Source of the DNA: Beijerinckiaceae bacterium
GTDB taxonomy: Bacteria > Pseudomonadota > Alphaproteobacteria > Rhizobiales > Beijerinckiaceae
Direction of reading: 5' to 3'
Length of the DNA: 64,000 nt
NCBI GenBank assembly: GCA_947452455.1
Contig: CANGBX010000006.1
Coordinates: 1 to 64,000 of the forward strand
Part shown: positions 1 to 64,000 of the stretch, piece after piece
Layout of the letters: every line of letters starts with the position of its first letter
Position numbering within the stretch: the first letter of the stretch is position 1
Translations under genes and position numbers: made by a program
Notes under the pieces: model-generated
What the model was told of the DNA's origin: nothing
Database searches by the model: none
Seen by the model: the letters and a program-made list of their open reading frames with translations, nothing else

Positions 1-66
1 ACCGAGCGCTAGCGAGGTCGTCTCAAACGAGATCCGGGCTGCTAAACTCAATGTTGAAAAAGTTGA

Positions 67-143
<77 letters not shown>

Positions 144-170
144 AATCCTGCAAATGAAAACACCACATCA

Positions 171-206
171 AAACGCCCCGATGCAGAAATGCACGGGGCG
201 TTTTTT
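171..206 (+). terminator. Rho-independent terminator after tRNA-fMet
   Basis: CGCCCCG-A-TGCA-GAAA-TGCA-CGGGGCG followed by TTTTTT. Confidence 0.85.
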
Positions 207-339
207 GTTTGCGCGCCGCCACACAAACTAAGAGTGTTGTCGAGTTCGCTATATGGCTTGAGATCTAAGCCTTATCCAGTGAGTTCCGGCTTGGATCAGT
301 CTTCAACCAACTCGTGAAGGCCCAGCGCCCATCGTAGTT

Positions 340-594
340 GTGCATCCGCACCTAGCCCTAGTGCAGATTGGCGATCACTGGCATGTTGTAAAGGCCCATG
401 TAATCTTGAGAAGAGCTGCCAAATTAACTGCTATTATGTCGAGCGGCGGCAAGCCCATTCAGCTATCTGAAAAAGTCATGCAGCATGCAGCTAAGCAATT
501 CGACAGAGATGATATTCCGGGCGGGAAGCGCCCCGATGGCTGGCCTTCTTTACTGGCGTATTTGGATCAGGTCGATCCGGGTTACAAAGATTAA
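340..594 (+). CDS. Hypothetical protein
   Basis: ORF 84 aa, no recognised family. Confidence 0.3.
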   Translation: MHPHLALVQIGDHWHVVKAHVILRRAAKLTAIMSSGGKPIQLSEKVMQHAAKQFDRDDIPGGKRPDGWPSLLAYLDQVDPGYKD

Positions 595-607
595 GCGATC
601 AGCTCAG

Positions 608-1654
608 TCACTTGCTGCGATCTGAGCTTGATACTCCAGTGATCATAGAGGCCTTCTCGATGATTTCTGCAGGAATCTTATATAATTCGTCGATCCGCTG
701 GTTGATCTCCTCACCTTGTGAGGGAGCAAAAAGTTCAATATTGCGACGAGACGCTTCTTGTTTGAGCTCGTTGTCATTCATAGCGTTTTGGAATGCTGCA
801 CGATGAGATGCAGCAATCTCATTTGAAAGTTGCGGCGGGGCAACGAATGGACGTCCAAGTTCAGGAGCCATAAAAATCAGTTTCATGATCTGGCGTTGTT
901 CGTCATTTTTGGCGAAGTCATGCACCAAAGGAACCGATTGCAATGTCGGGTGTCGTTCTTTTCCGATCTGCAAGAGAATAGTTGTTGATCCATCTGTCAT
1001 CCAGTTTGGCCGCGCACCCACAAGGCTCGACAGGTTTACACTGGGGATTCCCTCGATCTCTCCACGCTCCATAGCGAGCAACATTTCATTCGTGCCCGGA
1101 TATCCGGTAACCAGTTTGAACTTTGTCCCAATGAGATTGTTCAAAACATTTGCAAAGACGGTTGACCCCGAAGTCGGGCCAGCTGTTCCAACAATCATTT
1201 CCTGCGAAAAGATCTGTTCAAATTTTTTGATCTTTGACCCTTTCCATCCAACGATGACTGCAACCTCTGCATTCATATTGCCGATCCAGATGAAATTTCG
1301 AGGATCGAACTGTACACCCTGACTTTTCAAAAGGTGTCCAACAGCATTTGATCCATCAATGGCACCGATCGTCAGGCCATCCTTTTGCGCAACACTGTAA
1401 ATATAATTAGCGACCTGTAATGTACCTGCACCTGGCATGTTTTTGACGACGACTTGAGGAGCGCCGGGCAGATGTTTGCCATAATAGGGCGCAAGAAAGC
1501 GCGAGTAGATATCATATCCACCACCAACGCCACCCACCATGATCGTGACTGTTTTGCCAGCATAGTCTTGGGCGCGTGCTTCCGAAAAGAACGGAATTGA
1601 CAGCAGTCCTGCGACAATCTGAAGAGCGGTGAGGAGGCGAAGGGCTCGGTTCAT
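608..1654 (-). CDS. Tripartite tricarboxylate transporter substrate-binding protein (TctC/Bug family)
   Basis: Signal peptide; GGGYDIYSRFLAPYYGKHLPGAPQVVVKNMPGAG motif. Confidence 0.85.
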   Translation of the reverse strand: MNRALRLLTALQIVAGLLSIPFFSEARAQDYAGKTVTIMVGGVGGGYDIYSRFLAPYYGKHLPGAPQVVVKNMPGAGTLQVANYIYSVAQKDGLTIGAIDGSNAVGHLLKSQGVQFDPRNFIWIGNMNAEVAVIVGWKGSKIKKFEQIFSQEMIVGTAGPTSGSTVFANVLNNLIGTKFKLVTGYPGTNEMLLAMERGEIEGIPSVNLSSLVGARPNWMTDGSTTILLQIGKERHPTLQSVPLVHDFAKNDEQRQIMKLIFMAPELGRPFVAPPQLSNEIAASHRAAFQNAMNDNELKQEASRRNIELFAPSQGEEINQRIDELYKIPAEIIEKASMITGVSSSDRSK

Positions 1655-2103
1655 GATTGAGCTCCATGAGCATTTTCGGTCAGTTCGATTTCGTGCCCAT
1701 CGAGATCCAGTATGAAAGCAAATTTGTTGATGCTGTTGGGCCGATTACTCTGGGGCGCTGTTTTTGAAAGACCGCCCGCCTTGATTGCGCGATCATGAAC
1801 AGCCTCAATATTTTCAACAGCAAGCGCAAAATGGAAGCCGCGATTGTCTCCTAAGGCAGGCGTTTTGTGCTGAAATTGATAGAGCTCAATTGAGACATCT
1901 TCCTGCTCGTCATGATAGCCAAGATAGGCTGCGATATCATTTCTGATCGGATTTTCGCGGATACGTAAGACCTTCATCCCGAAAACCGACTGATAAAACT
2001 GTGTCGATTTTTCGAGGTTGGCTACCTCGAGTGCAAGGTGGCGAATACGAAAGGCGCGTCCAGCAACGACCTGTACTGCTTTGTCTGATGGCGTTTCGCC
2101 CAT
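1651..2103 (-). CDS. VOC family protein (glyoxalase/dioxygenase fold)
   Basis: IRHLALEVANLEKSTQFYQSVFGMKV...DLDGHEIELTE; start chosen at internal Met (MGETPSDK). Confidence 0.8.
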   Translation of the reverse strand: MGETPSDKAVQVVAGRAFRIRHLALEVANLEKSTQFYQSVFGMKVLRIRENPIRNDIAAYLGYHDEQEDVSIELYQFQHKTPALGDNRGFHFALAVENIEAVHDRAIKAGGLSKTAPQSNRPNSINKFAFILDLDGHEIELTENAHGAQS

Positions 2104-2135
2104 GACATTTCCCCAACTCATACCTTGCAGATGGA

Positions 2136-2834
2136 CTAAAGTGAAAAATGCTTTTGAAGGAATTGCATGGCTTTGGCCCATGAATCTTCACTGGCTTGCG
2201 CGTGATAACGCGGGTGATTGAAGTTCATAAAAGCATGACCGGCGCCATCGTAACGATGGAAAGAATAAATCTTGCCGTGCTCTTTCAATCGAGCTTCAAA
2301 CTTGTCGGTATCTTCCGGTGAGGGATTTTTATCGTCATTGCCAAAGAAGCCGATGATCGGGCATTTGATCTTTTCAAGACTGTCATAAGGTGAAGGCAAT
2401 GTTCCGCTTTGGCGGAAGGAGCCACCGCCATACCAAATGCAGGCACCTGCCCAAAGATCAGCATTGGCGCTCGCACCAACCCAGGCTGCGCGCCCGCCTT
2501 GGCAATGGCCCATCAGAGCAATTTTCTGAGGATCAATCTTTTGCTCGCGCACAAGCCAATCGTAAGATGCCTGAAAATCGGCGGCGAATTGTTCATCGCG
2601 CAAATAATCGCGGCGATGCTCAAGGTCCATGCCCTCCGGCATGACGTGGTAATGATTGGGTGCAATGGCCGCATATCCGGCTTTGGCAAGATCATCAAGG
2701 ATGGCATGGGTCGAGGGGTCAAATCCATTATGGTTGAAGGAAACAACCACGCCGGCTTTGGCTGGATGGGTGGGGAGAGCGATCAGGGCGCTCGTCTGAA
2801 CTGGGCCAATCTTGAAATCAATTACATGCGCCAT
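2136..2834 (-). CDS. Dienelactone hydrolase family protein
   Basis: GHCQGGRAAW nucleophile, GFFGNDDKNPSPEDTDKFE, DGAGHAFMN motifs. Confidence 0.85.
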   Translation of the reverse strand: MAHVIDFKIGPVQTSALIALPTHPAKAGVVVSFNHNGFDPSTHAILDDLAKAGYAAIAPNHYHVMPEGMDLEHRRDYLRDEQFAADFQASYDWLVREQKIDPQKIALMGHCQGGRAAWVGASANADLWAGACIWYGGGSFRQSGTLPSPYDSLEKIKCPIIGFFGNDDKNPSPEDTDKFEARLKEHGKIYSFHRYDGAGHAFMNFNHPRYHAQASEDSWAKAMQFLQKHFSL

Positions 2835-2850
2835 GTTTCATCCCCTATTG

Positions 2851-3957
2851 TCATGAGTTCTTGGTTGTTGGCAGCAAGCTGCTGACTTCTGCAGCCAAGG
2901 CCAATGAGGCTGTCAGCCCAGGAGAGTCGATCCCGAAAAGATCGATCAGAAGAGCCCCATCTATTTCAGTGCGATCAATACGAAAATCTGTTTCGTTCGT
3001 TTTGCCCGTGCCAATTTTGGCGCGAATGCCAACCCAGCCCGGAGCCAGATCTCCATCATGCAGGCCGGGCCAGAAATGACGAATCTTTTCATAAAAGGGC
3101 TCAATGCGACGTTCGTCGACTTGATAGTCAATCTCATCGATCCATTCTGAATCCGGGCCAAAGCGCAATTGTCCACCAAGGTCGAGACTCGCATGAACGC
3201 CGTGAGGTGCGGGATAGACAAGATGTTTAAAGGGCGATGGTCGCGTCAACACGCAATAGGTGCCTTTGGCGAGAAGCAGTGGGGGAATGTTTTCATGCGG
3301 GCGTCCAAGAATTGCCCGTGCCACAAGGGGTGCGTTGAGGCCGGCTGCATTGATGAGCTTGCGGCAGCTAATTTCTGTTTGGGCTGCATCATCAATTTGA
3401 AGGATGATCTTTCCATCTTTGACATGGCCGCTACGCACAGGCGAGGCGAGCGCGAGCGACCCGCGATGATCTTCAATATCGCCCAGCAGCGCATCCATAT
3501 AGGCATGCACATCGATAATCCCTGACGTAGGTGACCAGAGCGCCGCAGAGCAGAGAACCTCAGGCTCCAAATGATGCACATCTTGCGCGCTCAAAAGATG
3601 GAGGTCTTCCATCCCGAGTGCACGGGCTTTGGCTTGCAATTTGCGCAACTGATCAATGCCGGCCTCGCCCATCTGCACATCTGACGTAATCAGTTTACCG
3701 ATTTGCTTGTGGGGAATTTGATGGTCAGAACTATAGGCGTAGAGACGCTTCTTCCCCTCAATGCAAAGGCGCCCCTTCAAACTGCCGGCTGGATAATTGA
3801 TCCCGGCATGAATGACGGTCGTGTTGCGTGAGCTTGCGTGCAGACCTTTTTGCTTTTCAGCTTCAAGGACGACGACTTCACATCCGTCCAGAGCCAGTTC
3901 TCTCGCAATTGCCAGTCCAACGACGCCTGCGCCGACCACGATACATTCGGTCTCATA
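2851..3957 (-). CDS. FAD-dependent oxidoreductase (L-2-hydroxyglutarate dehydrogenase LhgO-like)
   Basis: CIVVGAGVVGLAIARELA Rossmann motif; HASSRNTTVIHAGINYPAGSLK; start at MYETECIV. Confidence 0.8.
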   Translation of the reverse strand, partial: YETECIVVGAGVVGLAIARELALDGCEVVVLEAEKQKGLHASSRNTTVIHAGINYPAGSLKGRLCIEGKKRLYAYSSDHQIPHKQIGKLITSDVQMGEAGIDQLRKLQAKARALGMEDLHLLSAQDVHHLEPEVLCSAALWSPTSGIIDVHAYMDALLGDIEDHRGSLALASPVRSGHVKDGKIILQIDDAAQTEISCRKLINAAGLNAPLVARAILGRPHENIPPLLLAKGTYCVLTRPSPFKHLVYPAPHGVHASLDLGGQLRFGPDSEWIDEIDYQVDERRIEPFYEKIRHFWPGLHDGDLAPGWVGIRAKIGTGKTNETDFRIDRTEIDGALLIDLFGIDSPGLTASLALAAEVSSLLPTTKNS

Positions 3958-4138
3958 CATCCCAGACCCCAGATTTTTCTTTTTGTCGTATCTGTTGCGT
4001 TGCAAAAGACTTCTGAGCCAACAGATTTGACGAAGTTTTTTATTCTGTCAAAGTAATTAGGCGAATAAAAGCTCGCTATCATTAGCCCGTACGCTCATAA
4101 GAAAAATTCGTCACGGGAGCCTCTGGGAGGAAATCGTC

Positions 4139-5194
4139 ATGTCGCTCTTTGGCGTGCTGAAACTTTTCCGATGCCCGATTTGTCTCATCCTCGGGCTGAT
4201 CTTTGGGATTGGCGCCGGCGTAACGTCTTCCAGAGCGCAAACTATCGGCGATTTCTACAAGAACACTCCGATCAAAATGATCATTCGCTCCGAAGCGGGC
4301 GGCACATATGATGTGTACTCTCGTATTCTCAGCCGGCACATCAATCGCTTTATTCCGGGCCAGCCGACAATGATCAATATCAACATGCCTGGCGGGGGAG
4401 GAATTATTGCTGCCAATTATGTTGGCATGACGGCACCGCGTGACGGTTCGATCATGAGCATGATTGGTTTAGGGCTTCCCGTCGATCAGGCTTTGGGCTT
4501 GAACAAGAGCCTGCGCATTGATCTGCGTGACTTGAACTGGATCGGCAGCATCAGTTCATCGAACCAGATCTTGGTGACTTGGCGCACGTCCAAAGTCAGT
4601 TCTCTGGAAAAAGCAAAACAGATTGAAAGTCAGATTGGTTCCACCGGCGCAGGCTCTGTCTCGCAGCAATATCCAGCCTTTTATAATGCTTTCCTGAAAA
4701 CCAAGTTCAAAGTGATCTACGGTTACGCGGGCACCAACCAGCTCAATCTGGCGATGGAGCGAGGCGAGATTGATGGATCTGGTAGCACCAGCTGGGCGCA
4801 ATATGTCATGGAGGCGCCCCGTCTTGTGCGAGAAAAATTGATTGTGCCAATCATTCAGGTTGGTCTGAAGAAAGAGCCGGATTTGCAACATGTACCGCTG
4901 CTGCTCGACCTTGCCAAAAGTGAAGAGGAGAAGGCCGCATTCCGTTTCTTGTCGAATTCAGTTAATTTCGGCCGTCCTATGGCCACGACGCCGCAGGTGC
5001 CCGCAGATCGTCTTGCTGTTTTGCGTGAGGCTTTTGCCAAGACAATGGTCGACGAGGCTTTTATTGAGGATGTGAAACGCTCAGGTGGCGAGGTGCGCTG
5101 GATGCCGGCTGATGAGCTCACGCAACTTGTCAAAGAGCTCACAGCCACAAGCGAGCCGCTCAAAGCACGCTTGCGGACGGTGTTCGGCCAATGA
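4139..5194 (+). CDS. TctC/Bug family substrate-binding protein
   Basis: GGTYDVYSRILSRHINRFIPGQPTMININMPGGGGIIAANY. Confidence 0.85.
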   Translation: MSLFGVLKLFRCPICLILGLIFGIGAGVTSSRAQTIGDFYKNTPIKMIIRSEAGGTYDVYSRILSRHINRFIPGQPTMININMPGGGGIIAANYVGMTAPRDGSIMSMIGLGLPVDQALGLNKSLRIDLRDLNWIGSISSSNQILVTWRTSKVSSLEKAKQIESQIGSTGAGSVSQQYPAFYNAFLKTKFKVIYGYAGTNQLNLAMERGEIDGSGSTSWAQYVMEAPRLVREKLIVPIIQVGLKKEPDLQHVPLLLDLAKSEEEKAAFRFLSNSVNFGRPMATTPQVPADRLAVLREAFAKTMVDEAFIEDVKRSGGEVRWMPADELTQLVKELTATSEPLKARLRTVFGQ

Positions 5195-5226
5195 AGAATT
5201 GGCAAGATCAGATCAAAGAAGCTGGT

Positions 5227-6243
5227 CTATTCTTGCAGAGCTGATTTGACGCGTTCAACAACGGATGGTGAGGCTTTGGCGGCCTGAGCTAAAATGTCAT
5301 CAATCTGTTCGCCCGTGACCAGTTCCACATCAAGCTGTCGTGCCTTGGCCTCGTTGAGAAGAAGCGGATCATTCATAGTCGCAGCAAAAGCTTTGCGCAG
5401 CGCATCGCGACGGTCTTTTGGAATGTCTGGTGAGGTGAAAAAGGGGCGTCCCAAGGATTCGCGCGCTAGAATGAAATCAAGTGCTGTTTTATCGGTCTCA
5501 TTTTTCACCAAGTCCTGAATACTCGGGACCTCGGGCAAGGGCTCGAACTTGCCTGAAGCTGTGTGAAATAGAATGTTGATCGTCTTGTTTTCAATCCAGT
5601 GCCGATGGATTGTGTTCAGAGCTCCGAAAGACCAGTAGGCAATGCCGTCCAATTCACCGCGTTCAACCGCGAGGGCAGCTTCGGATGTTCCCTTATAACC
5701 TTTGACCACTTTAAACTTTGTGCCTGCAAGACTGTTGAAAGCAACAGGCATGATTTCTGAATCAGCGCCGGCACCTGTGCCCGGCGTCAGCAATTCTCGC
5801 TTCTGGAGATCGGCGAAGCTGCTAACGCCCGAGCGCGTGGATGCAAATGCCACCGAGATTTCGCGGTTCATGCTGCCGAGCCAATTGAATTTGAGCGGGT
5901 CGATATTGATGTCGGCGCGCCCAAGTACGGATTCAAACGGCAGGCCTCTGCTCACTGTCCCGATCGTCGCGCCATCTTTGGGCGCCACGCGATAGATATA
6001 TTCGGCTGTTCGCAAGCCACCCGCGCCGATCAGATTGCGTGGCACAAATGCGGGGTGACCCGGCACATGACGGCCCATATGGGCAATCAGCAAGCGCGCA
6101 TAAATGTCATAGCCGGAGCCGGGATTGGTCGCGATCACAACATTGATCTGTCGATCCTTATAAAACTCATCGACACTTTGGGCTTGGCTGCTGCCGCTGA
6201 TGATCAGACTGAGAAGAAACAGTGTCCTTGCGCTTATCATCAC
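5227..6243 (-). CDS. TctC/Bug family substrate-binding protein
   Basis: GSGYDIYARLLIAHMGRHVPGHPAFVPRNLIGAGGLRTAEYIY. Confidence 0.85.
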   Translation of the reverse strand: MMISARTLFLLSLIISGSSQAQSVDEFYKDRQINVVIATNPGSGYDIYARLLIAHMGRHVPGHPAFVPRNLIGAGGLRTAEYIYRVAPKDGATIGTVSRGLPFESVLGRADINIDPLKFNWLGSMNREISVAFASTRSGVSSFADLQKRELLTPGTGAGADSEIMPVAFNSLAGTKFKVVKGYKGTSEAALAVERGELDGIAYWSFGALNTIHRHWIENKTINILFHTASGKFEPLPEVPSIQDLVKNETDKTALDFILARESLGRPFFTSPDIPKDRRDALRKAFAATMNDPLLLNEAKARQLDVELVTGEQIDDILAQAAKASPSVVERVKSALQE

Positions 6244-6246
6244 AGA

Positions 6247-7281
6247 TCAATTCTGCGCGCCAGCGACTGACTGGCGGGCCTTCTCGATCACATCGGGTGC
6301 GCTTGCGAAGAGATCCGCAATCAGTTTGGTCATCTCTTCGCCAAAGGTTGGGTCGCTCTCAAGGCGTGCTTGCTTCAGATCCGCCAGATAGGCAGGGTCT
6401 TGAGTCGTCTGGCGAAAGGCTGTGCGCAAATAGGCAACACGATCTGCGGGGACACCGGGGGGTGCAGCAAAGGGAAAGGCCAGAAGATTGCGCGAGAAGA
6501 GCAGGGACAGAACCTGACGGTCAGCTTCATTTTTCGCATAATCGAGTGCCATCGGCACATTCTGAAGAGCGGGATGTTTTTTCATCGCGAGTTGGGCGAG
6601 AAAGCGAACCTTGTTTTGTTCCAACCAAAGATGATGAGTGCCGGTGAAATTGCTGTAGGAGGTCGAGGCTATGCCTTGCGTCTCACCGCGCTCCACTGAC
6701 AGCATGAGTTCGGGGCCACCGGCATAGCCGGGAACGACTTTGAATTTGGTGCCCAGAATCGCATTCATGGCATAGGGAAAGATGATGCTATCTGCGCCCG
6801 GGCCTGTTGCTGGCACAATCATTTCCCGCGCCATCGTATCTTCAAAGGTTTTGAACGGCGTGTCGTGCCATGTCCAAACAAGACTCACTTCTGATGCGGT
6901 GCTGCCAATCCAGTTGAATTTGAGGGAATCATATTGGATCCCTTTGGAATCAAGCAGGGGCTGAATCGGAAAGCCGCGCGCGAATGTGCCAAACGTTGTT
7001 CCATCCTTGGGCGCCACATTGTAAAGCCAATTGGTTGGAACGAGGCCGCCAGCACCAACCATATTTTGCACAATGACTTGCGGCGCGCCCGTCATATATT
7101 TGGGCATGTGGCGCGCAAGAATGCGACCATAGGAATCATAGGTTGCGCTGGGAGTGGTGCCGACGATCAGTTTGAGCGTTTGTGTTTTGTAAAATGTCTC
7201 GGCAGATTGCGCCTGAGCCTGTGAGCTCGTGGCAAGCATCGTGAGCGCACAGATGGCTGATAGGGTTACTCCATGCTTCAT
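6247..7281 (-). CDS. TctC/Bug family substrate-binding protein
   Basis: SATYDSYGRILARHMPKYMTGAPQVIVQNMVGAGGLVPTNWLY. Confidence 0.85.
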   Translation of the reverse strand: MKHGVTLSAICALTMLATSSQAQAQSAETFYKTQTLKLIVGTTPSATYDSYGRILARHMPKYMTGAPQVIVQNMVGAGGLVPTNWLYNVAPKDGTTFGTFARGFPIQPLLDSKGIQYDSLKFNWIGSTASEVSLVWTWHDTPFKTFEDTMAREMIVPATGPGADSIIFPYAMNAILGTKFKVVPGYAGGPELMLSVERGETQGIASTSYSNFTGTHHLWLEQNKVRFLAQLAMKKHPALQNVPMALDYAKNEADRQVLSLLFSRNLLAFPFAAPPGVPADRVAYLRTAFRQTTQDPAYLADLKQARLESDPTFGEEMTKLIADLFASAPDVIEKARQSVAGAQN

Positions 7282-7314
7282 GCGATTGCGCTCCTAGATT
7301 TGTATCATCTCGCC

Positions 7315-9591
7315 TCAGACAGCCAAGGCTGCCTTCACATAATCAGGGGTGAAGGGAATTTTGCGCAGCCGAACGCCCGTTGCATCAAAGACGGCGTTGC
7401 CCATGCCCGCAGGTACAAGGCCGAGAGCCATTTCAGCAGCGCCTGAAGGCGCAGCCTCTGGCCGTTCAATGAGATGAACCGTGATGCGTGGTGGCACATG
7501 GGGCATATGTAAGACCGGATAAGAATTCCAATCGAGACTTGTCACCATATTCCGGTCCCAAGTGAGTTCCTCGACAGTGGTGCGTCCGGTTCCATAGACG
7601 AGCTGTCGTTCAATCACATGACGCAAGGTTTCTGGATTGATGATGAGGCCCACATCATGGGCACAAATGAGATGTGTGGGTTCTACAACGCCCGTCTTCC
7701 GATGAACGCGGACTTCCGCAACCAGCGCGATGAACGTGTCGAAATGGCGCCGATAGGCAATGCCGCGTCCTTCGACAATATCACTGCTAGTATCAAGATC
7801 TCTGCGCGGCGAGACGCGCTTCTGCCATCCTGCTTTTTCAGCCGCGATACGCACGGCCTCTTTGTCACGCGGGTGGGTGAGATAGCGCAGACGAAAATCA
7901 ACCGGGTCCATATTCACCGCAGCTGCAATTTCATCCATGAAACATTCGCTACCAAACAGGATCGGAGGACCATAGGGATCGCGTAAATGGGTTGAGCGCA
8001 GAGGTGAGGCGCGATCCATCAAAGGGCCGACGGTCTCCCAACCCACGCGGTTATGCGCGAATGTGTAGGAGGCGAAGGGGATGTTGAACGTATTTTTCGG
8101 TTCGAGCTTGGCGCCCAGCAATTGACCAGCGAGAGTGCCAGAGGCGCGGCCTTCATTGGTCGCAAGATTCTCGCGCGAAAACCCGCGCGAAATGAGCTCA
8201 TAGGCAATGACATCGCCTTTTTCATCAATGCCAGCTTGACAGAAATTGACGGAAGCCGTGCCCTTCGGGTCCCATCCGAGGCTTTCTTCGCGCATCCATT
8301 GCACGCGCACGGGCTTGCCCAAAGCTTTCGACAGGACTGCCGCATCTGCTGTTGCATCGCCCTGATCATTGCGGCCGTAGGAACCTGTGCCAAACATCCA
8401 GATCACATGCACGCTGTCGCGTGGAATGTTCAGAAGATCAGCAATGCCATCGGCGGCATAATGGGGCTTTTGTGTTGACGTGTAGATGGTTGCCCCATCA
8501 GCGCGCACATCTGCAACCGCACAGCCCGGGCCCATGCTGGCGTGCGAATGGGTTGGATATTCATATTCGCCCGAGATGACGCGTGTCGCTTTCGCCAAGC
8601 CCTCTTCAAGCTTGCCATTTTCTCGCTCAATCGTGCGTTGGGTGACTTTGGCTTTGCGAATATGCGCATGCACTTCTTTATGCGTTGGGAAATTTGGCTC
8701 TGACTGCGACCATGTGACTTTGAGAGCGCGCAGCGCGCGAACCGCATCCCATTCCTTTGGTGCGACAACCGCCAGAAAATCCTTGATGTGAACAATTTTA
8801 GCGCCTGCAATGTGTCGAATGGATTGCTCATCCACGCTAACCGGCACGGCGCCTGCAACAGCGGGGCGCACCATGCGCGCATGCAGCATGCCGGGCAGGC
8901 GCACATCACCAGGAAAATCCTGCTCGCCGAAAACTTTTTTCGCCAGATCTGGCCGCTTTGGCGATTGGCCGATGATTTTATAATCCTTGTAATTCTTCAA
9001 CGGGGCATCTGTGGCAATATCATGAGGGTTTCCCCACTGGCCATTCCAACGCACATTGGTTTGAAATGATTTCCCACCGATGATCTGGGCATAAGTGATG
9101 CGCTTGGCTGGATTATTGCGCAGTGAAATGACGCCCGCCTGCACCACAAGATCTGCCGGTGCAACACGAAGCTTTTTGGCGGCTTCCTCGACCAGAATTT
9201 GCCGTGCGAGGGCAGCAGCCTTCATCAAGGATGTGCCGCGGCGCGATACGCCTTGCGCGCCACTGGCGCCGCCCATGTTCAATGTTTGCCGAGTATCGCC
9301 CATGATCATGCGCACGGACGAGAGCGGCACGTCGAGTTCTTCTGCAACCATTTGTGCAATGGAAGTTTCGAGACCTTGGCCGCCATCAATGGCGCCATAA
9401 AACACATCAACCTTGCCGTTCTTGTCGATGGACAGATAGGCATCAAGCTGATCGGCAGAAAGTTTCGGATTGTTGGGCGATAGGGGTGACGGCTTGGCCG
9501 CCTGTGCCCAAACGTCTGGGCTCGCGAGCCCAACGATAAAAGCGCCAGTTGATGAGAGAAATGTGCGGCGTGAGAGATCGAGAGTGCCCAT
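7315..9591 (-). CDS. Xanthine dehydrogenase family molybdopterin-binding subunit (IorB-like)
   Basis: N-terminal RRTFLSSTGAF Tat-like signal; GGQGLETSIAQMVAEEL; GASGAQGVSRRGTS; 758 aa. Confidence 0.88.
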   Translation of the reverse strand: MGTLDLSRRTFLSSTGAFIVGLASPDVWAQAAKPSPLSPNNPKLSADQLDAYLSIDKNGKVDVFYGAIDGGQGLETSIAQMVAEELDVPLSSVRMIMGDTRQTLNMGGASGAQGVSRRGTSLMKAAALARQILVEEAAKKLRVAPADLVVQAGVISLRNNPAKRITYAQIIGGKSFQTNVRWNGQWGNPHDIATDAPLKNYKDYKIIGQSPKRPDLAKKVFGEQDFPGDVRLPGMLHARMVRPAVAGAVPVSVDEQSIRHIAGAKIVHIKDFLAVVAPKEWDAVRALRALKVTWSQSEPNFPTHKEVHAHIRKAKVTQRTIERENGKLEEGLAKATRVISGEYEYPTHSHASMGPGCAVADVRADGATIYTSTQKPHYAADGIADLLNIPRDSVHVIWMFGTGSYGRNDQGDATADAAVLSKALGKPVRVQWMREESLGWDPKGTASVNFCQAGIDEKGDVIAYELISRGFSRENLATNEGRASGTLAGQLLGAKLEPKNTFNIPFASYTFAHNRVGWETVGPLMDRASPLRSTHLRDPYGPPILFGSECFMDEIAAAVNMDPVDFRLRYLTHPRDKEAVRIAAEKAGWQKRVSPRRDLDTSSDIVEGRGIAYRRHFDTFIALVAEVRVHRKTGVVEPTHLICAHDVGLIINPETLRHVIERQLVYGTGRTTVEELTWDRNMVTSLDWNSYPVLHMPHVPPRITVHLIERPEAAPSGAAEMALGLVPAGMGNAVFDATGVRLRKIPFTPDYVKAALAV

Positions 9592-9603
9592 GGTCTGATC
9601 TCC

Positions 9604-10071
9604 TCAAGCTTGCTTGGCAGCGCGCAAAACAGCGCGCACTGCGGCATTGTGGGTGCCGCACCGACAGATGAGATCACTGAAGGCTTCACGAACCTGCGCT
9701 TCTGTCGGTTTTGGATTGCGCTTCAGCAAAGCGGCACCCTCCATCATCCAGCCATTGATGCAATAGCCGCATTGGTTCACCTGCTCTTCAATCCATGCCG
9801 CTTGCAAAGGATGGGGTTTTTGGCGATTGCCCAAACCATGCAGCGTCGTGATTTTGGAATTGCCAACAGCGCTCACGGGGAGTGAGCAGGAACGTGTGGG
9901 CACGCCATCGACATGCACGGTGCAGGCGCCACATTGCCCAAGGCCGCAGCCGAAGCGGGGATTGTTTAGGCCGAGATCGTCGCGCAAAGCATAGAGAAGG
10001 GGCATGTCCGGATCATCGACCGAGATGGTTTGACGATGTCCATTGACGTTGAGCGTCATCTTCTGCGCCAT
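9604..10071 (-). CDS. (2Fe-2S)-binding subunit of molybdenum hydroxylase (IorA/CoxS-like)
   Basis: GCGLGQCGACTVHVDG and CGYCINGWMM...LICRCGTH cysteine motifs. Confidence 0.92.
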   Translation of the reverse strand: MAQKMTLNVNGHRQTISVDDPDMPLLYALRDDLGLNNPRFGCGLGQCGACTVHVDGVPTRSCSLPVSAVGNSKITTLHGLGNRQKPHPLQAAWIEEQVNQCGYCINGWMMEGAALLKRNPKPTEAQVREAFSDLICRCGTHNAAVRAVLRAAKQA

Positions 10072-10245
10072 GGCAGCTTCCTCCCTTGAAATCCCGCAGG
10101 ATCCTTTATTTTGGAGCATTTCATCGGAGCCCTTGTCCGGCGGATATTGACCTTTCGTCTAGGAAGGGTGTTTGCCGACATGCCCGCGCTTGTTTTTGTG
10201 GGCGCCTCCGCTAGCCTGATTGAAAAATAAAATAGGGAGGACGAG

Positions 10246-11286
10246 ATGAGGTCTCATCTGCGATTATTTTTGGCTGGAATGGCTATCGCACTGCCCTTGC
10301 TTCCTGCTGCAGCGCAAGAAGACGCTGGCCGCGCCTATTATGCAGGCAAGACGGTGCGTATGGTTGTCGGCTCCGGCCCGGGTGGTGGCTATGATGTGTT
10401 TACGCGCATTATCGCCCCCTATTTTTCCAAAACCTTGGGCACGACGGTCGTGGTTGAAAATCGGCCCGGCGCCGGTGGCCTGACCTCGATGAATTATCTT
10501 TATACGGCGCCCCCGGATGGGCTCTCGCTTTCGCTGGCCAATGGCTCGGGCGCGGCTTTTGCGCAACTGACCAACCAACCCGGTGTGCGCTATGACCTCA
10601 CCAAATATGGCTATCTGGCCACAGTGGGCGCGCCCCCTTCCATCTGGCTGGTGAGCCCCGACTCGCCGATCAAAACTGTCGCTCAAGCTCTGGCGCGAAA
10701 AGAAAAGTGGCGCTGGGCGGCCTCTGGTTCGACATCAGGCCTTGCGATTGGCGCAGCCTTTACCTGCGAAGCTCTGCGCATGGATTGCCAGATTGTCGCC
10801 GGATATACGGGCAGCAATCAGGCGGCTTTTGCTCTGACGCGCGGCGAAATGGATGCGCAATTCCAGGCCGAATCTTCTGCAACCCATTTTGTACGTTCAA
10901 AAGAAGCGGCACCCATTGCCACCATGTCGCGGGTGCGTTCACGCTTCTTCCCCGATCACCCCACAATCTTCGAAGCTGTAAAACTTGATGATGATCAGGC
11001 TTGGTATTTCGACTTTTATGACAAGATCAGCAATCTGGGCCGGATTGTGATCGTCCCGCCGAATATGCCAGCTGCAAGACTGAGCTTTATGCAGGCCGCG
11101 ATGAAGGAAACGCTGGCCAATCCGCAATTGATCGCTGATGGCGAACGCGCGGAACGCATCATTGAATATCTCGATCCCGAAAGCACATTGAAAAATGCGC
11201 GCGGTGTGATTTCAGATCCCACTCCCGCCCAGCGCAAACGAGTGCAGGATATCATCGCAAAAATTCAGGACGAAGAAATCAAATGA
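10246..11286 (+). CDS. TctC/Bug family substrate-binding protein
   Basis: GGGYDVFTRIIAPYFSKTLGTTVVVENRPGAGGLTSMNYLY. Confidence 0.85.
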   Translation: MRSHLRLFLAGMAIALPLLPAAAQEDAGRAYYAGKTVRMVVGSGPGGGYDVFTRIIAPYFSKTLGTTVVVENRPGAGGLTSMNYLYTAPPDGLSLSLANGSGAAFAQLTNQPGVRYDLTKYGYLATVGAPPSIWLVSPDSPIKTVAQALARKEKWRWAASGSTSGLAIGAAFTCEALRMDCQIVAGYTGSNQAAFALTRGEMDAQFQAESSATHFVRSKEAAPIATMSRVRSRFFPDHPTIFEAVKLDDDQAWYFDFYDKISNLGRIVIVPPNMPAARLSFMQAAMKETLANPQLIADGERAERIIEYLDPESTLKNARGVISDPTPAQRKRVQDIIAKIQDEEIK

Positions 11287-12140
11287 AAATCTGCCGATTC
11301 AACCATGATCGACTCGGCATTGTATGCGGTGATGAAGTGGCCGATGTCACGCCTGCATTGGATGCAATTCCCGCCCTTCATTGGCCGGTTGCGCCCGGTG
11401 ATGTGCTGATCCGCCATTGGTCCTTGATCGCACCCAGGATTGCGGCCTTGCTGCCCGCAGCTCCGCGCTTTGCTTTGGCCGGACTATCTTTGCTGAGCCC
11501 CATTACAAATCCGTCAAAGATTATTGGCATTGCGCGCAACAGGCGCAATCTGGCGAGCGAAAAAATCGATCTTGGTGAAGGTTCAGCCAACCAACGACAG
11601 GATGGCGATCCAATCCAGATGTTCATCAAAGCACCAAGCGCAATTGCGGGGCCATCAGATGGTTTTACACCGCGTTTTGAAGATCGGCGCACCGACCCTG
11701 AAGCGGAACTGACCATCATCATTGGCAAGCCCGGCACGCAGATTTCTGAAGCAGACGCATTTCAGCACATTTTCGGCTATTGCATTGGTCTCGACATGAC
11801 CTTGCGCGGTAAGGAAAGCCCCAGTTCACGCAAGTCTATCGACACTTATGCCGTACTTGGTCCGTGGATTGTGACCGGGGATGAAGTGTCCAATCCGGAC
11901 GCGCTCGATATGCACTTCACATTGAATGGCAAGCTTGTGCAGCAGGCCAATACGCGTGATCTGGCTTTTGGTATTGCTCAGATTGTTGCGCATGCTTCGA
12001 GGTTTTACACACTCCATCCCGGCGATGCGATTATGGTTGGCACACCTGTTGGTTTTGAACCGGTCAAGCCGGGCGACATCATGCGCGCCGAATTTTCGCA
12101 AATCGGCGCAATGGATGTGCGGGTGCATGATTATGCGTGA
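11283..12140 (+). CDS. Fumarylacetoacetate hydrolase family protein
   Basis: KIIGIARN..., FIKAPSAIAGP, DPEAELTIIIGK, GTPVGFEPVKPGD motifs. Confidence 0.88.
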   Translation: MKICRFNHDRLGIVCGDEVADVTPALDAIPALHWPVAPGDVLIRHWSLIAPRIAALLPAAPRFALAGLSLLSPITNPSKIIGIARNRRNLASEKIDLGEGSANQRQDGDPIQMFIKAPSAIAGPSDGFTPRFEDRRTDPEAELTIIIGKPGTQISEADAFQHIFGYCIGLDMTLRGKESPSSRKSIDTYAVLGPWIVTGDEVSNPDALDMHFTLNGKLVQQANTRDLAFGIAQIVAHASRFYTLHPGDAIMVGTPVGFEPVKPGDIMRAEFSQIGAMDVRVHDYA

Positions 12141-12173
12141 AAAGGTTCTGCATGAAAATGCAGAACCATATTT

Positions 12174-13376
12174 TCAAGCTGTTCCCAGCTCTTTAGCAAA
12201 CCAGTCAACGATATAATTGCGCATTTCAAATGTACGCCGACCATGCCCGACGCCATCAATCATTTTGGATGATTTGGCATTCACGGCTTCTTTGTAAAGC
12301 CGCAAAGCGCCGCGTGGATCCATGACACGGTCATCAATAGAATAACCAACCAACAATGGACATTCGATTTTCTGGGCACGTCCTTCCAGAGTAAAATCGC
12401 CCATCATCTTGCGGGCATCTGAGAGATCTTTTGCGCCCATGAGCCAGCGCAGGCGTTCTTGAATGGGAGGATAATAATCAAAAATATCCTTTTGCAGATT
12501 GAAAGCACCGCTCCAGACAGCGCAGGCTTTGAAACGCTTTTCAACCGTACAGGCGCGCGGTGCAGTATAGCCCCCCATGCTCGAACCATGGATGCCAATA
12601 CGCTCAGCATCAACATCAGGACGGGTGACGAGATAGTCGACGACTGCTTTTGCATAGCGTTCTGTATCAGGCGAGGCATAAATCTTATCAAGCCGCAAAG
12701 CTCCGCCCTGCCCTGGCCCGTCGACATCCAGAAAAGACATGCCGCGTGCCCGATAGGGGCCGGATGAGCCATCGGCGCGACCATTCATCAACAGGCCGTC
12801 CGCCCCACCATAATTAAAGACAACAGGAGCCTTACGGCCTGGCGCAACACGCGCTGCATAGAAGAAGCCGCGCAATGTTTTTCCATCAAAGGGAATTTCA
12901 ACACGTTCGAAAGGTGCAGGGATGAGCGTAAAAGCTTTATCGAAATTGGCCTTCAACCGCTGATAGCCGCTCATCATGCGCGGATCGGCTTCAGGCAGAT
13001 AGATAATGGCGCTGCGCCAAAAGCCTGCAGCGCGCAGATAATATTCAGCAGATGTTTGTTTGCGACCTTCGCCTAGCATTTTTTCAGCACGCTGCTCGTT
13101 CTTCTCTGCGGCATGGGCATGTTCGATATGCCAGCTTTCGGGGTTAAACGGCTTCACATTGCGCGTTAGTTCTTCGATGTCAGGATCGACATCACGCTCC
13201 GTGATCATGCGGACTTCCATCTGTCCGCCGCCTGGAAGGCCTTTGGCTGGATAAAGAAGGCGCTCAGCCTCTTCAGGGTTAAGTGTTTGGGAGAGGGCGT
13301 CTTGCACAATGAGCGGTGCTAGGCTGACGCTTGCCGCTGTGATTTTGAACAGATTCCGCCTGTCGATAGTTGTCAT
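12174..13376 (-). CDS. Alpha/beta hydrolase (FrsA/prolyl oligopeptidase-like), exported
   Basis: DRRNLFKITAASV signal; GIHGSSMGGYTA nucleophile elbow; DDRVMDP, GVGHGRR. Confidence 0.8.
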   Translation of the reverse strand: MTTIDRRNLFKITAASVSLAPLIVQDALSQTLNPEEAERLLYPAKGLPGGGQMEVRMITERDVDPDIEELTRNVKPFNPESWHIEHAHAAEKNEQRAEKMLGEGRKQTSAEYYLRAAGFWRSAIIYLPEADPRMMSGYQRLKANFDKAFTLIPAPFERVEIPFDGKTLRGFFYAARVAPGRKAPVVFNYGGADGLLMNGRADGSSGPYRARGMSFLDVDGPGQGGALRLDKIYASPDTERYAKAVVDYLVTRPDVDAERIGIHGSSMGGYTAPRACTVEKRFKACAVWSGAFNLQKDIFDYYPPIQERLRWLMGAKDLSDARKMMGDFTLEGRAQKIECPLLVGYSIDDRVMDPRGALRLYKEAVNAKSSKMIDGVGHGRRTFEMRNYIVDWFAKELGTA

Positions 13377-13561
13377 CGTTGCCTCCAGCTGTTGTTGTGG
13401 TGATCTGAGCGCAGGCGCAGCGCATTGGGTATTCGCTTTTTGTCTATCCTTGGTGGGTGGGGGAGGGTCGCTTGACGGCTGCTCCCATGCAGGGCAGGCT
13501 TGGGTTTACGGGACGCTCAAAAAGGGCGCGTGTAGGGCCGTTAGAGCTCATCTGGGGGTGG

Positions 13562-14620
13562 GGCATGGGGGACTTGCTACGCATCGGGGACTTGCAACGC
13601 ATCGCTTTGTCTCTGGTTTTGGCCTTGTCTGGCACCTCAGCGCAGGCCGCCGATGAAGTCGAATTTTACAAAGGCAAGCAAATCGCTCTGATCCTGAGCG
13701 CTGGCGAGGGCGGCGGGTACACCAATTATGCGCGCGCTTTCGCGCCTTATTTTTCCGCACATTTGCCTGGTCATCCCAATATTGTTGTCCAGAATATGCC
13801 CGGCGGGGGCGGTATTCGCGCCATGAACCAGCTCGCCAACAATATGCCCAAAGATGGCACGGCGCTGGGGCTTGTTCATTCGAGCGTGCCGTTTGCTCCG
13901 CTCTATGGTGTAAAAGCTGCTAATTTTGATCCGCGTCAGATGAGCTGGATTGGTTCGATTGCAACAGCCAGCGCAATGTGTGTGGCCTGGAAACAATCCG
14001 GCATTGCCACATTCGCGGATTTGAAACAGCGTGAGTTTATTGTCGGGGGCTCGGGTGCGGGCTCGCAAATGGAAACGCTGCCGACCATGCTGAACAAATT
14101 GTTCGGCACAAAAATCAAAATCATCTCGGGTTATAAAGGTGGCAATGATGTCTTTCTCGCGATGGAGCGCGGGGAAGTGCACGGTCGCTGCGGGGGGCTT
14201 GTCTCATCCATTCGCTCGACGCGCCCCGAATGGTTCCCCAAAAAAATGGTCACTGTGCCGATCCAGATTGCTTTAGAGCGATCTAAAATTTTTCCTGACG
14301 TACCTGCGGTGATCGAATTCGCTCAAGAAGAAAAAATCCGATCCATTCTGGAGCTGGTTCTGTCTCCTCAAGCTATGGATCGCCCGATTGTAGGGCCGGG
14401 AGGTTTGCCGCCAGCGCGTTTGGCTATGCTACGCAAGGCTTTTCATGAAGGCATGAATGATCCGGGTTTTATTGCAGAGGCCGGAAAACAAAATCTGGAA
14501 ATTGATGAAGTTTCGGGCGAGCGTCTCGCGCAGATCGTGTCTCGCGCCTATTCCATGCCCCCGGAGATTGTGCGCATCGCGCATGAAAGCATGAATCTCA
14601 CTGGATCACAGACGGATTAA
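13562..14620 (+). CDS. TctC/Bug family substrate-binding protein
   Basis: GGGYTNYARAFAPYFSAHLPGHPNIVVQNMPGGGGIRAMNQL; track ORF starts at 13457, signal peptide suggests an internal start near MGDLLRIG. Confidence 0.8.
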   Translation, partial: GMGDLLRIGDLQRIALSLVLALSGTSAQAADEVEFYKGKQIALILSAGEGGGYTNYARAFAPYFSAHLPGHPNIVVQNMPGGGGIRAMNQLANNMPKDGTALGLVHSSVPFAPLYGVKAANFDPRQMSWIGSIATASAMCVAWKQSGIATFADLKQREFIVGGSGAGSQMETLPTMLNKLFGTKIKIISGYKGGNDVFLAMERGEVHGRCGGLVSSIRSTRPEWFPKKMVTVPIQIALERSKIFPDVPAVIEFAQEEKIRSILELVLSPQAMDRPIVGPGGLPPARLAMLRKAFHEGMNDPGFIAEAGKQNLEIDEVSGERLAQIVSRAYSMPPEIVRIAHESMNLTGSQTD

Positions 14621-14634
14621 AGGAGAAAAAGAAA

Positions 14635-15444
14635 ATGGCGTCCAAAATCAATCATGTTGCGATCGTCAGCCAGCAATATTCTCTGATCGCCAATTATTAT
14701 CGTGCGGTTTTCAATATGGCGAAGTCTGATAAGGACCGTCCTGTTCGCGCTGTGACGGTGGGCGATGGTTACGTCGGCCTCAACATCAATCCACGCAAGG
14801 CAGGCCGTCCTGCCGGACTCGATCATTTTGGAATAGAAGTTGATGATGTCAACGAGACGTTCGAGCGGATGAAAGCATTTCCGATGGCTGATTATGTGCA
14901 GCGACCTTCAACGCGTCCGTTTGCAGGTATTTCTGCTAATGATCCTGATGGAAATGTTTTCGATATTTCGCAGCGTCAAATGAAAAATCGTGATGCGATT
15001 TACGTCGAAAATTCTGGCGAGCAGGCGGATCGGCGCATCAGTCATGTGGCTGTCCGCACCTTGCGCCCCGATGAAATGGCCCGCTTCTATGCAGACGTCT
15101 TTGGCTTGAAAGAGGTGAACAGCAAGTCGGGCGACCCCAACCATTACCTCACGGATGGTAAGGTTCAGCTGGTTCTCATCCCTTATAAAATCAAGAACTA
15201 TATAGGCCAGAGCATCCTGCCGACCGGCATGGACCATGTCGGCTTTGAAGTTGAGAGCATTGATGCACTGAAGAAAGATCTGGAAGATGCGGTAGGCATC
15301 AATCCATGCTTGCAGCCAATTCCTGTGGGTGGCGGACCGGAGCAAAGCGCTCGCCTCGAGCTTTTGAAGAAGCAATGTCCGATGGGTGAGTTTTTCTTGT
15401 CCGACCCGGACTTCACCATGATTGCCGTATCGCAGCGTCATTGA
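14635..15444 (+). CDS. Two-domain VOC family protein (extradiol dioxygenase-like)
   Basis: KINHVAIVSQQYSLIANYYRAVFNM and RISHVAVRTLRPDEMARFYADVFGL: two VOC modules. Confidence 0.8.
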   Translation: MASKINHVAIVSQQYSLIANYYRAVFNMAKSDKDRPVRAVTVGDGYVGLNINPRKAGRPAGLDHFGIEVDDVNETFERMKAFPMADYVQRPSTRPFAGISANDPDGNVFDISQRQMKNRDAIYVENSGEQADRRISHVAVRTLRPDEMARFYADVFGLKEVNSKSGDPNHYLTDGKVQLVLIPYKIKNYIGQSILPTGMDHVGFEVESIDALKKDLEDAVGINPCLQPIPVGGGPEQSARLELLKKQCPMGEFFLSDPDFTMIAVSQRH

Positions 15445-15452
15445 GTGCGGGC

Positions 15453-16301
15453 ATGAGCGCTTCATTCGAAGATCGTTTTGTCTCGGTCGATGGCCTGCGT
15501 CTGCGCTATATTGAAGTGGGCGCGGGTCACCCAGTGATTTTCCTGCATGGAGGATCGCTGGGTTCGTCGGCCGATGTCTTTCGTCGAAACCTTCCGGTTT
15601 TTGCAAGTGCTGGCTATCGGGCGATTGCGTTTGATCAGCCGGGCTTTGGCCTGTCAGACGCGCCGCATGATCATTCCGGCGGATATAGGCGTGAATCGAT
15701 TGCGAATTTCATGGCTGCGCTTGGCCTCTCTCGGCCCGCCTGCATTGCCCATTCGCAGTCAGGGGGCATGGCTGTGCGGCTTGCTTTGAAGCAACCCGAT
15801 CTCTTCAGTCATCTGATCATTCTTGGTACGGGTTCTTTGTTGCCCCGGCTTGATGGCGGCGAAGACAAAGGCGGTGTGGTCCAGCAACGACTTGAGCGGC
15901 GTATGGCGTCCCAAGAGCCAAGCCTTGATGACACGCGCAAGTTACTTGAAGCCAATCTGTTCCATCATGATCTGATCACGGCGGATGAGCTCGAACTTCG
16001 TCATACGCGCAGCCTAGGCAAGGCTTTCGATGCTTTTGTCGCGCGCAATGCGCTGTCTGACTCCAGTCAAAAGAAAATCAAGGAGGAGGAGCCGATCTGG
16101 AAAAAACTGCGATCCATTCCAATCCCTCTGTTGATGATTTACGGCGCCAATGATCGTGCCCAGGCAGCGGAACGCGTCCGCTTGTTACAATCGTTAGAGC
16201 CTGATCTGCATCTCCACCTTGTGCCTGATTGCAAGCATCTCGTGCCGTGGGACGCGCAAATCGCTGTTGAGCGTATGGCCTTGTCTTTCTTGAAGAGCTG
16301 A
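15453..16301 (+). CDS. Alpha/beta hydrolase
   Basis: IFLHGGSLGSS, AHSQSGGMAVRLA, DCKHLVPWDAQ. Confidence 0.85.
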   Translation: MSASFEDRFVSVDGLRLRYIEVGAGHPVIFLHGGSLGSSADVFRRNLPVFASAGYRAIAFDQPGFGLSDAPHDHSGGYRRESIANFMAALGLSRPACIAHSQSGGMAVRLALKQPDLFSHLIILGTGSLLPRLDGGEDKGGVVQQRLERRMASQEPSLDDTRKLLEANLFHHDLITADELELRHTRSLGKAFDAFVARNALSDSSQKKIKEEEPIWKKLRSIPIPLLMIYGANDRAQAAERVRLLQSLEPDLHLHLVPDCKHLVPWDAQIAVERMALSFLKS

Positions 16302-17279
16302 TCAACTGGGTAGGGTGGTTATTGCTAACAAGCGCAAGCTAGCCAAGACGGAATCAATGTGAGGGCTTGGTACTTGGACTAGGCGTCCTAATTCAGCCAC
16401 AGCACCAATCAGAGCTTCTGTTTCAAGAGCGCGCCCCGCTTCAAGATCCTGCAGCATACTTGTTTTGTGTGCGCCGACTTCTGCAGCGCCCATCAGGCGT
16501 TTTTCGATTGTGATCTTGAACTGGATGCCTAGCTGTTCGGCAATGGCTTGTGCTTCACGCATCATTTCAGTGGCAAGGGCACGGGTGTCAGGATCTGCGC
16601 AGATGGCTGCCAGATCGGCGCGCGTGAGAGCGCTGATTGGATTGAAGGCAAGATTGCCCCATAATTTTGTCCAGATTTCCGAGCGGATATCACGCACCAC
16701 AGGGGCTTTGAACCCCGCTGCACGTAAAACATTTGATACGCGATTAGCCCGCTCGCTGCTGCTCCCATCTAGCTCGCCGAGGCTGAAGCGCAGGCCCTCA
16801 ATATGCCGGATCACGCCCGGAGCAACAATTTCGGCAGCAGGATAGACGACTGAGCCGATGATGCGGGGTACAGGTAATTGTGCTGCGATAGACCCGTCTG
16901 GATCAACAGACAGGAGACGGTGGTCTGCATGGGGGCCGGTCTGCCCAGAAAAATACCAAAAAGGGATGCCGTTTTGCGCAGTGATAATAACGCCCTCATC
17001 ACTCAACATTTGCGCCACACCGAAAGACGCGTCAGCTAGCTGATGGGCTTTCACGGCAAGGATGATCACGTCTTGGTGTGGCATATCCGTGATGCGCGAT
17101 GAGGCTTCAAAGCGGGCATTCTTTTCTTGCCCGTCAGCTTCGATCAGCGTGAGGCCTTTAGTTTGGATAGCCTCCAGTTGGGTTCCGCGCGCAATGATAG
17201 AGACATGGGCACCAGCCTGTGCCAGACGCACTGCCAGCATGCCTCCAATCGCGCCTGCCCCTACGATGCAAATTTTCAT
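16302..17279 (-). CDS. 2-dehydropantoate 2-reductase family (ApbA/PanE) protein
   Basis: MKICIVGAGAIGGMLAVRLAQAGAHVSIIARG; AQNGIPFWYF; KLWGNLAFNPISALTRA. Confidence 0.9.
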   Translation of the reverse strand: MKICIVGAGAIGGMLAVRLAQAGAHVSIIARGTQLEAIQTKGLTLIEADGQEKNARFEASSRITDMPHQDVIILAVKAHQLADASFGVAQMLSDEGVIITAQNGIPFWYFSGQTGPHADHRLLSVDPDGSIAAQLPVPRIIGSVVYPAAEIVAPGVIRHIEGLRFSLGELDGSSSERANRVSNVLRAAGFKAPVVRDIRSEIWTKLWGNLAFNPISALTRADLAAICADPDTRALATEMMREAQAIAEQLGIQFKITIEKRLMGAAEVGAHKTSMLQDLEAGRALETEALIGAVAELGRLVQVPSPHIDSVLASLRLLAITTLPS

Positions 17280-17581
17280 ATTTGTTGGCCTGTATGATTC
17301 ATGGCGTCAGGCTAAACCCAAAAAACGGGAGCTCGTCATTTTATTTGTTCATGCAGTGTTCGCTAGCAATATTATCAATTTCTAGACAGTAAGCGCCACC
17401 AGTTTGGCCTGCCGCATGAAAAGTTGTCCTTCCTGATATATGGCTTACGCGCCTTTGAGGCGCTTAGGTTTGGTGGCGCTAGGCCGATCGGGGTTTTCAG
17501 GGTCCATGAAGTGGCTTGGCTGAAAGTGCATGTGGGGTTTTCTCTCGGAACCCAAAAAGGTTCGGTAGAGGTGGTAGCGGG

Positions 17582-17599
17582 TCCCCGCAACCAAATCCT
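17582..17599 (+). repeat. Direct repeat copy 2 (tRNA-fMet 3' end remnant, att-like)
   Basis: TCCCCGCAACCAAATCCT identical to 132-149; no complete tRNA upstream. Confidence 0.8.
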
Positions 17600-17613
17600 A
17601 CAAACATACAAAA

Positions 17614-17644
17614 AACGCCCCGTGAGTGAAAACTCCGGGGCGTT
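17614..17644 (+). terminator. Repeated bulged hairpin terminator, copy 1
   Basis: GCCCCGTGAGTGAAAACTCCGGGGCGTT, identical 28 nt at three sites. Confidence 0.75.
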
Positions 17645-18046
17645 CTGCTTTTATGCGTCTTCGCAGGCACTGAAAATGCTGGCGAGTTCGCTAAAGAGCT
17701 CGACTTTAAGGGCTTCTTGAAGTTCTAGGGCGAAGCACAACCCGCTTGATCATCGCGGGTGAGGTCGGTGGCTTGCGTGACGTCGGGGCCTGTTCAGGAG
17801 CTGCTTAAAAATTCATCATCGCGATCATGTTGCTGCCTTCTTGGTCATTTTATTGCAGCCGCTTATTCCGGTGGAAGTGAAGGAGGCGGCCCTTTTTGCG
17901 ACCTATCGTCTTTGTGAAGGACTTTTCACAACGGATTTGGGGGGATTCGTCATGCGCGAATAGCCCGCCCCGGAGTGGTATGTACATTGCCTATATGAAA
18001 TCGGGATCAATTCGATCAACCGAATTCGCAGTAAGGGGATATTGGA

Positions 18047-19057
18047 ATGAAGACCGCGACAAAGCTCATTCTCACGGCCGCCACTTTGCTTATGGGCAGC
18101 CTGCAGGCGCATGCCCAGACGGCTGTTAAATTTGCCCTCGACTGGAAGTTCGAAGGTCCTTCCGCTCCCTATTTCACGGCTCTGGAAAAGGGCTATTACA
18201 AGGCCGAGGGTCTTGATGTGACCATCGACACGGGCCCCGGCTCGGTCCAGGGCATTGCGCGCGTGGCGGCAGGCACTTATCCGCTTGGTTTCTTCGACAT
18301 CAATTCGCTGGTGCGCTTCCGCGACCAGAACCCGGACCAGAAAGTGGTCGCGGTGATGATGGTCTATGATCGCCCGCCCTTCTCGATCGTCAGCCTGAAG
18401 AAGGCCGGCATCAAGACGCCGAAGGATCTCGAAGGCAAGATTTTGGGAGCGCCAGCCCCCGATGGCGCTTTCGCGCAATGGAAGGCATTCGTGAAGGCGA
18501 ATGGTTTTGATGGCGACAAGGTCAAGATCGAAAATGTCGGCTTCCCAGTGCGTGAACCTATGTTGGCGCAAGGCAAGGTCGATGCGATTACGGGCTTCTC
18601 CTTCTCCTCTTATTTCAACCTGCTGCAGAATGGCATCAAGCCGGATGATGTCTCGGTCATGCTGATGTCTGACTTCGGTCTGACCATGTATGGCAATGCC
18701 ATTATGGTGAACCCGGAATTTGCCAAAGCAAATCCGAAAGTTGTGGCAGGCTTTGTGAAGGCAACTGTCAAGGGCCTCATCGATACGGCGCGTAATCCTG
18801 ACGAAGCGATCAAATATGTTTTGAAATATAACCCGACCGCTGAACCCGCAATTGAGCTGGAGCGTCTGAAGATGTCTCTGCGCGACAATATGGTCACGCC
18901 TGCTGTGAAGGCGGCTGGTGTTGGCGGCGTTGATATGGCGCGTTTGGCGAAATCCATCGACCAGATTGCTGATACATACGAGTTCAAAAATCGTCCGACA
19001 GCGGCTGATATTTTCACCAGCGAATTTTTGCCGCCAGCTGCGGAGCGCAAGCTCTGA
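18047..19057 (+). CDS. ABC transporter substrate-binding protein (NMT1/SsuA-like)
   Basis: VKFALDWKFEGPSAPYFTALEKGYYKAEGLDVTIDTGPGS. Confidence 0.9.
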   Translation: MKTATKLILTAATLLMGSLQAHAQTAVKFALDWKFEGPSAPYFTALEKGYYKAEGLDVTIDTGPGSVQGIARVAAGTYPLGFFDINSLVRFRDQNPDQKVVAVMMVYDRPPFSIVSLKKAGIKTPKDLEGKILGAPAPDGAFAQWKAFVKANGFDGDKVKIENVGFPVREPMLAQGKVDAITGFSFSSYFNLLQNGIKPDDVSVMLMSDFGLTMYGNAIMVNPEFAKANPKVVAGFVKATVKGLIDTARNPDEAIKYVLKYNPTAEPAIELERLKMSLRDNMVTPAVKAAGVGGVDMARLAKSIDQIADTYEFKNRPTAADIFTSEFLPPAAERKL

Positions 19058-19836
19058 TGATCAAACTTGATCAGGTTTCGCTTGCTTATGCGGGACGCAC
19101 TGGCCCGGTGCTGGCGCTCGATGGGACATCCTTGAGCGTTGGCACCGGCGAGTTTGCGGCGGTTGTTGGACCATCGGGTTGCGGCAAGTCGACATTGATG
19201 AAGCTCGTCACAGGGCTCATCAAGCCGACCAGCGGAACCGTGTCTGTTGATGGCGCGCAAGTGTCAGGGCCGGTCAAGATTGCGGGCATGGCTTTCCAGA
19301 ATGCCAATCTCCTGCCTTGGCGCACGGTGACAGACAATATTCTTTTGCCGCTTGAGATTGTGGAGCCCTATCGCGGGCAGTTCCGCGCGAAGAAAGACGA
19401 ATATCGCGCACGTGTTGAAAACCTGCTTTCGATTGTTGGTTTGCAGGGGTTTGGTGATCGCTTTCCTTGGGAATTGTCGGGCGGGATGCAGCAGCGCGCA
19501 TCTTTGTGCCGCTCCCTTATTCATGAACCGAAACTCCTCATGCTTGACGAGCCCTTTGCGGCGCTTGACGCTTTCACGCGCGAGGAATTGTGGTGTGTCT
19601 TGCGCGATGTATGGCAGCGTTTGAATTTCACGGTCATTCTGGTCACGCATGATTTGCGCGAAGCTGTGTTTCTGGCAGACACAATCCATGTGATGAGTGC
19701 TCGTCCGGGCCGTATCATCGATACGCGCAAAGTTGATTTTGCCAGGCCCAGAGAGCTGGATGTTTGTTACGAGCCAGCCTTTACGGATCTTGTGCACGTC
19801 CTGCGCAATAAAATTGCCGAGGTGCGCAAAGCATGA
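19057..19836 (+). CDS. ABC transporter ATP-binding protein (nitrate/sulfonate type)
   Basis: GPSGCGKST Walker A, LSGGMQQRASL signature, LLMLDEPFAALD Walker B. Confidence 0.95.
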   Translation: MIKLDQVSLAYAGRTGPVLALDGTSLSVGTGEFAAVVGPSGCGKSTLMKLVTGLIKPTSGTVSVDGAQVSGPVKIAGMAFQNANLLPWRTVTDNILLPLEIVEPYRGQFRAKKDEYRARVENLLSIVGLQGFGDRFPWELSGGMQQRASLCRSLIHEPKLLMLDEPFAALDAFTREELWCVLRDVWQRLNFTVILVTHDLREAVFLADTIHVMSARPGRIIDTRKVDFARPRELDVCYEPAFTDLVHVLRNKIAEVRKA

Positions 19837-20603
19837 GCAAGACATTTGAAAAACTAGCGCCCTGGCTTTTTGTCGTCGTTCTCTTCGCTGTGTGGGAGGC
19901 CGCCTGTCGTTTGCTGGCTGTGCCGACCGTTATCCTTCCTGCACCCAGCGTTATTTTCGGCGCGTTTCAGCGCTTCTGGGGTCCGATTGTCTCTAATTCC
20001 TTCGTTACGCTTTGGACGACGATGGCGGGCTTTGGATTGTCGGTGGCTTTTGGCCTCTTCCTTGGCCTTGTGGTGGGCTGGTCGCGTGCAATTTACCGCG
20101 GCTTTTATCCGGTCATGATCGGGTTCAATTCAATTCCAAAAGTCGCCGTGGTGCCAATCCTCGTCATGTGGTTCGGGATCGGCGAAGTGCCCGCCATTCT
20201 GACGGCCTTTCTGATTTCTTTCTTTCCGATCGTCGTCAATGTCGCAACGGGCCTTGCAACGATTGAACCTGAAATGGAAGACGTGCTGCGCGCACTTGGT
20301 GCCTCAAAGCTCGATGTGATGCGCAAGGTCGGTATTCCGCGTTCAATGCCTTATTTCTTTGGCTCGTTGAAAGTGGCCATCACGCTGGCCTTTGTCGGCA
20401 CAGTGGTCTCGGAAACAGTGGCCGCGAATTCGGGTATTGGCTTTTTGATGTCGCAAGCCGGCGCGAATTTCCAAATGCCGCTGGTCTTCGCCGGCCTCAT
20501 CGCTTTGGCCTTTGAAGGCATTATCATGTATGCCGCCACCGCTTGGCTTGAACAGCGGATGACGGGATGGGCGTTCCGGTCGCAGGGAAGTGCTGCGAAC
20601 TGA
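19833..20603 (+). CDS. ABC transporter permease
   Basis: Hydrophobic, EMEDVLRALGASKLDVMRKVGIPRSMPYFFGSLKVA EAA-loop. Confidence 0.92.
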   Translation: MSKTFEKLAPWLFVVVLFAVWEAACRLLAVPTVILPAPSVIFGAFQRFWGPIVSNSFVTLWTTMAGFGLSVAFGLFLGLVVGWSRAIYRGFYPVMIGFNSIPKVAVVPILVMWFGIGEVPAILTAFLISFFPIVVNVATGLATIEPEMEDVLRALGASKLDVMRKVGIPRSMPYFFGSLKVAITLAFVGTVVSETVAANSGIGFLMSQAGANFQMPLVFAGLIALAFEGIIMYAATAWLEQRMTGWAFRSQGSAAN

Positions 20604-20660
20604 GCTAGTTGAGAGTTCCACCCGCTTTGCGGGGTGGACGTCCTTCTTGAAAGCTTAAGA

Positions 20661-20699
20661 AAAATGCCCCGTGAGTGAAAACTCCGGGGCGTTTTTTTT
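20661..20699. terminator. Repeated bulged hairpin terminator, copy 2 (bidirectional, between convergent genes)
   Basis: AAAATGCCCCGTGAGTGAAAACTCCGGGGCGTTTTTTTT. Confidence 0.85.
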
Positions 20700-20725
20700 C
20701 ATTGCTCGCCCGTTTTTTGCCGTGA

Positions 20726-22219
20726 TCAACCGGGCGAAAACATCGGAAAGCTCACGCCCAGAGACCAGGCTAAAATCAAGCCCAACGCAAGTCCTGCTGC
20801 AACGGGCGACATTGTGCGTCGTGCGACCCAGCCGCCCATCGTTCCGAAAACAACAAAGAACAAAACAATGACCGGAATAATGATCAATAAAAAGAAGAGA
20901 CGCTCGAAGTCCAATAGAACAGCGACCCCCAATGATGCGAGAAAAACGCCGCGGCCTAACAACACACGCCAATAGGGCGCGCGTCCACCATCTGCTGCAA
21001 GTGCATCGGCGACCATATAGGGCACGGATCCGATAGCGATCATGACAATCACTTGCGCGCGCGCAGCATTGGGCATGAAGGACGCGACATAGCGATCCAG
21101 TGCAAAACCGAAAATCAATATGCCATAGGCGGTGAGGGCTGCTGCTGATGCCAATGCAATCGGTTTCAACGTCACGCCGTTCCATGTCAGGACGCCGAGC
21201 GAAATAAGTCCAAATACAAACAGATGGGCTGCCAGATAATCGGCAACCAAGATCGGCAGGAAATGCGTATCGACAAGTGTCAGTAATAGGGGCGTGAGCG
21301 CAGCTGGCAGGAGAGTTACGAGAAGAAATGTCCGCAGGGGCAATGTTGTTGCGGGGCAATCCATGCGGGGCAATAGACCGGCCAATGGCCAAGCCAGAAG
21401 AAGAATTCCCGCCAGCAAGATGACAATCCATCCTCCTGTGGCAGCGATTGGAGTCTTGCTGTTGCGTCCAAATATGTCATCAAGCCAATCGCGTGCATCG
21501 CGCATGGCTGGTGATGAATAGAGCACGCTGACATGTTCGACATGGGGCGCCACAAAAGTGCGTCGACGGCTTGATGTCGATGGGTCGCTGATAGTGTCGC
21601 CTTCCTTTGCTGCGGGATCGGTGAGTTGTGCTTTCTGCAAAGCATTTGCGCGCAGGAAAGATTCCCATTCACCGGAAATCATCAAAAGATTGCGTGGCTC
21701 TGATTTCGTCACCGCTTCAGAGAACATTGAGATGGTGACGGTGGCTGACACGCGCGGATCTTCGACCGCTTCGCGCACGATAATGTCGGATGCCATGGAA
21801 TGGCCGAGCAGCGCGACGCGCCCATCAACCGATGGCAAGGCCAAAGCCGCATCAACCACGCGTCGCACTTCGCGTTTGAGGATTTGTGTTGTGCCGCTCA
21901 CCTGCGTGATGTCCCCGGTCATCGGTGTCGGGTTGCGGCCGTGTCCCTCAAAGTCAAATGAGACAGCAACATATCCAGCTTGCGCCAGCGTCAGCGCATA
22001 GGCTTCCATGAGCTGGCGAGATCCGGCAAAGCCATGCGCGATAACAACAGCCGGAGCCTTGCCCGCATTCTTGAGCTGATAAATTGTGGCGGGAGTTGAG
22101 CCCACAGAAAGCGCTGTGATCGTGAGGCCGGATCTTGCATGTTCAAGATTCCAGATGCCAAGTGCGCAAAATAATATGCCTGCAATGGCTGCCAGAAGAC
22201 GCGAGTGAAACGATCGCAC
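20726..22219 (-). CDS. Alpha/beta hydrolase fused to C-terminal polytopic membrane region
   Basis: AVVIAHGFAGSRQLME, LLGHSMASDIIV nucleophile; many TM segments; GTG start at 22219 chosen 3' of the preceding stop, preceded by GAGAGGC. Confidence 0.75.
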   Translation of the reverse strand: MRSFHSRLLAAIAGILFCALGIWNLEHARSGLTITALSVGSTPATIYQLKNAGKAPAVVIAHGFAGSRQLMEAYALTLAQAGYVAVSFDFEGHGRNPTPMTGDITQVSGTTQILKREVRRVVDAALALPSVDGRVALLGHSMASDIIVREAVEDPRVSATVTISMFSEAVTKSEPRNLLMISGEWESFLRANALQKAQLTDPAAKEGDTISDPSTSSRRRTFVAPHVEHVSVLYSSPAMRDARDWLDDIFGRNSKTPIAATGGWIVILLAGILLLAWPLAGLLPRMDCPATTLPLRTFLLVTLLPAALTPLLLTLVDTHFLPILVADYLAAHLFVFGLISLGVLTWNGVTLKPIALASAAALTAYGILIFGFALDRYVASFMPNAARAQVIVMIAIGSVPYMVADALAADGGRAPYWRVLLGRGVFLASLGVAVLLDFERLFFLLIIIPVIVLFFVVFGTMGGWVARRTMSPVAAGLALGLILAWSLGVSFPMFSPG

Positions 22220-22248
22220 AATGCCTCTCGAATAAAAAATGGATGGCT

Positions 22249-23172
22249 TTACGTCGCTGCAAAAATACGAACGGCGACAGCGCTTGCCATCATGCCGAGC
22301 ACATAAAGCGGCACACCGAAACCGCTGTACCAATAGGCATCCTTGATCGGGTCTCGCACCAATCGCTTCATCATCAGCAATTGAGCCATCAGCAAGAGGG
22401 TTACAATGCCCGCTTCAATATATTGCTGCCACGACGCCAAGAGTCCGATGACGGCCATCTGCGGCAAAGCCATAATGGCGCTGGCAACAAGCGCGGCGCG
22501 CTCTGGGCCAAGTAGAACAGGGAGCGAGTTGATCCCCATTTCGCTGTCGCCTTTGATCGCCTTGAAGTCGTTCAGCGTCATAATGCCATGTGCGCCTGCG
22601 CCATAGAGAATGGCCAAGATCAGCACTTGTGTGGGCGGAAGAGAGCCGCCGAGCATGGCGGCAGCACCGGTGATCCAGGACAGGCTTTCATAAGAAAAAC
22701 CGCATGCTGCATTTCCCAGCCAGCCATTGCGCTTGAGGCGAAAGGGCGGTGCGCTATAGGCCCAAGCGAGTATGAGTCCGGCAATGGTTGCCACCATCAC
22801 CCATGGGCCGAGCGTGGCCGCGACAAGCAAGGACAGTACGGTCCAGATGCCGGCAATATAGAGCCCCCATTTGCCGGGGATGCGACCAGACGGAATGGGC
22901 CGATCGGGTTCATTGATCGCATCGACATGCCGGTCGTGCCAATCATTGATCGCTTGGCTCATGGCGCAAACCAGCGGGCCGGCAAGGATCATACCTGCCA
23001 GAATGATGTACCAATTTTGCAAGAGAGGTACGCCGGATGACACGACACCGCAGGCAAAAGCCCACATGGGCGGAAACCATGTGATCGGCTTCAGCAATTC
23101 AAGCACCGCTGATGGCTTGGGGTAGGCTGATGCGGGCTGTTCTGTCACCAGATCTGTCGGGTCAATACTCAA
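22249..23172 (-). CDS. bchG: (Bacterio)chlorophyll synthase, UbiA prenyltransferase family
   Basis: ELLKPITWFPPMWAFACGVVSSG; AGPLVCAMSQAINDWHDRHVDAINEPDRPIPSGRIPGKWGLYIA; YGAGAHGIMTLNDFKAIKGD: close to remembered BchG/ChlG sequence. Confidence 0.92.
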   Translation of the reverse strand: MSIDPTDLVTEQPASAYPKPSAVLELLKPITWFPPMWAFACGVVSSGVPLLQNWYIILAGMILAGPLVCAMSQAINDWHDRHVDAINEPDRPIPSGRIPGKWGLYIAGIWTVLSLLVAATLGPWVMVATIAGLILAWAYSAPPFRLKRNGWLGNAACGFSYESLSWITGAAAMLGGSLPPTQVLILAILYGAGAHGIMTLNDFKAIKGDSEMGINSLPVLLGPERAALVASAIMALPQMAVIGLLASWQQYIEAGIVTLLLMAQLLMMKRLVRDPIKDAYWYSGFGVPLYVLGMMASAVAVRIFAAT

Positions 23173-23561
23173 TGCGTTGGTTCCATGATTTCTCAGTCAG
23201 CGGCTTCCAGGCCCCGATCTGTCAAAAGCGAGCACAAGTCCGACCAATTTGAACAAATGATGAGCGGGTACGCAATGCCGCTTTGGGGGCGGGCTTGTGC
23301 GGGGTGGGGGCCAAAGCGCCAATGAGGCCCGCTTGCGGGCCCATCTCTCGAGGGTTCAAGGATGATGTTTTGTGCTCTGGGCAGGATTTTGAAAGATCAG
23401 GCCAATCTCAAATCATTTTGCACGCGTATTTATCAAATCGCACACGAATGGAGCTCGCCCGACTGGCTTCTCTGTTGCGGCTCCCCTCTTAACTCGCAGA
23501 TTTAAACTGTCACAGAATTTGCATCGAGTGAGTTTAAGAACGGCCAGCTCTTGCTCTACTT

Positions 23562-23885
23562 ATGAGAATTCAAGTGAAACGATCATTACGCGTCAGTACT
23601 CTGAGTCTATTCGTGGCCTGTCTGGCCTCGGCGAGCGCGCTTGCCAGTCAGCCAGCTCCGCCACCACCGGCCCCCGCGCCGATGAAAAAGGCTGAATTGC
23701 CAGGGCTCACAGGCAACAAGCTGCCGCAGTGCCCGGAAGGGCAATATGTGGCGTCTATGATCTGCAAAGTGGCCGCGCCGGGATATTATTTGGAATATGG
23801 AATGAAATATCCGGCACCGTGCCCCAATGGCATGAGCTCGCCAGCCGGAGCAAAAGCAAGAACATATTGTTATAAAGAAAATTGA
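23562..23885 (+). CDS. Small exported cysteine-containing hypothetical protein
   Basis: Signal peptide; CPEGQYVASMIC, PCPNGMSSPAGAKARTYC. Confidence 0.6.
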   Translation: MRIQVKRSLRVSTLSLFVACLASASALASQPAPPPPAPAPMKKAELPGLTGNKLPQCPEGQYVASMICKVAAPGYYLEYGMKYPAPCPNGMSSPAGAKARTYCYKEN

Positions 23886-23906
23886 GCCGCAGGGTTCAAA
23901 CAACAA

Positions 23907-23942
23907 AAACGCCCCGTGAGTGAAAACTCCGGGGCGTTTTTG
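23907..23942 (+). terminator. Repeated bulged hairpin terminator, copy 3
   Basis: AAAACGCCCCGTGAGTGAAAACTCCGGGGCGTTTTTG. Confidence 0.85.
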
Positions 23943-23976
23943 TTTCTAGCAACTCGGGCTTTGCGAGCCGAGAGAT

Positions 23977-24375
23977 TTAGTGAGAAGGGCCCTTGCGGCG
24001 TTCTTTCTTTGCCGCTTTGCGTGCGGAATAGCGCGCATCGCGAGCCGCTTTCTGCTCGGCCAGCAGATTGGCTTGCTGCTCATCTGCTTCAAGCTTCAGG
24101 CGCAGGGCTGTTTCAGCCTCTGCAGCGCGCTGTTCGGCAGCCAGTTCATTGGCTTTGCGGGCAGCTTCTGCGCGTTCCGCAGCGGCCACCTTTTTGGCGG
24201 CTTCGCGCTCCGCATTGCGCGCCTCGCGGGCTCGAACAAGTTCTGCACGTGCAGCAGCTTTTTCGGGGGAGGTGGGCTGTTGGGCCGCGACTTTGAATTT
24301 TTCAGCAATCGAGTTGCGGGCAGCAATGGCATTGCGCTGGCGTTCAGCGAAGTCGTTAGATTTTAGAAAGCTCAT
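23977..24375 (-). CDS. DUF6481 family protein (highly charged Ala/Lys/Glu-rich)
   Basis: MSFLKSNDFAERQRNAIAARNSIAEKFK N-terminus, helical charged remainder. Confidence 0.7.
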   Translation of the reverse strand: MSFLKSNDFAERQRNAIAARNSIAEKFKVAAQQPTSPEKAAARAELVRAREARNAEREAAKKVAAAERAEAARKANELAAEQRAAEAETALRLKLEADEQQANLLAEQKAARDARYSARKAAKKERRKGPSH

Positions 24376-24406
24376 GTATCCTCAGTGAATCGTCACTAGA
24401 TGTTCG

Positions 24407-24598
24407 TCATTGCGCCGCAGGCGCGCTTTTCAAATGCGCTTCTTCTGTCACGCGCTCTTGCCCTGTTTGGCAGGACCGTATCCGGTATTGAGGCGTGCCG
24501 CGCTCGGCAGGCATTTGGCGGACGACTTTGAAAGTCTGCTCGGCCTGCCCAATCGGTTGAAAGACCACTGTCGCGTCAATCGCATAAAGATGCGTCAT
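24407..24598 (-). CDS. Small hypothetical protein
   Basis: 63 aa ORF downstream of cspA-like gene, same strand. Confidence 0.4.
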   Translation of the reverse strand: MTHLYAIDATVVFQPIGQAEQTFKVVRQMPAERGTPQYRIRSCQTGQERVTEEAHLKSAPAAQ

Positions 24599-24675
24599 GG
24601 CCTAAAACCTCAATCCAAGAAAAATGAAAACGCTTCTGCCGCGTACGACAGAAGCGAGATTGTTCATTCAGGCGA

Positions 24676-24885
24676 TTAGACCGCTTGAAGATTGGTCGCT
24701 GAAGATTTGCCGGTGCGACGGTCAGGCTGCACTTCGTAGCTAATCTTTTGGCCTTCATTGAGGCCGCGCATGCCAGCCTGCTCGACAGCGCTGACGTGAA
24801 CGAACACATCGGCTCCGCCATCATCAGGCTGAATGAAACCATAACCCTTTTCAGAGTTGAACCATTTTACAGTGCCCATGCTCAT
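24676..24885 (-). CDS. Cold-shock protein (CspA family)
   Basis: [36 protein letters not shown]. Confidence 0.97.
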
Positions 24886-25215
24886 GGGAATATCCTTGTA
24901 GACATAGATAAAGAGAGACCTCGTGAGAGGTCCGTTGTGAATCGAAGAAGGAGTGTGGGGTCAGCAGAGCGCGTGAGCGCAGGGCTTAATCGCAAGCCAA
25001 ATAATCGATGGCCATACCTTTAGCGGTTCACGAGTAAATAGCAAGCAAACACTTGCTGGGAGGCATTTCGGCCCTTTTGAGTGACCTCGATTGGCTTTTA
25101 TGGCTTTCGGCTCCACGATTTGTGAAGGCAGGGTGTGCCCAAGCTTGGCCGCTGGCCGTTGCTTGTCGCTCTCTCATCGCAGAAAATCAGGGCAATAGAT
25201 CATGGGAGCGAAGCA

Positions 25216-26196
25216 ATGATCCTCACTCGTCGCAATGCGTTACAGGCTACCTTTGCCGCAGGCGCTCTGGCCGCCCTGGCGCCGAATGCTCTGGCGCAGG
25301 CCTATCCCGCCCGCCCTGTGCGCGTCATCATTCCTCTCGCGCCGGCAGGGGCATCCGATGTGGCCTTACGTCTTGTGCTCGATGAAATGGCGCGCGATCT
25401 TGGCCAGTCTTTCGTCGTCGAAAACCAGCCGGGCGCATCGGGCTTGGTGGGCATGCGCTCAGGTGCGCGCGCTGTTCCCGACGGCTATACGATCTTGGGC
25501 GTGAATGACAGCATCCTCACCATGCTGCCCGCGATGAAAGATGATGCGGGTTATGATCCGCTGGTTGATTTTGTGCCTGTCACGCAGCTCGTCAAAATTA
25601 ATTTTGCACTGATCGCGCATCCGACTTTCGCGCCGAGCAATGTGAAAGAGCTGGTCGCTCTGGCGAAAGAAAAACCGGGTGTGGTTGATTATGGATCGGG
25701 TGGTCCGGGCAGCCCGCAGCATGTGGCCATGGAATTGCTGATGCATGCGACTGGTATCAAGCTCAATCATGTGCCCTATCGCGGCGTTGCGCAGGCGTTC
25801 AACGATGTTGTCGGCGGGCATGTTCCGCTGATGATCACAGGCTTGCCTGCGCCAAATGAGCTGATCAACTCCGGAAAGCTGAAACTGCTCGGCATCACAT
25901 CGGCAGCGCGTTCCGCGGTCTTCCCGAACCAGGCAACAATCTCAGAGCAGGGCGTGACAGGTTACGACTTTACGACTTATGCGGGCTTGGTCGCGCCAGC
26001 AAAGACGCCCGCCCCAATTGTCGATCAGCTGAATAAATTGGCCTTGAAAGCCATGCAGGCACCAAATGTGCAAAAGAGGCTTACGGATATGGGCTTTGAT
26101 GTGATTGCCAATAGCTCGGCTGATTTTGCTGCGGTCATCAAAGACGGTCTCGCAAAATATTCAAATCTGTCGAAAGTGGCCAATATCCGCCTTTAA
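25216..26196 (+). CDS. TctC/Bug family substrate-binding protein (canonical subfamily)
   Basis: AYPARPVRVIIPLAPAGASDVALRLVLDEMARDLGQSFVVENQPGASG; start at MILTRRNAL. Confidence 0.88.
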   Translation: MILTRRNALQATFAAGALAALAPNALAQAYPARPVRVIIPLAPAGASDVALRLVLDEMARDLGQSFVVENQPGASGLVGMRSGARAVPDGYTILGVNDSILTMLPAMKDDAGYDPLVDFVPVTQLVKINFALIAHPTFAPSNVKELVALAKEKPGVVDYGSGGPGSPQHVAMELLMHATGIKLNHVPYRGVAQAFNDVVGGHVPLMITGLPAPNELINSGKLKLLGITSAARSAVFPNQATISEQGVTGYDFTTYAGLVAPAKTPAPIVDQLNKLALKAMQAPNVQKRLTDMGFDVIANSSADFAAVIKDGLAKYSNLSKVANIRL

Positions 26197-26207
26197 TTGC
26201 TTTTCAA

Positions 26208-26248
26208 ACAAAACGCCCCGCGCGAAATTTCGGCGGGGCGTTTTTTTG
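26208..26248 (+). terminator. Rho-independent terminator
   Basis: AAAACGCCCCGCGCGAAATTTCGGCGGGGCGTTTTTTT. Confidence 0.8.
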
Positions 26249-26269
26249 TCTGCCATTTTGCAGCCGTGC

Positions 26270-27082
26270 TTATTTCTCGACGAAAGCTTTTTCGATGACG
26301 AAGTCGCCAGGCTCGCCGGTGTTGCCTTCTTCAAAGCCGAGGTCTTTGAGATATTTCGGAATCTCTGTCACCAGCCCCGGATTACCGCAGAGCATGATGC
26401 GGTCATGGTCTTTGTTGAAGGGCTCCATGCCGAGATCGGTAAAGAGTTTGCCTGATTGAATGAGGTCGGTGAGGCGGCCCTGATTGCGGAAAGGCTCGCG
26501 CGTCACGGTCGGATAATAGATGAGCTTTGGCGCAATATATTCGCCGAGCAATTCATCATTCGGCAATTGCTCTTCAATGAGTTCACGATAGGCCAGTTCG
26601 CCAACAGTGCGCACACCATGTGTGACAATGACTTTGTCGAAACGCTCATAGGTTTCGGGGTCACGAATGGTCGAGAGGAAGGGCGCCAGCCCCGTGCCGG
26701 TCGAGAGCAGATAGAGATTGCGGCCCTCTTTCAAATTATCAAGCAGCAAAGTGCCGGTCGGCTTGCGGCCAATCAAAACCGTGTCGCCGATTTTCAAATG
26801 CTGAAGGCGCGAGGTGAGCGGGCCATCGGGCACTTTGATCGAAAAGAATTCGAGATGTTCTGCATAGAAAGCGGAAGCAACGGAATAGGCGCGCAGCAAA
26901 GGTTTGCCATCGACCACAATGCCGATCATCACGAACTGCCCGCTGCGGAAGCGAAAGCCCGCATCGCGCGTCGTGGTGAAGCTGAACAAAGTGTCCGTCC
27001 AGTGATGAACCGAGAGCACCTTTTCTTCAAAGAAGGGGCTCGAAGTCGGCCGAGCTGCCGTAGGTTCCGATACGGTCGTCAT
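26270..27082 (-). CDS. fpr: Ferredoxin--NADP reductase
   Basis: FRSGQFVMIGIVVDGKPLLRAYSVAS; LLSTGTGLAPFLSTIRDPETYERFDKVIVTHGVR; C-term GDFVIEKAFVEK. Confidence 0.93.
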   Translation of the reverse strand: MTTVSEPTAARPTSSPFFEEKVLSVHHWTDTLFSFTTTRDAGFRFRSGQFVMIGIVVDGKPLLRAYSVASAFYAEHLEFFSIKVPDGPLTSRLQHLKIGDTVLIGRKPTGTLLLDNLKEGRNLYLLSTGTGLAPFLSTIRDPETYERFDKVIVTHGVRTVGELAYRELIEEQLPNDELLGEYIAPKLIYYPTVTREPFRNQGRLTDLIQSGKLFTDLGMEPFNKDHDRIMLCGNPGLVTEIPKYLKDLGFEEGNTGEPGDFVIEKAFVEK

Positions 27083-27267
27083 CCGCAATTCCATTCTGCC
27101 TTGCGCCTCAGGCGCTTGCCTTAGGACCTACGACCGGAGGCAGTGCAAAATCAAGCAGAAGAAAGGACAAGCCGGCGCTCAGCGCCCATTTTCGCTGCAA
27201 GTGCGAAGAAAAATCTAAAAACTCAGCCCTTGAGAGAAGCTTGTTCCCGCCGGAGCCGATGCGCCAC

Positions 27268-27666
27268 TCAGGCAATGTCCCGCGCCGGGGTGAGCTCATC
27301 CTGCCGCCGATTGGGGCGGGATGCAGGCTTGTCCGCGCGTTGGAGCCGCTGGCCGAGCTCGCGGGCCTGGCCGGCACGGTCGATCAGGCGGCGCTCTTCT
27401 TGCGCAATCATATGGGGCATGACTTCGCGCACCCACTGCGGAATGGAACGCTGGCCCGTTGTCCATTGATGGACAGTGGCGGGGGAGAGTTTCTTGGCGC
27501 GGGTTTGGCCCAAAGCTTCGGCGAGGCGTGTCTGCCATTTATCGCCAAAGACCGTCTCGCCGACAAAGCGCAAAAATCCCGGTGTGACGACAAAGCCTGA
27601 TGTGCCTGAAGTCGTGTCTTCCGCAGGCGGCAGATTGACGAGATATTTGCGTGGCGGAGGGCTCAT
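27268..27666 (-). CDS. Hypothetical protein, possible HTH
   Basis: GDKWQTRLAEALGQ...LSPATVHQWTTGQRSIPQWV resembles a helix-turn-helix segment. Confidence 0.5.
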   Translation of the reverse strand: MSPPPRKYLVNLPPAEDTTSGTSGFVVTPGFLRFVGETVFGDKWQTRLAEALGQTRAKKLSPATVHQWTTGQRSIPQWVREVMPHMIAQEERRLIDRAGQARELGQRLQRADKPASRPNRRQDELTPARDIA

Positions 27667-27728
27667 CTCATCACTTCAAACAAAAAAGGCGCAGCGATGA
27701 TCGCTGCGCCCGTTTTTTGAAACGACCC

Positions 27729-28748
27729 TTAGGCGGTCGGAACTTCCGAGATCGTCTTCAACACTTGCGAAGCGATCTGGTAGGGGCAGCCCTGTGAATT
27801 CGGGCGGCGATCTTCCAGATAGCCCTTGTAGCCGTTGTTGGCGAAAGAATGCGGCACGCGGATCGAGGCGCCACGGTCAGCAATGCCGTAGCTGAACTTG
27901 TTCCACGGTGCTGTTTCGTGCTTGCCGGTCAGGCGCAGATGGTTGTCCGGGCCATAGACCTTGATGTGGTCATGCAGGTTCTTTTCGAACTGCTTCATCA
28001 GCTTTTCGAAATAATCCTTGCCGCCGGTTTCGCGCATGAACTTCGTCGAGAAGTTGCAATGCATGCCCGAGCCGTTCCAGTCGGTATCGCCGAGCGGCTT
28101 GCAGTGCCATTCAATGTCGATGCCGTAGCTTTCGCACAGACGCAGGAGAATGTAGCGAGCGACCCAGATCTGGTCGGCCGCGGTGCGCGAGCCCTTACCG
28201 AAAATCTGGAATTCCCACTGGCCCTTGGCCACTTCGGCATTGATGCCTTCGTGGTTGATGCCAGCTGCCAGGCAGAGGTCGAGATGTTCTTCAACGATCT
28301 CGCGTGCAACGCCGCCGACATTCTTGAAGCCAACGCCGGTGTAATAGGGGCCCTGCGGCGCGGGATAGCCGTTTTCAGGGAAGCCGAGCGGACGGCCGTC
28401 CTGATACATGAAATATTCCTGCTCGAAGCCGAACCAGGCATCGGCATCATCCAGAATGGTCGAGCGATGGTTGGACGCGTGCGGGGTCTTGCCGTCTGGC
28501 ATCATGACTTCGCACATGACGAGCACGCCATGGTTGCGGGTGGCATCCGGATAGACTGCGACAGGCTTCAGCACGCAATCGGAGCTATGGCCTTCGGCCT
28601 GCATCGTCGAGCTGCCATCGAAGCCCCAGAGCGGCAATTGCTCCAGTGTCGGGAAGGAATCGAATTCCTTGATCTGCGTCTTGCTGCGGAGATTTTGAAC
28701 CGGCTCATAACCGTCCAGCCAGATGTACTCGAGTTTAAACTTCGGCAT
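27729..28748 (-). CDS. glnII: Type II glutamine synthetase
   Basis: KLEYIWLDGYEPVQNLRSKTQIKEF; GFDGSSTMQAEGHSSDCVLKPVA; WNGSGMHCNFSTK; start at MPKFKLEY. Confidence 0.95.
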   Translation of the reverse strand: MPKFKLEYIWLDGYEPVQNLRSKTQIKEFDSFPTLEQLPLWGFDGSSTMQAEGHSSDCVLKPVAVYPDATRNHGVLVMCEVMMPDGKTPHASNHRSTILDDADAWFGFEQEYFMYQDGRPLGFPENGYPAPQGPYYTGVGFKNVGGVAREIVEEHLDLCLAAGINHEGINAEVAKGQWEFQIFGKGSRTAADQIWVARYILLRLCESYGIDIEWHCKPLGDTDWNGSGMHCNFSTKFMRETGGKDYFEKLMKQFEKNLHDHIKVYGPDNHLRLTGKHETAPWNKFSYGIADRGASIRVPHSFANNGYKGYLEDRRPNSQGCPYQIASQVLKTISEVPTA

Positions 28749-29073
28749 GATCGCCCTCTTGAGAGTGGGAGCGCTTGGGTCACAGAACGTGCCCGCCGGC
28801 GCGTGGTTCAGGCAAAGCAGGGTTCGTGCCATCAGATTGCACCTGCCTGAGCGGCGCTTTCTGGCGCATTTTTTGTTTGGAAGCCAGAGCTTGCCGGGCC
28901 GAAGCTGAGAAATGGAGCAGAAATCCCCTATCTCTTTGCCTAAAAATCAGCTTTTTATCGCCTAATGCTTAGGCAAAATGCTCATTTGCCTTGCAAAAAA
29001 AGACAGGCATAACTCCGCCCTTCTCTGCCCAAATGAGGTGATGTCTTTCAGATCGGGGGCCCTTTGGGGCCGC

Positions 29074-30024
29074 TTATTTGGCGTAAAAGGCGAAGAATTC
29101 CTCGAGCTGCGGCTTGGTCAGCGGCTCTTTCATCAGCTTCATTTCGACGGCATCGCGCATGGCCAGATCGACGCCGCCAAGGCTTGTCATAAGGACGGCT
29201 TTCTTGGGCCAGAATTCGTCGATCACCTGCTGGGCAATATCGAGCGGCACTTTGGAAAAATCCGAATAGGCCTGCATGGCCGCCGGGCCCGAATACATCC
29301 ATTCAATCGTCTCGGCATAGGCCGCGCGGAAGGCTTCCATTTGCTTGGGCTTGTTACGCAGCGCCGAGAGATTGGCGATCAGCACGCGCGAGGTCTGGTC
29401 GCGGAATTCCGGCAATTCGGATTCAAGCGCCAGCACGCGGATCAGGCCTTTCTTGCGCTGCTCGAAGCCGAAGGGTGGGTTGGCCCAACCAATATCCACT
29501 TGGCCGGACATGACCTGCGTGTAAGTTGCCGCCGGCCCGCCTGTAGCCACCATATTCAGCTTCACATCGTAAAGCTTCTGCATGCCAATCAGCGCAATAT
29601 AGCCTGATGAGCCAAGCGTTGCATAAGCAATGCTTTTGCCTTGTGCATCTTTCAAAGATTTCAGCGGCGAATTGGCTGGCACATACCAATAAAGATCAGG
29701 CCCCGTGCTCGTATTGCCAATGGCACGAATAGGTGCGCCTTTTTGAAACGCGGCCATAACAGCAGAAAGTCCCAGTCCCACACCAACATCTGCGCTTCCA
29801 GATGCAACCGCTTGCAAAGATTCACCACCACCTTCTGTCCAAAGCACGTCAACATCCAATCCGTGCTTTTCGAAAATGCGCGCGACTTTGCCCATCTGTG
29901 GTGGCGCTGTTTGCCAGTTGCCGAAGGCACCCGATGCGATGACAAATTTATCCAGCGCTTGCGCACTTGAATGCCAACTCACAAAAGTCATGAAAGAGAA
30001 GAGACAAGCCACAAGTCGTTTCAT
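29074..30024 (-). CDS. ABC transporter substrate-binding protein (NitT/TauT type), orphan
   Basis: Signal peptide; ASGAFGNWQTAPPQMGKVARIFEKHGLDVDVLWTEGGGESLQAVASGSADVGVG. Confidence 0.85.
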   Translation of the reverse strand: MKRLVACLFSFMTFVSWHSSAQALDKFVIASGAFGNWQTAPPQMGKVARIFEKHGLDVDVLWTEGGGESLQAVASGSADVGVGLGLSAVMAAFQKGAPIRAIGNTSTGPDLYWYVPANSPLKSLKDAQGKSIAYATLGSSGYIALIGMQKLYDVKLNMVATGGPAATYTQVMSGQVDIGWANPPFGFEQRKKGLIRVLALESELPEFRDQTSRVLIANLSALRNKPKQMEAFRAAYAETIEWMYSGPAAMQAYSDFSKVPLDIAQQVIDEFWPKKAVLMTSLGGVDLAMRDAVEMKLMKEPLTKPQLEEFFAFYAK

Positions 30025-30207
30025 GCGCGTCGCCCTTTATGCTTCGACAATTGTGCTCAGAGTGCCTGACTTCATTCAAGGCTACAGATTGAAAAGACAC
30101 GCGGCCTCATCCAATTTATGTTTTCTGCAGTGCAGCAAGGCCCTTTGCGGAAAGACTTTTTTGCGTTTAAGGGTGATCGCAAAGAAGACCGCAGAGGAGA
30201 GGAACGC

Positions 30208-30513
30208 ATGAAAGGCTTGATCGGCGGTTTGTGCCTGGTTGTTCTGCTGGGCGGCACGGCGCAGGCGCAGTCCATGGTGCCGGCCCATAATGGCTCGTGT
30301 CCGTCGGGCACCTCTTATGCGGGCTCGGGCTATTGCCGGGCGACCAATGGGGATGCCTATGTCCCCGCACAGAATGGGTCTTGCCCGTCGGGTGCCTCTT
30401 ATGCCGGGAGCAATTACTGCCGCTCATCGAGCGCGCGGGGCTATGTGCCGGCCCATAATGGCTCCTGCCCTTCGGGATCCTCTTACGCGGGGTCGGGCTA
30501 TTGCCGGCTCTAA
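30208..30513 (+). CDS. Small exported protein with three 28-aa tandem repeats (CPSGxSYAGSxYC)
   Basis: Signal peptide MKGLIGGLCLVVLLGGTAQA followed by 3 x VPAxNGSCPSGxSYAGSxYCR. Confidence 0.75.
   Translation: MKGLIGGLCLVVLLGGTAQAQSMVPAHNGSCPSGTSYAGSGYCRATNGDAYVPAQNGSCPSGASYAGSNYCRSSSARGYVPAHNGSCPSGSSYAGSGYCRL
30277..30510 (+). repeat. In-frame tandem repeat, period 84 bp (about 2.8 copies)
   Basis: GTGCCGGCCCATAATGGCTC.TG.CC.TCGGG..CCTCTTA.GC repeated at about 30277, 30361, 30445. Confidence 0.85.
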
Positions 30514-30592
30514 TCTTTTGGGGCGTTGCCTTTTTAGAAAACACGGTCCAGCATAAGGTAGATGGTCAATGAAGAAACTGAGGAAGCGTCCC

Positions 30593-30901
30593 ATGAGTTC
30601 GGCTGTGAAATTTGCTCTCCCCCTGATGGTTCTTTCGGCTGTTCCTGCCTTCGCGGCGGGCCCGAATATCGTCACGCTGATCAATGAAACATCGACAGCG
30701 GTGGTCTTTTTCTCGGCGGGTCCCGATGCGAATTTGCTGAAAGATGCGCTGGCGCCGGGCAAGTCGGTCAAGGTCAATATTGGCAAGAGCTGCAAAGTGC
30801 AGATCGCCGTTGATTTTGAAGATGGGGAATCTGTCGAGCCGCGCGCACATGATTTCTGCGCTGACAAAGTGCTCAAGCTGAAAGCAACAAGCGCCGAATA
30901 A
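30593..30901 (+). CDS. Small exported hypothetical protein
   Basis: Signal peptide and about 80 aa mature region with two Cys; start at MSSAVKFAL. Confidence 0.6.
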   Translation: MSSAVKFALPLMVLSAVPAFAAGPNIVTLINETSTAVVFFSAGPDANLLKDALAPGKSVKVNIGKSCKVQIAVDFEDGESVEPRAHDFCADKVLKLKATSAE

Positions 30902-30930
30902 TTCGCAATCGGACGCAACAAAGAAGAAAG

Positions 30931-30955
30931 CCGCCCCGGAGGGCGGCTTTTTTGT
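30931..30955. terminator. Rho-independent terminator
   Basis: AAAGCCGCCCCGGAGGGCGGCTTTTTTG. Confidence 0.75.
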
Positions 30956-30958
30956 ATC

Positions 30959-31549
30959 TTACCACTTCTTTTCAACCGGATCTTGAATGGCTTCTTCAAG
31001 CGGGTTGCGCGGCTTGTACATTGTGGACGGACGCAGACGCCCATCAGGTCCGATCTGGTCCATGTCGGTGTAGATTTCAAATTCATAACCATCAGGATCA
31101 AGGAAATTGATGCTGATGTTGCAGCCCGCACCTTTGCGGCCTTCGAATACGATCGGAATATTGTTGGCGAGGAAATATTCCTTCGCCAAACGCAGGATTT
31201 CCGTATTGTCGACTTCAATGGCGAGATGTTCCATCTGCAGTGAGCCATGAATGTCGCGCTTGGGCTTTTTGTTCTTGGCCATCGGCTTCAAGCCAATGCC
31301 GTGATGGTCTTTACCGCAACGGAAGAAGACCATGCCGTGCTTGTTGCGATCTGTTTCAACGAAGCCCATGACTTCGGTCCAGAATTTCGCTGTGCGCTCG
31401 ACATCGCTGACTTCATAAACGAAGTGGCCAAGCTTGTTAGGCTTGATCGGCGAGGTGCCGACATATGTCTCGGGATGGAACGGGCCATCGCGGTCGTAAA
31501 CGTCCTCGCGACGTGCCTTGGTCGTATCGTGAATGGCGGCAGTGCTCAT
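30959..31549 (-). CDS. VOC family protein (catechol 2,3-dioxygenase-like)
   Basis: KLGHFVYEVSDVERTAKFWTEVMGFVETDR...FLDPDGYEFEIYTD. Confidence 0.85.
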   Translation of the reverse strand: MSTAAIHDTTKARREDVYDRDGPFHPETYVGTSPIKPNKLGHFVYEVSDVERTAKFWTEVMGFVETDRNKHGMVFFRCGKDHHGIGLKPMAKNKKPKRDIHGSLQMEHLAIEVDNTEILRLAKEYFLANNIPIVFEGRKGAGCNISINFLDPDGYEFEIYTDMDQIGPDGRLRPSTMYKPRNPLEEAIQDPVEKKW

Positions 31550-31698
31550 AGGTCTCCGTCCCTTTATCGCGTGATCTTGAGGTCGCGTTGATCATCCCAT
31601 CTTGCAGGATTGCAGGGGCAAATCATACTCGTCCGGGGGTGTATTTGCCAAGATCTTTGCAACTGATCCCCGCCCACCTTGAGACCGTATTCTAAACC

Positions 31699-32280
31699 AT
31701 GCAGACCCCGCTCCCCTGTTATGATGATCTGACAGCCAGCCTGACCGAGGCTTGGGGGCGGCTTGCCCGTGGCGTGAAGGACCGCCGCTCCCCTTTCCAT
31801 ACCCCCGTTTTGGCAACGATCGGGCCCGATGGGTCACCGCAGGCCCGGACGCTGGTTCTGCGCGCGGCCGATCCCGTGACGCGGCGGCTGCGCTTCCATA
31901 CGGATTGGCGCTCCCAGAAAACGCTGGCCTTGAGCGCACATCCGCGTGTCGCGGTTCATGCCTATTGTCCGGCCTCCAAAATCCAGCTGCGCCTGTCGGG
32001 CCACGCGATCCATCATGCGCCCCATACCGAAATCGCGCGTGAGGCCTATGCGCGCTCACAAGAGAAAAGCCGCATTTGCTATGCGCAAAAACTGGCGCCG
32101 GGTGCTGAAATGAACGCGCCCGACGAGGCCGGCCAGATCGAGGGTGGCGAAGAAAACTTCAGCGTGATTGAAATCGCCATTGATCAATTGGAATGGCTGT
32201 ATCTTTACGCGGCAGGCCACCGCCGCGCGCTTTATCAATGGCAGGGCGAGGCGCTCACCGCGACTTGGCGCGCGCCATAA
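31699..32280 (+). CDS. Pyridoxamine 5'-phosphate oxidase family flavoprotein
   Basis: RRSPFHTPVLATIGPDGSPQARTLVLRAAD...FHTDWRSQK. Confidence 0.85.
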   Translation: MQTPLPCYDDLTASLTEAWGRLARGVKDRRSPFHTPVLATIGPDGSPQARTLVLRAADPVTRRLRFHTDWRSQKTLALSAHPRVAVHAYCPASKIQLRLSGHAIHHAPHTEIAREAYARSQEKSRICYAQKLAPGAEMNAPDEAGQIEGGEENFSVIEIAIDQLEWLYLYAAGHRRALYQWQGEALTATWRAP

Positions 32281-32285
32281 AGCCC

Positions 32286-32870
32286 TTATTGAGTGGGCTT
32301 CACACCGTCTTTGCTGACTTGTGCGCGCACGGCATTGAGCTTGGGCCCGTCATGTGTGACGGCCACGAAAATGGTTTCACCGACTTTCAGATCAGACAAA
32401 GCGCCGGGGCCCGGCTGTGACAGTGTCGCTTCTGGCGGCACAATCACTTTCACCGTGCCGGTTTTATAATTCAGCGTCAGTTCCGGACCTTTGGACGAGG
32501 CAACGGTGGCTTCCACAATACCGTTGGTCATGACGGAATCGGGCTTCAAATCATAAGGCGACAAGCCTTCGTTGGCTGTTGCCGAGATCGGGCGCACATC
32601 AATGGCAATGGTGCTGCCATCGGGGGCTTTGACTGTTGTGACGCCCAATTTCATGCCGGGCTTCACTTCGGACAGCGAGAAGGGCTTGGTGGTTGTGACA
32701 CGCAGATCAGCTGGCACATCAATCGACACTTTGCGGCCATCAAATGTTTCAACGCCCAAAAGCTTGCCGTCGAAAGACTGGATCGTGCCGCGAATATTGA
32801 GCGCTTGCTGCGCCAAGGCTGGAGAGAGTGAAATGCCCGTCAGGGCAAGGGCTGCCAAAATCACCTTCAT
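32286..32870 (-). CDS. Exported hypothetical protein
   Basis: Signal peptide ALALTGISLSPALAQ; beta-rich small domain; start at MKVILA. Confidence 0.6.
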   Translation of the reverse strand: MKVILAALALTGISLSPALAQQALNIRGTIQSFDGKLLGVETFDGRKVSIDVPADLRVTTTKPFSLSEVKPGMKLGVTTVKAPDGSTIAIDVRPISATANEGLSPYDLKPDSVMTNGIVEATVASSKGPELTLNYKTGTVKVIVPPEATLSQPGPGALSDLKVGETIFVAVTHDGPKLNAVRAQVSKDGVKPTQ

Positions 32871-33058
32871 CTGATCCTCCCATGTCATTTAGACCAAGCC
32901 TATCGTAGCTTGCTTGCCAGCAACAGCGGCTTTCGATCAGCGGGGACGCAAATTCAATCAAAGGTGTCGGGCCGAGCTCTGGCGAAGCCTTCCATGCTCC
33001 CCTAGATAAGAGACCAAGGGCAACAGACCCTTTTCGAGGAAATGCGCAGGAGTTTGAA

Positions 33059-33922
33059 ATGGCTGGCGGCCAGAAGCCGATGATCATCGACGTTCATTGC
33101 CATGTGGTCTCACCCGACCGCGAGACCTATCCCTTGGCACCCATTGGCGGAAAACAATCCGATTGGTCGTCGGAGCGCCCCACTACGCCCCAACAGCTGA
33201 TTGCGGCCATGGATGAGGCTGGCGTCGAAAAGGCGGCCGTTGTGCAAGCCTCCACCGCTTACGGCCATAATTCCTCTTATCTGGCCGACAGCATCGTCAA
33301 ATTCCCCAAGCGCTTTACAGGTGTCTTCTCGCTCGATCCGCTTGATCCAGACGCTTTGGCGCAGATGGATCATTGGGTGTCGAGGGGCATGACCGGCATG
33401 CGCGTCTTCACCACGGGCTCGACCATGCCCGGCCAGCAAACATGGCTAGATGATGAGCGCGCTTATCCAGTTTGGGAAAAAGCCGGCGCTTTGAAACTGC
33501 CGATTGCCATGCAGATGACGGCAGAAGGCATTCCGTTGTTGCTGAAAATTGTGAAGGCTTATCCGCAGACGAATTTCCTGCTCGATCATCTGGCGCGTCC
33601 CGTCATCCATGATGGCGCGCCTTATGCCAAGGCTCAAAGCCTGTGGGATATTGCAGGCTATAAGAACATCTATCTGAAATTGACAAGCCGCACGGTGGAG
33701 CATTGCCAGCAAGGCCAATCCACACCGGAGGCTTTTATGGCCAAGGTTCTCTCAACCTTTGGCGCCAAGCGCGTGCTCTGGGGGTCCAACTTTCCCGCGC
33801 ATGACGACACGCTGAAAAATATCGTCGATGAAACTTTGCATGTGCTCGCATCAGTCTCTGATGCGGACCGTGCGCAAATTCTCTCAGGCACGGCACTGGA
33901 TCTCTATCCGAGCCTCAAGTGA
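33059..33922 (+). CDS. Amidohydrolase family protein (TIM-barrel, PDC-lactonase-like)
   Basis: IIDVHCHVVSPD; FLLDHLARPVIHDG; RVLWGSNFPAHDD. Confidence 0.85.
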   Translation: MAGGQKPMIIDVHCHVVSPDRETYPLAPIGGKQSDWSSERPTTPQQLIAAMDEAGVEKAAVVQASTAYGHNSSYLADSIVKFPKRFTGVFSLDPLDPDALAQMDHWVSRGMTGMRVFTTGSTMPGQQTWLDDERAYPVWEKAGALKLPIAMQMTAEGIPLLLKIVKAYPQTNFLLDHLARPVIHDGAPYAKAQSLWDIAGYKNIYLKLTSRTVEHCQQGQSTPEAFMAKVLSTFGAKRVLWGSNFPAHDDTLKNIVDETLHVLASVSDADRAQILSGTALDLYPSLK

Positions 33923-33947
33923 TTTTCATATCAGAAGGGCATTTCTC

Positions 33948-34961
33948 ATGATGAAACTGCGTTCTCTTCTCTTGGCGGCTTGCGCCTTGGCATCTGCCCC
34001 GGTGCTCGCCCAAAGCCCGGAAGAATTTTTCAAAGGCAAGACGGTGAAAGTCATGGTCGGCCATCCCCCGGGTGGCTCTTATGATTTTTATGCGCGCCTC
34101 GCCGCTGACATGTTGCGTGTGCATCTGCCCCAAGCCGGTGCCGTGATTGTTGAGAATAAGCCCGGTGGCGGGGGCCTTGTGGCGACCAGCTATCTTTATT
34201 CGCAAGCCCCGCGCGATGGCACAGTGCTGGCGGTCTTGCCCGAGACCATTGGCAATACGCAGGTGATGGAGCCTGAAGTCGGCAAGTGGAAAGTCGAAGA
34301 AATGCGCTATATCGGCTCATTCTCTTCGGTGAACACAGCTTTCGTGCGCCGCAAGGATTCACCCTCCAAAACAACTGACGACATGAAGCGTCAGGAAACG
34401 ATTGTCGGTTGCACGGGCACGACCGCACAGTCCTATCAATATCCCGCGCTGCTCAAAGTGCTCGGTGGCTATAAGTTTAAAATGATCTGCGGCTATCCGG
34501 GCGCCAATGAATATTCGATTGCGCTGGAGCGTGGCGAGATTGATCTCGTTTCCTCGGCTTGGAATTCATGGCGCGTGACGCATAAGCGCCAGCTCGACAG
34601 TGGCGAATTGGTGGCCGTCATCCAGACCGGCCTCAAGCGCAATCGCGAATTGCAGAATGTGCCGCTCATGCAGGAATTGGTGGATGATCCGGTCGCCAAG
34701 CGCGTGATCGAATTTGCTTCCGCTGGCGCCATGATTGGTCGCGCTCTGCTTGCGCCTCCCGGAATTCCAGCAGACCGCATCGACTATTTGCGCGCCACAT
34801 TCGACAAAATGGTCGCCGATCCGGCGATGATTGAAATGGCAGCCAAGCGCGCTTTGGAGCTTGATCCCACACCGGGCAAAGTGGTGCAGGGCTATTCCGA
34901 TGCCATTGTGAAGACGCCAGCCGATGTGGTCGAAAAAGCCGCAGTGGCTTTCAAAGGATAA
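33948..34961 (+). CDS. TctC/Bug family substrate-binding protein
   Basis: GGSYDFYARLAADMLRVHLPQAGAVIVENKPGGGGLVATSYLY. Confidence 0.85.
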   Translation: MMKLRSLLLAACALASAPVLAQSPEEFFKGKTVKVMVGHPPGGSYDFYARLAADMLRVHLPQAGAVIVENKPGGGGLVATSYLYSQAPRDGTVLAVLPETIGNTQVMEPEVGKWKVEEMRYIGSFSSVNTAFVRRKDSPSKTTDDMKRQETIVGCTGTTAQSYQYPALLKVLGGYKFKMICGYPGANEYSIALERGEIDLVSSAWNSWRVTHKRQLDSGELVAVIQTGLKRNRELQNVPLMQELVDDPVAKRVIEFASAGAMIGRALLAPPGIPADRIDYLRATFDKMVADPAMIEMAAKRALELDPTPGKVVQGYSDAIVKTPADVVEKAAVAFKG

Positions 34962-35053
34962 AGCCGCAGGCCTTCATCGGCCTGTCATATTTCTCCGCAC
35001 ATTGGGGCTGTCAGGGATTGGACCTTGGCAGCCCTTTTGTTTTGGAGACAGGC

Positions 35054-36697
35054 ATGGCCGCGCAATTGTCATTCGATCGTCGGAAGCTTCTGGTCGGCAC
35101 AGCACTCCTCACAGGCAGCGCCTTTGCACCGCACTTGGCACAGGCTGCGGCTTTCGATCCTTTCGCGCAAAAAGTGAGCCGTGGACCGTCCAGCCTTGAC
35201 GTGGCAGCCATTGGCAAAACGCCAGCAGCAACGGGTGCGCCTTATATTTCGCCCGTTGCCAAGGGCTGGCATGTGACGTCTTTGCTGACCACAGGCAATC
35301 AGGTTGCTGGCTATCGCATGGCTGGCATCCCCGATGGTCTTGGTGCCTTTGATAATGGTGATCGCACCATCACTCTTTTGATGAACCATGAATTGGCGGG
35401 CGGCAAAGGTGCTGAGCGCGCACATGGTGGCAAGGGCGCCTTTGTTTCGCGCTGGCGTCTCGACAAGGATACGCTGCAGGTTGTTGCAGGACAGGATTTT
35501 CTGGCAAGTCCCGCCAAGCTCCAACTGTGGATGGGCGATGCCTGGAAGAGCGCTGACACGGCGCCCGCCAAGCAGCGCGATCTCAACCGTTTCTGTTCAG
35601 CCGATCTGGCGCCCGTCAGCGGCCTGTTTCATGCGCAGACGGGTCTTGGATATCAGGGCCACATCTTCCTCACCGGCGAGGAAGGTGGCGGCACAAATGC
35701 CAATCGCGCTTTTGCTTTTATCGCAGAAAGCGGCGAGGCTTATGAGCTTCCGGGCTTTGCCTTTGGCGCAGCCAATGATGAGAAGAACCTGCCTCCGTCA
35801 TGGGAAAATCTGCTCGTCAATCCTGTTGCGAGCGATGTCACCATTGTGGCGGGCAATTCAGACGGCGGCAGCAACCAAGTCTATTTGTATTTCGGCCGCA
35901 AATCGCGTGAGGGCTCGCCTGTCGAGCGCGCGGGTTTGGCGGGTGGCAAGATTTTCGCTCTTCTCGTGCAGGGCGTGAGTGCAGAAAATCGCAACACCAA
36001 TATCGGGATTGAAAAAAGCCTCGTCGGCAAAGGCGCTGGCAAAAGTGTAGCGCTGGCCGACGTCAACAAGGGCACCAGTTTCTTGCGCCCGGAAGATGGC
36101 GTCTGGGATGCGCGCAATCCCAACCGCTATTTCTTTGTCACGACCGATCGCAATAATTTTGCAGCCGACGGCACCGTGCGCGAAGGCCAAGACGTTACAC
36201 AAATTGGTCGCAGCCGCTTGTGGGCCGTGACCTTTGACGATGTCACCAAAATGGCGACGGATGGCGCGCCTGTCGGGCGCATTGAAATGTTGCTCGATGG
36301 CACTGAGGGCGGCGACATGTTCGATAATATGGCGCTGGGTGACAATGGCGTCATTTATCTCTGCGAAGATCCAGGCAACAGCCGCCACAATGGCAAAATC
36401 TGGTCTTATGATACGCAGACTGGCGCCTTTGAAATCGTCACCAAATTCGAGCCAAGCCTTTTTGGCGATGTGGTCTCTGGAACTTATGCGCCGCCCACGG
36501 CTCCCTTTGTCGATGACAAGGAAACATCGGGCATTCTCGACGTCACCGATCTGTTCCGCTCCGCGCTTTGGTATAAGCCGGGCTCGCGCGTCATGCTTGT
36601 CGTCGTTCAAGCGCATTTTGCCTATGATGTCGCTGACGCTATCGGGGGCGAACTGATTGAAGGCGGGCAGTTGCTCTTGCTGGTCAAAGAAGCCTGA
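35054..36697 (+). CDS. PhoX-like (DUF839) exported phosphatase family protein
   Basis: Tat-like FDRRKLLVGTALL; MNHELAGGKGAERAHG; YLCEDPGNSRHNGKIWSYD. Confidence 0.75.
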   Translation: MAAQLSFDRRKLLVGTALLTGSAFAPHLAQAAAFDPFAQKVSRGPSSLDVAAIGKTPAATGAPYISPVAKGWHVTSLLTTGNQVAGYRMAGIPDGLGAFDNGDRTITLLMNHELAGGKGAERAHGGKGAFVSRWRLDKDTLQVVAGQDFLASPAKLQLWMGDAWKSADTAPAKQRDLNRFCSADLAPVSGLFHAQTGLGYQGHIFLTGEEGGGTNANRAFAFIAESGEAYELPGFAFGAANDEKNLPPSWENLLVNPVASDVTIVAGNSDGGSNQVYLYFGRKSREGSPVERAGLAGGKIFALLVQGVSAENRNTNIGIEKSLVGKGAGKSVALADVNKGTSFLRPEDGVWDARNPNRYFFVTTDRNNFAADGTVREGQDVTQIGRSRLWAVTFDDVTKMATDGAPVGRIEMLLDGTEGGDMFDNMALGDNGVIYLCEDPGNSRHNGKIWSYDTQTGAFEIVTKFEPSLFGDVVSGTYAPPTAPFVDDKETSGILDVTDLFRSALWYKPGSRVMLVVVQAHFAYDVADAIGGELIEGGQLLLLVKEA

Positions 36698-36722
36698 GCC
36701 GTAGCGCACTGACGCAAGACAT

Positions 36723-36752
36723 AAAAAAGCCCCGGGAAACCGGGGCTTTTCT
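36723..36752. terminator. Rho-independent terminator
   Basis: AAAAAAGCCCCGGGAAACCGGGGCTTTT. Confidence 0.8.
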
Positions 36753-36773
36753 GTTTTCGTTGTGTGCGCGCTT

Positions 36774-37631
36774 TTAGCGGCCGACGAGCTTGCGTGTATT
36801 GTCGAGCGTGCCGTAGCTGCGCGGTGCGCCGCACATCAGGAAGCGATAGCCTTCTGCAATGACGCGCTCTGCATTGGCGCCCGACACATGCGGGTGGCCG
36901 ACGATGGTGCCGTGACGCTTGCAGGTGTCGACAACTTTCGCCATCGCATCGAGCACAACGGGATGCTCGGTCTGGCGCGGATAGCCGAGCTCTTGGGAAA
37001 GATCGCCTTCGCCAATCAAAATCGCGCCAATGCCGGGCACGTTTTTGAGAATGTCATCGAGGTTCTCAATGCCGGCTGTATCTTCGATCTGCAGGATGAT
37101 GAACAGTTCGCCCTTGGGCGCCAGCGGCCAGACATCAGCCACTTCGTAATATTCAGCTTGGCTGATGCCCCAATAGCGGCAGGCCTGCATCGGGCCATCG
37201 CCGCGAATGCCTTGGGGTTCATACAGCGGCTTGTCCTTCAAGCGCGCATAACGGCAGGCCGCGATGGCGTTGTAGGCTTCCTCAACAGTCGAGATATGCG
37301 GGAAGACGATGCCATAGCAGCCAATGTCGAGCGCCTGTTTGGCCAAGAATTGGTTCTTCTCGACACCATTCGAGGGCACGCGCGCCATCGGCGTGACTTT
37401 CGGCGCAATGCCGCCTTTGGCGATCTGGCCGCGGTTCAGCATATATTGCAGAGCATGGCGCATCGTTGTGATGTCCCATCCCTGATGCTCGCCTTCGAGC
37501 ACGATGCCATCATAGTTGGATTGCGTCAGTTCCACCGCGACATTGATGTCGATGGGCTGAAAGGACGAGAAAGCATGCTGGCCGTTTTCCAGCGCGCGGA
37601 TAATGCCGTTGAGGCGGGGCAGGGACATGCG
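36774..37631 (-). CDS. HpcH/HpaI aldolase family protein
   Basis: YDGIVLEGEHQGWDITTMRHALQYM; GCYGIVFPHISTVEEA; GIGAILIGEGDLSQELG. Confidence 0.85.
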   Translation of the reverse strand, partial: RMSLPRLNGIIRALENGQHAFSSFQPIDINVAVELTQSNYDGIVLEGEHQGWDITTMRHALQYMLNRGQIAKGGIAPKVTPMARVPSNGVEKNQFLAKQALDIGCYGIVFPHISTVEEAYNAIAACRYARLKDKPLYEPQGIRGDGPMQACRYWGISQAEYYEVADVWPLAPKGELFIILQIEDTAGIENLDDILKNVPGIGAILIGEGDLSQELGYPRQTEHPVVLDAMAKVVDTCKRHGTIVGHPHVSGANAERVIAEGYRFLMCGAPRSYGTLDNTRKLVGR

Positions 37632-37696
37632 GGTCTCCGATAAACGTGTCGTCAAAAGGAAAGGGCGGCGAAAACCCGCCGCCCTGTAGGGTTTTC

Positions 37697-38722
37697 TTAA
37701 AGGCCGCGCTTCTTGAGGATTGCGTCGAGGCGCGGATAGACCGTGCGCGCATTGGTCTCGAAGATTTTCTTGCGGTCGCCTTCCGAGAGATTCTTCGCTG
37801 CATCGACATAGCGGCGCGTATCATCGAAATAATGGCCGGTCTCAGGGTCAATGCCCTGCACAGCGCCGATCATTTCCGAGGCGAAGAGGATGTTGTCAAT
37901 CGGCACAACCTTGGCCAGCAGATCAATGCCCGGCTGGTGATAGACGCAGGTGTCGAAATAGACATTCTTCATCAGATATTCGACCAGCGGTGGCTTCTTC
38001 AACATCATCGACAGACCGCGATAGCGACCCCAATGATAAGGCACAGCGCCGCCGCCATGCGGGATGACGAATTTCAGTGTCGGGAAATCCTTGAACAGAT
38101 TGCCCTGAATGAGCTGCATGAACACGGTCGTGTCGGCGTTGATGTAATGCGCGCCTGTCGCATGGAAGTTCGGATTGCACGAACCCGTCACATGGATCAT
38201 CGCCGGGATTTCAAGTTCCACCAGCTTTTCGTAAATAGGATACCAGAAACGATCCGTCATCGGCGGATCTGTCCAATAGCCGCCCGACGGATCGGGATTG
38301 AGGTTGACGCCGACGAAGCCGAGTTCCTTCACCATGCGTTCCAGTTCAGGAATGCAATTGCGCGGATCAACGCCGGGTGACTGCGGCAGCTGGCCAACGC
38401 CGATGAAATTTTCCGGCAGCAAAGAGCAGATACGATGGATGAGATTATTGTTCATCCGCGTCCATTCCTGGCTGACCCATTCAGGGCCGACATGGTGACC
38501 CATGCCCGAGGCGCGCGGTGAGAAGATGGTGATGTCCGAGCCGCGCTCTTTCTGGAACGCCAGCTGGCGCTGCACAGATTGCACGAGCTGTTCATCGGTG
38601 ATGCCCAGATCATTCGTGGTCGGCTTGCGCGTGGCATCGACGAGGCCAGCGAGCTGTTTGTCGCGGAAGGCGAACAGCGATTGCGGTTCGGTGGTATAAT
38701 GGCCGTGAATGTCGATGATCAT
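37697..38722 (-). CDS. ligJ: Amidohydrolase family, 4-oxalomesaconate hydratase (LigJ)-like
   Basis: MIIDIHGHYT; DITIFSPRASGMGHHVG; GVNLNPDPSGGYWTDPPMTDRFWYPIYEKLVELEIPAMIHVTGSCNP; GGGAVPYHWGRYRGL; GIDPETGHYFDDTRRYVDA: closely recalls LigJ. Confidence 0.85.
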   Translation of the reverse strand: MIIDIHGHYTTEPQSLFAFRDKQLAGLVDATRKPTTNDLGITDEQLVQSVQRQLAFQKERGSDITIFSPRASGMGHHVGPEWVSQEWTRMNNNLIHRICSLLPENFIGVGQLPQSPGVDPRNCIPELERMVKELGFVGVNLNPDPSGGYWTDPPMTDRFWYPIYEKLVELEIPAMIHVTGSCNPNFHATGAHYINADTTVFMQLIQGNLFKDFPTLKFVIPHGGGAVPYHWGRYRGLSMMLKKPPLVEYLMKNVYFDTCVYHQPGIDLLAKVVPIDNILFASEMIGAVQGIDPETGHYFDDTRRYVDAAKNLSEGDRKKIFETNARTVYPRLDAILKKRGL

Positions 38723-38897
38723 TGGCAGATCGCCCTCTCCTTGAGCTATGGGTCTTTTCCGACCCGTTCTGCTCTCTTAAGCACTGCGCCCTGCCCATGG
38801 CAAGCGCTCGCGCGGGCTTTGGCGGCCCGCCATTGACAAAAGCGCGCGGGCCTATGAATTCTGCGCATCGATCGATCAGAAACGAGCAGGATAAGAC

Positions 38898-39746
38898 ATG
38901 GCGACCGCCCTCCTTGACGGCATTTCCACCCGCTACGAAGTCCGGGGCGAGGGCCCGCCGCTGCTCATGTTTTCACCGGGCGGTTTTGACGCCACGATCG
39001 AGAAATGGTCGTCGCTGGGCATCTATGCCAAGACCAAGCCGCTCGATTATCTGACGCAGCATTATCAGGTCATCCTGTTTGATCGGCGCGAATGCGGCCA
39101 ATCGGGTGGGCGCGTCGAGCGTGTCACTTGGGCGCATTTTGTCCGCCAAGGTGTGGCGCTGCTCGATCATCTGAAAATCGACAAGGCCCATATTATGGGC
39201 GGCTGCATGGGCTGCTCGCCGGTGATTGCCATGGGCACGCAGGCGCCTGAGCGCGTCTCCTCCATGGTGATCTATTGGCCCGTGGGTGGCCCCAAATATC
39301 GCATGTCGAGCCACCAGCGCTTTGCCGAACATCTGGCCTTCGTGCATCAGAATGGCATGCAGGCGGTGGTTGATTTGATCAAGCGCGATGGCAAGGCCTT
39401 TGGCGCTGATCCGCGCGGGGGCCCATGGGCCTCGACCATCAAATCGGATGAGGCTTTTGCTGAAACCTATGCGCAGCTTGATGTCGAGAAATACAAGCAC
39501 ATTGTGGTGGGCATCGTGCGCGGCCTGATGGACCGCGACACGGCGCCCGGCGCCGAGCCCGAAGATATGATGCGCTGTGAATTGCCCGCCCTCATTGTGC
39601 CGGGCGCGGATAATTTCCACTCGACCTCAGCCGCACGCTATTTGCAGGAATGCCTGCCCAATGCGCGCTATTGGGATATGGCAACCGCAGGCCAAAGCGA
39701 AGAAGCAACACGCAAGGAACTCTTGGAGTTTCTAGGCAGCGTCTAA
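38898..39746 (+). CDS. Alpha/beta hydrolase
   Basis: DRRECGQSGGR; HIMGGCMGCSPVIAMG nucleophile region. Confidence 0.85.
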   Translation: MATALLDGISTRYEVRGEGPPLLMFSPGGFDATIEKWSSLGIYAKTKPLDYLTQHYQVILFDRRECGQSGGRVERVTWAHFVRQGVALLDHLKIDKAHIMGGCMGCSPVIAMGTQAPERVSSMVIYWPVGGPKYRMSSHQRFAEHLAFVHQNGMQAVVDLIKRDGKAFGADPRGGPWASTIKSDEAFAETYAQLDVEKYKHIVVGIVRGLMDRDTAPGAEPEDMMRCELPALIVPGADNFHSTSAARYLQECLPNARYWDMATAGQSEEATRKELLEFLGSV

Positions 39747-39748
39747 CC

Positions 39749-39988
39749 GCTCGCCATTGCGAGCGTTGGGCAAATTAAAACGCTAGCGGACAAGATGCGT
39801 AGACCCCCACCCCAGCCCTCCCCTCAAGGGGGAGGGAGTCTGCTTGCATGACCATGACAATAAGCAGTCTGTATTGCGCGCGGCACCAAGTCCTCCTCCC
39901 CCTTGAGGGGAGGGGTTAGGGGTGGGGGTCGCGTCACCTTTGAGATTTAGTTTCTAAATTGCTTCGCCTTCGGCTCCTCGCAATGACG
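39749..39988. repeat. Composite REP region: family-B half-sites flanking a GC-rich family-A element
   Basis: CGCCATTGCGAG ... CTTCGCCTTCGGCTCCTCGCAATGACG flanking 39802-39930. Confidence 0.7.
39802..39930. repeat. Family-A palindromic repeat (GACCCCCACCCC...GGGGTGGGGGTC)
   Basis: Long inverted repeat; core GGGAGGGAGTCTGCTTGCAT; second copy at 57616-57759. Confidence 0.85.
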
Positions 39989-40028
39989 ATAATAAAAAAG
40001 GCGGCCATTTGGCCGCCTTTTCTTGTTC

Positions 40029-40964
40029 TTACCCCACCAGATCCAGCGTGCCCTTGGCCCAGATCTCGTCCATCTTGAACGGGCGCGGGATGATCTGTTG
40101 TTCTGTTGCAAATTGGTTGATCGCTTCGATCATCGCGCGGTTGGGCTCGACACCAAAGGGCATCGGGTCCTTGCCGGTGATCTCCATGATCTTCATGGCT
40201 GTCTGATCATTCTTCGTCGGCTCGGCAATGCCAGCCTTCAGCGTCTCGACATAAGCGCGCTTGGCTTTGGCAAAGGTCTCGAAAATGTCTTTTGCGAGAC
40301 CGGGATGGGCTTCAAGCAATTCGTCCTTCACAACCAATGTATGATTGATCGGATAATGGCCGCGCGTGCGCAAAGCCTCGAAGCCGACTTGTGCGGGGTT
40401 GGGAATCAGCGGCTTGATATCGGGATGATCGATCACCACGCCCGAGGCTGCAGCCAGTTCGCCTGAGAGCAGCATCTCTTCAACCTTCTTGCCAGCTTCC
40501 ACCGGCACGACATTGGCGGGCGCCTTATATTCGGCCACATGTTCATCGCCCGAGAGCACCCATGTGATTTTGGAGAGATCAACGCCATAATCATGCTGCA
40601 GGATCGAGCGTGCCCATACGCCCGCTGTCACCGTATAGCCGCGATTGACGCCAACTTTTTTGCCCTCGAGCTGCTTGGGGTCTGTGATGCCAAGCTTAGT
40701 GTTGGTGACAATCGCGCCATGGTGGAAAGCGCGGAAGGGAAACACCGGAATCGCGGTGAACTTCTTGCCATGCGCTTTGGCGCAGAGGTAAGTCGTGATC
40801 GCCATTTCCGAAATATCGAATTCGGTCCCACGCACCATGCGGCGGAAAGCCTGAATAATAGCTGGCACTTCTTCGAACTCGAACTCGAAGCTTGCTGGGC
40901 GGATCGTGCCGTCTTTCAGCGCTTGCGTATGGCCGAGTGTCTGGAGTGCGGTGTGCAGTTTCAT
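40029..40964 (-). CDS. 4,5-dihydroxyphthalate decarboxylase-like / PBP2-fold protein
   Basis: AFRRMVRGTEFDISEMAITTYLCAKAHGKKFTAIPVFPFRAFHHGAI; start at MKLHTALQ. Confidence 0.8.
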   Translation of the reverse strand: MKLHTALQTLGHTQALKDGTIRPASFEFEFEEVPAIIQAFRRMVRGTEFDISEMAITTYLCAKAHGKKFTAIPVFPFRAFHHGAIVTNTKLGITDPKQLEGKKVGVNRGYTVTAGVWARSILQHDYGVDLSKITWVLSGDEHVAEYKAPANVVPVEAGKKVEEMLLSGELAAASGVVIDHPDIKPLIPNPAQVGFEALRTRGHYPINHTLVVKDELLEAHPGLAKDIFETFAKAKRAYVETLKAGIAEPTKNDQTAMKIMEITGKDPMPFGVEPNRAMIEAINQFATEQQIIPRPFKMDEIWAKGTLDLVG

Positions 40965-40990
40965 CTTGTTTTCCTCCATAATTTTTTCTT

Positions 40991-41079
40991 CGTCATTGCG
41001 AGGAGCCGAAGGCGACGTGGCAATCCAGACATAGCGCGTGAGGCTTCTGGTTTGCTTCGCCTGCGGCTCGCAATGACGG
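40991..41079. repeat. Family-B REP pair (CGTCATTGCGAGGAGCCGAAGGCG...CTTCGCCTGCGGCTCGCAATGACG)
   Basis: Inverted arrangement of a REP unit between two paralogous genes. Confidence 0.85.
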
Positions 41080-41087
41080 TGCTCCCA

Positions 41088-42062
41088 TTACACTTTCAGC
41101 GGATCAACCCAGGCCTTATCCAGCGGCACGCGCTGCGGGATCATGCCTTGTTTGAAAGCTGTATCTTCGAGCTTCAAAATCGTCGGCATGTTGAATTCCA
41201 TGCCGTGGGGCAGCGGATCATCGCCGACGATTTTCATGATCTTCTTGTATTTCTTTTCATTCGCCCCATCGAGCTCGCCCGAATTCATGCGCGCCATCCA
41301 ATCCTGCTTTGCAGTCTCGAATGCGTCATAAAGTGAACGCGCAACCCAAGGATGTTCGGCCAGCACCGAATCCTTCACCACAATGGTGGCATGCATCGGA
41401 TAGATGCCGGTGCGCTTGTACCATTCAGCTTCCAGATCATGCGCATTGGGGAAGAGATCGGGCCACATGCTTGTGTCTTCCGTCTTCCAGCCACCAGCGG
41501 GATCGCCCGAGCGACCAATGCCGGCATTGGCTGCAAAGCCTGCGGCCAGCTCGCCATCCTTCATCATCTGGAAGAGCGACTTGCCCTGCGTGTGAATCAC
41601 ATTTTCAGGCAGTTTCAGCTGCTGCACATGTTCTTCATCATCGACGACCCATGTGACCTTGCTTGTGTCCATACCGAATTCATCAATGAAAATACCGCGC
41701 GTCCACACACCTGTGGTGACGGAATAAGCGCGCACGCCGACCTTTTTGCCTTCCAAATCTTTCGGATGCTTGATGCCCAGTTCCGGGCGCACCAACAGGC
41801 CGCCATGATGGAAATGGCGTGTGACGAAAATCGGCAGTGCGACGAAAGGCGCGCCATAAGCGCGCGCTATCATATAGGTGGTGGGTGCGATTTCGCAGAC
41901 ATCAAACTCGACCTGTCGCACCATGCGGCGATAGGCGGCGATCTGCGGATTGACGGTGATGAATTCCGGCTCGATGCCCTCAATCTCAATCGATCCGTCA
42001 CGGATCTTGGAGGTGTGGGGATATTCGGCAATGGCGAGTTTGAGCGGGATTTTCTTGGCCAA
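41088..42062 (-). CDS. 4,5-dihydroxyphthalate decarboxylase-like / PBP2-fold protein
   Basis: AYRRMVRQVEFDVCEIAPTTYMIARAYGAPFVALPIFVTRHFHHGGL. Confidence 0.8.
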   Translation of the reverse strand: MAKKIPLKLAIAEYPHTSKIRDGSIEIEGIEPEFITVNPQIAAYRRMVRQVEFDVCEIAPTTYMIARAYGAPFVALPIFVTRHFHHGGLLVRPELGIKHPKDLEGKKVGVRAYSVTTGVWTRGIFIDEFGMDTSKVTWVVDDEEHVQQLKLPENVIHTQGKSLFQMMKDGELAAGFAANAGIGRSGDPAGGWKTEDTSMWPDLFPNAHDLEAEWYKRTGIYPMHATIVVKDSVLAEHPWVARSLYDAFETAKQDWMARMNSGELDGANEKKYKKIMKIVGDDPLPHGMEFNMPTILKLEDTAFKQGMIPQRVPLDKAWVDPLKV

Positions 42063-42077
42063 GTTTCTTTTCCTCTC

Positions 42078-42428
42078 CTAGCAACAATCGCAGCCTTGTC
42101 CTTCCGGCACGATCAATGCGTTTTTCATCCACCACGGCGGCAGATCGTCTTCGACGACCTCTGCCACCGGTTTGAAGACCTTGTAATGGCGCCGCTGTTG
42201 GTCCTCGGTCCAGAAGGCGATGACGGTCTCCAGCGGCGGGCAGCCCGGAAGGCCGCACTCCAGCTCGGTTACCATGACGACATCATCCTCCACCAATCTA
42301 AAACGCGCCCGAACATATTGCTTCACGCGCGCAATGGCATCGCGGTTCTCGGGTGGGCGCGCACTCACCCCCAGCCGCAGGGACATGCCCCCGTCAGGTT
42401 TTTGTTGCGATGCAGCATCCGTTACCAT
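42078..42428 (-). CDS. Conserved-looking hypothetical protein with C-terminal CDCC
   Basis: ELECGLPGCPPLETVIAFWTE...PEGQGCDCC; start at MVTDAAS. Confidence 0.6.
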   Translation of the reverse strand: MVTDAASQQKPDGGMSLRLGVSARPPENRDAIARVKQYVRARFRLVEDDVVMVTELECGLPGCPPLETVIAFWTEDQQRRHYKVFKPVAEVVEDDLPPWWMKNALIVPEGQGCDCC

Positions 42429-42532
42429 AGCCACTCCAGCCTGCGAGCCACGGATTTTACAGGCAAAACCCGCTTGACCCATCGGCTCTGCGCAAGATAC
42501 GAAGTCCACCACTACAACGAAAGGGGAATATC

Positions 42533-43648
42533 ATGGTCGAGAAGGTACTTGCTTCGGTAAAAACAGGCGCGAGCAAGCTGGAGATCCGTGAATTCCCCAT
42601 GCCGGAGATTCCGATTGACGGCGCGTTGATGAAGATGGAAGTGGCCGGCATCTGCGGCACGGACGTGAAGATGTTCAAGGATCCCCTCAAGGGCGGTCCG
42701 GTCATCATGGGCCACGAAAACATCGGTTACATTGCCAAGGCTGGCCGCGAATTCACCAACCGCAAGGGTTTCAAGGAAGGCGATCTCGTTTTCGTTGAGC
42801 ACTATGTCTCTTGCGGCAAGTGCGAATGGTGCCATCTGGGCCAGTACCGCCATTGCGAGGCAACCGACTGGCGCTACAACCCGAACGGCATTCGCTACGG
42901 CTACACGACTTGCGACAACCCTCCGCATCTGTGGGGCGGCTTTGCGCAATATGTCTATCTCCCGTGGAATTCGGTCGTCCATCACGTTCCCAAGGGCGTG
43001 ACACCGGAACTCGCTGGTCTCGTCACTCCCATGGCCAATGGCATTGAATGGGCGCTGATGGATTGTGGCGTTGGTTACAACTCGACCGTGCTCATTCAGG
43101 GTCCCGGCCAGCAGGGTCTCTCGCAGACCATCGCTTGTAAGCAGGCAGGCGCCTCGCTGATCATCGTCACCGGCACCAACAAGGACAAGGCGCGTTTGGA
43201 ATGCGCCAAGATTATGGGTGCGGATTACGTCATCAATGTGCAGGAAGAAGATCCGATCCAGCGCATCAATGAAATCACCGGCGGCAAGGGCGTTGATGTC
43301 GTGCTCGATTGCACGGCGGGCGCTGGCACCGCGCCGATCCTGCTGGGCATCGAAGCCCTGAAGCGCAAGGGCGGCACGATGATCATCCAGGGTGAAATGG
43401 CTGACTTCCCGAACTTCCCTGTCGGCAAGATGACGGTGAAATACATCACGCTGAAGTCGGCACGCGGCCATTCCTACAAGGCTTGCGAATTGGCGCTGGA
43501 ACAGCTCGCTTCAAAGCGCTTCCCGATCGACATGATGACAACACACCGCTTCGGTCTGAAAGACGCTGAATATGCGATCAAGTCAGTCGGCGGCATGGGC
43601 GCACCGGACGTGATCCACGTCTCGCTGATGCCATGGATGGATCTCTGA
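42533..43648 (+). CDS. Zinc-dependent alcohol dehydrogenase family protein
   Basis: GICGTDVKMFKD; GHENIGYIAKAG; CGKCEWCHLGQYRHC; QGPGQQGLSQTI. Confidence 0.92.
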   Translation: MVEKVLASVKTGASKLEIREFPMPEIPIDGALMKMEVAGICGTDVKMFKDPLKGGPVIMGHENIGYIAKAGREFTNRKGFKEGDLVFVEHYVSCGKCEWCHLGQYRHCEATDWRYNPNGIRYGYTTCDNPPHLWGGFAQYVYLPWNSVVHHVPKGVTPELAGLVTPMANGIEWALMDCGVGYNSTVLIQGPGQQGLSQTIACKQAGASLIIVTGTNKDKARLECAKIMGADYVINVQEEDPIQRINEITGGKGVDVVLDCTAGAGTAPILLGIEALKRKGGTMIIQGEMADFPNFPVGKMTVKYITLKSARGHSYKACELALEQLASKRFPIDMMTTHRFGLKDAEYAIKSVGGMGAPDVIHVSLMPWMDL

Positions 43649-43818
43649 TCCATCCACGAGGCAAGATGGATCTCTGATCCATCCGCTAAGAAAAGAATAT
43701 TGATGAGCGGGCGCCTTAGGGCGCCCGTTCTGTTTTGTGGGTCAAAAAGAGATTTTCATTCTCTGCCCAGCTGCATAAGGCCTGTGATAGACAGGAGCTC
43801 ACATTTCGGGAGCTTGTT

Positions 43819-44841
43819 ATGGTTGATCTGTCACGCCGTCAGGCCTGCGCCCTTGCCGTTGCATCGGCTTTTTCTCCAGCTGGTGCTTTTGCACAAAACC
43901 TCACATCTGTGCGCATCGGCTACGTGCCCGTGATTGGCGCCTCTGCACTTTACGTTGTGGACCGCATCGGCTGGGCGCGCGAGGCGGGGCTTGATCTGAA
44001 ACTGGTCCGTTTCGATTCCGGCCCCTCTGCCATTCAGGCTTTGTCGTCTGGTACGCTCGATATGCTGGCCATTGGTGTGGCGCCTGTTGCGGTTGCGCGT
44101 GCGCGTGGCCTTGATGTCAAAGTGGTCGCGGCCGCGGGTTCTGGTGGTTCGGGTTTTGTGGCTTCAGAAACTTTGTCAGCAAGTTTTGCGGTCAACAAAG
44201 ATCCGGCCGCGGCTTTTGCTCACTTCGCCAAGACACAAGGGCGCAAAGCCAAGCTTGCTACCTTGCCGCCGGGCGGCGTGCCAACGGTTGCGCTTCATCA
44301 TTGGCTCTGGAAGATCGGCAAAGTGTCGAAAGACGATGTCGAGATTGTTGCCATGGGCATTGATGCCGTCCAGCAAGCTATGCTGGCTGGCTCGGTCGAT
44401 GGCGCAACAGTGCTGGAGCCGTCTGCTACGATTGTCTTGCAGCGCAATCCCAAACTGAAAATGTTGCTGACTGCGCGCGATATGTTCCCGGATATTCCCG
44501 GTGTCGTCATGGCAGCCACAGGGGCTTTTGAAAAAGTCTCACCAGATGCGTTGGAAAAGATGGTCGGCTTATTTGCGCGCGCAACAGAGCTCATCCGCAG
44601 CAATCCTGCTGAAGCAGCCAAACATGTTGAAGCCATTCTGGGCGGTGGTCTTGTTGATGCAGCCACGATGCAAGCTGCGTTGAAATCCCCAGCGGTTGAT
44701 TTCATTTTCGACATTCGCCAGATCGAAGCACCGACCAAAGCTTTGCTCGCTTATCAGGTCGAGATTGGTGATTTTCCAACAGCGCCTCCAACCGAGGGGC
44801 TGTTTGATCCGCGCTGGAGCGATAAAATTTTGAAGCGCTAA
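43819..44841 (+). CDS. ABC transporter substrate-binding protein (NMT1/SsuA-like), orphan
   Basis: Tat-like SRRQACALAVASAFSPAGAFA; VRIGYVPVIGASALYVVDRIGWAREAGLDLKLVRFDSG. Confidence 0.85.
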   Translation: MVDLSRRQACALAVASAFSPAGAFAQNLTSVRIGYVPVIGASALYVVDRIGWAREAGLDLKLVRFDSGPSAIQALSSGTLDMLAIGVAPVAVARARGLDVKVVAAAGSGGSGFVASETLSASFAVNKDPAAAFAHFAKTQGRKAKLATLPPGGVPTVALHHWLWKIGKVSKDDVEIVAMGIDAVQQAMLAGSVDGATVLEPSATIVLQRNPKLKMLLTARDMFPDIPGVVMAATGAFEKVSPDALEKMVGLFARATELIRSNPAEAAKHVEAILGGGLVDAATMQAALKSPAVDFIFDIRQIEAPTKALLAYQVEIGDFPTAPPTEGLFDPRWSDKILKR

Positions 44842-44883
44842 AACAAGCACGGCCCCTCATATGATGAGGGGCCGTTTTGCCTG

Positions 44884-45285
44884 TTAAAGTGTCACTGTGC
44901 GATCGACTTTTTCGATCCGCACTTGCGTTATGCCTGCGCCACGAAAGCCCAGTGCATCGGCAGCTCCAGAAGACACATCGAGAATGCGGCCACGGATAAA
45001 GGGGCCGCGATCATTCACAGTCACAGTAATGCTGCGTTGATTGGCGAGATTGGTGACGCGCAACACTGTGCCAAAGGGCAGGCTGCGATGCGCGGCGGTC
45101 AATGCTCCGGGTTGAAATTTGGCCCCGCTCGCCGTGCGGGTGCCGTGTGAATAAAAAGACGCCTTGCCGGTCCAGCTCTCCGCATGGGCGGCCCCGTTGA
45201 ATGAAACGGGAGCGATGATGGCGGCCGAAACCAAGGCCGCAAAAAAATGAGGTTTCAAAGCAACTCCTCTCAACGCGCAGGCCAT
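44884..45285 (-). CDS. rlpA: Septal ring lytic transglycosylase RlpA family protein
   Basis: GKASFYSHGTRTASGAKFQPGALTAAHRSLPFGTVLRVTNLANQRSITVTVNDRGPFIRGRILDVS. Confidence 0.92.
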   Translation of the reverse strand: MACALRGVALKPHFFAALVSAAIIAPVSFNGAAHAESWTGKASFYSHGTRTASGAKFQPGALTAAHRSLPFGTVLRVTNLANQRSITVTVNDRGPFIRGRILDVSSGAADALGFRGAGITQVRIEKVDRTVTL

Positions 45286-45458
45286 CACGTGGCTGCGGGG
45301 AGGCTTTTCATGTTGCGGTGCGGCGAGAAAAAGGCAGGAATGCGCCCGGGACGAGGATTTATGGGCCAAAAATGCCCATTTTCTTAATGGCGAGCCTCTG
45401 ATTGCTGGGCTAAATCACTGAAAGAAGAAAGAAATGCCTGATTTTACGTATTAACTTT

Positions 45459-45902
45459 TCAGATAGGCCGTAAAATCAGGGTTTTTCCTTCTTTCGGGTC
45501 GCGCAACCACGTCCCGTCAGCCTGGCGATCGAACCAGGCCTTATGGCCTTTGCGGGCGGTGACACCGAGGCGGCCACGCTCCATCTGCCAATTGATAGGG
45601 TCGAAAACCACAAGCCCTTGGTCGCGGCAGGCAGGCGCCAATTGCGCTTTGCGCGAGGCGTCCAGCGTGATCATGCAGCCCGTGTCCTTGTTGCCTTCGC
45701 GCAAGGGCGCGTAGCGGCCGGGCGGGTCATTGCTGACGCGTGCCGTGGCAGGGGCGGCTGCGGGCGAGCTGGCACGCAGGCGCGTATCAGCGGGTGCACC
45801 GAGCGGGGCAGGATCCAGCAGGTTTTGGGCAGAAGAATTGCCGGAGATGCAAATAGCCAAGAAGAGCGCCGCAATAGATGCGCTTGGGCTTGGCCATTTC
45901 AT
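45459..45902 (-). CDS. Protease inhibitor Inh/Omp19 family protein
   Basis: GCMITLDASRKAQLAPACRDQGLVVFDPINWQMERGRLGVTARKGHKAWFDRQADGTWL. Confidence 0.8.
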   Translation of the reverse strand: MKWPSPSASIAALFLAICISGNSSAQNLLDPAPLGAPADTRLRASSPAAAPATARVSNDPPGRYAPLREGNKDTGCMITLDASRKAQLAPACRDQGLVVFDPINWQMERGRLGVTARKGHKAWFDRQADGTWLRDPKEGKTLILRPI

Positions 45903-45942
45903 CGCAATGTCTCCGGGGGCGTAACTTAGTCTTTATTGGCTA

Positions 45943-46935
45943 TCACTGCGCAGGCGGGCGGGCAAGCTGGCACTCCGGCACAGGCGTCAGCACGGCGCGC
46001 CCTGCTGCAAAAGCATCGACATTGGCGATGAGCAAATCTTCCATGGCCTTGCGCGTCTCTACGCTGGCCGAGCCAACATGGGGTAAGAGAACCGTATTCG
46101 GGACAGCCAAAAATGCTTTCTCGAAATGCGGCTCTTGCGCAAAAACATCAAGTCCCGCACCGGCAATTGTGCCCGCGTGAAGTGCGGCGATCAGGGCCGC
46201 CTCGTCAACCAGCGAGCCGCGCGCGATGTTGATGAGAAAACCCGTCGGACCAAGCGCTTGCAGAACTTGCGCATCGACAATGTTGCGCGTCTGTGCGCCA
46301 CCCGGTGCAGCAATGACGAGAATATCGCAAGCTTGCGCCAGAGCGCGCGGGCTGTCGTAAAAAGGATAGGCAACATCAGCCTGCTTGTTGCGGCCGCAAT
46401 AAGCGATTTTGAGCCCAAAAGCCTCGCCGCGTTTGGCAATGGCTTTGCCGATGCGGCCCAAGCCCAAAATGCCCATGGTCTTGTTGCGCAGGCTTGCTGT
46501 CAGCCGATAGGGCGCATGCGCCCATTCGCCCGCACGCAAGTAGCGCTCAGAAGCCGGGAATTCGCGCACTGTGTTGAGCACAAGACCGAAGGCCGTGTCG
46601 GCTGTCTCATCCGTCAGCACATCAGGCGTATTCGTCACCATGATCCCGCGCGCAGCAGCGGCAGGCGCATCGATCGTGTCATAGCCGACGCCATGATTGG
46701 CGATGAGTTTCAGCTTGGGCAAACGTGCCATCAGCGCATCATCAGTTGCGAAGGACATGCCATGGGCGAGGATCGCGCCCGCAGTGACAATGGCCTCAAT
46801 GCGCGACGCGACATCATTGAGAAATGCCTGCTGGTTTTGGGCTTCCCACAAGCGATGCACAGTGTAGCGTGATTGCAGAGGGGTGATGACAGTTTCGGAG
46901 AGACGCACAGGCATCAAAATATCAGTCATTTGCAT
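45943..46935 (-). CDS. D-isomer specific 2-hydroxyacid dehydrogenase
   Basis: LIANHGVGYDTIDAPAAAARGIMVTNTPDVLTDETADTAFGL; GILGLGRIGKAIAKRG; NIARGSLVDEAAL. Confidence 0.95.
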   Translation of the reverse strand: MQMTDILMPVRLSETVITPLQSRYTVHRLWEAQNQQAFLNDVASRIEAIVTAGAILAHGMSFATDDALMARLPKLKLIANHGVGYDTIDAPAAAARGIMVTNTPDVLTDETADTAFGLVLNTVREFPASERYLRAGEWAHAPYRLTASLRNKTMGILGLGRIGKAIAKRGEAFGLKIAYCGRNKQADVAYPFYDSPRALAQACDILVIAAPGGAQTRNIVDAQVLQALGPTGFLINIARGSLVDEAALIAALHAGTIAGAGLDVFAQEPHFEKAFLAVPNTVLLPHVGSASVETRKAMEDLLIANVDAFAAGRAVLTPVPECQLARPPAQ

Positions 46936-46961
46936 CTCTCCGTTCTGTCTTGTCGCCGCAA

Positions 46962-47939
46962 TTAATTCTTCGGAATATTCGCCTTGGTGATGACATCGCC
47001 CCATTTGACAATGTCGCTCTCCAATTGCTTGGCGAGTTGCGCGCCAGCAAGGGCCTTGGCTTCAATGCCGAGTTCCAGAAGTTTGCGCTTGATCTCGTCT
47101 TCAGCAATCACTTCGGCAATGGCCTTTTGCATTTTGGCAATCACATCTGCAGGTGTGCCGGCCGGTGCAAAGATCGCGTTCCAGGATGTCACATCATAGC
47201 CGGGCACGCCCGCTTCTGCGGCGGTCGGCAGATTGGGCGTCACAGGTGAGCGTGTCGGGCCGGATGAGGCGAGGGCGCGCACTTGCTTGTCATCAATCAT
47301 GCTCTTCAGCGCTGAATAGGAATCAATCATCAGATCAACATCGCCGCGAGTCAGCGAGAGCGTGAGATCGGGCGTGTTTCGGAAGGGCACGATGCGGAAA
47401 TCCAAGCCTGTTGCCGACTTCAGCAATTCACCTGACAGATTTTGCGTGGAGCCGACAATCACCGTGCCGACATTCATCTTGCCGGGGTTGGCTTTGCCGT
47501 AATCGATAAAATCTTTCAGCGTCTGATAGCGTGACTTGGCGTCCGTCGCGAGAATGAAATCGAAGAAGCCGAGTGTCGAGACGGGCGTGAAATCTTTCAC
47601 CGGATCAAAACGCAATTCCTTGAACATATTCACGCTGACGGCCGTGCCGTTGGAGAAGAGCGCGAGCGTATAGCCATCGGTACCACCTGCCAGAACCGCG
47701 CGCGCCGCATTGATGCCGCCGGGGCCGGGCTGGTTCTCGATCACAAAACGCTGGCCGAGCTTGTCGCCCAAACGCTCGGTCACAATGCGTGCGGTAATAT
47801 CGGCCACGCCGCCCGCGCCAAAGGGCAGGATCAAACGGATGGGCTTGTTCGGCCAAGCCGCATTTTGCGCGAAAGCGGGCGTGGACAGCGCGGCAGTGCC
47901 CATCAATGCTGTGAAATGGCGTCGGGTGACATGAGACAT
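46962..47939 (-). CDS. TctC/Bug family substrate-binding protein (canonical subfamily)
   Basis: WPNKPIRLILPFGAGGVADITARIVTERLGDKLGQRFVIENQPGPGG. Confidence 0.9.
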   Translation of the reverse strand: MSHVTRRHFTALMGTAALSTPAFAQNAAWPNKPIRLILPFGAGGVADITARIVTERLGDKLGQRFVIENQPGPGGINAARAVLAGGTDGYTLALFSNGTAVSVNMFKELRFDPVKDFTPVSTLGFFDFILATDAKSRYQTLKDFIDYGKANPGKMNVGTVIVGSTQNLSGELLKSATGLDFRIVPFRNTPDLTLSLTRGDVDLMIDSYSALKSMIDDKQVRALASSGPTRSPVTPNLPTAAEAGVPGYDVTSWNAIFAPAGTPADVIAKMQKAIAEVIAEDEIKRKLLELGIEAKALAGAQLAKQLESDIVKWGDVITKANIPKN

Positions 47940-48029
47940 GCAATTGGCTCCTGAACAGCGTTTTCCTCAATGCAGAGCGCAACACAAAGGCGGCTTCAGC
48001 GCAAATGCATGAATTTCATCTTTTCTTTA

Positions 48030-48800
48030 TCAGCTTCGCTGACGCGCGGAATCATGCCATTTGCCGAGCAGCGCGCGGTTCACAAAGTCGAGAACAAGCC
48101 AGATCGCAATGCCCGCCACGGAAATGAGCGCAAGCGCCGCAAACATGCGCGGGATGTTGAGGCGATAGCCGGCCTCCACAATGCGATAGGCCAGCCCTGC
48201 GCCTTGGCCCGAGGCCCCCGCTGCAATCTCGGCGGCAATGGCACCAATCAGCGCCAGCCCGCCCGCAATGCGCAGGCCGCCCAGAAAATAGGGCAGCGCC
48301 GAGGGCAAGCGCAGCAGGCGCATTTGCTGCCAGCCACTCGCACCATAGAGATCAAAAAGGTCACGCAGATTGTGGTCGGTCGACGACAGGCCCAGCGCCG
48401 TATTCGACAGAATGGGGAAGAAGGCTACGAGAAAGGCACAAGCCAATACGGCGGTCTCTGCATCCAGATAGATGAGCAAGAGAGGCGCGATGGCAATGAT
48501 CGGCGTGACTTGCAAAATCACCGCAATGGGAAAGAAGCTGCGCTCGAGCCATGTCCATTGCGCGAAGAGAATGGCCAGAGCCACGCCAATGCCCGTCGCC
48601 AAAGCAAGAGCCAGCGCCGTAATGCGCAAGGTCACCCAAAGCGATGCGGAGAGCAACGTCCAATCCTCGCGCAACGTCGTGAGAATGAGCGAAGGTGCGG
48701 GCAGCACATAAGGCGGGATGGATTGCAAATGCACGAGGCTTTCCCAGCCGCCGAGCAAAACGAGAAAGACAAAGAGCGGGAGAAGGCGCGAGAAGCTCAT
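48030..48800 (-). CDS. ABC transporter permease
   Basis: Hydrophobic; LRDLFDLYGASGWQQMRLLRLPSALPYFLGGLRIA EAA-loop. Confidence 0.92.
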   Translation of the reverse strand: MSFSRLLPLFVFLVLLGGWESLVHLQSIPPYVLPAPSLILTTLREDWTLLSASLWVTLRITALALALATGIGVALAILFAQWTWLERSFFPIAVILQVTPIIAIAPLLLIYLDAETAVLACAFLVAFFPILSNTALGLSSTDHNLRDLFDLYGASGWQQMRLLRLPSALPYFLGGLRIAGGLALIGAIAAEIAAGASGQGAGLAYRIVEAGYRLNIPRMFAALALISVAGIAIWLVLDFVNRALLGKWHDSARQRS

Positions 48801-49540
48801 GCGCCCTCCATCGCCGCTTCAAGCGCGCGGGATGCTTTGGCGCAAGCCTCCAGATAGGGCGCGCTCAAGCGAAACGCTTCGGTGCGGGCAGCAGGCTCTG
48901 CAACTGAGATGGTTTCGACAATGCGGCCCGGTCGCGGCGCAAAGACGCAAATGCGGCTTGAGAGAAAAGCGCTTTCATAAACGGAATGGGTGACGAAGAT
49001 CACCGTCATGCCCAGTTCGGCTTGCAAGTTCAAAAGATCGCGGTTCAGCCTGTGCCGCGTGATTTCATCAAGCGCTGCAAAAGGCTCGTCCATCAGGAGT
49101 AGCTTGGGCTGCATGACCAAAGCGCGCGCAATAGAGGCACGCATCTTCATGCCGCCAGATAATTCGCGCGGCATGTGCTGTGCAAAATCTGCAAGCCCGA
49201 CGCGCGCAAGGGCTTCTTCAATCTTGGGCTGCGCCTGCGCATGTGAAACACCCTTCAAGCGCAGCGGCAGAAAGACATTGTCGAAGACATTGGCCCAAGG
49301 CATCAAAGTCGGGTCTTGGAACACAAACCCGATATCAGGCTTGCTGTCGCCCCATGTGAATTTTCCTTGGTCGGCACGCTCTAACCCCGCAATGATGCGC
49401 AAGGCGGTGGATTTGCCGCAGCCTGACGGGCCCAGAAGCGAAACAAATTCACCACGCGCAATATCGAGATCAAGGTGATCCAATGCGCGCGTGCCATTGG
49501 CAAAGGTCTTGCCGATGGTGCTGAGAGAAAGAAGCGTCAC
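48797..49540 (-). CDS. ABC transporter ATP-binding protein
   Basis: GPSGCGKST; LSGGMKMRASIARAL; LLLMDEPFAALD. Confidence 0.95.
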   Translation of the reverse strand: MTLLSLSTIGKTFANGTRALDHLDLDIARGEFVSLLGPSGCGKSTALRIIAGLERADQGKFTWGDSKPDIGFVFQDPTLMPWANVFDNVFLPLRLKGVSHAQAQPKIEEALARVGLADFAQHMPRELSGGMKMRASIARALVMQPKLLLMDEPFAALDEITRHRLNRDLLNLQAELGMTVIFVTHSVYESAFLSSRICVFAPRPGRIVETISVAEPAARTEAFRLSAPYLEACAKASRALEAAMEGA

Positions 49541-50523
49541 TTCGTCTCCAGTCCAACGCGCTTGTTGACGAATTGCAATGTATAAGCGCGGCGATAATCA
49601 ATGCCCGCTTTCACGACGCCTGACGTCACCATTTTATCGAAGAAGCTTTTCTGGCGCTCGTCCGTCATGGCGCCAATGCCAAGCTGTTTGCTGTCGCCGG
49701 AATCGACAATGCCATATTCCTTCATCTTGGCGATGGAATAAGCGATTTGCTCGGCGCTCATATCAGGATTGTCGCGACGAATGAGTGCATTGGCTTTGCT
49801 GTTATCGCCATCGAGATAATTCACCCAACCGATGATCGAGGCGTCGACGAAGCGTTGTACGAGATCAGGGTTTTTGGTGATCAGATCGGCGCGCGTTTCA
49901 ATCGTCGTCGAATAAGTATCGAAGCCATGATCAGCGAGAAGAAAAACATTGGGCTTGAAGCCGGCCTGTTTTTCAATCGCAAAAGGCTCGGCGGTCGCAT
50001 AGCCCTGTTGCGCCGATTGCTTATTGGCGATGAAGGGGCCCGCATTGAAATTATAAGGCCGCAAATCCGCATCGCGGAAACCATATTCCATTTTGAACCA
50101 CGGGAAGGACGCAGCGACAAAATCCTTACCGAGATAAATCGGCGCGCCGACGAGATCCTTGAACGTGTCGCGTCCTTGGCCCGGATGCGACATGAAAACC
50201 TGCGGGTCTTTCTGGAACATGGAAGCAACAACGACGGTCGGCACATTCTGCTCAACCGCGGCAAAGGCCTGAATCATATTGCCGCCCATAACGAATTCGA
50301 TGCGCCCTGTGGGCAACATGAGGCGCGTGTTGGATTGCGGGCCGCCTTGAACGATCTCGACCTCGAGCCCGTATTTGGCATAAGTGCCGTCAGCCACAGC
50401 CTGATAGAAGCCGCCATGTTCGGCCTGTGCCAGCCAATTCGTGCCGAAGCGAATTTTGTCGGCGGCTTCAGCGCTCAAAGCGCTAGCCAGTAAAAGCGCC
50501 GCCGCCCGCCAGATGACCTTCAT
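49537..50523 (-). CDS. ABC transporter substrate-binding protein (NMT1-like)
   Basis: IRFGTNWLAQAEHGGFYQAVADGTYAKYGLEVEIVQGG. Confidence 0.9.
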   Translation of the reverse strand: MKVIWRAAALLLASALSAEAADKIRFGTNWLAQAEHGGFYQAVADGTYAKYGLEVEIVQGGPQSNTRLMLPTGRIEFVMGGNMIQAFAAVEQNVPTVVVASMFQKDPQVFMSHPGQGRDTFKDLVGAPIYLGKDFVAASFPWFKMEYGFRDADLRPYNFNAGPFIANKQSAQQGYATAEPFAIEKQAGFKPNVFLLADHGFDTYSTTIETRADLITKNPDLVQRFVDASIIGWVNYLDGDNSKANALIRRDNPDMSAEQIAYSIAKMKEYGIVDSGDSKQLGIGAMTDERQKSFFDKMVTSGVVKAGIDYRRAYTLQFVNKRVGLETK

Positions 50524-50576
50524 GCGTTCCTCCGTCCAACCCTTCTAATGTGGGGTTCTGGCCCACAAAGTCTAGC

Positions 50577-50660
50577 CGTCATTGCGAGCGAAGCGAAGCA
50601 AACCAGTGGCCTCATGTGTTGCCTCTGGATTGCTTCGTCGCTTTGCTCCTCGCAATGATG
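50577..50660. repeat. Family-B REP pair
   Basis: CGTCATTGCGAGCGAAGCGAAGCAAACCAG...CTGGATTGCTTCGTCGCTTTGCTCCTCGCAATGATG. Confidence 0.85.
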
Positions 50661-50701
50661 GCGGGACTGGGCTAATTTCTTCCCCGAAAGGTTTCTCGCC
50701 C

Positions 50702-51508
50702 ATGCTGCCAACCCATTATTGGACCGAACTTGCCTGGACCGATTTCGACTCCCTTGATCTGGAGACAATCATCGCGGTCTTGCCGGTGGCGGCTGTCGAG
50801 CAGCATGGGCCGCATCTGCCTTTGGGCACGGATACATTCATCATGGAGGGCTATCTGGAGCGGGTGGTCGACCGCTTGCCGGCGGATTCGCCTGTGCTCT
50901 TTCTGCCCATCCAGACCATCGGCAAGTCGGACGAGCATAATTCTTTCCCCGGCACGCTGACACTCTCAGCTGAAACGGCGACCCGCGCTTGGATTGAAAT
51001 CGGCGAAAGCCTGCATCGTGCGGGCGTGCGCAAATTGGTCTTGCTCAATTCGCATGGCGGCAATGTTGCTGTGATGGATCATGTCGCGCGCGAATTGCGC
51101 CGCCGCTTCACCATGTTTGTTGTCATTTGTTCGTGGACGCGGTTTGGCTATCCTGATGATCTCTTTACCGTGCAAGAGCGTGCGCATGGCATTCATGCCG
51201 GTGATATTGAAACATCTCTGATGATGGCTTTCCGCCCCGACCTCGTGCGCGAAGAAGATGTTGCGGATTTTCCCAGTGCCAATGCGGAAATGGAGCGTAG
51301 CTTTACGTGGCTTCGCGCTCATCATGGTGTGGGCTTTGGCTGGTTGTCGCAGGATTTGTCGCCATCGGGTGCCATGGGCAATGCGCTAGATGCAACGCTC
51401 GAAAAGGGTGAGGCGAGCGCTGATTATGGCGCAACCGCTTTCATCGAATTGCTGCAAGACATTCAGGCTTTTGATCTGGCGCGGCTCACGGATGGCCCGC
51501 TCGACTAA
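50702..51508 (+). CDS. Creatininase family protein
   Basis: VLPVAAVEQHGPHLPLGTDTFI; LLNSHGGNVAVMD; HAGDIETSLMMA. Confidence 0.93.
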   Translation: MLPTHYWTELAWTDFDSLDLETIIAVLPVAAVEQHGPHLPLGTDTFIMEGYLERVVDRLPADSPVLFLPIQTIGKSDEHNSFPGTLTLSAETATRAWIEIGESLHRAGVRKLVLLNSHGGNVAVMDHVARELRRRFTMFVVICSWTRFGYPDDLFTVQERAHGIHAGDIETSLMMAFRPDLVREEDVADFPSANAEMERSFTWLRAHHGVGFGWLSQDLSPSGAMGNALDATLEKGEASADYGATAFIELLQDIQAFDLARLTDGPLD

Positions 51509-51981
51509 AGCGTCTTTTCAAATTTCAGCGCGGCAGCGCCATCTTCATACCAATCGTCTTCACGCCCGATCAGGCGGTAGCCATTCTTCTTGTAGAGTTT
51601 GATCGCGCGCGCATTGCCGGCGCGCACTTCCAGTGCAAAGAGCGTGCATTTGTGTTGTTTGGCGAGCTGCTCGCTGGCGTCTAACAAAGCGCGACCAACA
51701 CCGCGCTTGCCACAAGCTTTATCCACCGCGATGGAATAAAGCCGCCCGATTTTCGAACCTTTGCGCAAACCGACAAGCGCATAACCAGTAATGGTTTTGT
51801 TCTCTTCTGCCACAATCATGCCGGCAGATGGCACTTGCATATAGCGGCGCAAAGATTGGCGCGAGAGTTGATCGGAGTTGAACATACTCCATTCGATCTC
51901 TGTCACACGTGCGAGATCAGACAGCCGCGCTTTGCGGATGATGGCTTTCGCCTTTACTCCGCGCGCCACGGGAAAGTCCAT
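51505..51981 (-). CDS. GNAT family N-acetyltransferase
   Basis: GRLYSIAVDKACGKRGVGRALLDASEQLAKQHKCTLFALEVRAGNARAIKLYKKNGY. Confidence 0.92.
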   Translation of the reverse strand: MDFPVARGVKAKAIIRKARLSDLARVTEIEWSMFNSDQLSRQSLRRYMQVPSAGMIVAEENKTITGYALVGLRKGSKIGRLYSIAVDKACGKRGVGRALLDASEQLAKQHKCTLFALEVRAGNARAIKLYKKNGYRLIGREDDWYEDGAAALKFEKTL

Positions 51982-53531
51982 GTTTCGGTAAGCGCGCGTG
52001 AGCCCGTGCGCAGAAAGGCCCGCAGATCGCTGCTTTGTCCGGGTGCAAGCTGCACATCAAAAACGGCGCGGAAGCCGCCGGTCTGCGGATTGACCTGCAC
52101 GAAAGAGCGCGAGATTTCGCCGCTCGTTGTTGATGCAACAACTTCCACTGCTTCGGCCTGCGTCTGGAAATAGCGCAATTCGCCGCCCGCAAAATCGACA
52201 ATGAAACGACGCGAGCCCGGCAGCACAGGTTCGGACGAACCAAAGGCGCGCGGTGGTGTCTGGAAAGTCGCAATGGCGCGGCCATTGGGTGACATGCGCC
52301 GCATGTCGAGACTTGATGTGATGCGCCATGACAAAGTGATGGGCTTGCCTGCTTCGGCTGGGGCTTTGGGCACCCATGCGGCAAGCACATTGTTTTGCGT
52401 ATCATCTTTGGCGGGCATTTCGATCAGATCAATCTGCCCTTCGCCCCAATTGTTGCGCGGCTCCACCCAATAGGACGGGCGCAATTCATAATTGAGTTCG
52501 AGATCTTGATAATGTTCAAACGTGCGGTCGCGTTGCAGGAGGCCAAAGCCCTTCACATCGCGATCCACGAAAGATGAGATTTCTTGTCGCGCCGGATTGC
52601 GCAGAGGACGCCAGAGCCATTCACCTGCGCCAGTGTTGATGAGCAGGCCATCGGAATCATGCATTTCGGGGCGCCAATCGCCGGAGATGCGTCGATCATT
52701 CTCGCCCGTCAGGAACATGGATGAGAGCGGGGCAAGACCAAGCTTGTGAATGGGGCGGCGCGGATGCAGCGTGGCTGAAACATCCAGCGAAGATTCAATG
52801 CCCGGTACAAAATCGAAACGATAGGCGCCCGTCACGCTCTCACCGTCGAGCAGTGCATAGAAAGTCACGCGCTCTGTATTGGCTTCGGGTGTCTCCACCC
52901 AAAATTCGATGAATTGCGCAATCTCTTCGCTTTCCATGCCGGGGTTCACGGCAAGGCCGAGTGCCGAGAGGCCATAGCGCTGGCCGCGGCCGAGCAGGCG
53001 GAAAGCATTGTGGCCCAAAAAGGCAATGGCCTCGTCGTGCACGCGCGGATCATTCAGCGCGTAATGCAGGCGAAAGCCTGCAAAGCCCAGATTCACGGGC
53101 AGCGGCTTGTCGAATTTGGTGCGGCCGTAATCAAACAGGCTGGCAGCATAGGGAATGGGTGTCGCAATGCCCTCGCGGATCAGATTGATCGTCACCGGGC
53201 GGCGGTAGACATGACCCAGATGAAAGGCCTGCAGCCGGAAGGCCGAGCCATTGAGCGCGGCGCGGTCGGGCTTGAAGCGGATGTCGCGCCAGGCGTCATA
53301 ATCCAGCTTTTGAATGGCATCGGGCAGAGCGGGGGCTGGCGCGTAAGGAGCAGCGGCCAGCTCGCGGGCGCGACGCTGCACATCTTCAAAGGCAAATTTC
53401 GCGGGCTTTTGCTGCGGAGCCTGCGCCAAGGCTGTGGATAGGCCGGAGGGCAGGGCAGCGAGGCTCAGGGCCGAGCTCGCAAGCAGCGTGGAAAGTCCGC
53501 GGCGGGTCAGATGCGGCATGTTTGCCTTCAA
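51954..53531 (-). CDS. Periplasmic glucan biosynthesis protein (MdoG/OpgG/OpgD family)
   Basis: AFEDVQRRARELAAAPY...LDYDAWRDIRFKP...SYWVEPRNNWGEGQIDLIEMPAKDDTQNNVLAAWVP. Confidence 0.9.
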   Translation of the reverse strand: MKANMPHLTRRGLSTLLASSALSLAALPSGLSTALAQAPQQKPAKFAFEDVQRRARELAAAPYAPAPALPDAIQKLDYDAWRDIRFKPDRAALNGSAFRLQAFHLGHVYRRPVTINLIREGIATPIPYAASLFDYGRTKFDKPLPVNLGFAGFRLHYALNDPRVHDEAIAFLGHNAFRLLGRGQRYGLSALGLAVNPGMESEEIAQFIEFWVETPEANTERVTFYALLDGESVTGAYRFDFVPGIESSLDVSATLHPRRPIHKLGLAPLSSMFLTGENDRRISGDWRPEMHDSDGLLINTGAGEWLWRPLRNPARQEISSFVDRDVKGFGLLQRDRTFEHYQDLELNYELRPSYWVEPRNNWGEGQIDLIEMPAKDDTQNNVLAAWVPKAPAEAGKPITLSWRITSSLDMRRMSPNGRAIATFQTPPRAFGSSEPVLPGSRRFIVDFAGGELRYFQTQAEAVEVVASTTSGEISRSFVQVNPQTGGFRAVFDVQLAPGQSSDLRAFLRTGSRALTETWTFPWRAE

Positions 53532-53717
53532 GTGATGCGCAAAATTGCGCGACGCTCACGAGGTAAAGCCGTTTCAGCGGAGCTGCAAGCGGCCTTTCCG
53601 TCGCGTCGTTCTGTGGTTTTTGCAACACGGCGCTAACAATGTGCAAAGATTCCGGCGCGCAGGCTAAAAAAACTCTTGCGCCCCCCTGAATAGTCAGTAT
53701 TTTCCGCCTTGCCCAAA

Positions 53718-54184
53718 TCGCACGTGCCTGTGGTCGTGTGTCGGTTGGCGGGGATCCGGACAAGAGGCCGGTCACTCGTCAGTAAAAAACCGGCAGCCGG
53801 AGCGAACCGGCGAACCCCGCCAAACGGGGGACGCGACTTAAAGCAACGACGGACCGGGCTTTTTCGTCTCTGTTGACCCTCCAAAGGTCAGCGTACCGAA
53901 GAGGCTTGTCTTTCTTGCCGCACGTGCGGACGGGAGCTCATCCCATCCAATCGATGGCCACCAAACCCCTTGGACAGCGTCAAGCTGATCTGGGGTGAAC
54001 GTGTCCTACGGCGCAGCACCCGACCTATGTTGGTCGACTGAATGGTTCAGTCGGACGGCACAGGTCACGGATGATTGCCGTTTTTGCTTCCGCGTCTCCA
54101 AAGCGCGGTGTGAAGCGCTGTCATCCACGAAGTCAACTCGTATCGGCGCGCCAAAAGTTGCGCGCCCTTCGAAGGGATGCCGCG
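53718..54184 (+). ncRNA. Structured leader RNA upstream of ornithine decarboxylase (speF-type, alphaproteobacterial)
   Basis: About 450-nt intergenic region, GC-rich with several hairpins (CCGGACAAGAGGCCGG, CGACTGAATGGTTCAGTCG, GGCGCG...CGCGCC, CCCTTCGAAGGG) directly upstream of an ornithine decarboxylase; matches the known position of the speF motif. Confidence 0.75.
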
Positions 54185-55327
54185 ATGACCGACCGTATTA
54201 TGGATTTCCTTCGCGACCGACGCGAAAAGGGTCAGGATGATGGACCGTGCATGGTCCTCGACCTCAATGTCGTGCGTGACAATTACAATGCCTTTGCCAA
54301 GGCATTGCCGGACACGCGCGTCTTTTACGCCGTCAAGGCCAATCCTGCGCCAGAAGTGCTGAAGCTCTTGGCCGCGCTGGGCTCGTGCTTTGACACGGCC
54401 TCTGTGGTTGAAATCCAGCAGGCTCTGGCCGCTGGCGCTTCGCCGGACCGCGTCTCCTTCGGCAATACGATCAAGAAAGAACGCGATATTGCGCGCGCTT
54501 ACGAGCTCGGCATTCGCCTGTTCGCGGTTGATTGCGAAGCTGAAGTCGAGAAGGTTGCCCGTGCGGCGCCTGGCTCGCGCGTGTTCTGCCGCATTCTCTG
54601 CAATGGTGAAGGCGCTGAATGGCCGCTGTCGCGCAAATTCGGCTGCGTGCCGGAAATGGCTGCACGCGTGCTCGAACATGCTCATCGCCTCGGCCTCGTC
54701 GCTTACGGCCTGTCGTTCCATGTCGGCTCGCAGCAGCGCAATCCGCGCATGTGGGATGCGGCTTTGGCGTCGTCGGCTGAAATCTTCCGCGATCTCGCCG
54801 AGCGTGGTATCCATCTCTCGATGGTGAACCTCGGTGGCGGCTTCCCGACGAAGTACCTCAAGGACGTGCCGGCGGTGAAGGCTTACGGTCAGGCGATCTT
54901 CAAGTCGCTGCGCAAGCATTTCGGCAACCGGATTCCTGAAACCATCATCGAGCCGGGTCGTGGCATGGTCGGCAATGCCGGCATGATCGAAGCCGAAGTC
55001 GTGCTGATTTCGAAGAAGTCGGACGATGACAAGGTGAAGTGGGTTTATCTCGACATCGGCAAGTTCAATGGTCTTGCCGAAACAATGGACGAGATGATCC
55101 GCTATCCGATCCGCACGGATTATGATGGTGACGAGCTGGAGCCTTGCGTTCTGGCTGGCCCGACCTGTGACTCGGTCGATGTGCTGTATGAGAAGGACCC
55201 CTATCTCCTTCCTGTCAGCCTCGAGATTGGCGCGAAAGTGCTGATCGAGGGAGCCGGCGCTTACACGACCACTTATTCGGCGGTCGAGTTCAACGGCTTT
55301 CCTCCGCTCAAATCCTACGTGATCTGA
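54185..55327 (+). CDS. Type III PLP-dependent ornithine/lysine decarboxylase
   Basis: FYAVKANPAPEVLKLLAALGSCFDTAS; MVNLGGGFPTKY; EPGRGMVGNAG; GPTCDSVDVLYEKD; start at MTDRIMDFL, SD GAAGGG. Confidence 0.93.
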   Translation: MTDRIMDFLRDRREKGQDDGPCMVLDLNVVRDNYNAFAKALPDTRVFYAVKANPAPEVLKLLAALGSCFDTASVVEIQQALAAGASPDRVSFGNTIKKERDIARAYELGIRLFAVDCEAEVEKVARAAPGSRVFCRILCNGEGAEWPLSRKFGCVPEMAARVLEHAHRLGLVAYGLSFHVGSQQRNPRMWDAALASSAEIFRDLAERGIHLSMVNLGGGFPTKYLKDVPAVKAYGQAIFKSLRKHFGNRIPETIIEPGRGMVGNAGMIEAEVVLISKKSDDDKVKWVYLDIGKFNGLAETMDEMIRYPIRTDYDGDELEPCVLAGPTCDSVDVLYEKDPYLLPVSLEIGAKVLIEGAGAYTTTYSAVEFNGFPPLKSYVI

Positions 55328-55448
55328 GCCTGTCGACGCCGCGTGCGCGCGGCGTCTTTCATCACCCCTGAAGAGTCCCGGACGGCCGGTGCACGCGCGA
55401 GTGTGCATCTGGTGCGAGGGTCGCGCCTGAGCCTTTGAGGAGGCCGCG

Positions 55449-56039
55449 ATGACCTATGTCTGCATGCAAGATTTCCAGCAAGCTGCTCAACCGCAGCTCG
55501 CGATCCGTGATGAGAAGCTTTCCGATATTGCCGCGCGCGAGCATCTGCTCGATGCGGCTTTCGGCCCGGCGCGATTTGCCAAGACCTGCGAAAGGCTGCG
55601 CGAAGGTCGCGCACCTGCAGCTGGCCTCGCGCTGGTGGCCGCGCTCGGGGAGGAGTTGGTTGGCACGATCCGCTTTTGGCACCTCCAGGCTGGCGGTCGT
55701 GCAGCGCTCCTCCTCGGGCCCGTGGCTGTCGATTCGCGGTTTCGGTCTTTGGGCATCGGCCGCAAGCTGATTGCAGAAGGCCTGTTTCGCGCTGTGCAGC
55801 GCGGTCATCAGGGTGTCATCCTTGTCGGCGATGCCGCTTATTACAATCCGCTTGGATTCGAGCGCGCTCCCGTACTGGGTCTTTCTATGCCGGGGCCTGT
55901 GGAGGCGGAGCGTTTTCTGGGGCTTGAGCTGGTTCCGGGCGCCTTGTCGGGTGCAACAGGTCTTGTGCGTGGGGCGGGTGCAAAGGCTCGTTCCCGCATG
56001 CGTCAAACGGCTGCGGAGGTTTTCTCGCAGGCTGCTTGA
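55449..56039 (+). CDS. GNAT family N-acetyltransferase
   Basis: LGPVAVDSRFRSLGIGRKLIAEGLFRAVQRGHQGVILVGDAAYYNPLGFERAP. Confidence 0.9.
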   Translation: MTYVCMQDFQQAAQPQLAIRDEKLSDIAAREHLLDAAFGPARFAKTCERLREGRAPAAGLALVAALGEELVGTIRFWHLQAGGRAALLLGPVAVDSRFRSLGIGRKLIAEGLFRAVQRGHQGVILVGDAAYYNPLGFERAPVLGLSMPGPVEAERFLGLELVPGALSGATGLVRGAGAKARSRMRQTAAEVFSQAA

Positions 56040-56128
56040 TCATTCGCTCTGGCTTTGCTTTGAAGCAGGCCAGAATCGTCTTCTCGCCGCGCTCTTCGCG
56101 CGGCGCCTTTTTTCTGGAGTTCTCTGAA

Positions 56129-57559
56129 ATGTCGCATTGGCCCGTGCATGGCACGATTACTGGTCCCATTGTCATGATCGGCTTTGGCTCGATTGGTCGC
56201 GGCACGCTGCCGCTCATCGAGCGCCATTTCAAATTCGACAAGAAGCGCTTCACCGTCATTGATCCCGAAGACAAGGATCGCGGCCTGTTGGATGAACGCG
56301 GTATCCGCTTCATCAAGGATTCGGTGCGCAAAGATAATTATATCGAGCTTCTGAAGCCGTTGCTGACGGCTGGCAAGGGTCAGGGCTTTGTCGTCAATCT
56401 GTCGGTCGATGTGTCTTCGGCAGCGATCATGAAGTTGTGCCACGAAGTTGGTGCGCTCTATATCGACACGGTTGCCGAGCCTTGGAAGGGTTTTTACACC
56501 GACACGTCGCTCTCCGTGTCGCAACGTTCCAACTATGCTTTGCGTGAAGTCATTCTTGACCTGCGCGATGACTTGCCGCCCGGTCCCACGGCTGTGTCTT
56601 GCTGTGGTGCAAACCCTGGCATGGTGTCGTGGTTTGTGAAGCAGGCGCTTCTCAATGTTGCGGCTGATTGCGGCGTTGATATGCCGGAGCCCCGCAATCG
56701 CGAAGAATGGGCGCGCCTCGCGCAAAAGGTCGGCGTGAAGGGTATTCACATTGCCGAGCGCGATACGCAGCGTGCGCGCGATCCCAAGCCTGCAGGTGTT
56801 TTCGTCAACACCTGGTCGGTTGAGGGTTTCGTCTCGGAAGGTTTGCAGCCGGCGGAACTGGGCTGGGGCACGCATGAAAAGGCTCTGCCGCCGGAAGGTC
56901 GCGAGCATGATTTCGGCTCCAATGCGGCGATCTATCTGATGCGTCCGGGTGCTGGCACGAAAGTGCGTTCATGGACGCCGACCGCGCGTGCGCAACACGG
57001 CTGGCTCATCACGCATAATGAAGCCATTTCGATTGCCGATTATCTGACCGTTTATGAAGGCGGTAACGCGGCCTATCGTCCGACCTGTCACTATGCTTAC
57101 CATCCGGCCAATGATGCTGTGGTGTCGCTGCATGAAATGGCAGGCTCTGGCTGGAAGCAGCAGAAGGAATCGAAGATTCTCGACGAGACTGAAATCGTCG
57201 ACGGCATCGACGAGCTCGGCGTGCTTCTCTACGGCCACAAAAAGAATGCCTATTGGTATGGCTCGCAGCTTTCGATTGAAGAGACGCGCCGCATCGCGCC
57301 TTATCAGAATGCAACGGGCTTGCAGGTGACGAGCGCTGTGCTGGCAGGCATGGTCTGGGCTCTGGAAAATCCGAATGCCGGTGTTGTGGAAGCCGATGAG
57401 CTCGACTTCCGCCGCTGCCTCGACGTGCAGCGTCCCTATCTCGGGCCCGTGATCGGCGAATATACAAGCTGGACCCCGCTTGATGATCGCGGCGTGCTCT
57501 TCCCCGAGGATGTCGACACCAGCGACCCTTGGCAGTTTAAGAATGTGATCGTTCGCTAA
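56129..57559 (+). CDS. hss: Homospermidine synthase
   Basis: GPIVMIGFGSIGRGTLPLIERHFKFDKKRFTVIDPEDKDRGLLDERGIRFI; YIDTVAEPWKGFYTD; CCGANPGMVSWFVKQALL. Confidence 0.95.
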   Translation: MSHWPVHGTITGPIVMIGFGSIGRGTLPLIERHFKFDKKRFTVIDPEDKDRGLLDERGIRFIKDSVRKDNYIELLKPLLTAGKGQGFVVNLSVDVSSAAIMKLCHEVGALYIDTVAEPWKGFYTDTSLSVSQRSNYALREVILDLRDDLPPGPTAVSCCGANPGMVSWFVKQALLNVAADCGVDMPEPRNREEWARLAQKVGVKGIHIAERDTQRARDPKPAGVFVNTWSVEGFVSEGLQPAELGWGTHEKALPPEGREHDFGSNAAIYLMRPGAGTKVRSWTPTARAQHGWLITHNEAISIADYLTVYEGGNAAYRPTCHYAYHPANDAVVSLHEMAGSGWKQQKESKILDETEIVDGIDELGVLLYGHKKNAYWYGSQLSIEETRRIAPYQNATGLQVTSAVLAGMVWALENPNAGVVEADELDFRRCLDVQRPYLGPVIGEYTSWTPLDDRGVLFPEDVDTSDPWQFKNVIVR

Positions 57560-57564
57560 AAATT

Positions 57565-57600
57565 GAAAGGCCCGCCCTCTGGCGGGCCTTTTTGCTTTTT
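57565..57600 (+). terminator. Rho-independent terminator
   Basis: AAAGGCCCGCCCTCTGGCGGGCCTTTTTGCTTTTT. Confidence 0.85.
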
Positions 57601-57615
57601 CTTGAAGAATTGCAC

Positions 57616-57759
57616 GACCCCCACCCCGCTCTGCTGCGCAGAGTCGCCCTCCCCACAAGGGGGAGGGAGTTTGCTTGCATTGGCATTGCTTATTGCGATC
57701 TACGCCGCACGCTGCATCAAATCCCCCTCCCCCTTGAGGGGAGGGTAGGGGTGGGGGTC
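57616..57759. repeat. Family-A palindromic repeat, copy 2
   Basis: GACCCCCACCCCG...GGGAGGGAGTTTGCTTGCAT...CCCCCTTGAGGGGAGGGTAGGGGTGGGGGTC. Confidence 0.85.
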
Positions 57760-57823
57760 TACGCATCTTTCCGGTTGGGTTGCCATTCTTGCGCCAGAGT
57801 CTGCGGCGAGAGATGATTGCACC

Positions 57824-58462
57824 ATGAAGAGAATCATTCGCGCCACCCTCGCTATTCTTGCACTGGCCTTGGCCTCGCCTGCTTTGGCGCATCCGCATGT
57901 TTTTGTGGTGGTGAATAGCGAGATCATCTTCGATGCGCAGGGGCGTATCAGCGGCATCAGCCAGTCGTGGACGTTTGATGATATGTATTCCTCTTTCGTC
58001 ACCACAGGTGCGAGCGAGGATGGCAAGCCGGTTACGCGCGAAAAGCTTCAGCCTCTGGCCGAGCAGAATGTAAGTGATCTGGCCGAGTTCAGCTATTTCA
58101 CCATCGTCAAAGTGCCGGGGCAGAAAATCGAATTTGCCAAGCCGCAGGCAATCTCGATGCGTGAGGATGACAAAAAGCTTGTCACGCTCACCTTCACGCT
58201 GCCGCTCAAAAATCCGGTCAAAGCCGACAAGGCTTTCACGTTGCAGGTTTATGATCCGACTTATTTCGTCTCGTTTGATTTTGCCAAAGATGGCGTCGCG
58301 ATGAAGGGCGCGCCATCCGGCTGTTCGCTCTCCATGTCGCAGCCCAAGCCGCTCGATAACAGCGAAGCGCAAAGGTTCAATGAGGCCTTTTTCTCGGGCC
58401 TTTCTCCGGGTGCGGATTTTGGCATCAAACTCGCCAGCCGCGCGACTGTGGCTTGTCCGTGA
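57824..58462 (+). CDS. DUF1007 family periplasmic protein
   Basis: Signal peptide; HPHVFVVVNSEIIFDAQGRISGISQSWTFDDMYSSF. Confidence 0.88.
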   Translation: MKRIIRATLAILALALASPALAHPHVFVVVNSEIIFDAQGRISGISQSWTFDDMYSSFVTTGASEDGKPVTREKLQPLAEQNVSDLAEFSYFTIVKVPGQKIEFAKPQAISMREDDKKLVTLTFTLPLKNPVKADKAFTLQVYDPTYFVSFDFAKDGVAMKGAPSGCSLSMSQPKPLDNSEAQRFNEAFFSGLSPGADFGIKLASRATVACP

Positions 58463-59418
58463 AGCGCCTCGCTTTCGTTCTTGTTGCGCTGGCGCTCTTG
58501 GCGCCGGATGTCTTTGCGCAAGCGCGCAATCCTTTTTCGGTCGGTATTTCTGAAGGTGGCGGTGCAGCCACCGGCCTCACGGGCTGGATTTTGGCACAGC
58601 AACAGCATTTTGATGTGTTGATGCGCGAAGCTGTGCGCGCTATCCGCACCGATGCCTCGGCTTTCTGGAGTCTTGTGGGACTGGCTTTTGCCTATGGCGT
58701 GTTTCACGCGGCGGGCCCGGGTCATGGCAAAGCGGTGCTTGCGGCCTATCTCGTCGCCAATGAGCGCGCTTTGAAGCGCGGATTGGTGATGGCTGCGCTT
58801 GCGGCTCTCTTGCAAGCACTCGTCGCCATTGCGCTGGTCTTGGGCCTCACCACTTTGCTCGGCCTCACCGCGCGCCATTTGCGCGATGCCGCCCAATGGG
58901 TCGAGATCGCTTCTTATGCCGCGATTGCCCTGGTTGGTGTCGCGCTGGTTTGGCGCAAGGGCAAAGCCTTTCTCGGCGAGTGGCGGTCAAAGCCGCAGGT
59001 CGCTTCACGCTTCATCTGCGATGCCGGCGATGATCCGGCCCATGTGCATGGGCCAAATTGCGGGCATGTGCATATGCCTGATCCCGCCGCGCTGGGCGGG
59101 GGCGCATTTGATTGGCGAGGTGCCGCAGGCACAGTGATTGCCGCAGGCTTGCGCCCCTGTTCGGGCGCCATTCTTGTGCTGGTCTTTGCGGCGGCGCAGG
59201 GCATTGTGCTTGCCGGTGTCGCGGCCACATTTGCCATGGCTGTCGGCACAGCGCTCACCACAGGAGCTATTGCGGCGGCTTCGGTCTATGCGAAGGCCCA
59301 AGCCAGCCGTTTTGCCACCCTTCGCACGCAGGGAGCGGCGAGACTATTGTCCGGGCTTGAGTTCGTCGCCGCGCTCGCAGTCCTGCTTCTGGGTGTAGGA
59401 TTATTGATGGGGGCCTGA
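58453..59418 (+). CDS. NicO/RcnA-like nickel/cobalt transporter
   Basis: FAYGVFHAAGPGHGKAVLAAYLVANERALKRG; His-rich AHVHGPNCGHVHMPD; GLRPCSGAILVLVFA. Confidence 0.92.
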   Translation: MSVKRLAFVLVALALLAPDVFAQARNPFSVGISEGGGAATGLTGWILAQQQHFDVLMREAVRAIRTDASAFWSLVGLAFAYGVFHAAGPGHGKAVLAAYLVANERALKRGLVMAALAALLQALVAIALVLGLTTLLGLTARHLRDAAQWVEIASYAAIALVGVALVWRKGKAFLGEWRSKPQVASRFICDAGDDPAHVHGPNCGHVHMPDPAALGGGAFDWRGAAGTVIAAGLRPCSGAILVLVFAAAQGIVLAGVAATFAMAVGTALTTGAIAAASVYAKAQASRFATLRTQGAARLLSGLEFVAALAVLLLGVGLLMGA

Positions 59419-59481
59419 TTTGCCTCCCCGCAGGGGATGGGGTAATTCAGCGTCATTCAGAAAACAGCGGACCCGAGACCG

Positions 59482-59715
59482 ATGAGCCAGAAGCCGATCC
59501 ACTGGGACAATGCGATCACCGTGATCAGCGTGGCGATTCTCGTCGGCACCGAGCTTGTCGGCATTTCCTGGGCAGCTGGTTGGGCGCTGGGCGGCCTGTT
59601 GGGCCTGCCCCCACTGGTCAGCCGTGGCGTGGAAGTGGTGGGCGCGGCCTTCGGCCTTCTGCTCGTCTATTACTTCGTGCGCGCTGCGCTGAAGGTCGAG
59701 CCGATCCGCGGCTGA
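59482..59715 (+). CDS. Small membrane protein, hypothetical
   Basis: 77 aa, two predicted TM segments. Confidence 0.65.
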   Translation: MSQKPIHWDNAITVISVAILVGTELVGISWAAGWALGGLLGLPPLVSRGVEVVGAAFGLLLVYYFVRAALKVEPIRG

Positions 59716-59718
59716 ATT

Positions 59719-60282
59719 TTACCCCGCCTGCAAAGCTTCACGGAACGCCTGACGGCGCACACGCGAATACATGTCTTTGTAAGAGCGCGGCCCCAATTCG
59801 CCCTGTTCGACGATGAGATCGACAAAGAGCGGGCCTTCTTCTGTCAGCAGATTTGGAATGGCGGCTTCAAAGCCCGCGAGCGTGTCGATGCGCTGCGCTT
59901 TGGCAATGCCGGATGAGCGCGCAATGCCGGCAAAATCGGTTTGCTTGTTGGGAATCGGATGGCCGCCATTGGCTTCATAAGAGCCATTATGCGCGACAAT
60001 ATGGGCGAAGTTTTTCGGGGCGACCGCACCAATGGTGACCAGCGTGCCGAGGTTCATCAGCAGGCTGCCATCACCATCCAGCACGATGACGCGTTTGTCC
60101 GGGCGCGCCAGTGCCAAACCCAGCGCGTGAGATGAAGCCAGCCCCATGGCGCCAAAGCTGAAATAATTGAGTGGTCGATCAATCGTCGCAATCCAGTCTG
60201 TCGCAGAGGAATAAGTTGCAACAACGATTTCATCTGTGATGTGGCGGGCAAGTGCGGCCCAAGCTTTTTTACGGTCGATCAT
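59719..60282 (-). CDS. TPP-binding decarboxylase subunit (sulfopyruvate/phosphonopyruvate decarboxylase beta-like)
   Basis: MGLASSHALGLALARPDKRVIVLDGDGSLLMNLGTLVTIG (GDG..N TPP motif). Confidence 0.85.
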   Translation of the reverse strand: MIDRKKAWAALARHITDEIVVATYSSATDWIATIDRPLNYFSFGAMGLASSHALGLALARPDKRVIVLDGDGSLLMNLGTLVTIGAVAPKNFAHIVAHNGSYEANGGHPIPNKQTDFAGIARSSGIAKAQRIDTLAGFEAAIPNLLTEEGPLFVDLIVEQGELGPRSYKDMYSRVRRQAFREALQAG

Positions 60283-60806
60283 GCGTGCACCGGGCGGCGT
60301 TCGATGAGAAAGGCAATGGGTTTGGACTGCGCATAGGCTTGCTCGATTGCAGGTGCGATCAGCGCTGCATCGGCATCTTCACTGATGCGATGATAGGCAA
60401 TGCCAAGCGTGTCGAGCATGGGCTCCACAATGCGCACGCCAAAGCGTGCGGATTGGCGCGAGGGAAGTTCGGGCTCTTTGCCCAAAAGGCCGATCATCAT
60501 GCACATGGGCATGGAATGATCGCAGGCCATGGCGCGAATGGCATTCATCGCATAGAGAAAGCCAGTCCATTGAATGAGGATCAACGCGCGCTTGTTGCCA
60601 TATGACAAGCCGGCGGCAATGCCCAGCGTCTCGTCTTCCTTGCAGGTGCGGATGAGCTTTAGCTCTTTGTCTTGCGCGATGGGCTTCAGCAGGCCGTTGC
60701 TGGTGTGTAGGTCAGGCACGGAAAGCACGTAATCCACGCGCGCTTGTTTGATCGCGTCAATGATCAGCGCGCCTTGCAGCGGTGCGGGTGCGGGGCTGTC
60801 GTGCAT
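60279..60806 (-). CDS. TPP-dependent decarboxylase alpha subunit (pyrimidine-binding domain)
   Basis: DYVLSVPDLHTSNGLLKPIAQDKELKLIRTCKEDETLGIAAGLSYGNKRALILIQ. Confidence 0.85.
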   Translation of the reverse strand: MHDSPAPAPLQGALIIDAIKQARVDYVLSVPDLHTSNGLLKPIAQDKELKLIRTCKEDETLGIAAGLSYGNKRALILIQWTGFLYAMNAIRAMACDHSMPMCMMIGLLGKEPELPSRQSARFGVRIVEPMLDTLGIAYHRISEDADAALIAPAIEQAYAQSKPIAFLIERRPVHA

Positions 60807-60915
60807 ATGTCCTCCCGTCCGGTCTCTTGCCGGTTTGGCCCATGCTAGCGCGCTTGTCCCCCTGATCGCAATGCCTGCGCTGGACGCGGGCGCGACTGCG
60901 TCTTATGTGGATTCC

Positions 60916-62145
60916 ATGAGTTCATCGGCAGATCATGATTGTGTGGTGATTGGCGCGGGCGCTGCGGGCATTGCAGCCGCGCGTGCGCTGACGCGTGCCG
61001 GGCACAAAGTTTGCGTGATTGAAGCGCGCGAGCGCATTGGCGGGCGCGCTTTCACGCAGGAGGTCGCAGGTCACCCGCTCGATCTGGGTTGTGGCTGGCT
61101 GCATTCGGCTGACCGCAATGTGCTGGTGCCTTTGGCGGTTGAGAGCGGATTTGAGCTGAACCGCGAAACGCCGCCTTGGCAGAAAAGCGCCGAGGAACAT
61201 GGCTTTCCGCGCGAAGACCAGCGCGCCTATCGCGCCGAGATGGGGCGCTTCTTTGCGCGTGTGCATGAGGAAGCGCAAAAGGGCGTCGATTATCCTGTGG
61301 TGCGCTTGCTTGATCCGCAGGCGCGCTGGACGCCGCTGATCGAGGCCATGTCGACATATGTGAATGGTACGGAAACGGATCGCCTCTCGCTGATCGACTT
61401 TGATGCTTATGAAGATACGGAAGTGAATTACCGCGTCACCGCAGGCTATGGTGCTTTGATCAATGCAATGGCGGTAGGGCTCGATATCCGCTTGGGCGTG
61501 CAGGCGCGCTGCATTGATCATGGTGCCCATCCGATGCGCATCGAGACGGATCGCGGCACGATCACCGCGCGCGCTGTGATTGTCACAGTGCCAACATCCA
61601 TCCTTGCAGCAGGGCTTTTGCGATTTGTTCCGGCTTTGCCGGATCATGTTGAAGCCGCCAGTCTTCTGCCGCTGGGTTTGGCCGATAAGCTTTTTCTGGC
61701 GCTCGAGGACGCGGAAGACTTCGAGACGGATTCGCGCATCTATGGCGCAACAGATCGCATGGCCACCGCCAATTATCATGTGAGACCTTTTGGTCGCCCG
61801 CTGATCGAGGCTTATTTTGGCGGGCAATGTGCGCGCGAGCTGGAAGCCGGCGGGCTTGCGGCCTTTGCCGATTTTGCCATCCAGCAGCTTGTCGATGTCA
61901 TGGGCGCCGATTTCAAAAAGCGCCTGCGCCCGTTGGTGGCCTCACAATGGGCGCGTGATCCTTTCGCGCAGGGCTCATATTCTCATGCGCTGCCAGGCCA
62001 TGCCGATAAGCGCGCCAAGCTGGCTGAACCTGCGGGGCGGCTGTTTTTTGCAGGCGAAGCCGTCTCGCCGCATTTCTTCTCCACCGCCCATGGCGCTTGG
62101 GAGAGCGGCGAAAAAGCCGCCGCCGAGGCGCTGGCGGAGCTTTAG
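60916..62145 (+). CDS. FAD-dependent amine oxidase (polyamine oxidase-like)
   Basis: CVVIGAGAAGIAAARALTRAGHKVCVIEARERIGGRAFTQ; LFFAGEAVSPHFFSTAHGAWESG. Confidence 0.9.
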   Translation: MSSSADHDCVVIGAGAAGIAAARALTRAGHKVCVIEARERIGGRAFTQEVAGHPLDLGCGWLHSADRNVLVPLAVESGFELNRETPPWQKSAEEHGFPREDQRAYRAEMGRFFARVHEEAQKGVDYPVVRLLDPQARWTPLIEAMSTYVNGTETDRLSLIDFDAYEDTEVNYRVTAGYGALINAMAVGLDIRLGVQARCIDHGAHPMRIETDRGTITARAVIVTVPTSILAAGLLRFVPALPDHVEAASLLPLGLADKLFLALEDAEDFETDSRIYGATDRMATANYHVRPFGRPLIEAYFGGQCARELEAGGLAAFADFAIQQLVDVMGADFKKRLRPLVASQWARDPFAQGSYSHALPGHADKRAKLAEPAGRLFFAGEAVSPHFFSTAHGAWESGEKAAAEALAEL

Positions 62146-63014
62146 ATAAGGGTCCAGCCGCGCGGATAATAATCAGGGCTGCTGCCACCCCACTTTGGCT
62201 TTTCTTCCAAAGCAATTTTTGGCGCAATTACGCGCCTGTTCGGTTGTGTGTTCAGCCAAGCTGCCCACCATGAGAATGTGCTCTTGGCGAGAATATTGTG
62301 ATCGCAACGAGACATGGCAAAGAAATCATCAAGCACGCGTGTGAACGACGAGAAATGTACGCGCGCGCGCTGTTCAAAATATGTACGGCACCATTCCAAA
62401 TCATCCGAAAAGACAAGAAAATTGGCATCTGGAAATTGCGTCATGGCTTGTTCGATAAAGTCTGAATCCGTCATCGCATCATAGGCTGTGATGTTGAGAA
62501 AATCACCGCGCCGAATATGGAGAGAAACAAGCGGTCGATGGTCACGACGAAAGGCAGCAAGCTTTGCATCGAGAGTGTTAATCAGCGAGGGATCTTGCGG
62601 CTGGAAAGCGCTACGCACTTCATCAGCAATTTCGGTAAAATAAAGCTCGGATTGGAAATAGCCCTGTAGGCGCGTGCCATCTGGCAGGTTCAAGAATTTT
62701 TGAGAGAAGCGGTGATCGGGATCGGTGTGAAAGCCGAGCCATGATTTTGGTATATGTAGATTTTTGGCAAGATTCCAGCGTCGGCGCAGACCGTTTTCTT
62801 CTGTTGGTGTGCGCAGATCGCGAAAGGGGAGATTGAGGTCCAAAATACGCAAGGGGCGCGCAGAAGGATCTTCGGGGCTTGCATCTGTTGTGGCAAATTT
62901 GCGCGCATCCATGCGCAGGCTTGTGTTCAGCCGGCGCGCCAGCGCAAGGCCCGCCGCATATTGGAAAAGCTGATTTCCGAGTCCGCCGGAAATATGCACG
63001 CTGATCACAAAAAC
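62142..63014 (-). CDS. Glycosyltransferase family 11 (alpha-1,2-fucosyltransferase-like)
   Basis: VHISGGLGNQLFQYAAGLALARRLN; VSLHIRRGDF; start taken as GTG near the conserved N-terminus (track ORF extends to 63161). Confidence 0.85.
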   Translation of the reverse strand, partial: VFVISVHISGGLGNQLFQYAAGLALARRLNTSLRMDARKFATTDASPEDPSARPLRILDLNLPFRDLRTPTEENGLRRRWNLAKNLHIPKSWLGFHTDPDHRFSQKFLNLPDGTRLQGYFQSELYFTEIADEVRSAFQPQDPSLINTLDAKLAAFRRDHRPLVSLHIRRGDFLNITAYDAMTDSDFIEQAMTQFPDANFLVFSDDLEWCRTYFEQRARVHFSSFTRVLDDFFAMSRCDHNILAKSTFSWWAAWLNTQPNRRVIAPKIALEEKPKWGGSSPDYYPRGWTLI

Positions 63015-63117
63015 ACTCCCGCGACCGCCCCGCTTCTTGCCTTGTATCAGGCCATCCTTTATTAGCGGGCAGACGCACGCTTTGCAAAGCGAACGGTTTC
63101 GGTAACCGAGATTGTCC

Positions 63118-64000
63118 ATGGGACGCCACAGATCTCCGCTCAAACAGGCTCTCGACATCAAGTCGCGATTGTTCGCGGCCTCGCGTCTGTTAACGCTGGA
63201 TTTGCCTTTTCTTCGCCGCGTCTTCAGTTTCTATCCAGATCGCGCGCTACCAAGCGGGGATCGTGTGCGCGTCATCCACCGCAGCCTCTATCGCTATCCC
63301 TGGATGCAGCCAGAATTCGCTGCCCAGCGCGATTTTGTTATGACGCACAATGTTGACGCTTACGGCCCGTCTTTCTTTGTTGAGAAGGACGCGACAGAGC
63401 GTTTTGTTGCTGAAATTACCGATGTCATTGTGCCGGGTCATCGGGTGATGCCGGTTGATCCTGTGACGGGCAATCAGATTGCCTCCGATTTTTTTGGGTC
63501 GGCGAATTTTTCGACAGCGCGCCCGTCTATCAGTGCGCTGACACGTCATCGCATGAGCGATGATTATACAATTGTGATCCCGCGGATGGACCATTTCGGT
63601 CATTTGCTGACGGATTGGATTTTGCCGGCTTTTTTTGCCGTTCAACAAGCGGGACTAAAGCCGGGCGATTGTTTGAATGTAGTGACAAGCGATCGGCCTG
63701 TTTCACTGATTTTAGCTTTTGTTGAAGCTTTGCGTCATGCAGGTTTTTTGGTCACGCATCGACAATCGCAGCTGACCGAAACCATTGTCGTTCCGCGTTT
63801 GCTTTATGCCAATTGTCATACAAACAGCATCTATCATCGTTTTTGCACACCGGAAGTGCTTGGTTTTGCGCGTGAACATTTGCTCGCTGTTGTCCCGCCC
63901 ATCACACGCGCCTTGCCCAAGCGCATTTATCTCGACCGTGGTCGCACACGTGTGCGCCATGTTGAGTATGAAGATCAGCTTGTCGCTTTGCTCGAAGCAC
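63118..64000 (+). CDS. Glycosyltransferase family 61 (DUF563)-like, truncated at window edge
   Basis: Open frame from ATG 63118 to the right edge; IPRMDHFGHLLTDWILPAFFAVQQ and PKRIYLDRGRTRVRHVEYEDQLVALLEA; absent from supplied ORF list. Confidence 0.8.
   Translation, partial: MGRHRSPLKQALDIKSRLFAASRLLTLDLPFLRRVFSFYPDRALPSGDRVRVIHRSLYRYPWMQPEFAAQRDFVMTHNVDAYGPSFFVEKDATERFVAEITDVIVPGHRVMPVDPVTGNQIASDFFGSANFSTARPSISALTRHRMSDDYTIVIPRMDHFGHLLTDWILPAFFAVQQAGLKPGDCLNVVTSDRPVSLILAFVEALRHAGFLVTHRQSQLTETIVVPRLLYANCHTNSIYHRFCTPEVLGFAREHLLAVVPPITRALPKRIYLDRGRTRVRHVEYEDQLVALLEA

Follow-up and report, generated by a model that had tools for sequence, protein, structure and literature searches.

A candidate membrane serine esterase encoded beside bchG and linked to bacteriochlorophyll phototrophy in alphaproteobacteria

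What might a membrane hydrolase do next to a bacteriochlorophyll synthase? The question is raised by the window analysed here, the first 64,000 nucleotides of contig CANGBX010000006.1 of a Beijerinckiaceae bacterium. In this stretch bchG (22249..23172), recognised by profile and open reading frame (ORF) and encoding a synthase of the UbiA family with 307 aa, is followed on the same minus strand by the gene for a membrane alpha/beta hydrolase of 497 aa (20726..22219), recognised by profile, homologues and an AlphaFold model. In our preferred reading, to which we assign a probability of about two in three, the two genes form a co-directional unit and the hydrolase is an undescribed, phototroph-linked membrane serine esterase with a substrate in the photosynthetic membrane.

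The locus and its bacteriochlorophyll synthase

The gap between the two genes measures 29 bp (22220..22248, minus strand), in agreement with a preliminary description of this DNA, which had placed both ORFs on the minus strand at these positions and about 30 bp apart. A GAGAGG stretch resembling a ribosome-binding (Shine-Dalgarno) site lies in this gap, directly 5' of the GTG at 22219. The same GTG had been proposed as the start of the hydrolase for its good Shine-Dalgarno sequence, and it also matches the starts in homologues. For bchG the listed start is TTG, and a GTG nine codons inside is possible. A possible transcription terminator 3' of the hydrolase gene (GCCCCGGAG...CACGGGGCATTTTT; 20655..20700, minus strand) was seen by eye and is absent from the list of the consensus scan, and in the consensus promoter scan of the window matches were no more frequent than in shuffles. 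PADLOC returned no match, and a phage-defence role for the hydrolase was accordingly dropped.

Elsewhere in the window, ar45 sRNA and speF leader RNA families are found at 53711-54033, directly upstream of an ORF at 54071, and a small exported-looking protein with three near-identical PAHNGSCPSGxSYAGSxYCR repeats is encoded at 30118-30513. Judged by eye from the ORF translations, there are also two ABC transporter sets (substrate-binding/ATPase/permease; 18047-20603 and 48030-50523) and several TctC-like binding proteins (e.g. 25135-26196 and 33828-34961).

The synthase, previously called BchG-like, is a genuine BchG by curated profile scores, reaching 414.6 bits against NF005742 (cut-off 313) and, over the full length, 345.6 bits against TIGR01476 (cut-off 212.3). 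It is the sole BchG above cut-off in a profile search of the whole genome (3.05 Mb, 95.6% complete). In the alignment the BchG motifs NDWHDRHVDAINEPDRPIPSGR and NDFKxxxGD are conserved, and the NDxxDRxxD motif as well as the phenylalanine of TWF are invariant across 62 BchGs including that of the window. We take this phenylalanine to correspond to F28, which is typical of BchG rather than ChlG. F28/I44 are the specificity residues of BchG versus ChlG (PMC9066304).

By gene content the host is phototrophic, since the end of contig 1 carries pufL and the start of contig 2 carries pufM, both inside a photosynthesis gene cluster that was recognised by homology and that has bch genes in L011/L012. 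The window bchG is located outside this cluster. Other phototrophs examined (L210, L211 and L208) have bchG between pucC and ppsR; in the host these two genes (L012 3708-5048 and 5186-6607) are separated by 138 bp, and no bchG is found between them (L012 5048-5186). Since bchG is missing at pucC-ppsR and the sole copy lies in the window, bchG has moved away from this site, and the window copy serves in its place. In the BchG tree the window protein belongs to a lineage distinct from the canonical BchGs. This shows that bchG is able to leave the photosynthesis gene cluster and that a distinct lineage can replace it.

Architecture and predicted topology of the hydrolase

Among Pfam families only PF12146 (Hydrolase_4) matches the hydrolase, in its N-terminal half and with 40.2 bits (cut-off 27), and no NCBIfam family matches at its cut-off. 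The AlphaFold model (pLDDT 89.7, pTM 0.89) comprises an N-terminal membrane helix (residues 2-29; 22133..22216), an alpha/beta hydrolase domain (residues 30-250; 21470..22132), which alignment and fold search also support, and a C-terminal membrane domain (residues 262-497; 20729..21436), whose eight predicted helices run to residue 490, all encoded on the minus strand. Both the GHSMAS sequence and the C-terminal polytopic membrane region noted in the preliminary description are borne out. Ser141 (in GHSM), Glu186 (in GxWE) and His229 (in EH) are conserved to at least 97% in 111 homologues, and alignment and model place nucleophile elbow, acid and histidine on the fold in the order of alpha/beta serine hydrolases.

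The fold search relates the core to PlaF, cutinases and PETases. PlaF (6i8w) is the best match (E 1.8e-7), with 16% identity and over the generic core only, and the best sequence matches include monoacylglycerol and other lipases. The eight-helix domain, modelled alone with a pLDDT of 87.4, finds no match among the solved structures of the PDB (best E 0.63). Its conserved polar residues Asp327, Tyr328, His332, Asp375 and Arg387 would, according to the model, sit at helix ends on the side that carries the catalytic domain.

The loops on the side of the N-terminus are richer in Lys+Arg in 105 of the 111 homologues and poorer in 2 of them, a count that omits the flanks of the catalytic domain and becomes 72 versus 17 when these are included. 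By the positive-inside rule, the catalytic domain should thus face the periplasm, an orientation that we regard as predicted.

Distribution and gene neighbourhoods

Of 298 genomes from the order, 23 contain a full-length relative of the hydrolase. bchG is present in 60 of these 298, and all 23 hydrolase carriers are among the 60 (Fisher P = 1.8e-18, a value that ignores shared ancestry). An even draw across the class yielded nine carriers in 296 genomes, six of them with bchG, compared with 21 of 296 overall, and the only further carriers in a draw across the phylum were three alphaproteobacteria, all with bchG. When 47 genomes were chosen by hydrolase similarity alone, 44 contained pufLM and two of the other three contained bchG. 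In total, bchG or pufLM was found in about 75 of the 79 carriers checked and was not detected in four (G431, G537, G564 and G594). In G537 the hydrolase gene adjoins a BciA-like gene, so a photosynthesis cluster may have been lost or left unbinned there. Genome comparison shows the predicted hydrolase to be almost confined to alphaproteobacteria that have type-II photosynthesis, and we consider it very probable that the family is linked to bacteriochlorophyll phototrophy. With 37 of the 60 phototrophs sampled in the order doing without it, the hydrolase is dispensable for phototrophy.

Named carriers are Bradyrhizobium sp. BTAi1, ORS 375 and STM 3809, Rhodobacter sp. SW2, Roseinatronobacter thiooxidans, Rhodobaculum claviforme, Roseibium denhamense and Hoeflea. 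Distant relatives occur on a Nostoc plasmid and a Palleronia plasmid; the relative on the Nostoc carneum plasmid (cyanobacterial plasmids; L201 5941-7389) is a full-length protein of 482 aa with the same triad.

bchG lies immediately upstream of the hydrolase gene, always co-directionally, in about 10 of 102 distinct loci, that is, in the window and in about nine others. The absence of the pair from every other genome, named in the preliminary description as speaking against a functional pair, was thus not observed. Related pairs are found in metagenome-assembled genomes assigned to Beijerinckiaceae, Roseiarcus, Telmatospirillum and others, and in one further genus (L078 and L084) the order bchH-bchG-hydrolase lies within the photosynthesis cluster. 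In the BchG tree the paired BchGs and the BchG of G100 form one clade (support 100/98). The canonical BchGs stand outside this clade, and among them are those of phototrophs in the window's own family. In the hydrolase tree the hydrolases of such pairs fall into two well separated clades, so that either this BchG lineage was coupled to the hydrolase repeatedly or one hydrolase was swapped for another. Coupling is not obligate, since in G246 bchG follows bchH and the hydrolase gene is not adjacent. A chance pairing of bchG and hydrolase was rejected on the neighbourhood data together with the phylogenetic profile.

In about 90% of the carriers the hydrolase gene is not beside bchG. A photosynthesis gene lies within 5 kb of it in 12 of the 57 loci that extend for 5 kb or more to either side. 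The hydrolase gene is close to bchP-pucC-bchG in L208 and L099, to a ppsR-type gene in L086, to puh genes in L142 and to crt genes in L120 and L171. The gene for an NAD(P)H-binding protein adjoins it or is close by in L099, L101/L069, L100, L109, L111 and G537, and in L096 the order is bchG>hydrolase<NAD(P)H-binding gene. From its sequence motifs we take this neighbour to be BciA, the chlorophyllide 8-vinyl reductase; its Pfam matches (NAD_binding_10 and NmrA) are consistent with this assignment. A BciA-like gene also stands beside the gene for an alpha/beta hydrolase of 309 aa on a plasmid of the algae-associated Agrobacterium sp. RAC06 (L222 20001-22067), with no photosynthesis genes annotated within 20 kb of the two; this hydrolase is only a generic relative and was rejected as a member of the family. 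The recurrent neighbours in Rhodobacteraceae, acetolactate synthase among them, give no functional clue. PpsR-type TGTN12ACA sites precede 7 of 94 hydrolase genes where 1.9 are expected, an enrichment so weak and partly redundant that PpsR control was rejected; upstream of the window bchG there is no such site, only an N11 variant.

Substrate, competing explanations and known enzymes

In our preferred reading the hydrolase probably acts as an esterase within or at the surface of the photosynthetic membrane. Its catalytic domain is predicted to sit at the periplasmic surface, and the membrane domain would act as a substrate gate, presenting a lipophilic ester of the outer leaflet to the catalytic domain. 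We infer a substrate that is part of the photosynthetic membrane. The likeliest one would be a bacteriochlorophyll (BChl) or bacteriopheophytin ester released in assembly or damage, in which case the enzyme would serve the quality control of pigments and not a tight recycling loop with BchG; a phospholipid is nearly as likely. Overall, we find a pigment ester and a lipid about equally plausible, and put a tetrapyrrole ester somewhat short of even odds. The most specific version, a membrane-embedded BChl/bacteriopheophytin esterase that cuts off pigment tails on the periplasmic side of alphaproteobacterial photosynthetic membranes and is coupled to a special BchG lineage, is rather doubtful; if true, it would give purple bacteria their first known enzyme dedicated to bacteriochlorophyll turnover. 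Against the preferred reading we count the phototrophs that lack the hydrolase, the four carriers without detectable phototrophy genes, the location away from any photosynthesis gene in most carriers, the weak enrichment of PpsR-type sites, the fact that the closest solved folds are those of phospholipase PlaF, cutinases and PETases, and the distant relatives on plasmids of Nostoc and Palleronia.

The preliminary description had proposed as a hypothesis that the two genes are a bacterial pigment salvage pair, in which the hydrolase removes the phytyl tail of BChl and BchG re-attaches a tail to chlorophyllide. Much of this stands, namely a real BchG, a linked hydrolase, a conserved pair and a link to phototrophy, and salvage would account for bchG adjacency in two hydrolase lineages, for the near restriction to phototrophs and for the esterase triad. 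There is also precedent, as oxygenic phototrophs recycle chlorophyll via tail removal and ChlG (PMC9066304) and BChl a is a substrate of cyanobacterial chlorophyllases in vitro (PMC7802212). What does not stand is the specific loop of esterification and de-esterification. Only about 10% of the carriers have bchG adjacent, the hydrolase is absent altogether from 37 of the 60 phototrophs sampled in the order, and the enzyme has neither a lid of the PPH/CLD1 type nor the chlorophyllase GHSxG. BchG belongs to the UbiA family, whose prenyltransferases work on the cytoplasmic side of the membrane, whereas the active site of the hydrolase is predicted to be periplasmic, so a closed loop would need the hydrolase product to cross the membrane. 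The host genome encodes a single CTP_transf_1 protein, presumably CdsA; no VTE5-type phytol kinase is thus found in it, and tail recycling would need another route. These points against salvage lower its likelihood, leaving the recycling loop as the less likely version and, in our estimate, an improbable one. A search for the Mg-dechelatase (Staygreen) gave no match in the host genome, but as it gave none in the controls either, it is uninformative.

A membrane-lipid esterase is a tentative but serious alternative. Such an enzyme would trim or remodel outer-leaflet lipids of photosynthetic membranes, as PlaF does with phospholipids, and would thereby help to make or tune the intracytoplasmic membrane. 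The top fold match to PlaF, the predicted periplasmic catalytic domain and the lipases among the best sequence matches all speak for it, but the PlaF match covers a generic hydrolase core at low identity, and lipid cleavage by itself leaves the placement beside bchG and a BciA-like gene unexplained. Some other phototroph-specific ester, such as the tetrapyrrole C13(2) methyl ester or an acylated carotenoid, would fit the crt genes near the hydrolase in L086, L120 and L171 and the BciA-like neighbours; as the neighbours vary among loci, we hold this to be unlikely. Most improbable of all is an accidental gene order around a housekeeping hydrolase that is unrelated to phototrophy. The four carriers without detectable phototrophy genes and the variable gene location would agree with it, but all 23 carriers of the order sample and about 75 of 79 overall are phototrophic, and one BchG clade is paired with two hydrolase lineages. 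The earlier statement that the hydrolase could equally be unrelated is therefore unlikely to hold, given pair conservation and the link to phototrophy.

Our search of open-literature text returned essentially nothing on enzymes by which purple and aerobic anoxygenic phototrophs degrade or turn over bacteriochlorophyll. With its association with phototrophy, its intact triad and its bchG and bciA-like neighbours, the family is a direct candidate for such turnover. Should the substrate be a lipid, the hydrolase would represent an overlooked component of the photosynthetic membrane whose membrane domain resembles no solved structure. Since Bradyrhizobium sp. BTAi1 is among the carriers, cultured strains are available for addressing the question.

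Several known enzymes share part of this profile. Like chlorophyllases (plant CLH and cyanobacterial OaCLH/CyanoCLH), the hydrolase would be an alpha/beta serine esterase with a Ser-acid-His triad. Chlorophyllases carry GHSxG as GHSRG, GHSFG or GHSWG and use Asp as the acid, and OaCLH (325 aa) depends on a hydrophobic N-terminus for full activity (PMC7802212). The hydrolase differs in having GHSM followed by A, S or G (GHSMA in the window, hence no GHSxG), a conserved Glu and the eight-helix domain; of the chlorophyllase profiles, PF07224 gives no match at E 1 and PF12740 reaches 20.8 bits, below its cut-off of 28. Motif and profiles together rule out a chlorophyllase. PPH and CLD1 are alpha/beta hydrolases that remove phytol, CLD1 from chlorophyll and pheophytin. 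An extended helical lid separates strand beta6 from strand beta7 in PPH, and the same feature is predicted for CLD1 (PMC5853334). In the AlphaFold model of the hydrolase, by contrast, strands 157-163 and 178-183 are joined by a 14-residue loop, and the missing lid rules out this family. BchO (TIGR03056), encoded in the photosynthesis gene cluster, is likewise a phototrophy-linked alpha/beta hydrolase, but its model has 278 residues compared with the 497 aa here, and membership was rejected as TIGR03056 gives no match even at E 1.

In PlaF, the membrane phospholipase A of Pseudomonas aeruginosa, a membrane helix at the N-terminus precedes an alpha/beta hydrolase, and the catalytic domain is periplasmic. 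The hydrolase follows this plan with helix 2-29 and a domain predicted to be periplasmic (positive-inside in 105 of 111 homologues); unlike PlaF, to which it is 16% identical, it adds a polytopic C-terminal domain. PGAP1/Bst1, the GPI inositol-deacylase, is eukaryotic and much longer, and the hydrolase would share its overall layout: a membrane helix, an outward-facing alpha/beta hydrolase and a polytopic domain, which in PGAP1/Bst1 presents a lipid ester.

Follow-up and report, generated by a model that had tools for sequence, protein, structure and literature searches.

Probable displacement of the photosynthesis-cluster bchG by a bacteriochlorophyll synthase gene of another lineage in a phototroph of the Hyphomicrobiales

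The bacteriochlorophyll synthase gene bchG is commonly regarded as a fixed member of the photosynthesis gene cluster (PGC), and the PGCs of purple bacteria carry it in the canonical block ppsR–bchG–pucC–bchP. Because bchG is held to be fixed there, a PGC without it could be taken for the sign of a broken pathway, and a bchG that is present alone could be mistaken for a novelty of a non-phototroph. Two sets of α/β-hydrolases are also relevant here: BchO, the PGC hydrolase of bchIDO, and the plant chlorophyll dephytylase, pheophytinase and chlorophyllase, which cleave the ester made by chlorophyll synthase. Here we describe a bchG whose product shares family scores, substrate motifs and a diagnostic Phe column with the BchG of Rhodobacter sphaeroides and R. 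capsulatus. Unlike the usual gene, it lies outside the PGC, belongs to a separate lineage, has no PpsR-like sites upstream and is coupled to a hydrolase gene, abh. In the literature searched, neither such bchG displacement nor the abh hydrolase was found described.

The window, the whole 64-kb stretch of DNA analysed, lies on the 209-kb contig C6 of the draft genome G000 (3.05 Mb in 13 contigs, 95.6% complete, 0.17% contamination). The bchG open reading frame encodes 307 amino acids from a TTG start codon with a weak ribosome-binding site, no good one being seen (Table 1), and the plus strand across the same interval is interrupted by stops. The protein scores above the cut-offs of NCBIfam models TIGR01476 (345.6 bits, cut-off 212.3) and NF005742 (414.6 bits, cut-off 313) and below that of the chlorophyll a synthase (ChlG) model TIGR02056 (193.3, cut-off 436.45); its top match among solved structures is chlorophyll a synthase (E 3e-54). 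The dN/dS of the gene, 0.086 against the sister genome G027, indicates purifying selection and thus no chance reading frame. All the BchG motifs quoted in an earlier, sequence-only reading of the window are present, and NDxxDRxxDxxxxxxR was found in 96 of the 96 BchG compared. At the column that separates BchG from ChlG by Phe or Ile, where Phe marks the bacteriochlorophyllide type (PMC9066304), the window protein carries Phe. By its sequence this bchG is unremarkable; what is unusual is where it stands in evolution. Its product is expected to catalyse the usual BchG reaction.

Table 1 Features of the bchG–abh locus, in positions of the window
Feature	Position	Strand	Basis or remark
Type-2 bchG, bacteriochlorophyll a synthase	22249..23172	(-)	TIGR01476 and NF005742, phylogeny, dN/dS 0.086
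Phe33 (ITW-F)	23074..23076	(-)	Column is Ile in chlorophyll synthase; alignment
Motif NDxxDRxxDxxxxxxR (NDWHDRHVDAINEPDR), predicted substrate coordination	22900..22947	(-)	Motif as in PMC9066304
Second acidic motif NDFKAIKGD	22546..22572	(-)	Sequence; alignment to solved chlorophyll synthase
Region upstream of bchG	23173..23422	(-)	Without TGT-N12-ACA or TTGAC-N10-GTCAA palindrome
abh, about 497-aa membrane-anchored α/β-hydrolase	20726..22219	(-)	Restricted to BchG-positive genomes
Predicted catalytic Ser132 (GHSMASD) of abh	21797..21799	(-)	Numbering of the 488-aa form, from 22192
Probable triad partner Glu177 of abh	21662..21664	(-)	
Probable triad partner His220 of abh	21533..21535	(-)	

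The sequence-only reading had called this gene an orphan, a description that holds for the window and fails for the genome as a whole. Its statement that the 64 kb hold no bch, crt or puf neighbours was borne out when about 30 PGC proteins from this genome were run against it by tblastn, the one exception being a weak match (32%) between BchO and a generic hydrolase encoded at 15474; the other 145 kb of the contig are likewise free of such genes. Bug-type tripartite-tricarboxylate binding proteins are encoded at 10339–10974, 25135–26196 and 46974–47954 of the window, together with ABC importers; such genes are frequent in related loci too.

G000 is an aerobic-type anoxygenic phototroph of the Hyphomicrobiales, related to the Beijerinckiaceae. 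Its PGC is near-complete and is divided by an assembly gap: pufL closes contig C1 and pufM opens C2, so the two halves are joined by inference only. The cluster genes, named by sequence and order where no family search was made, include crt, bchC, bchX, bchY, bchZ, pufC, bchP, pucC, ppsR, a ppaA-like regulator gene, bchF, bchN, bchH, bchL, bchM, lhaA, acsF, puhE, hemA, bchD and bchI; a separate bchO is present, and two PucC-family proteins are encoded. The genes that the sequence-only reading proposed to seek elsewhere in the genome (pufLM, bchXYZ, acsF and bchP) were all found, on other contigs, and the first of its two alternatives, a detached piece of a phototrophy system, proved right. G000 encodes three UbiA-family proteins, namely heme o synthase, 4-hydroxybenzoate prenyltransferase and the BchG of the window, whose gene is thus the sole bchG found. 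A cytochrome P450 gene, an unusual partner, lies within the crt part of the PGC (C1:636376–637752; L007:4977–6353) and adjoins crtB and a phytoene-desaturase-like gene.

The canonical block is present in G000 with bchG missing. Where relatives have the order ppsR–bchG–pucC–bchP, contig C2 reads bchP, pucC, 137 bp and ppsR, leaving the bchG position between pucC and ppsR empty; the window gene, on C6, is beside neither bchP nor pucC. In a blastn comparison with G012, where bchG is still in the slot, the match extends 23 bp beyond the pucC start, into the former bchG end, and homology restarts 63 bp ahead of the ppsR stop. The G000 slot still holds the codons RDLPGV from the end of the lost bchG, along with the palindrome TTGAC-N10-GTCAA (L008:5166), which is also found in G012 and G061. 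On this alignment the slot is a precise deletion in which the bchG open reading frame was removed and the promoter palindrome retained; the promoter presumably serves pucC–bchP.

The window gene is, on phylogenetic grounds, of a different lineage and not the moved native bchG. Between G012 and G000, the products of bchP, pucC, ppsR, bchF, bchN and pufC are 81–94% identical (63% for the fast regulator ppaA), and the BchG of G012, encoded amid those genes, is only 61% identical to that of the window. The BchP tree joins G000 and G012 (support 100/99). In the BchG tree, whose deep nodes are weak, the window protein is nested among proteobacterial BchG, within a clade of 21 rows (99/96), here called type 2, that is nearest to betaproteobacterial BchG (97/90). 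An approximately unbiased (AU) test rejected forcing the BchG of the window and G027 together with those of G012 and G025 (p 8.8e-5); the window BchG thus fails to group with the BchG of relatives that share its PGC. The sequence-only reading had named, as evidence against itself, a complete second bchG inside an intact photosynthesis cluster combined with a window copy branching outside BchG, or a placement in another UbiA subfamily; no second bchG was found, and the window copy nests within BchG.

We consider it highly probable that the sole bchG of G000 is a type-2 copy outside the PGC and that the native gene in the slot was deleted. A type-2 bchG, of different lineage, would have become established outside the PGC first; the native bchG between ppsR and pucC would have been lost afterwards, its promoter left to drive pucC–bchP. 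The window gene would then be the only bacteriochlorophyll a synthase of G000, esterifying bacteriochlorophyllide a with geranylgeranyl or phytyl diphosphate, and would be transcribed as a two-gene operon with abh, which encodes a membrane-anchored α/β-hydrolase.

Comparison of relatives, most of them metagenome-assembled genomes, indicates that the type-2 lineage replaced the PGC bchG at least three times. The G000 lineage is one case. In a second, Methylobacterium adhaesivum and Leaf99 have a BchP that falls inside Methylobacterium, an empty slot and a type-2 BchG; an AU test rejected placing that BchG with the others of Methylobacterium (p 4.5e-4). The third comprises G016, G032 and G033, with empty slots, type-2 BchG and a BchP sister to that of G010, which retains canonical BchG. 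The slot is also empty in G065 and in the Bosea genome G066. Earlier stages are visible as well: type-2 and canonical bchG are both intact in G068, and G061 has a type-2 bchG plus a 43-codon fossil of canonical bchG in the slot. A resident bchG thus appears to have been displaced repeatedly by one lineage, with the stages (both copies, fossil and clean deletion) preserved in living relatives, which makes displacement of a photosynthesis gene directly testable, including in cultured Methylobacterium.

Several of these genomes have further peculiarities. The canonical bchG of G068 (L224) sits on a long branch (0.96), as a gene under relaxed constraint might. G061 contains a third, broken bchG fragment (L223:9190–9700, about residues 194–301) that adjoins a BciA-like gene, which suggests that a type-2 bchG was formerly there. 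In G017 and G034 a type-2 bchG is present and a reaction-centre gene was found in neither; G034 has a bchH fragment, and G017 (100% complete, 9% contaminated) has none.

The type-2 gene may have come by transfer or by an old duplication. Ancient duplication with differential loss, in which type-2 and canonical bchG were both present in an early ancestor and no recent horizontal transfer took place, differs from the displacement account in source, not in the displacement itself. It would fit the two copies still carried by G068 and the distribution of type-2 bchG over several families of one order. We nevertheless regard it as unlikely, because type-2 BchG is nearest to betaproteobacterial BchG rather than forming the sister group of the canonical BchG of its own order, because only some Methylobacterium species have it, and because many parallel losses would be required. 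A rearrangement that moved the cluster's own bchG, with no replacement of lineage, would leave an identical picture of a single bchG and an empty slot; the low identity of the BchG of the nearest PGC relative beside that of the PGC proteins, the rejected grouping of window and G012 BchG, and the clustering of type-2 genes with one another across families make it very unlikely. That the window contig came from another organism is conceivable for a draft genome in 13 contigs, yet it is extremely improbable: contamination is low, base composition agrees, and the independent genome G027 shares both the bchG–abh–transporter synteny (91%, 84% and 97–100%) and the PGC flank (93–94% DNA identity). Scarcely credible is the second alternative of the sequence-only reading, in which a non-phototroph has turned the synthase to prenylating another tetrapyrrole: although the window has no PGC and neither the sister genome G027 nor G017 has detectable reaction-centre genes or bchH, G000 has a PGC that includes reaction-centre genes, G027 has puhE–hemA–bchD–bchI on a contig ending inside the PGC, and Phe33 and the motifs are those of an ordinary BchG.

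We also dropped a reading of G027 as having bchG but no reaction centre: its contig C31 stops within the PGC, so the missing reaction-centre genes reflect an assembly gap. The bchI of G027 (L251:3742–4759) spans two frames, through a frameshift or an assembly error.

The upstream regions of the two kinds of bchG differ. Of 78 canonical bchG, scanned over about 290 bp that span the start and the DNA upstream of it, 46 carry TGT-N12-ACA, against an expectation of 2.65 from shuffled sequences, and 18 carry TTGAC-N10-GTCAA, against an expectation of 0; among 24 type-2 entries, which are related and not independent and include a few cases of one locus fetched twice, the former occurs in one and the latter in none. 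Neither palindrome was found in the region upstream of the window bchG listed in Table 1. These counts suggest that type-2 bchG left PpsR-type control. PpsR control of the window gene itself is unsupported, the sole near-match, TGT-N11-ACA, having the wrong spacing and not being conserved in G027.

The partner gene, abh, starts with GTG 29 bp downstream of the bchG stop on the same strand, with GAGAGG ahead of it, and the two genes probably form an operon. The pair is also found in G027, L062–L065, L067, L068, G236 and G149, and in reversed order, abh followed by bchG, in L069 and Leaf108; elsewhere abh is found close to pufC and dxs within the PGC, ahead of bchI, or next to a BciA-like reductase gene. 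Its product has an N-terminal transmembrane segment, an α/β-hydrolase domain and about eight C-terminal transmembrane segments. Ser132, Glu177 and His220 probably make up the catalytic triad; all three residues are invariant in nine aligned relatives. Among 61 relatives, abh is present in 11 of the 20 BchG-positive genomes and in none of the 41 that are BchG-negative (Fisher p 4e-7). Across 398 genomes of the order the figures are 30 of 74 and 0 of 324 (p 3.8e-25), and in both comparisons the genomes are not phylogenetically independent, the 30 carriers spanning 17 families. Since, among the genomes of the order that were searched, only phototrophs have abh, it is a good candidate to fill a missing step of pigment metabolism or turnover. 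Three cyanobacteria and a Palleronia have plasmids that encode similar proteins; those on the Nostoc carneum plasmid (L347) and the Palleronia plasmid (L346) are comparable in length, and their hydrolase domain matches (34–45% identity).

Attempts to identify abh by sequence or fold returned general α/β-hydrolase matches only, the top fold and structure matches, YjfP and PETase among them, being generic serine hydrolases. Like abh, BchO is a photosynthesis-linked α/β-hydrolase, but it has about 300 amino acids and no C-terminal membrane domain, and G000 has its own bchO; TIGR03056, sought as the BchO family, was absent among the families that abh matched at E up to 0.001. The likeness to plant chlorophyll dephytylase, pheophytinase and chlorophyllase is one of functional analogy only. 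By that analogy we suggest, as the most appealing idea but tentatively and with low confidence, that bchG–abh could be a bacteriochlorophyll turnover module: the hydrolase would cleave the isoprenoid tail off bacteriochlorophyll, or off a related pigment ester, and the synthase would re-add it, in a salvage cycle outside PpsR control. If so, it would be the purple-bacterial counterpart of the plant pair of chlorophyll synthase and dephytylase, and could explain why native bchG was repeatedly displaced by type 2.

In some relatives the neighbouring gene encodes a short-chain dehydrogenase/reductase (SDR) that we take to be BciA-like, that is, 8-vinyl reductase-like; it matched no curated NCBIfam model. 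The name rests in part on its 73% match to a protein encoded on a Rhodobacter replicon, whose annotation goes no further than NAD(P)H-binding protein. Either bchG or abh adjoins this gene in L053 (G017), L064, L065, L327 and L328, forming a small tetrapyrrole outpost outside the PGC.
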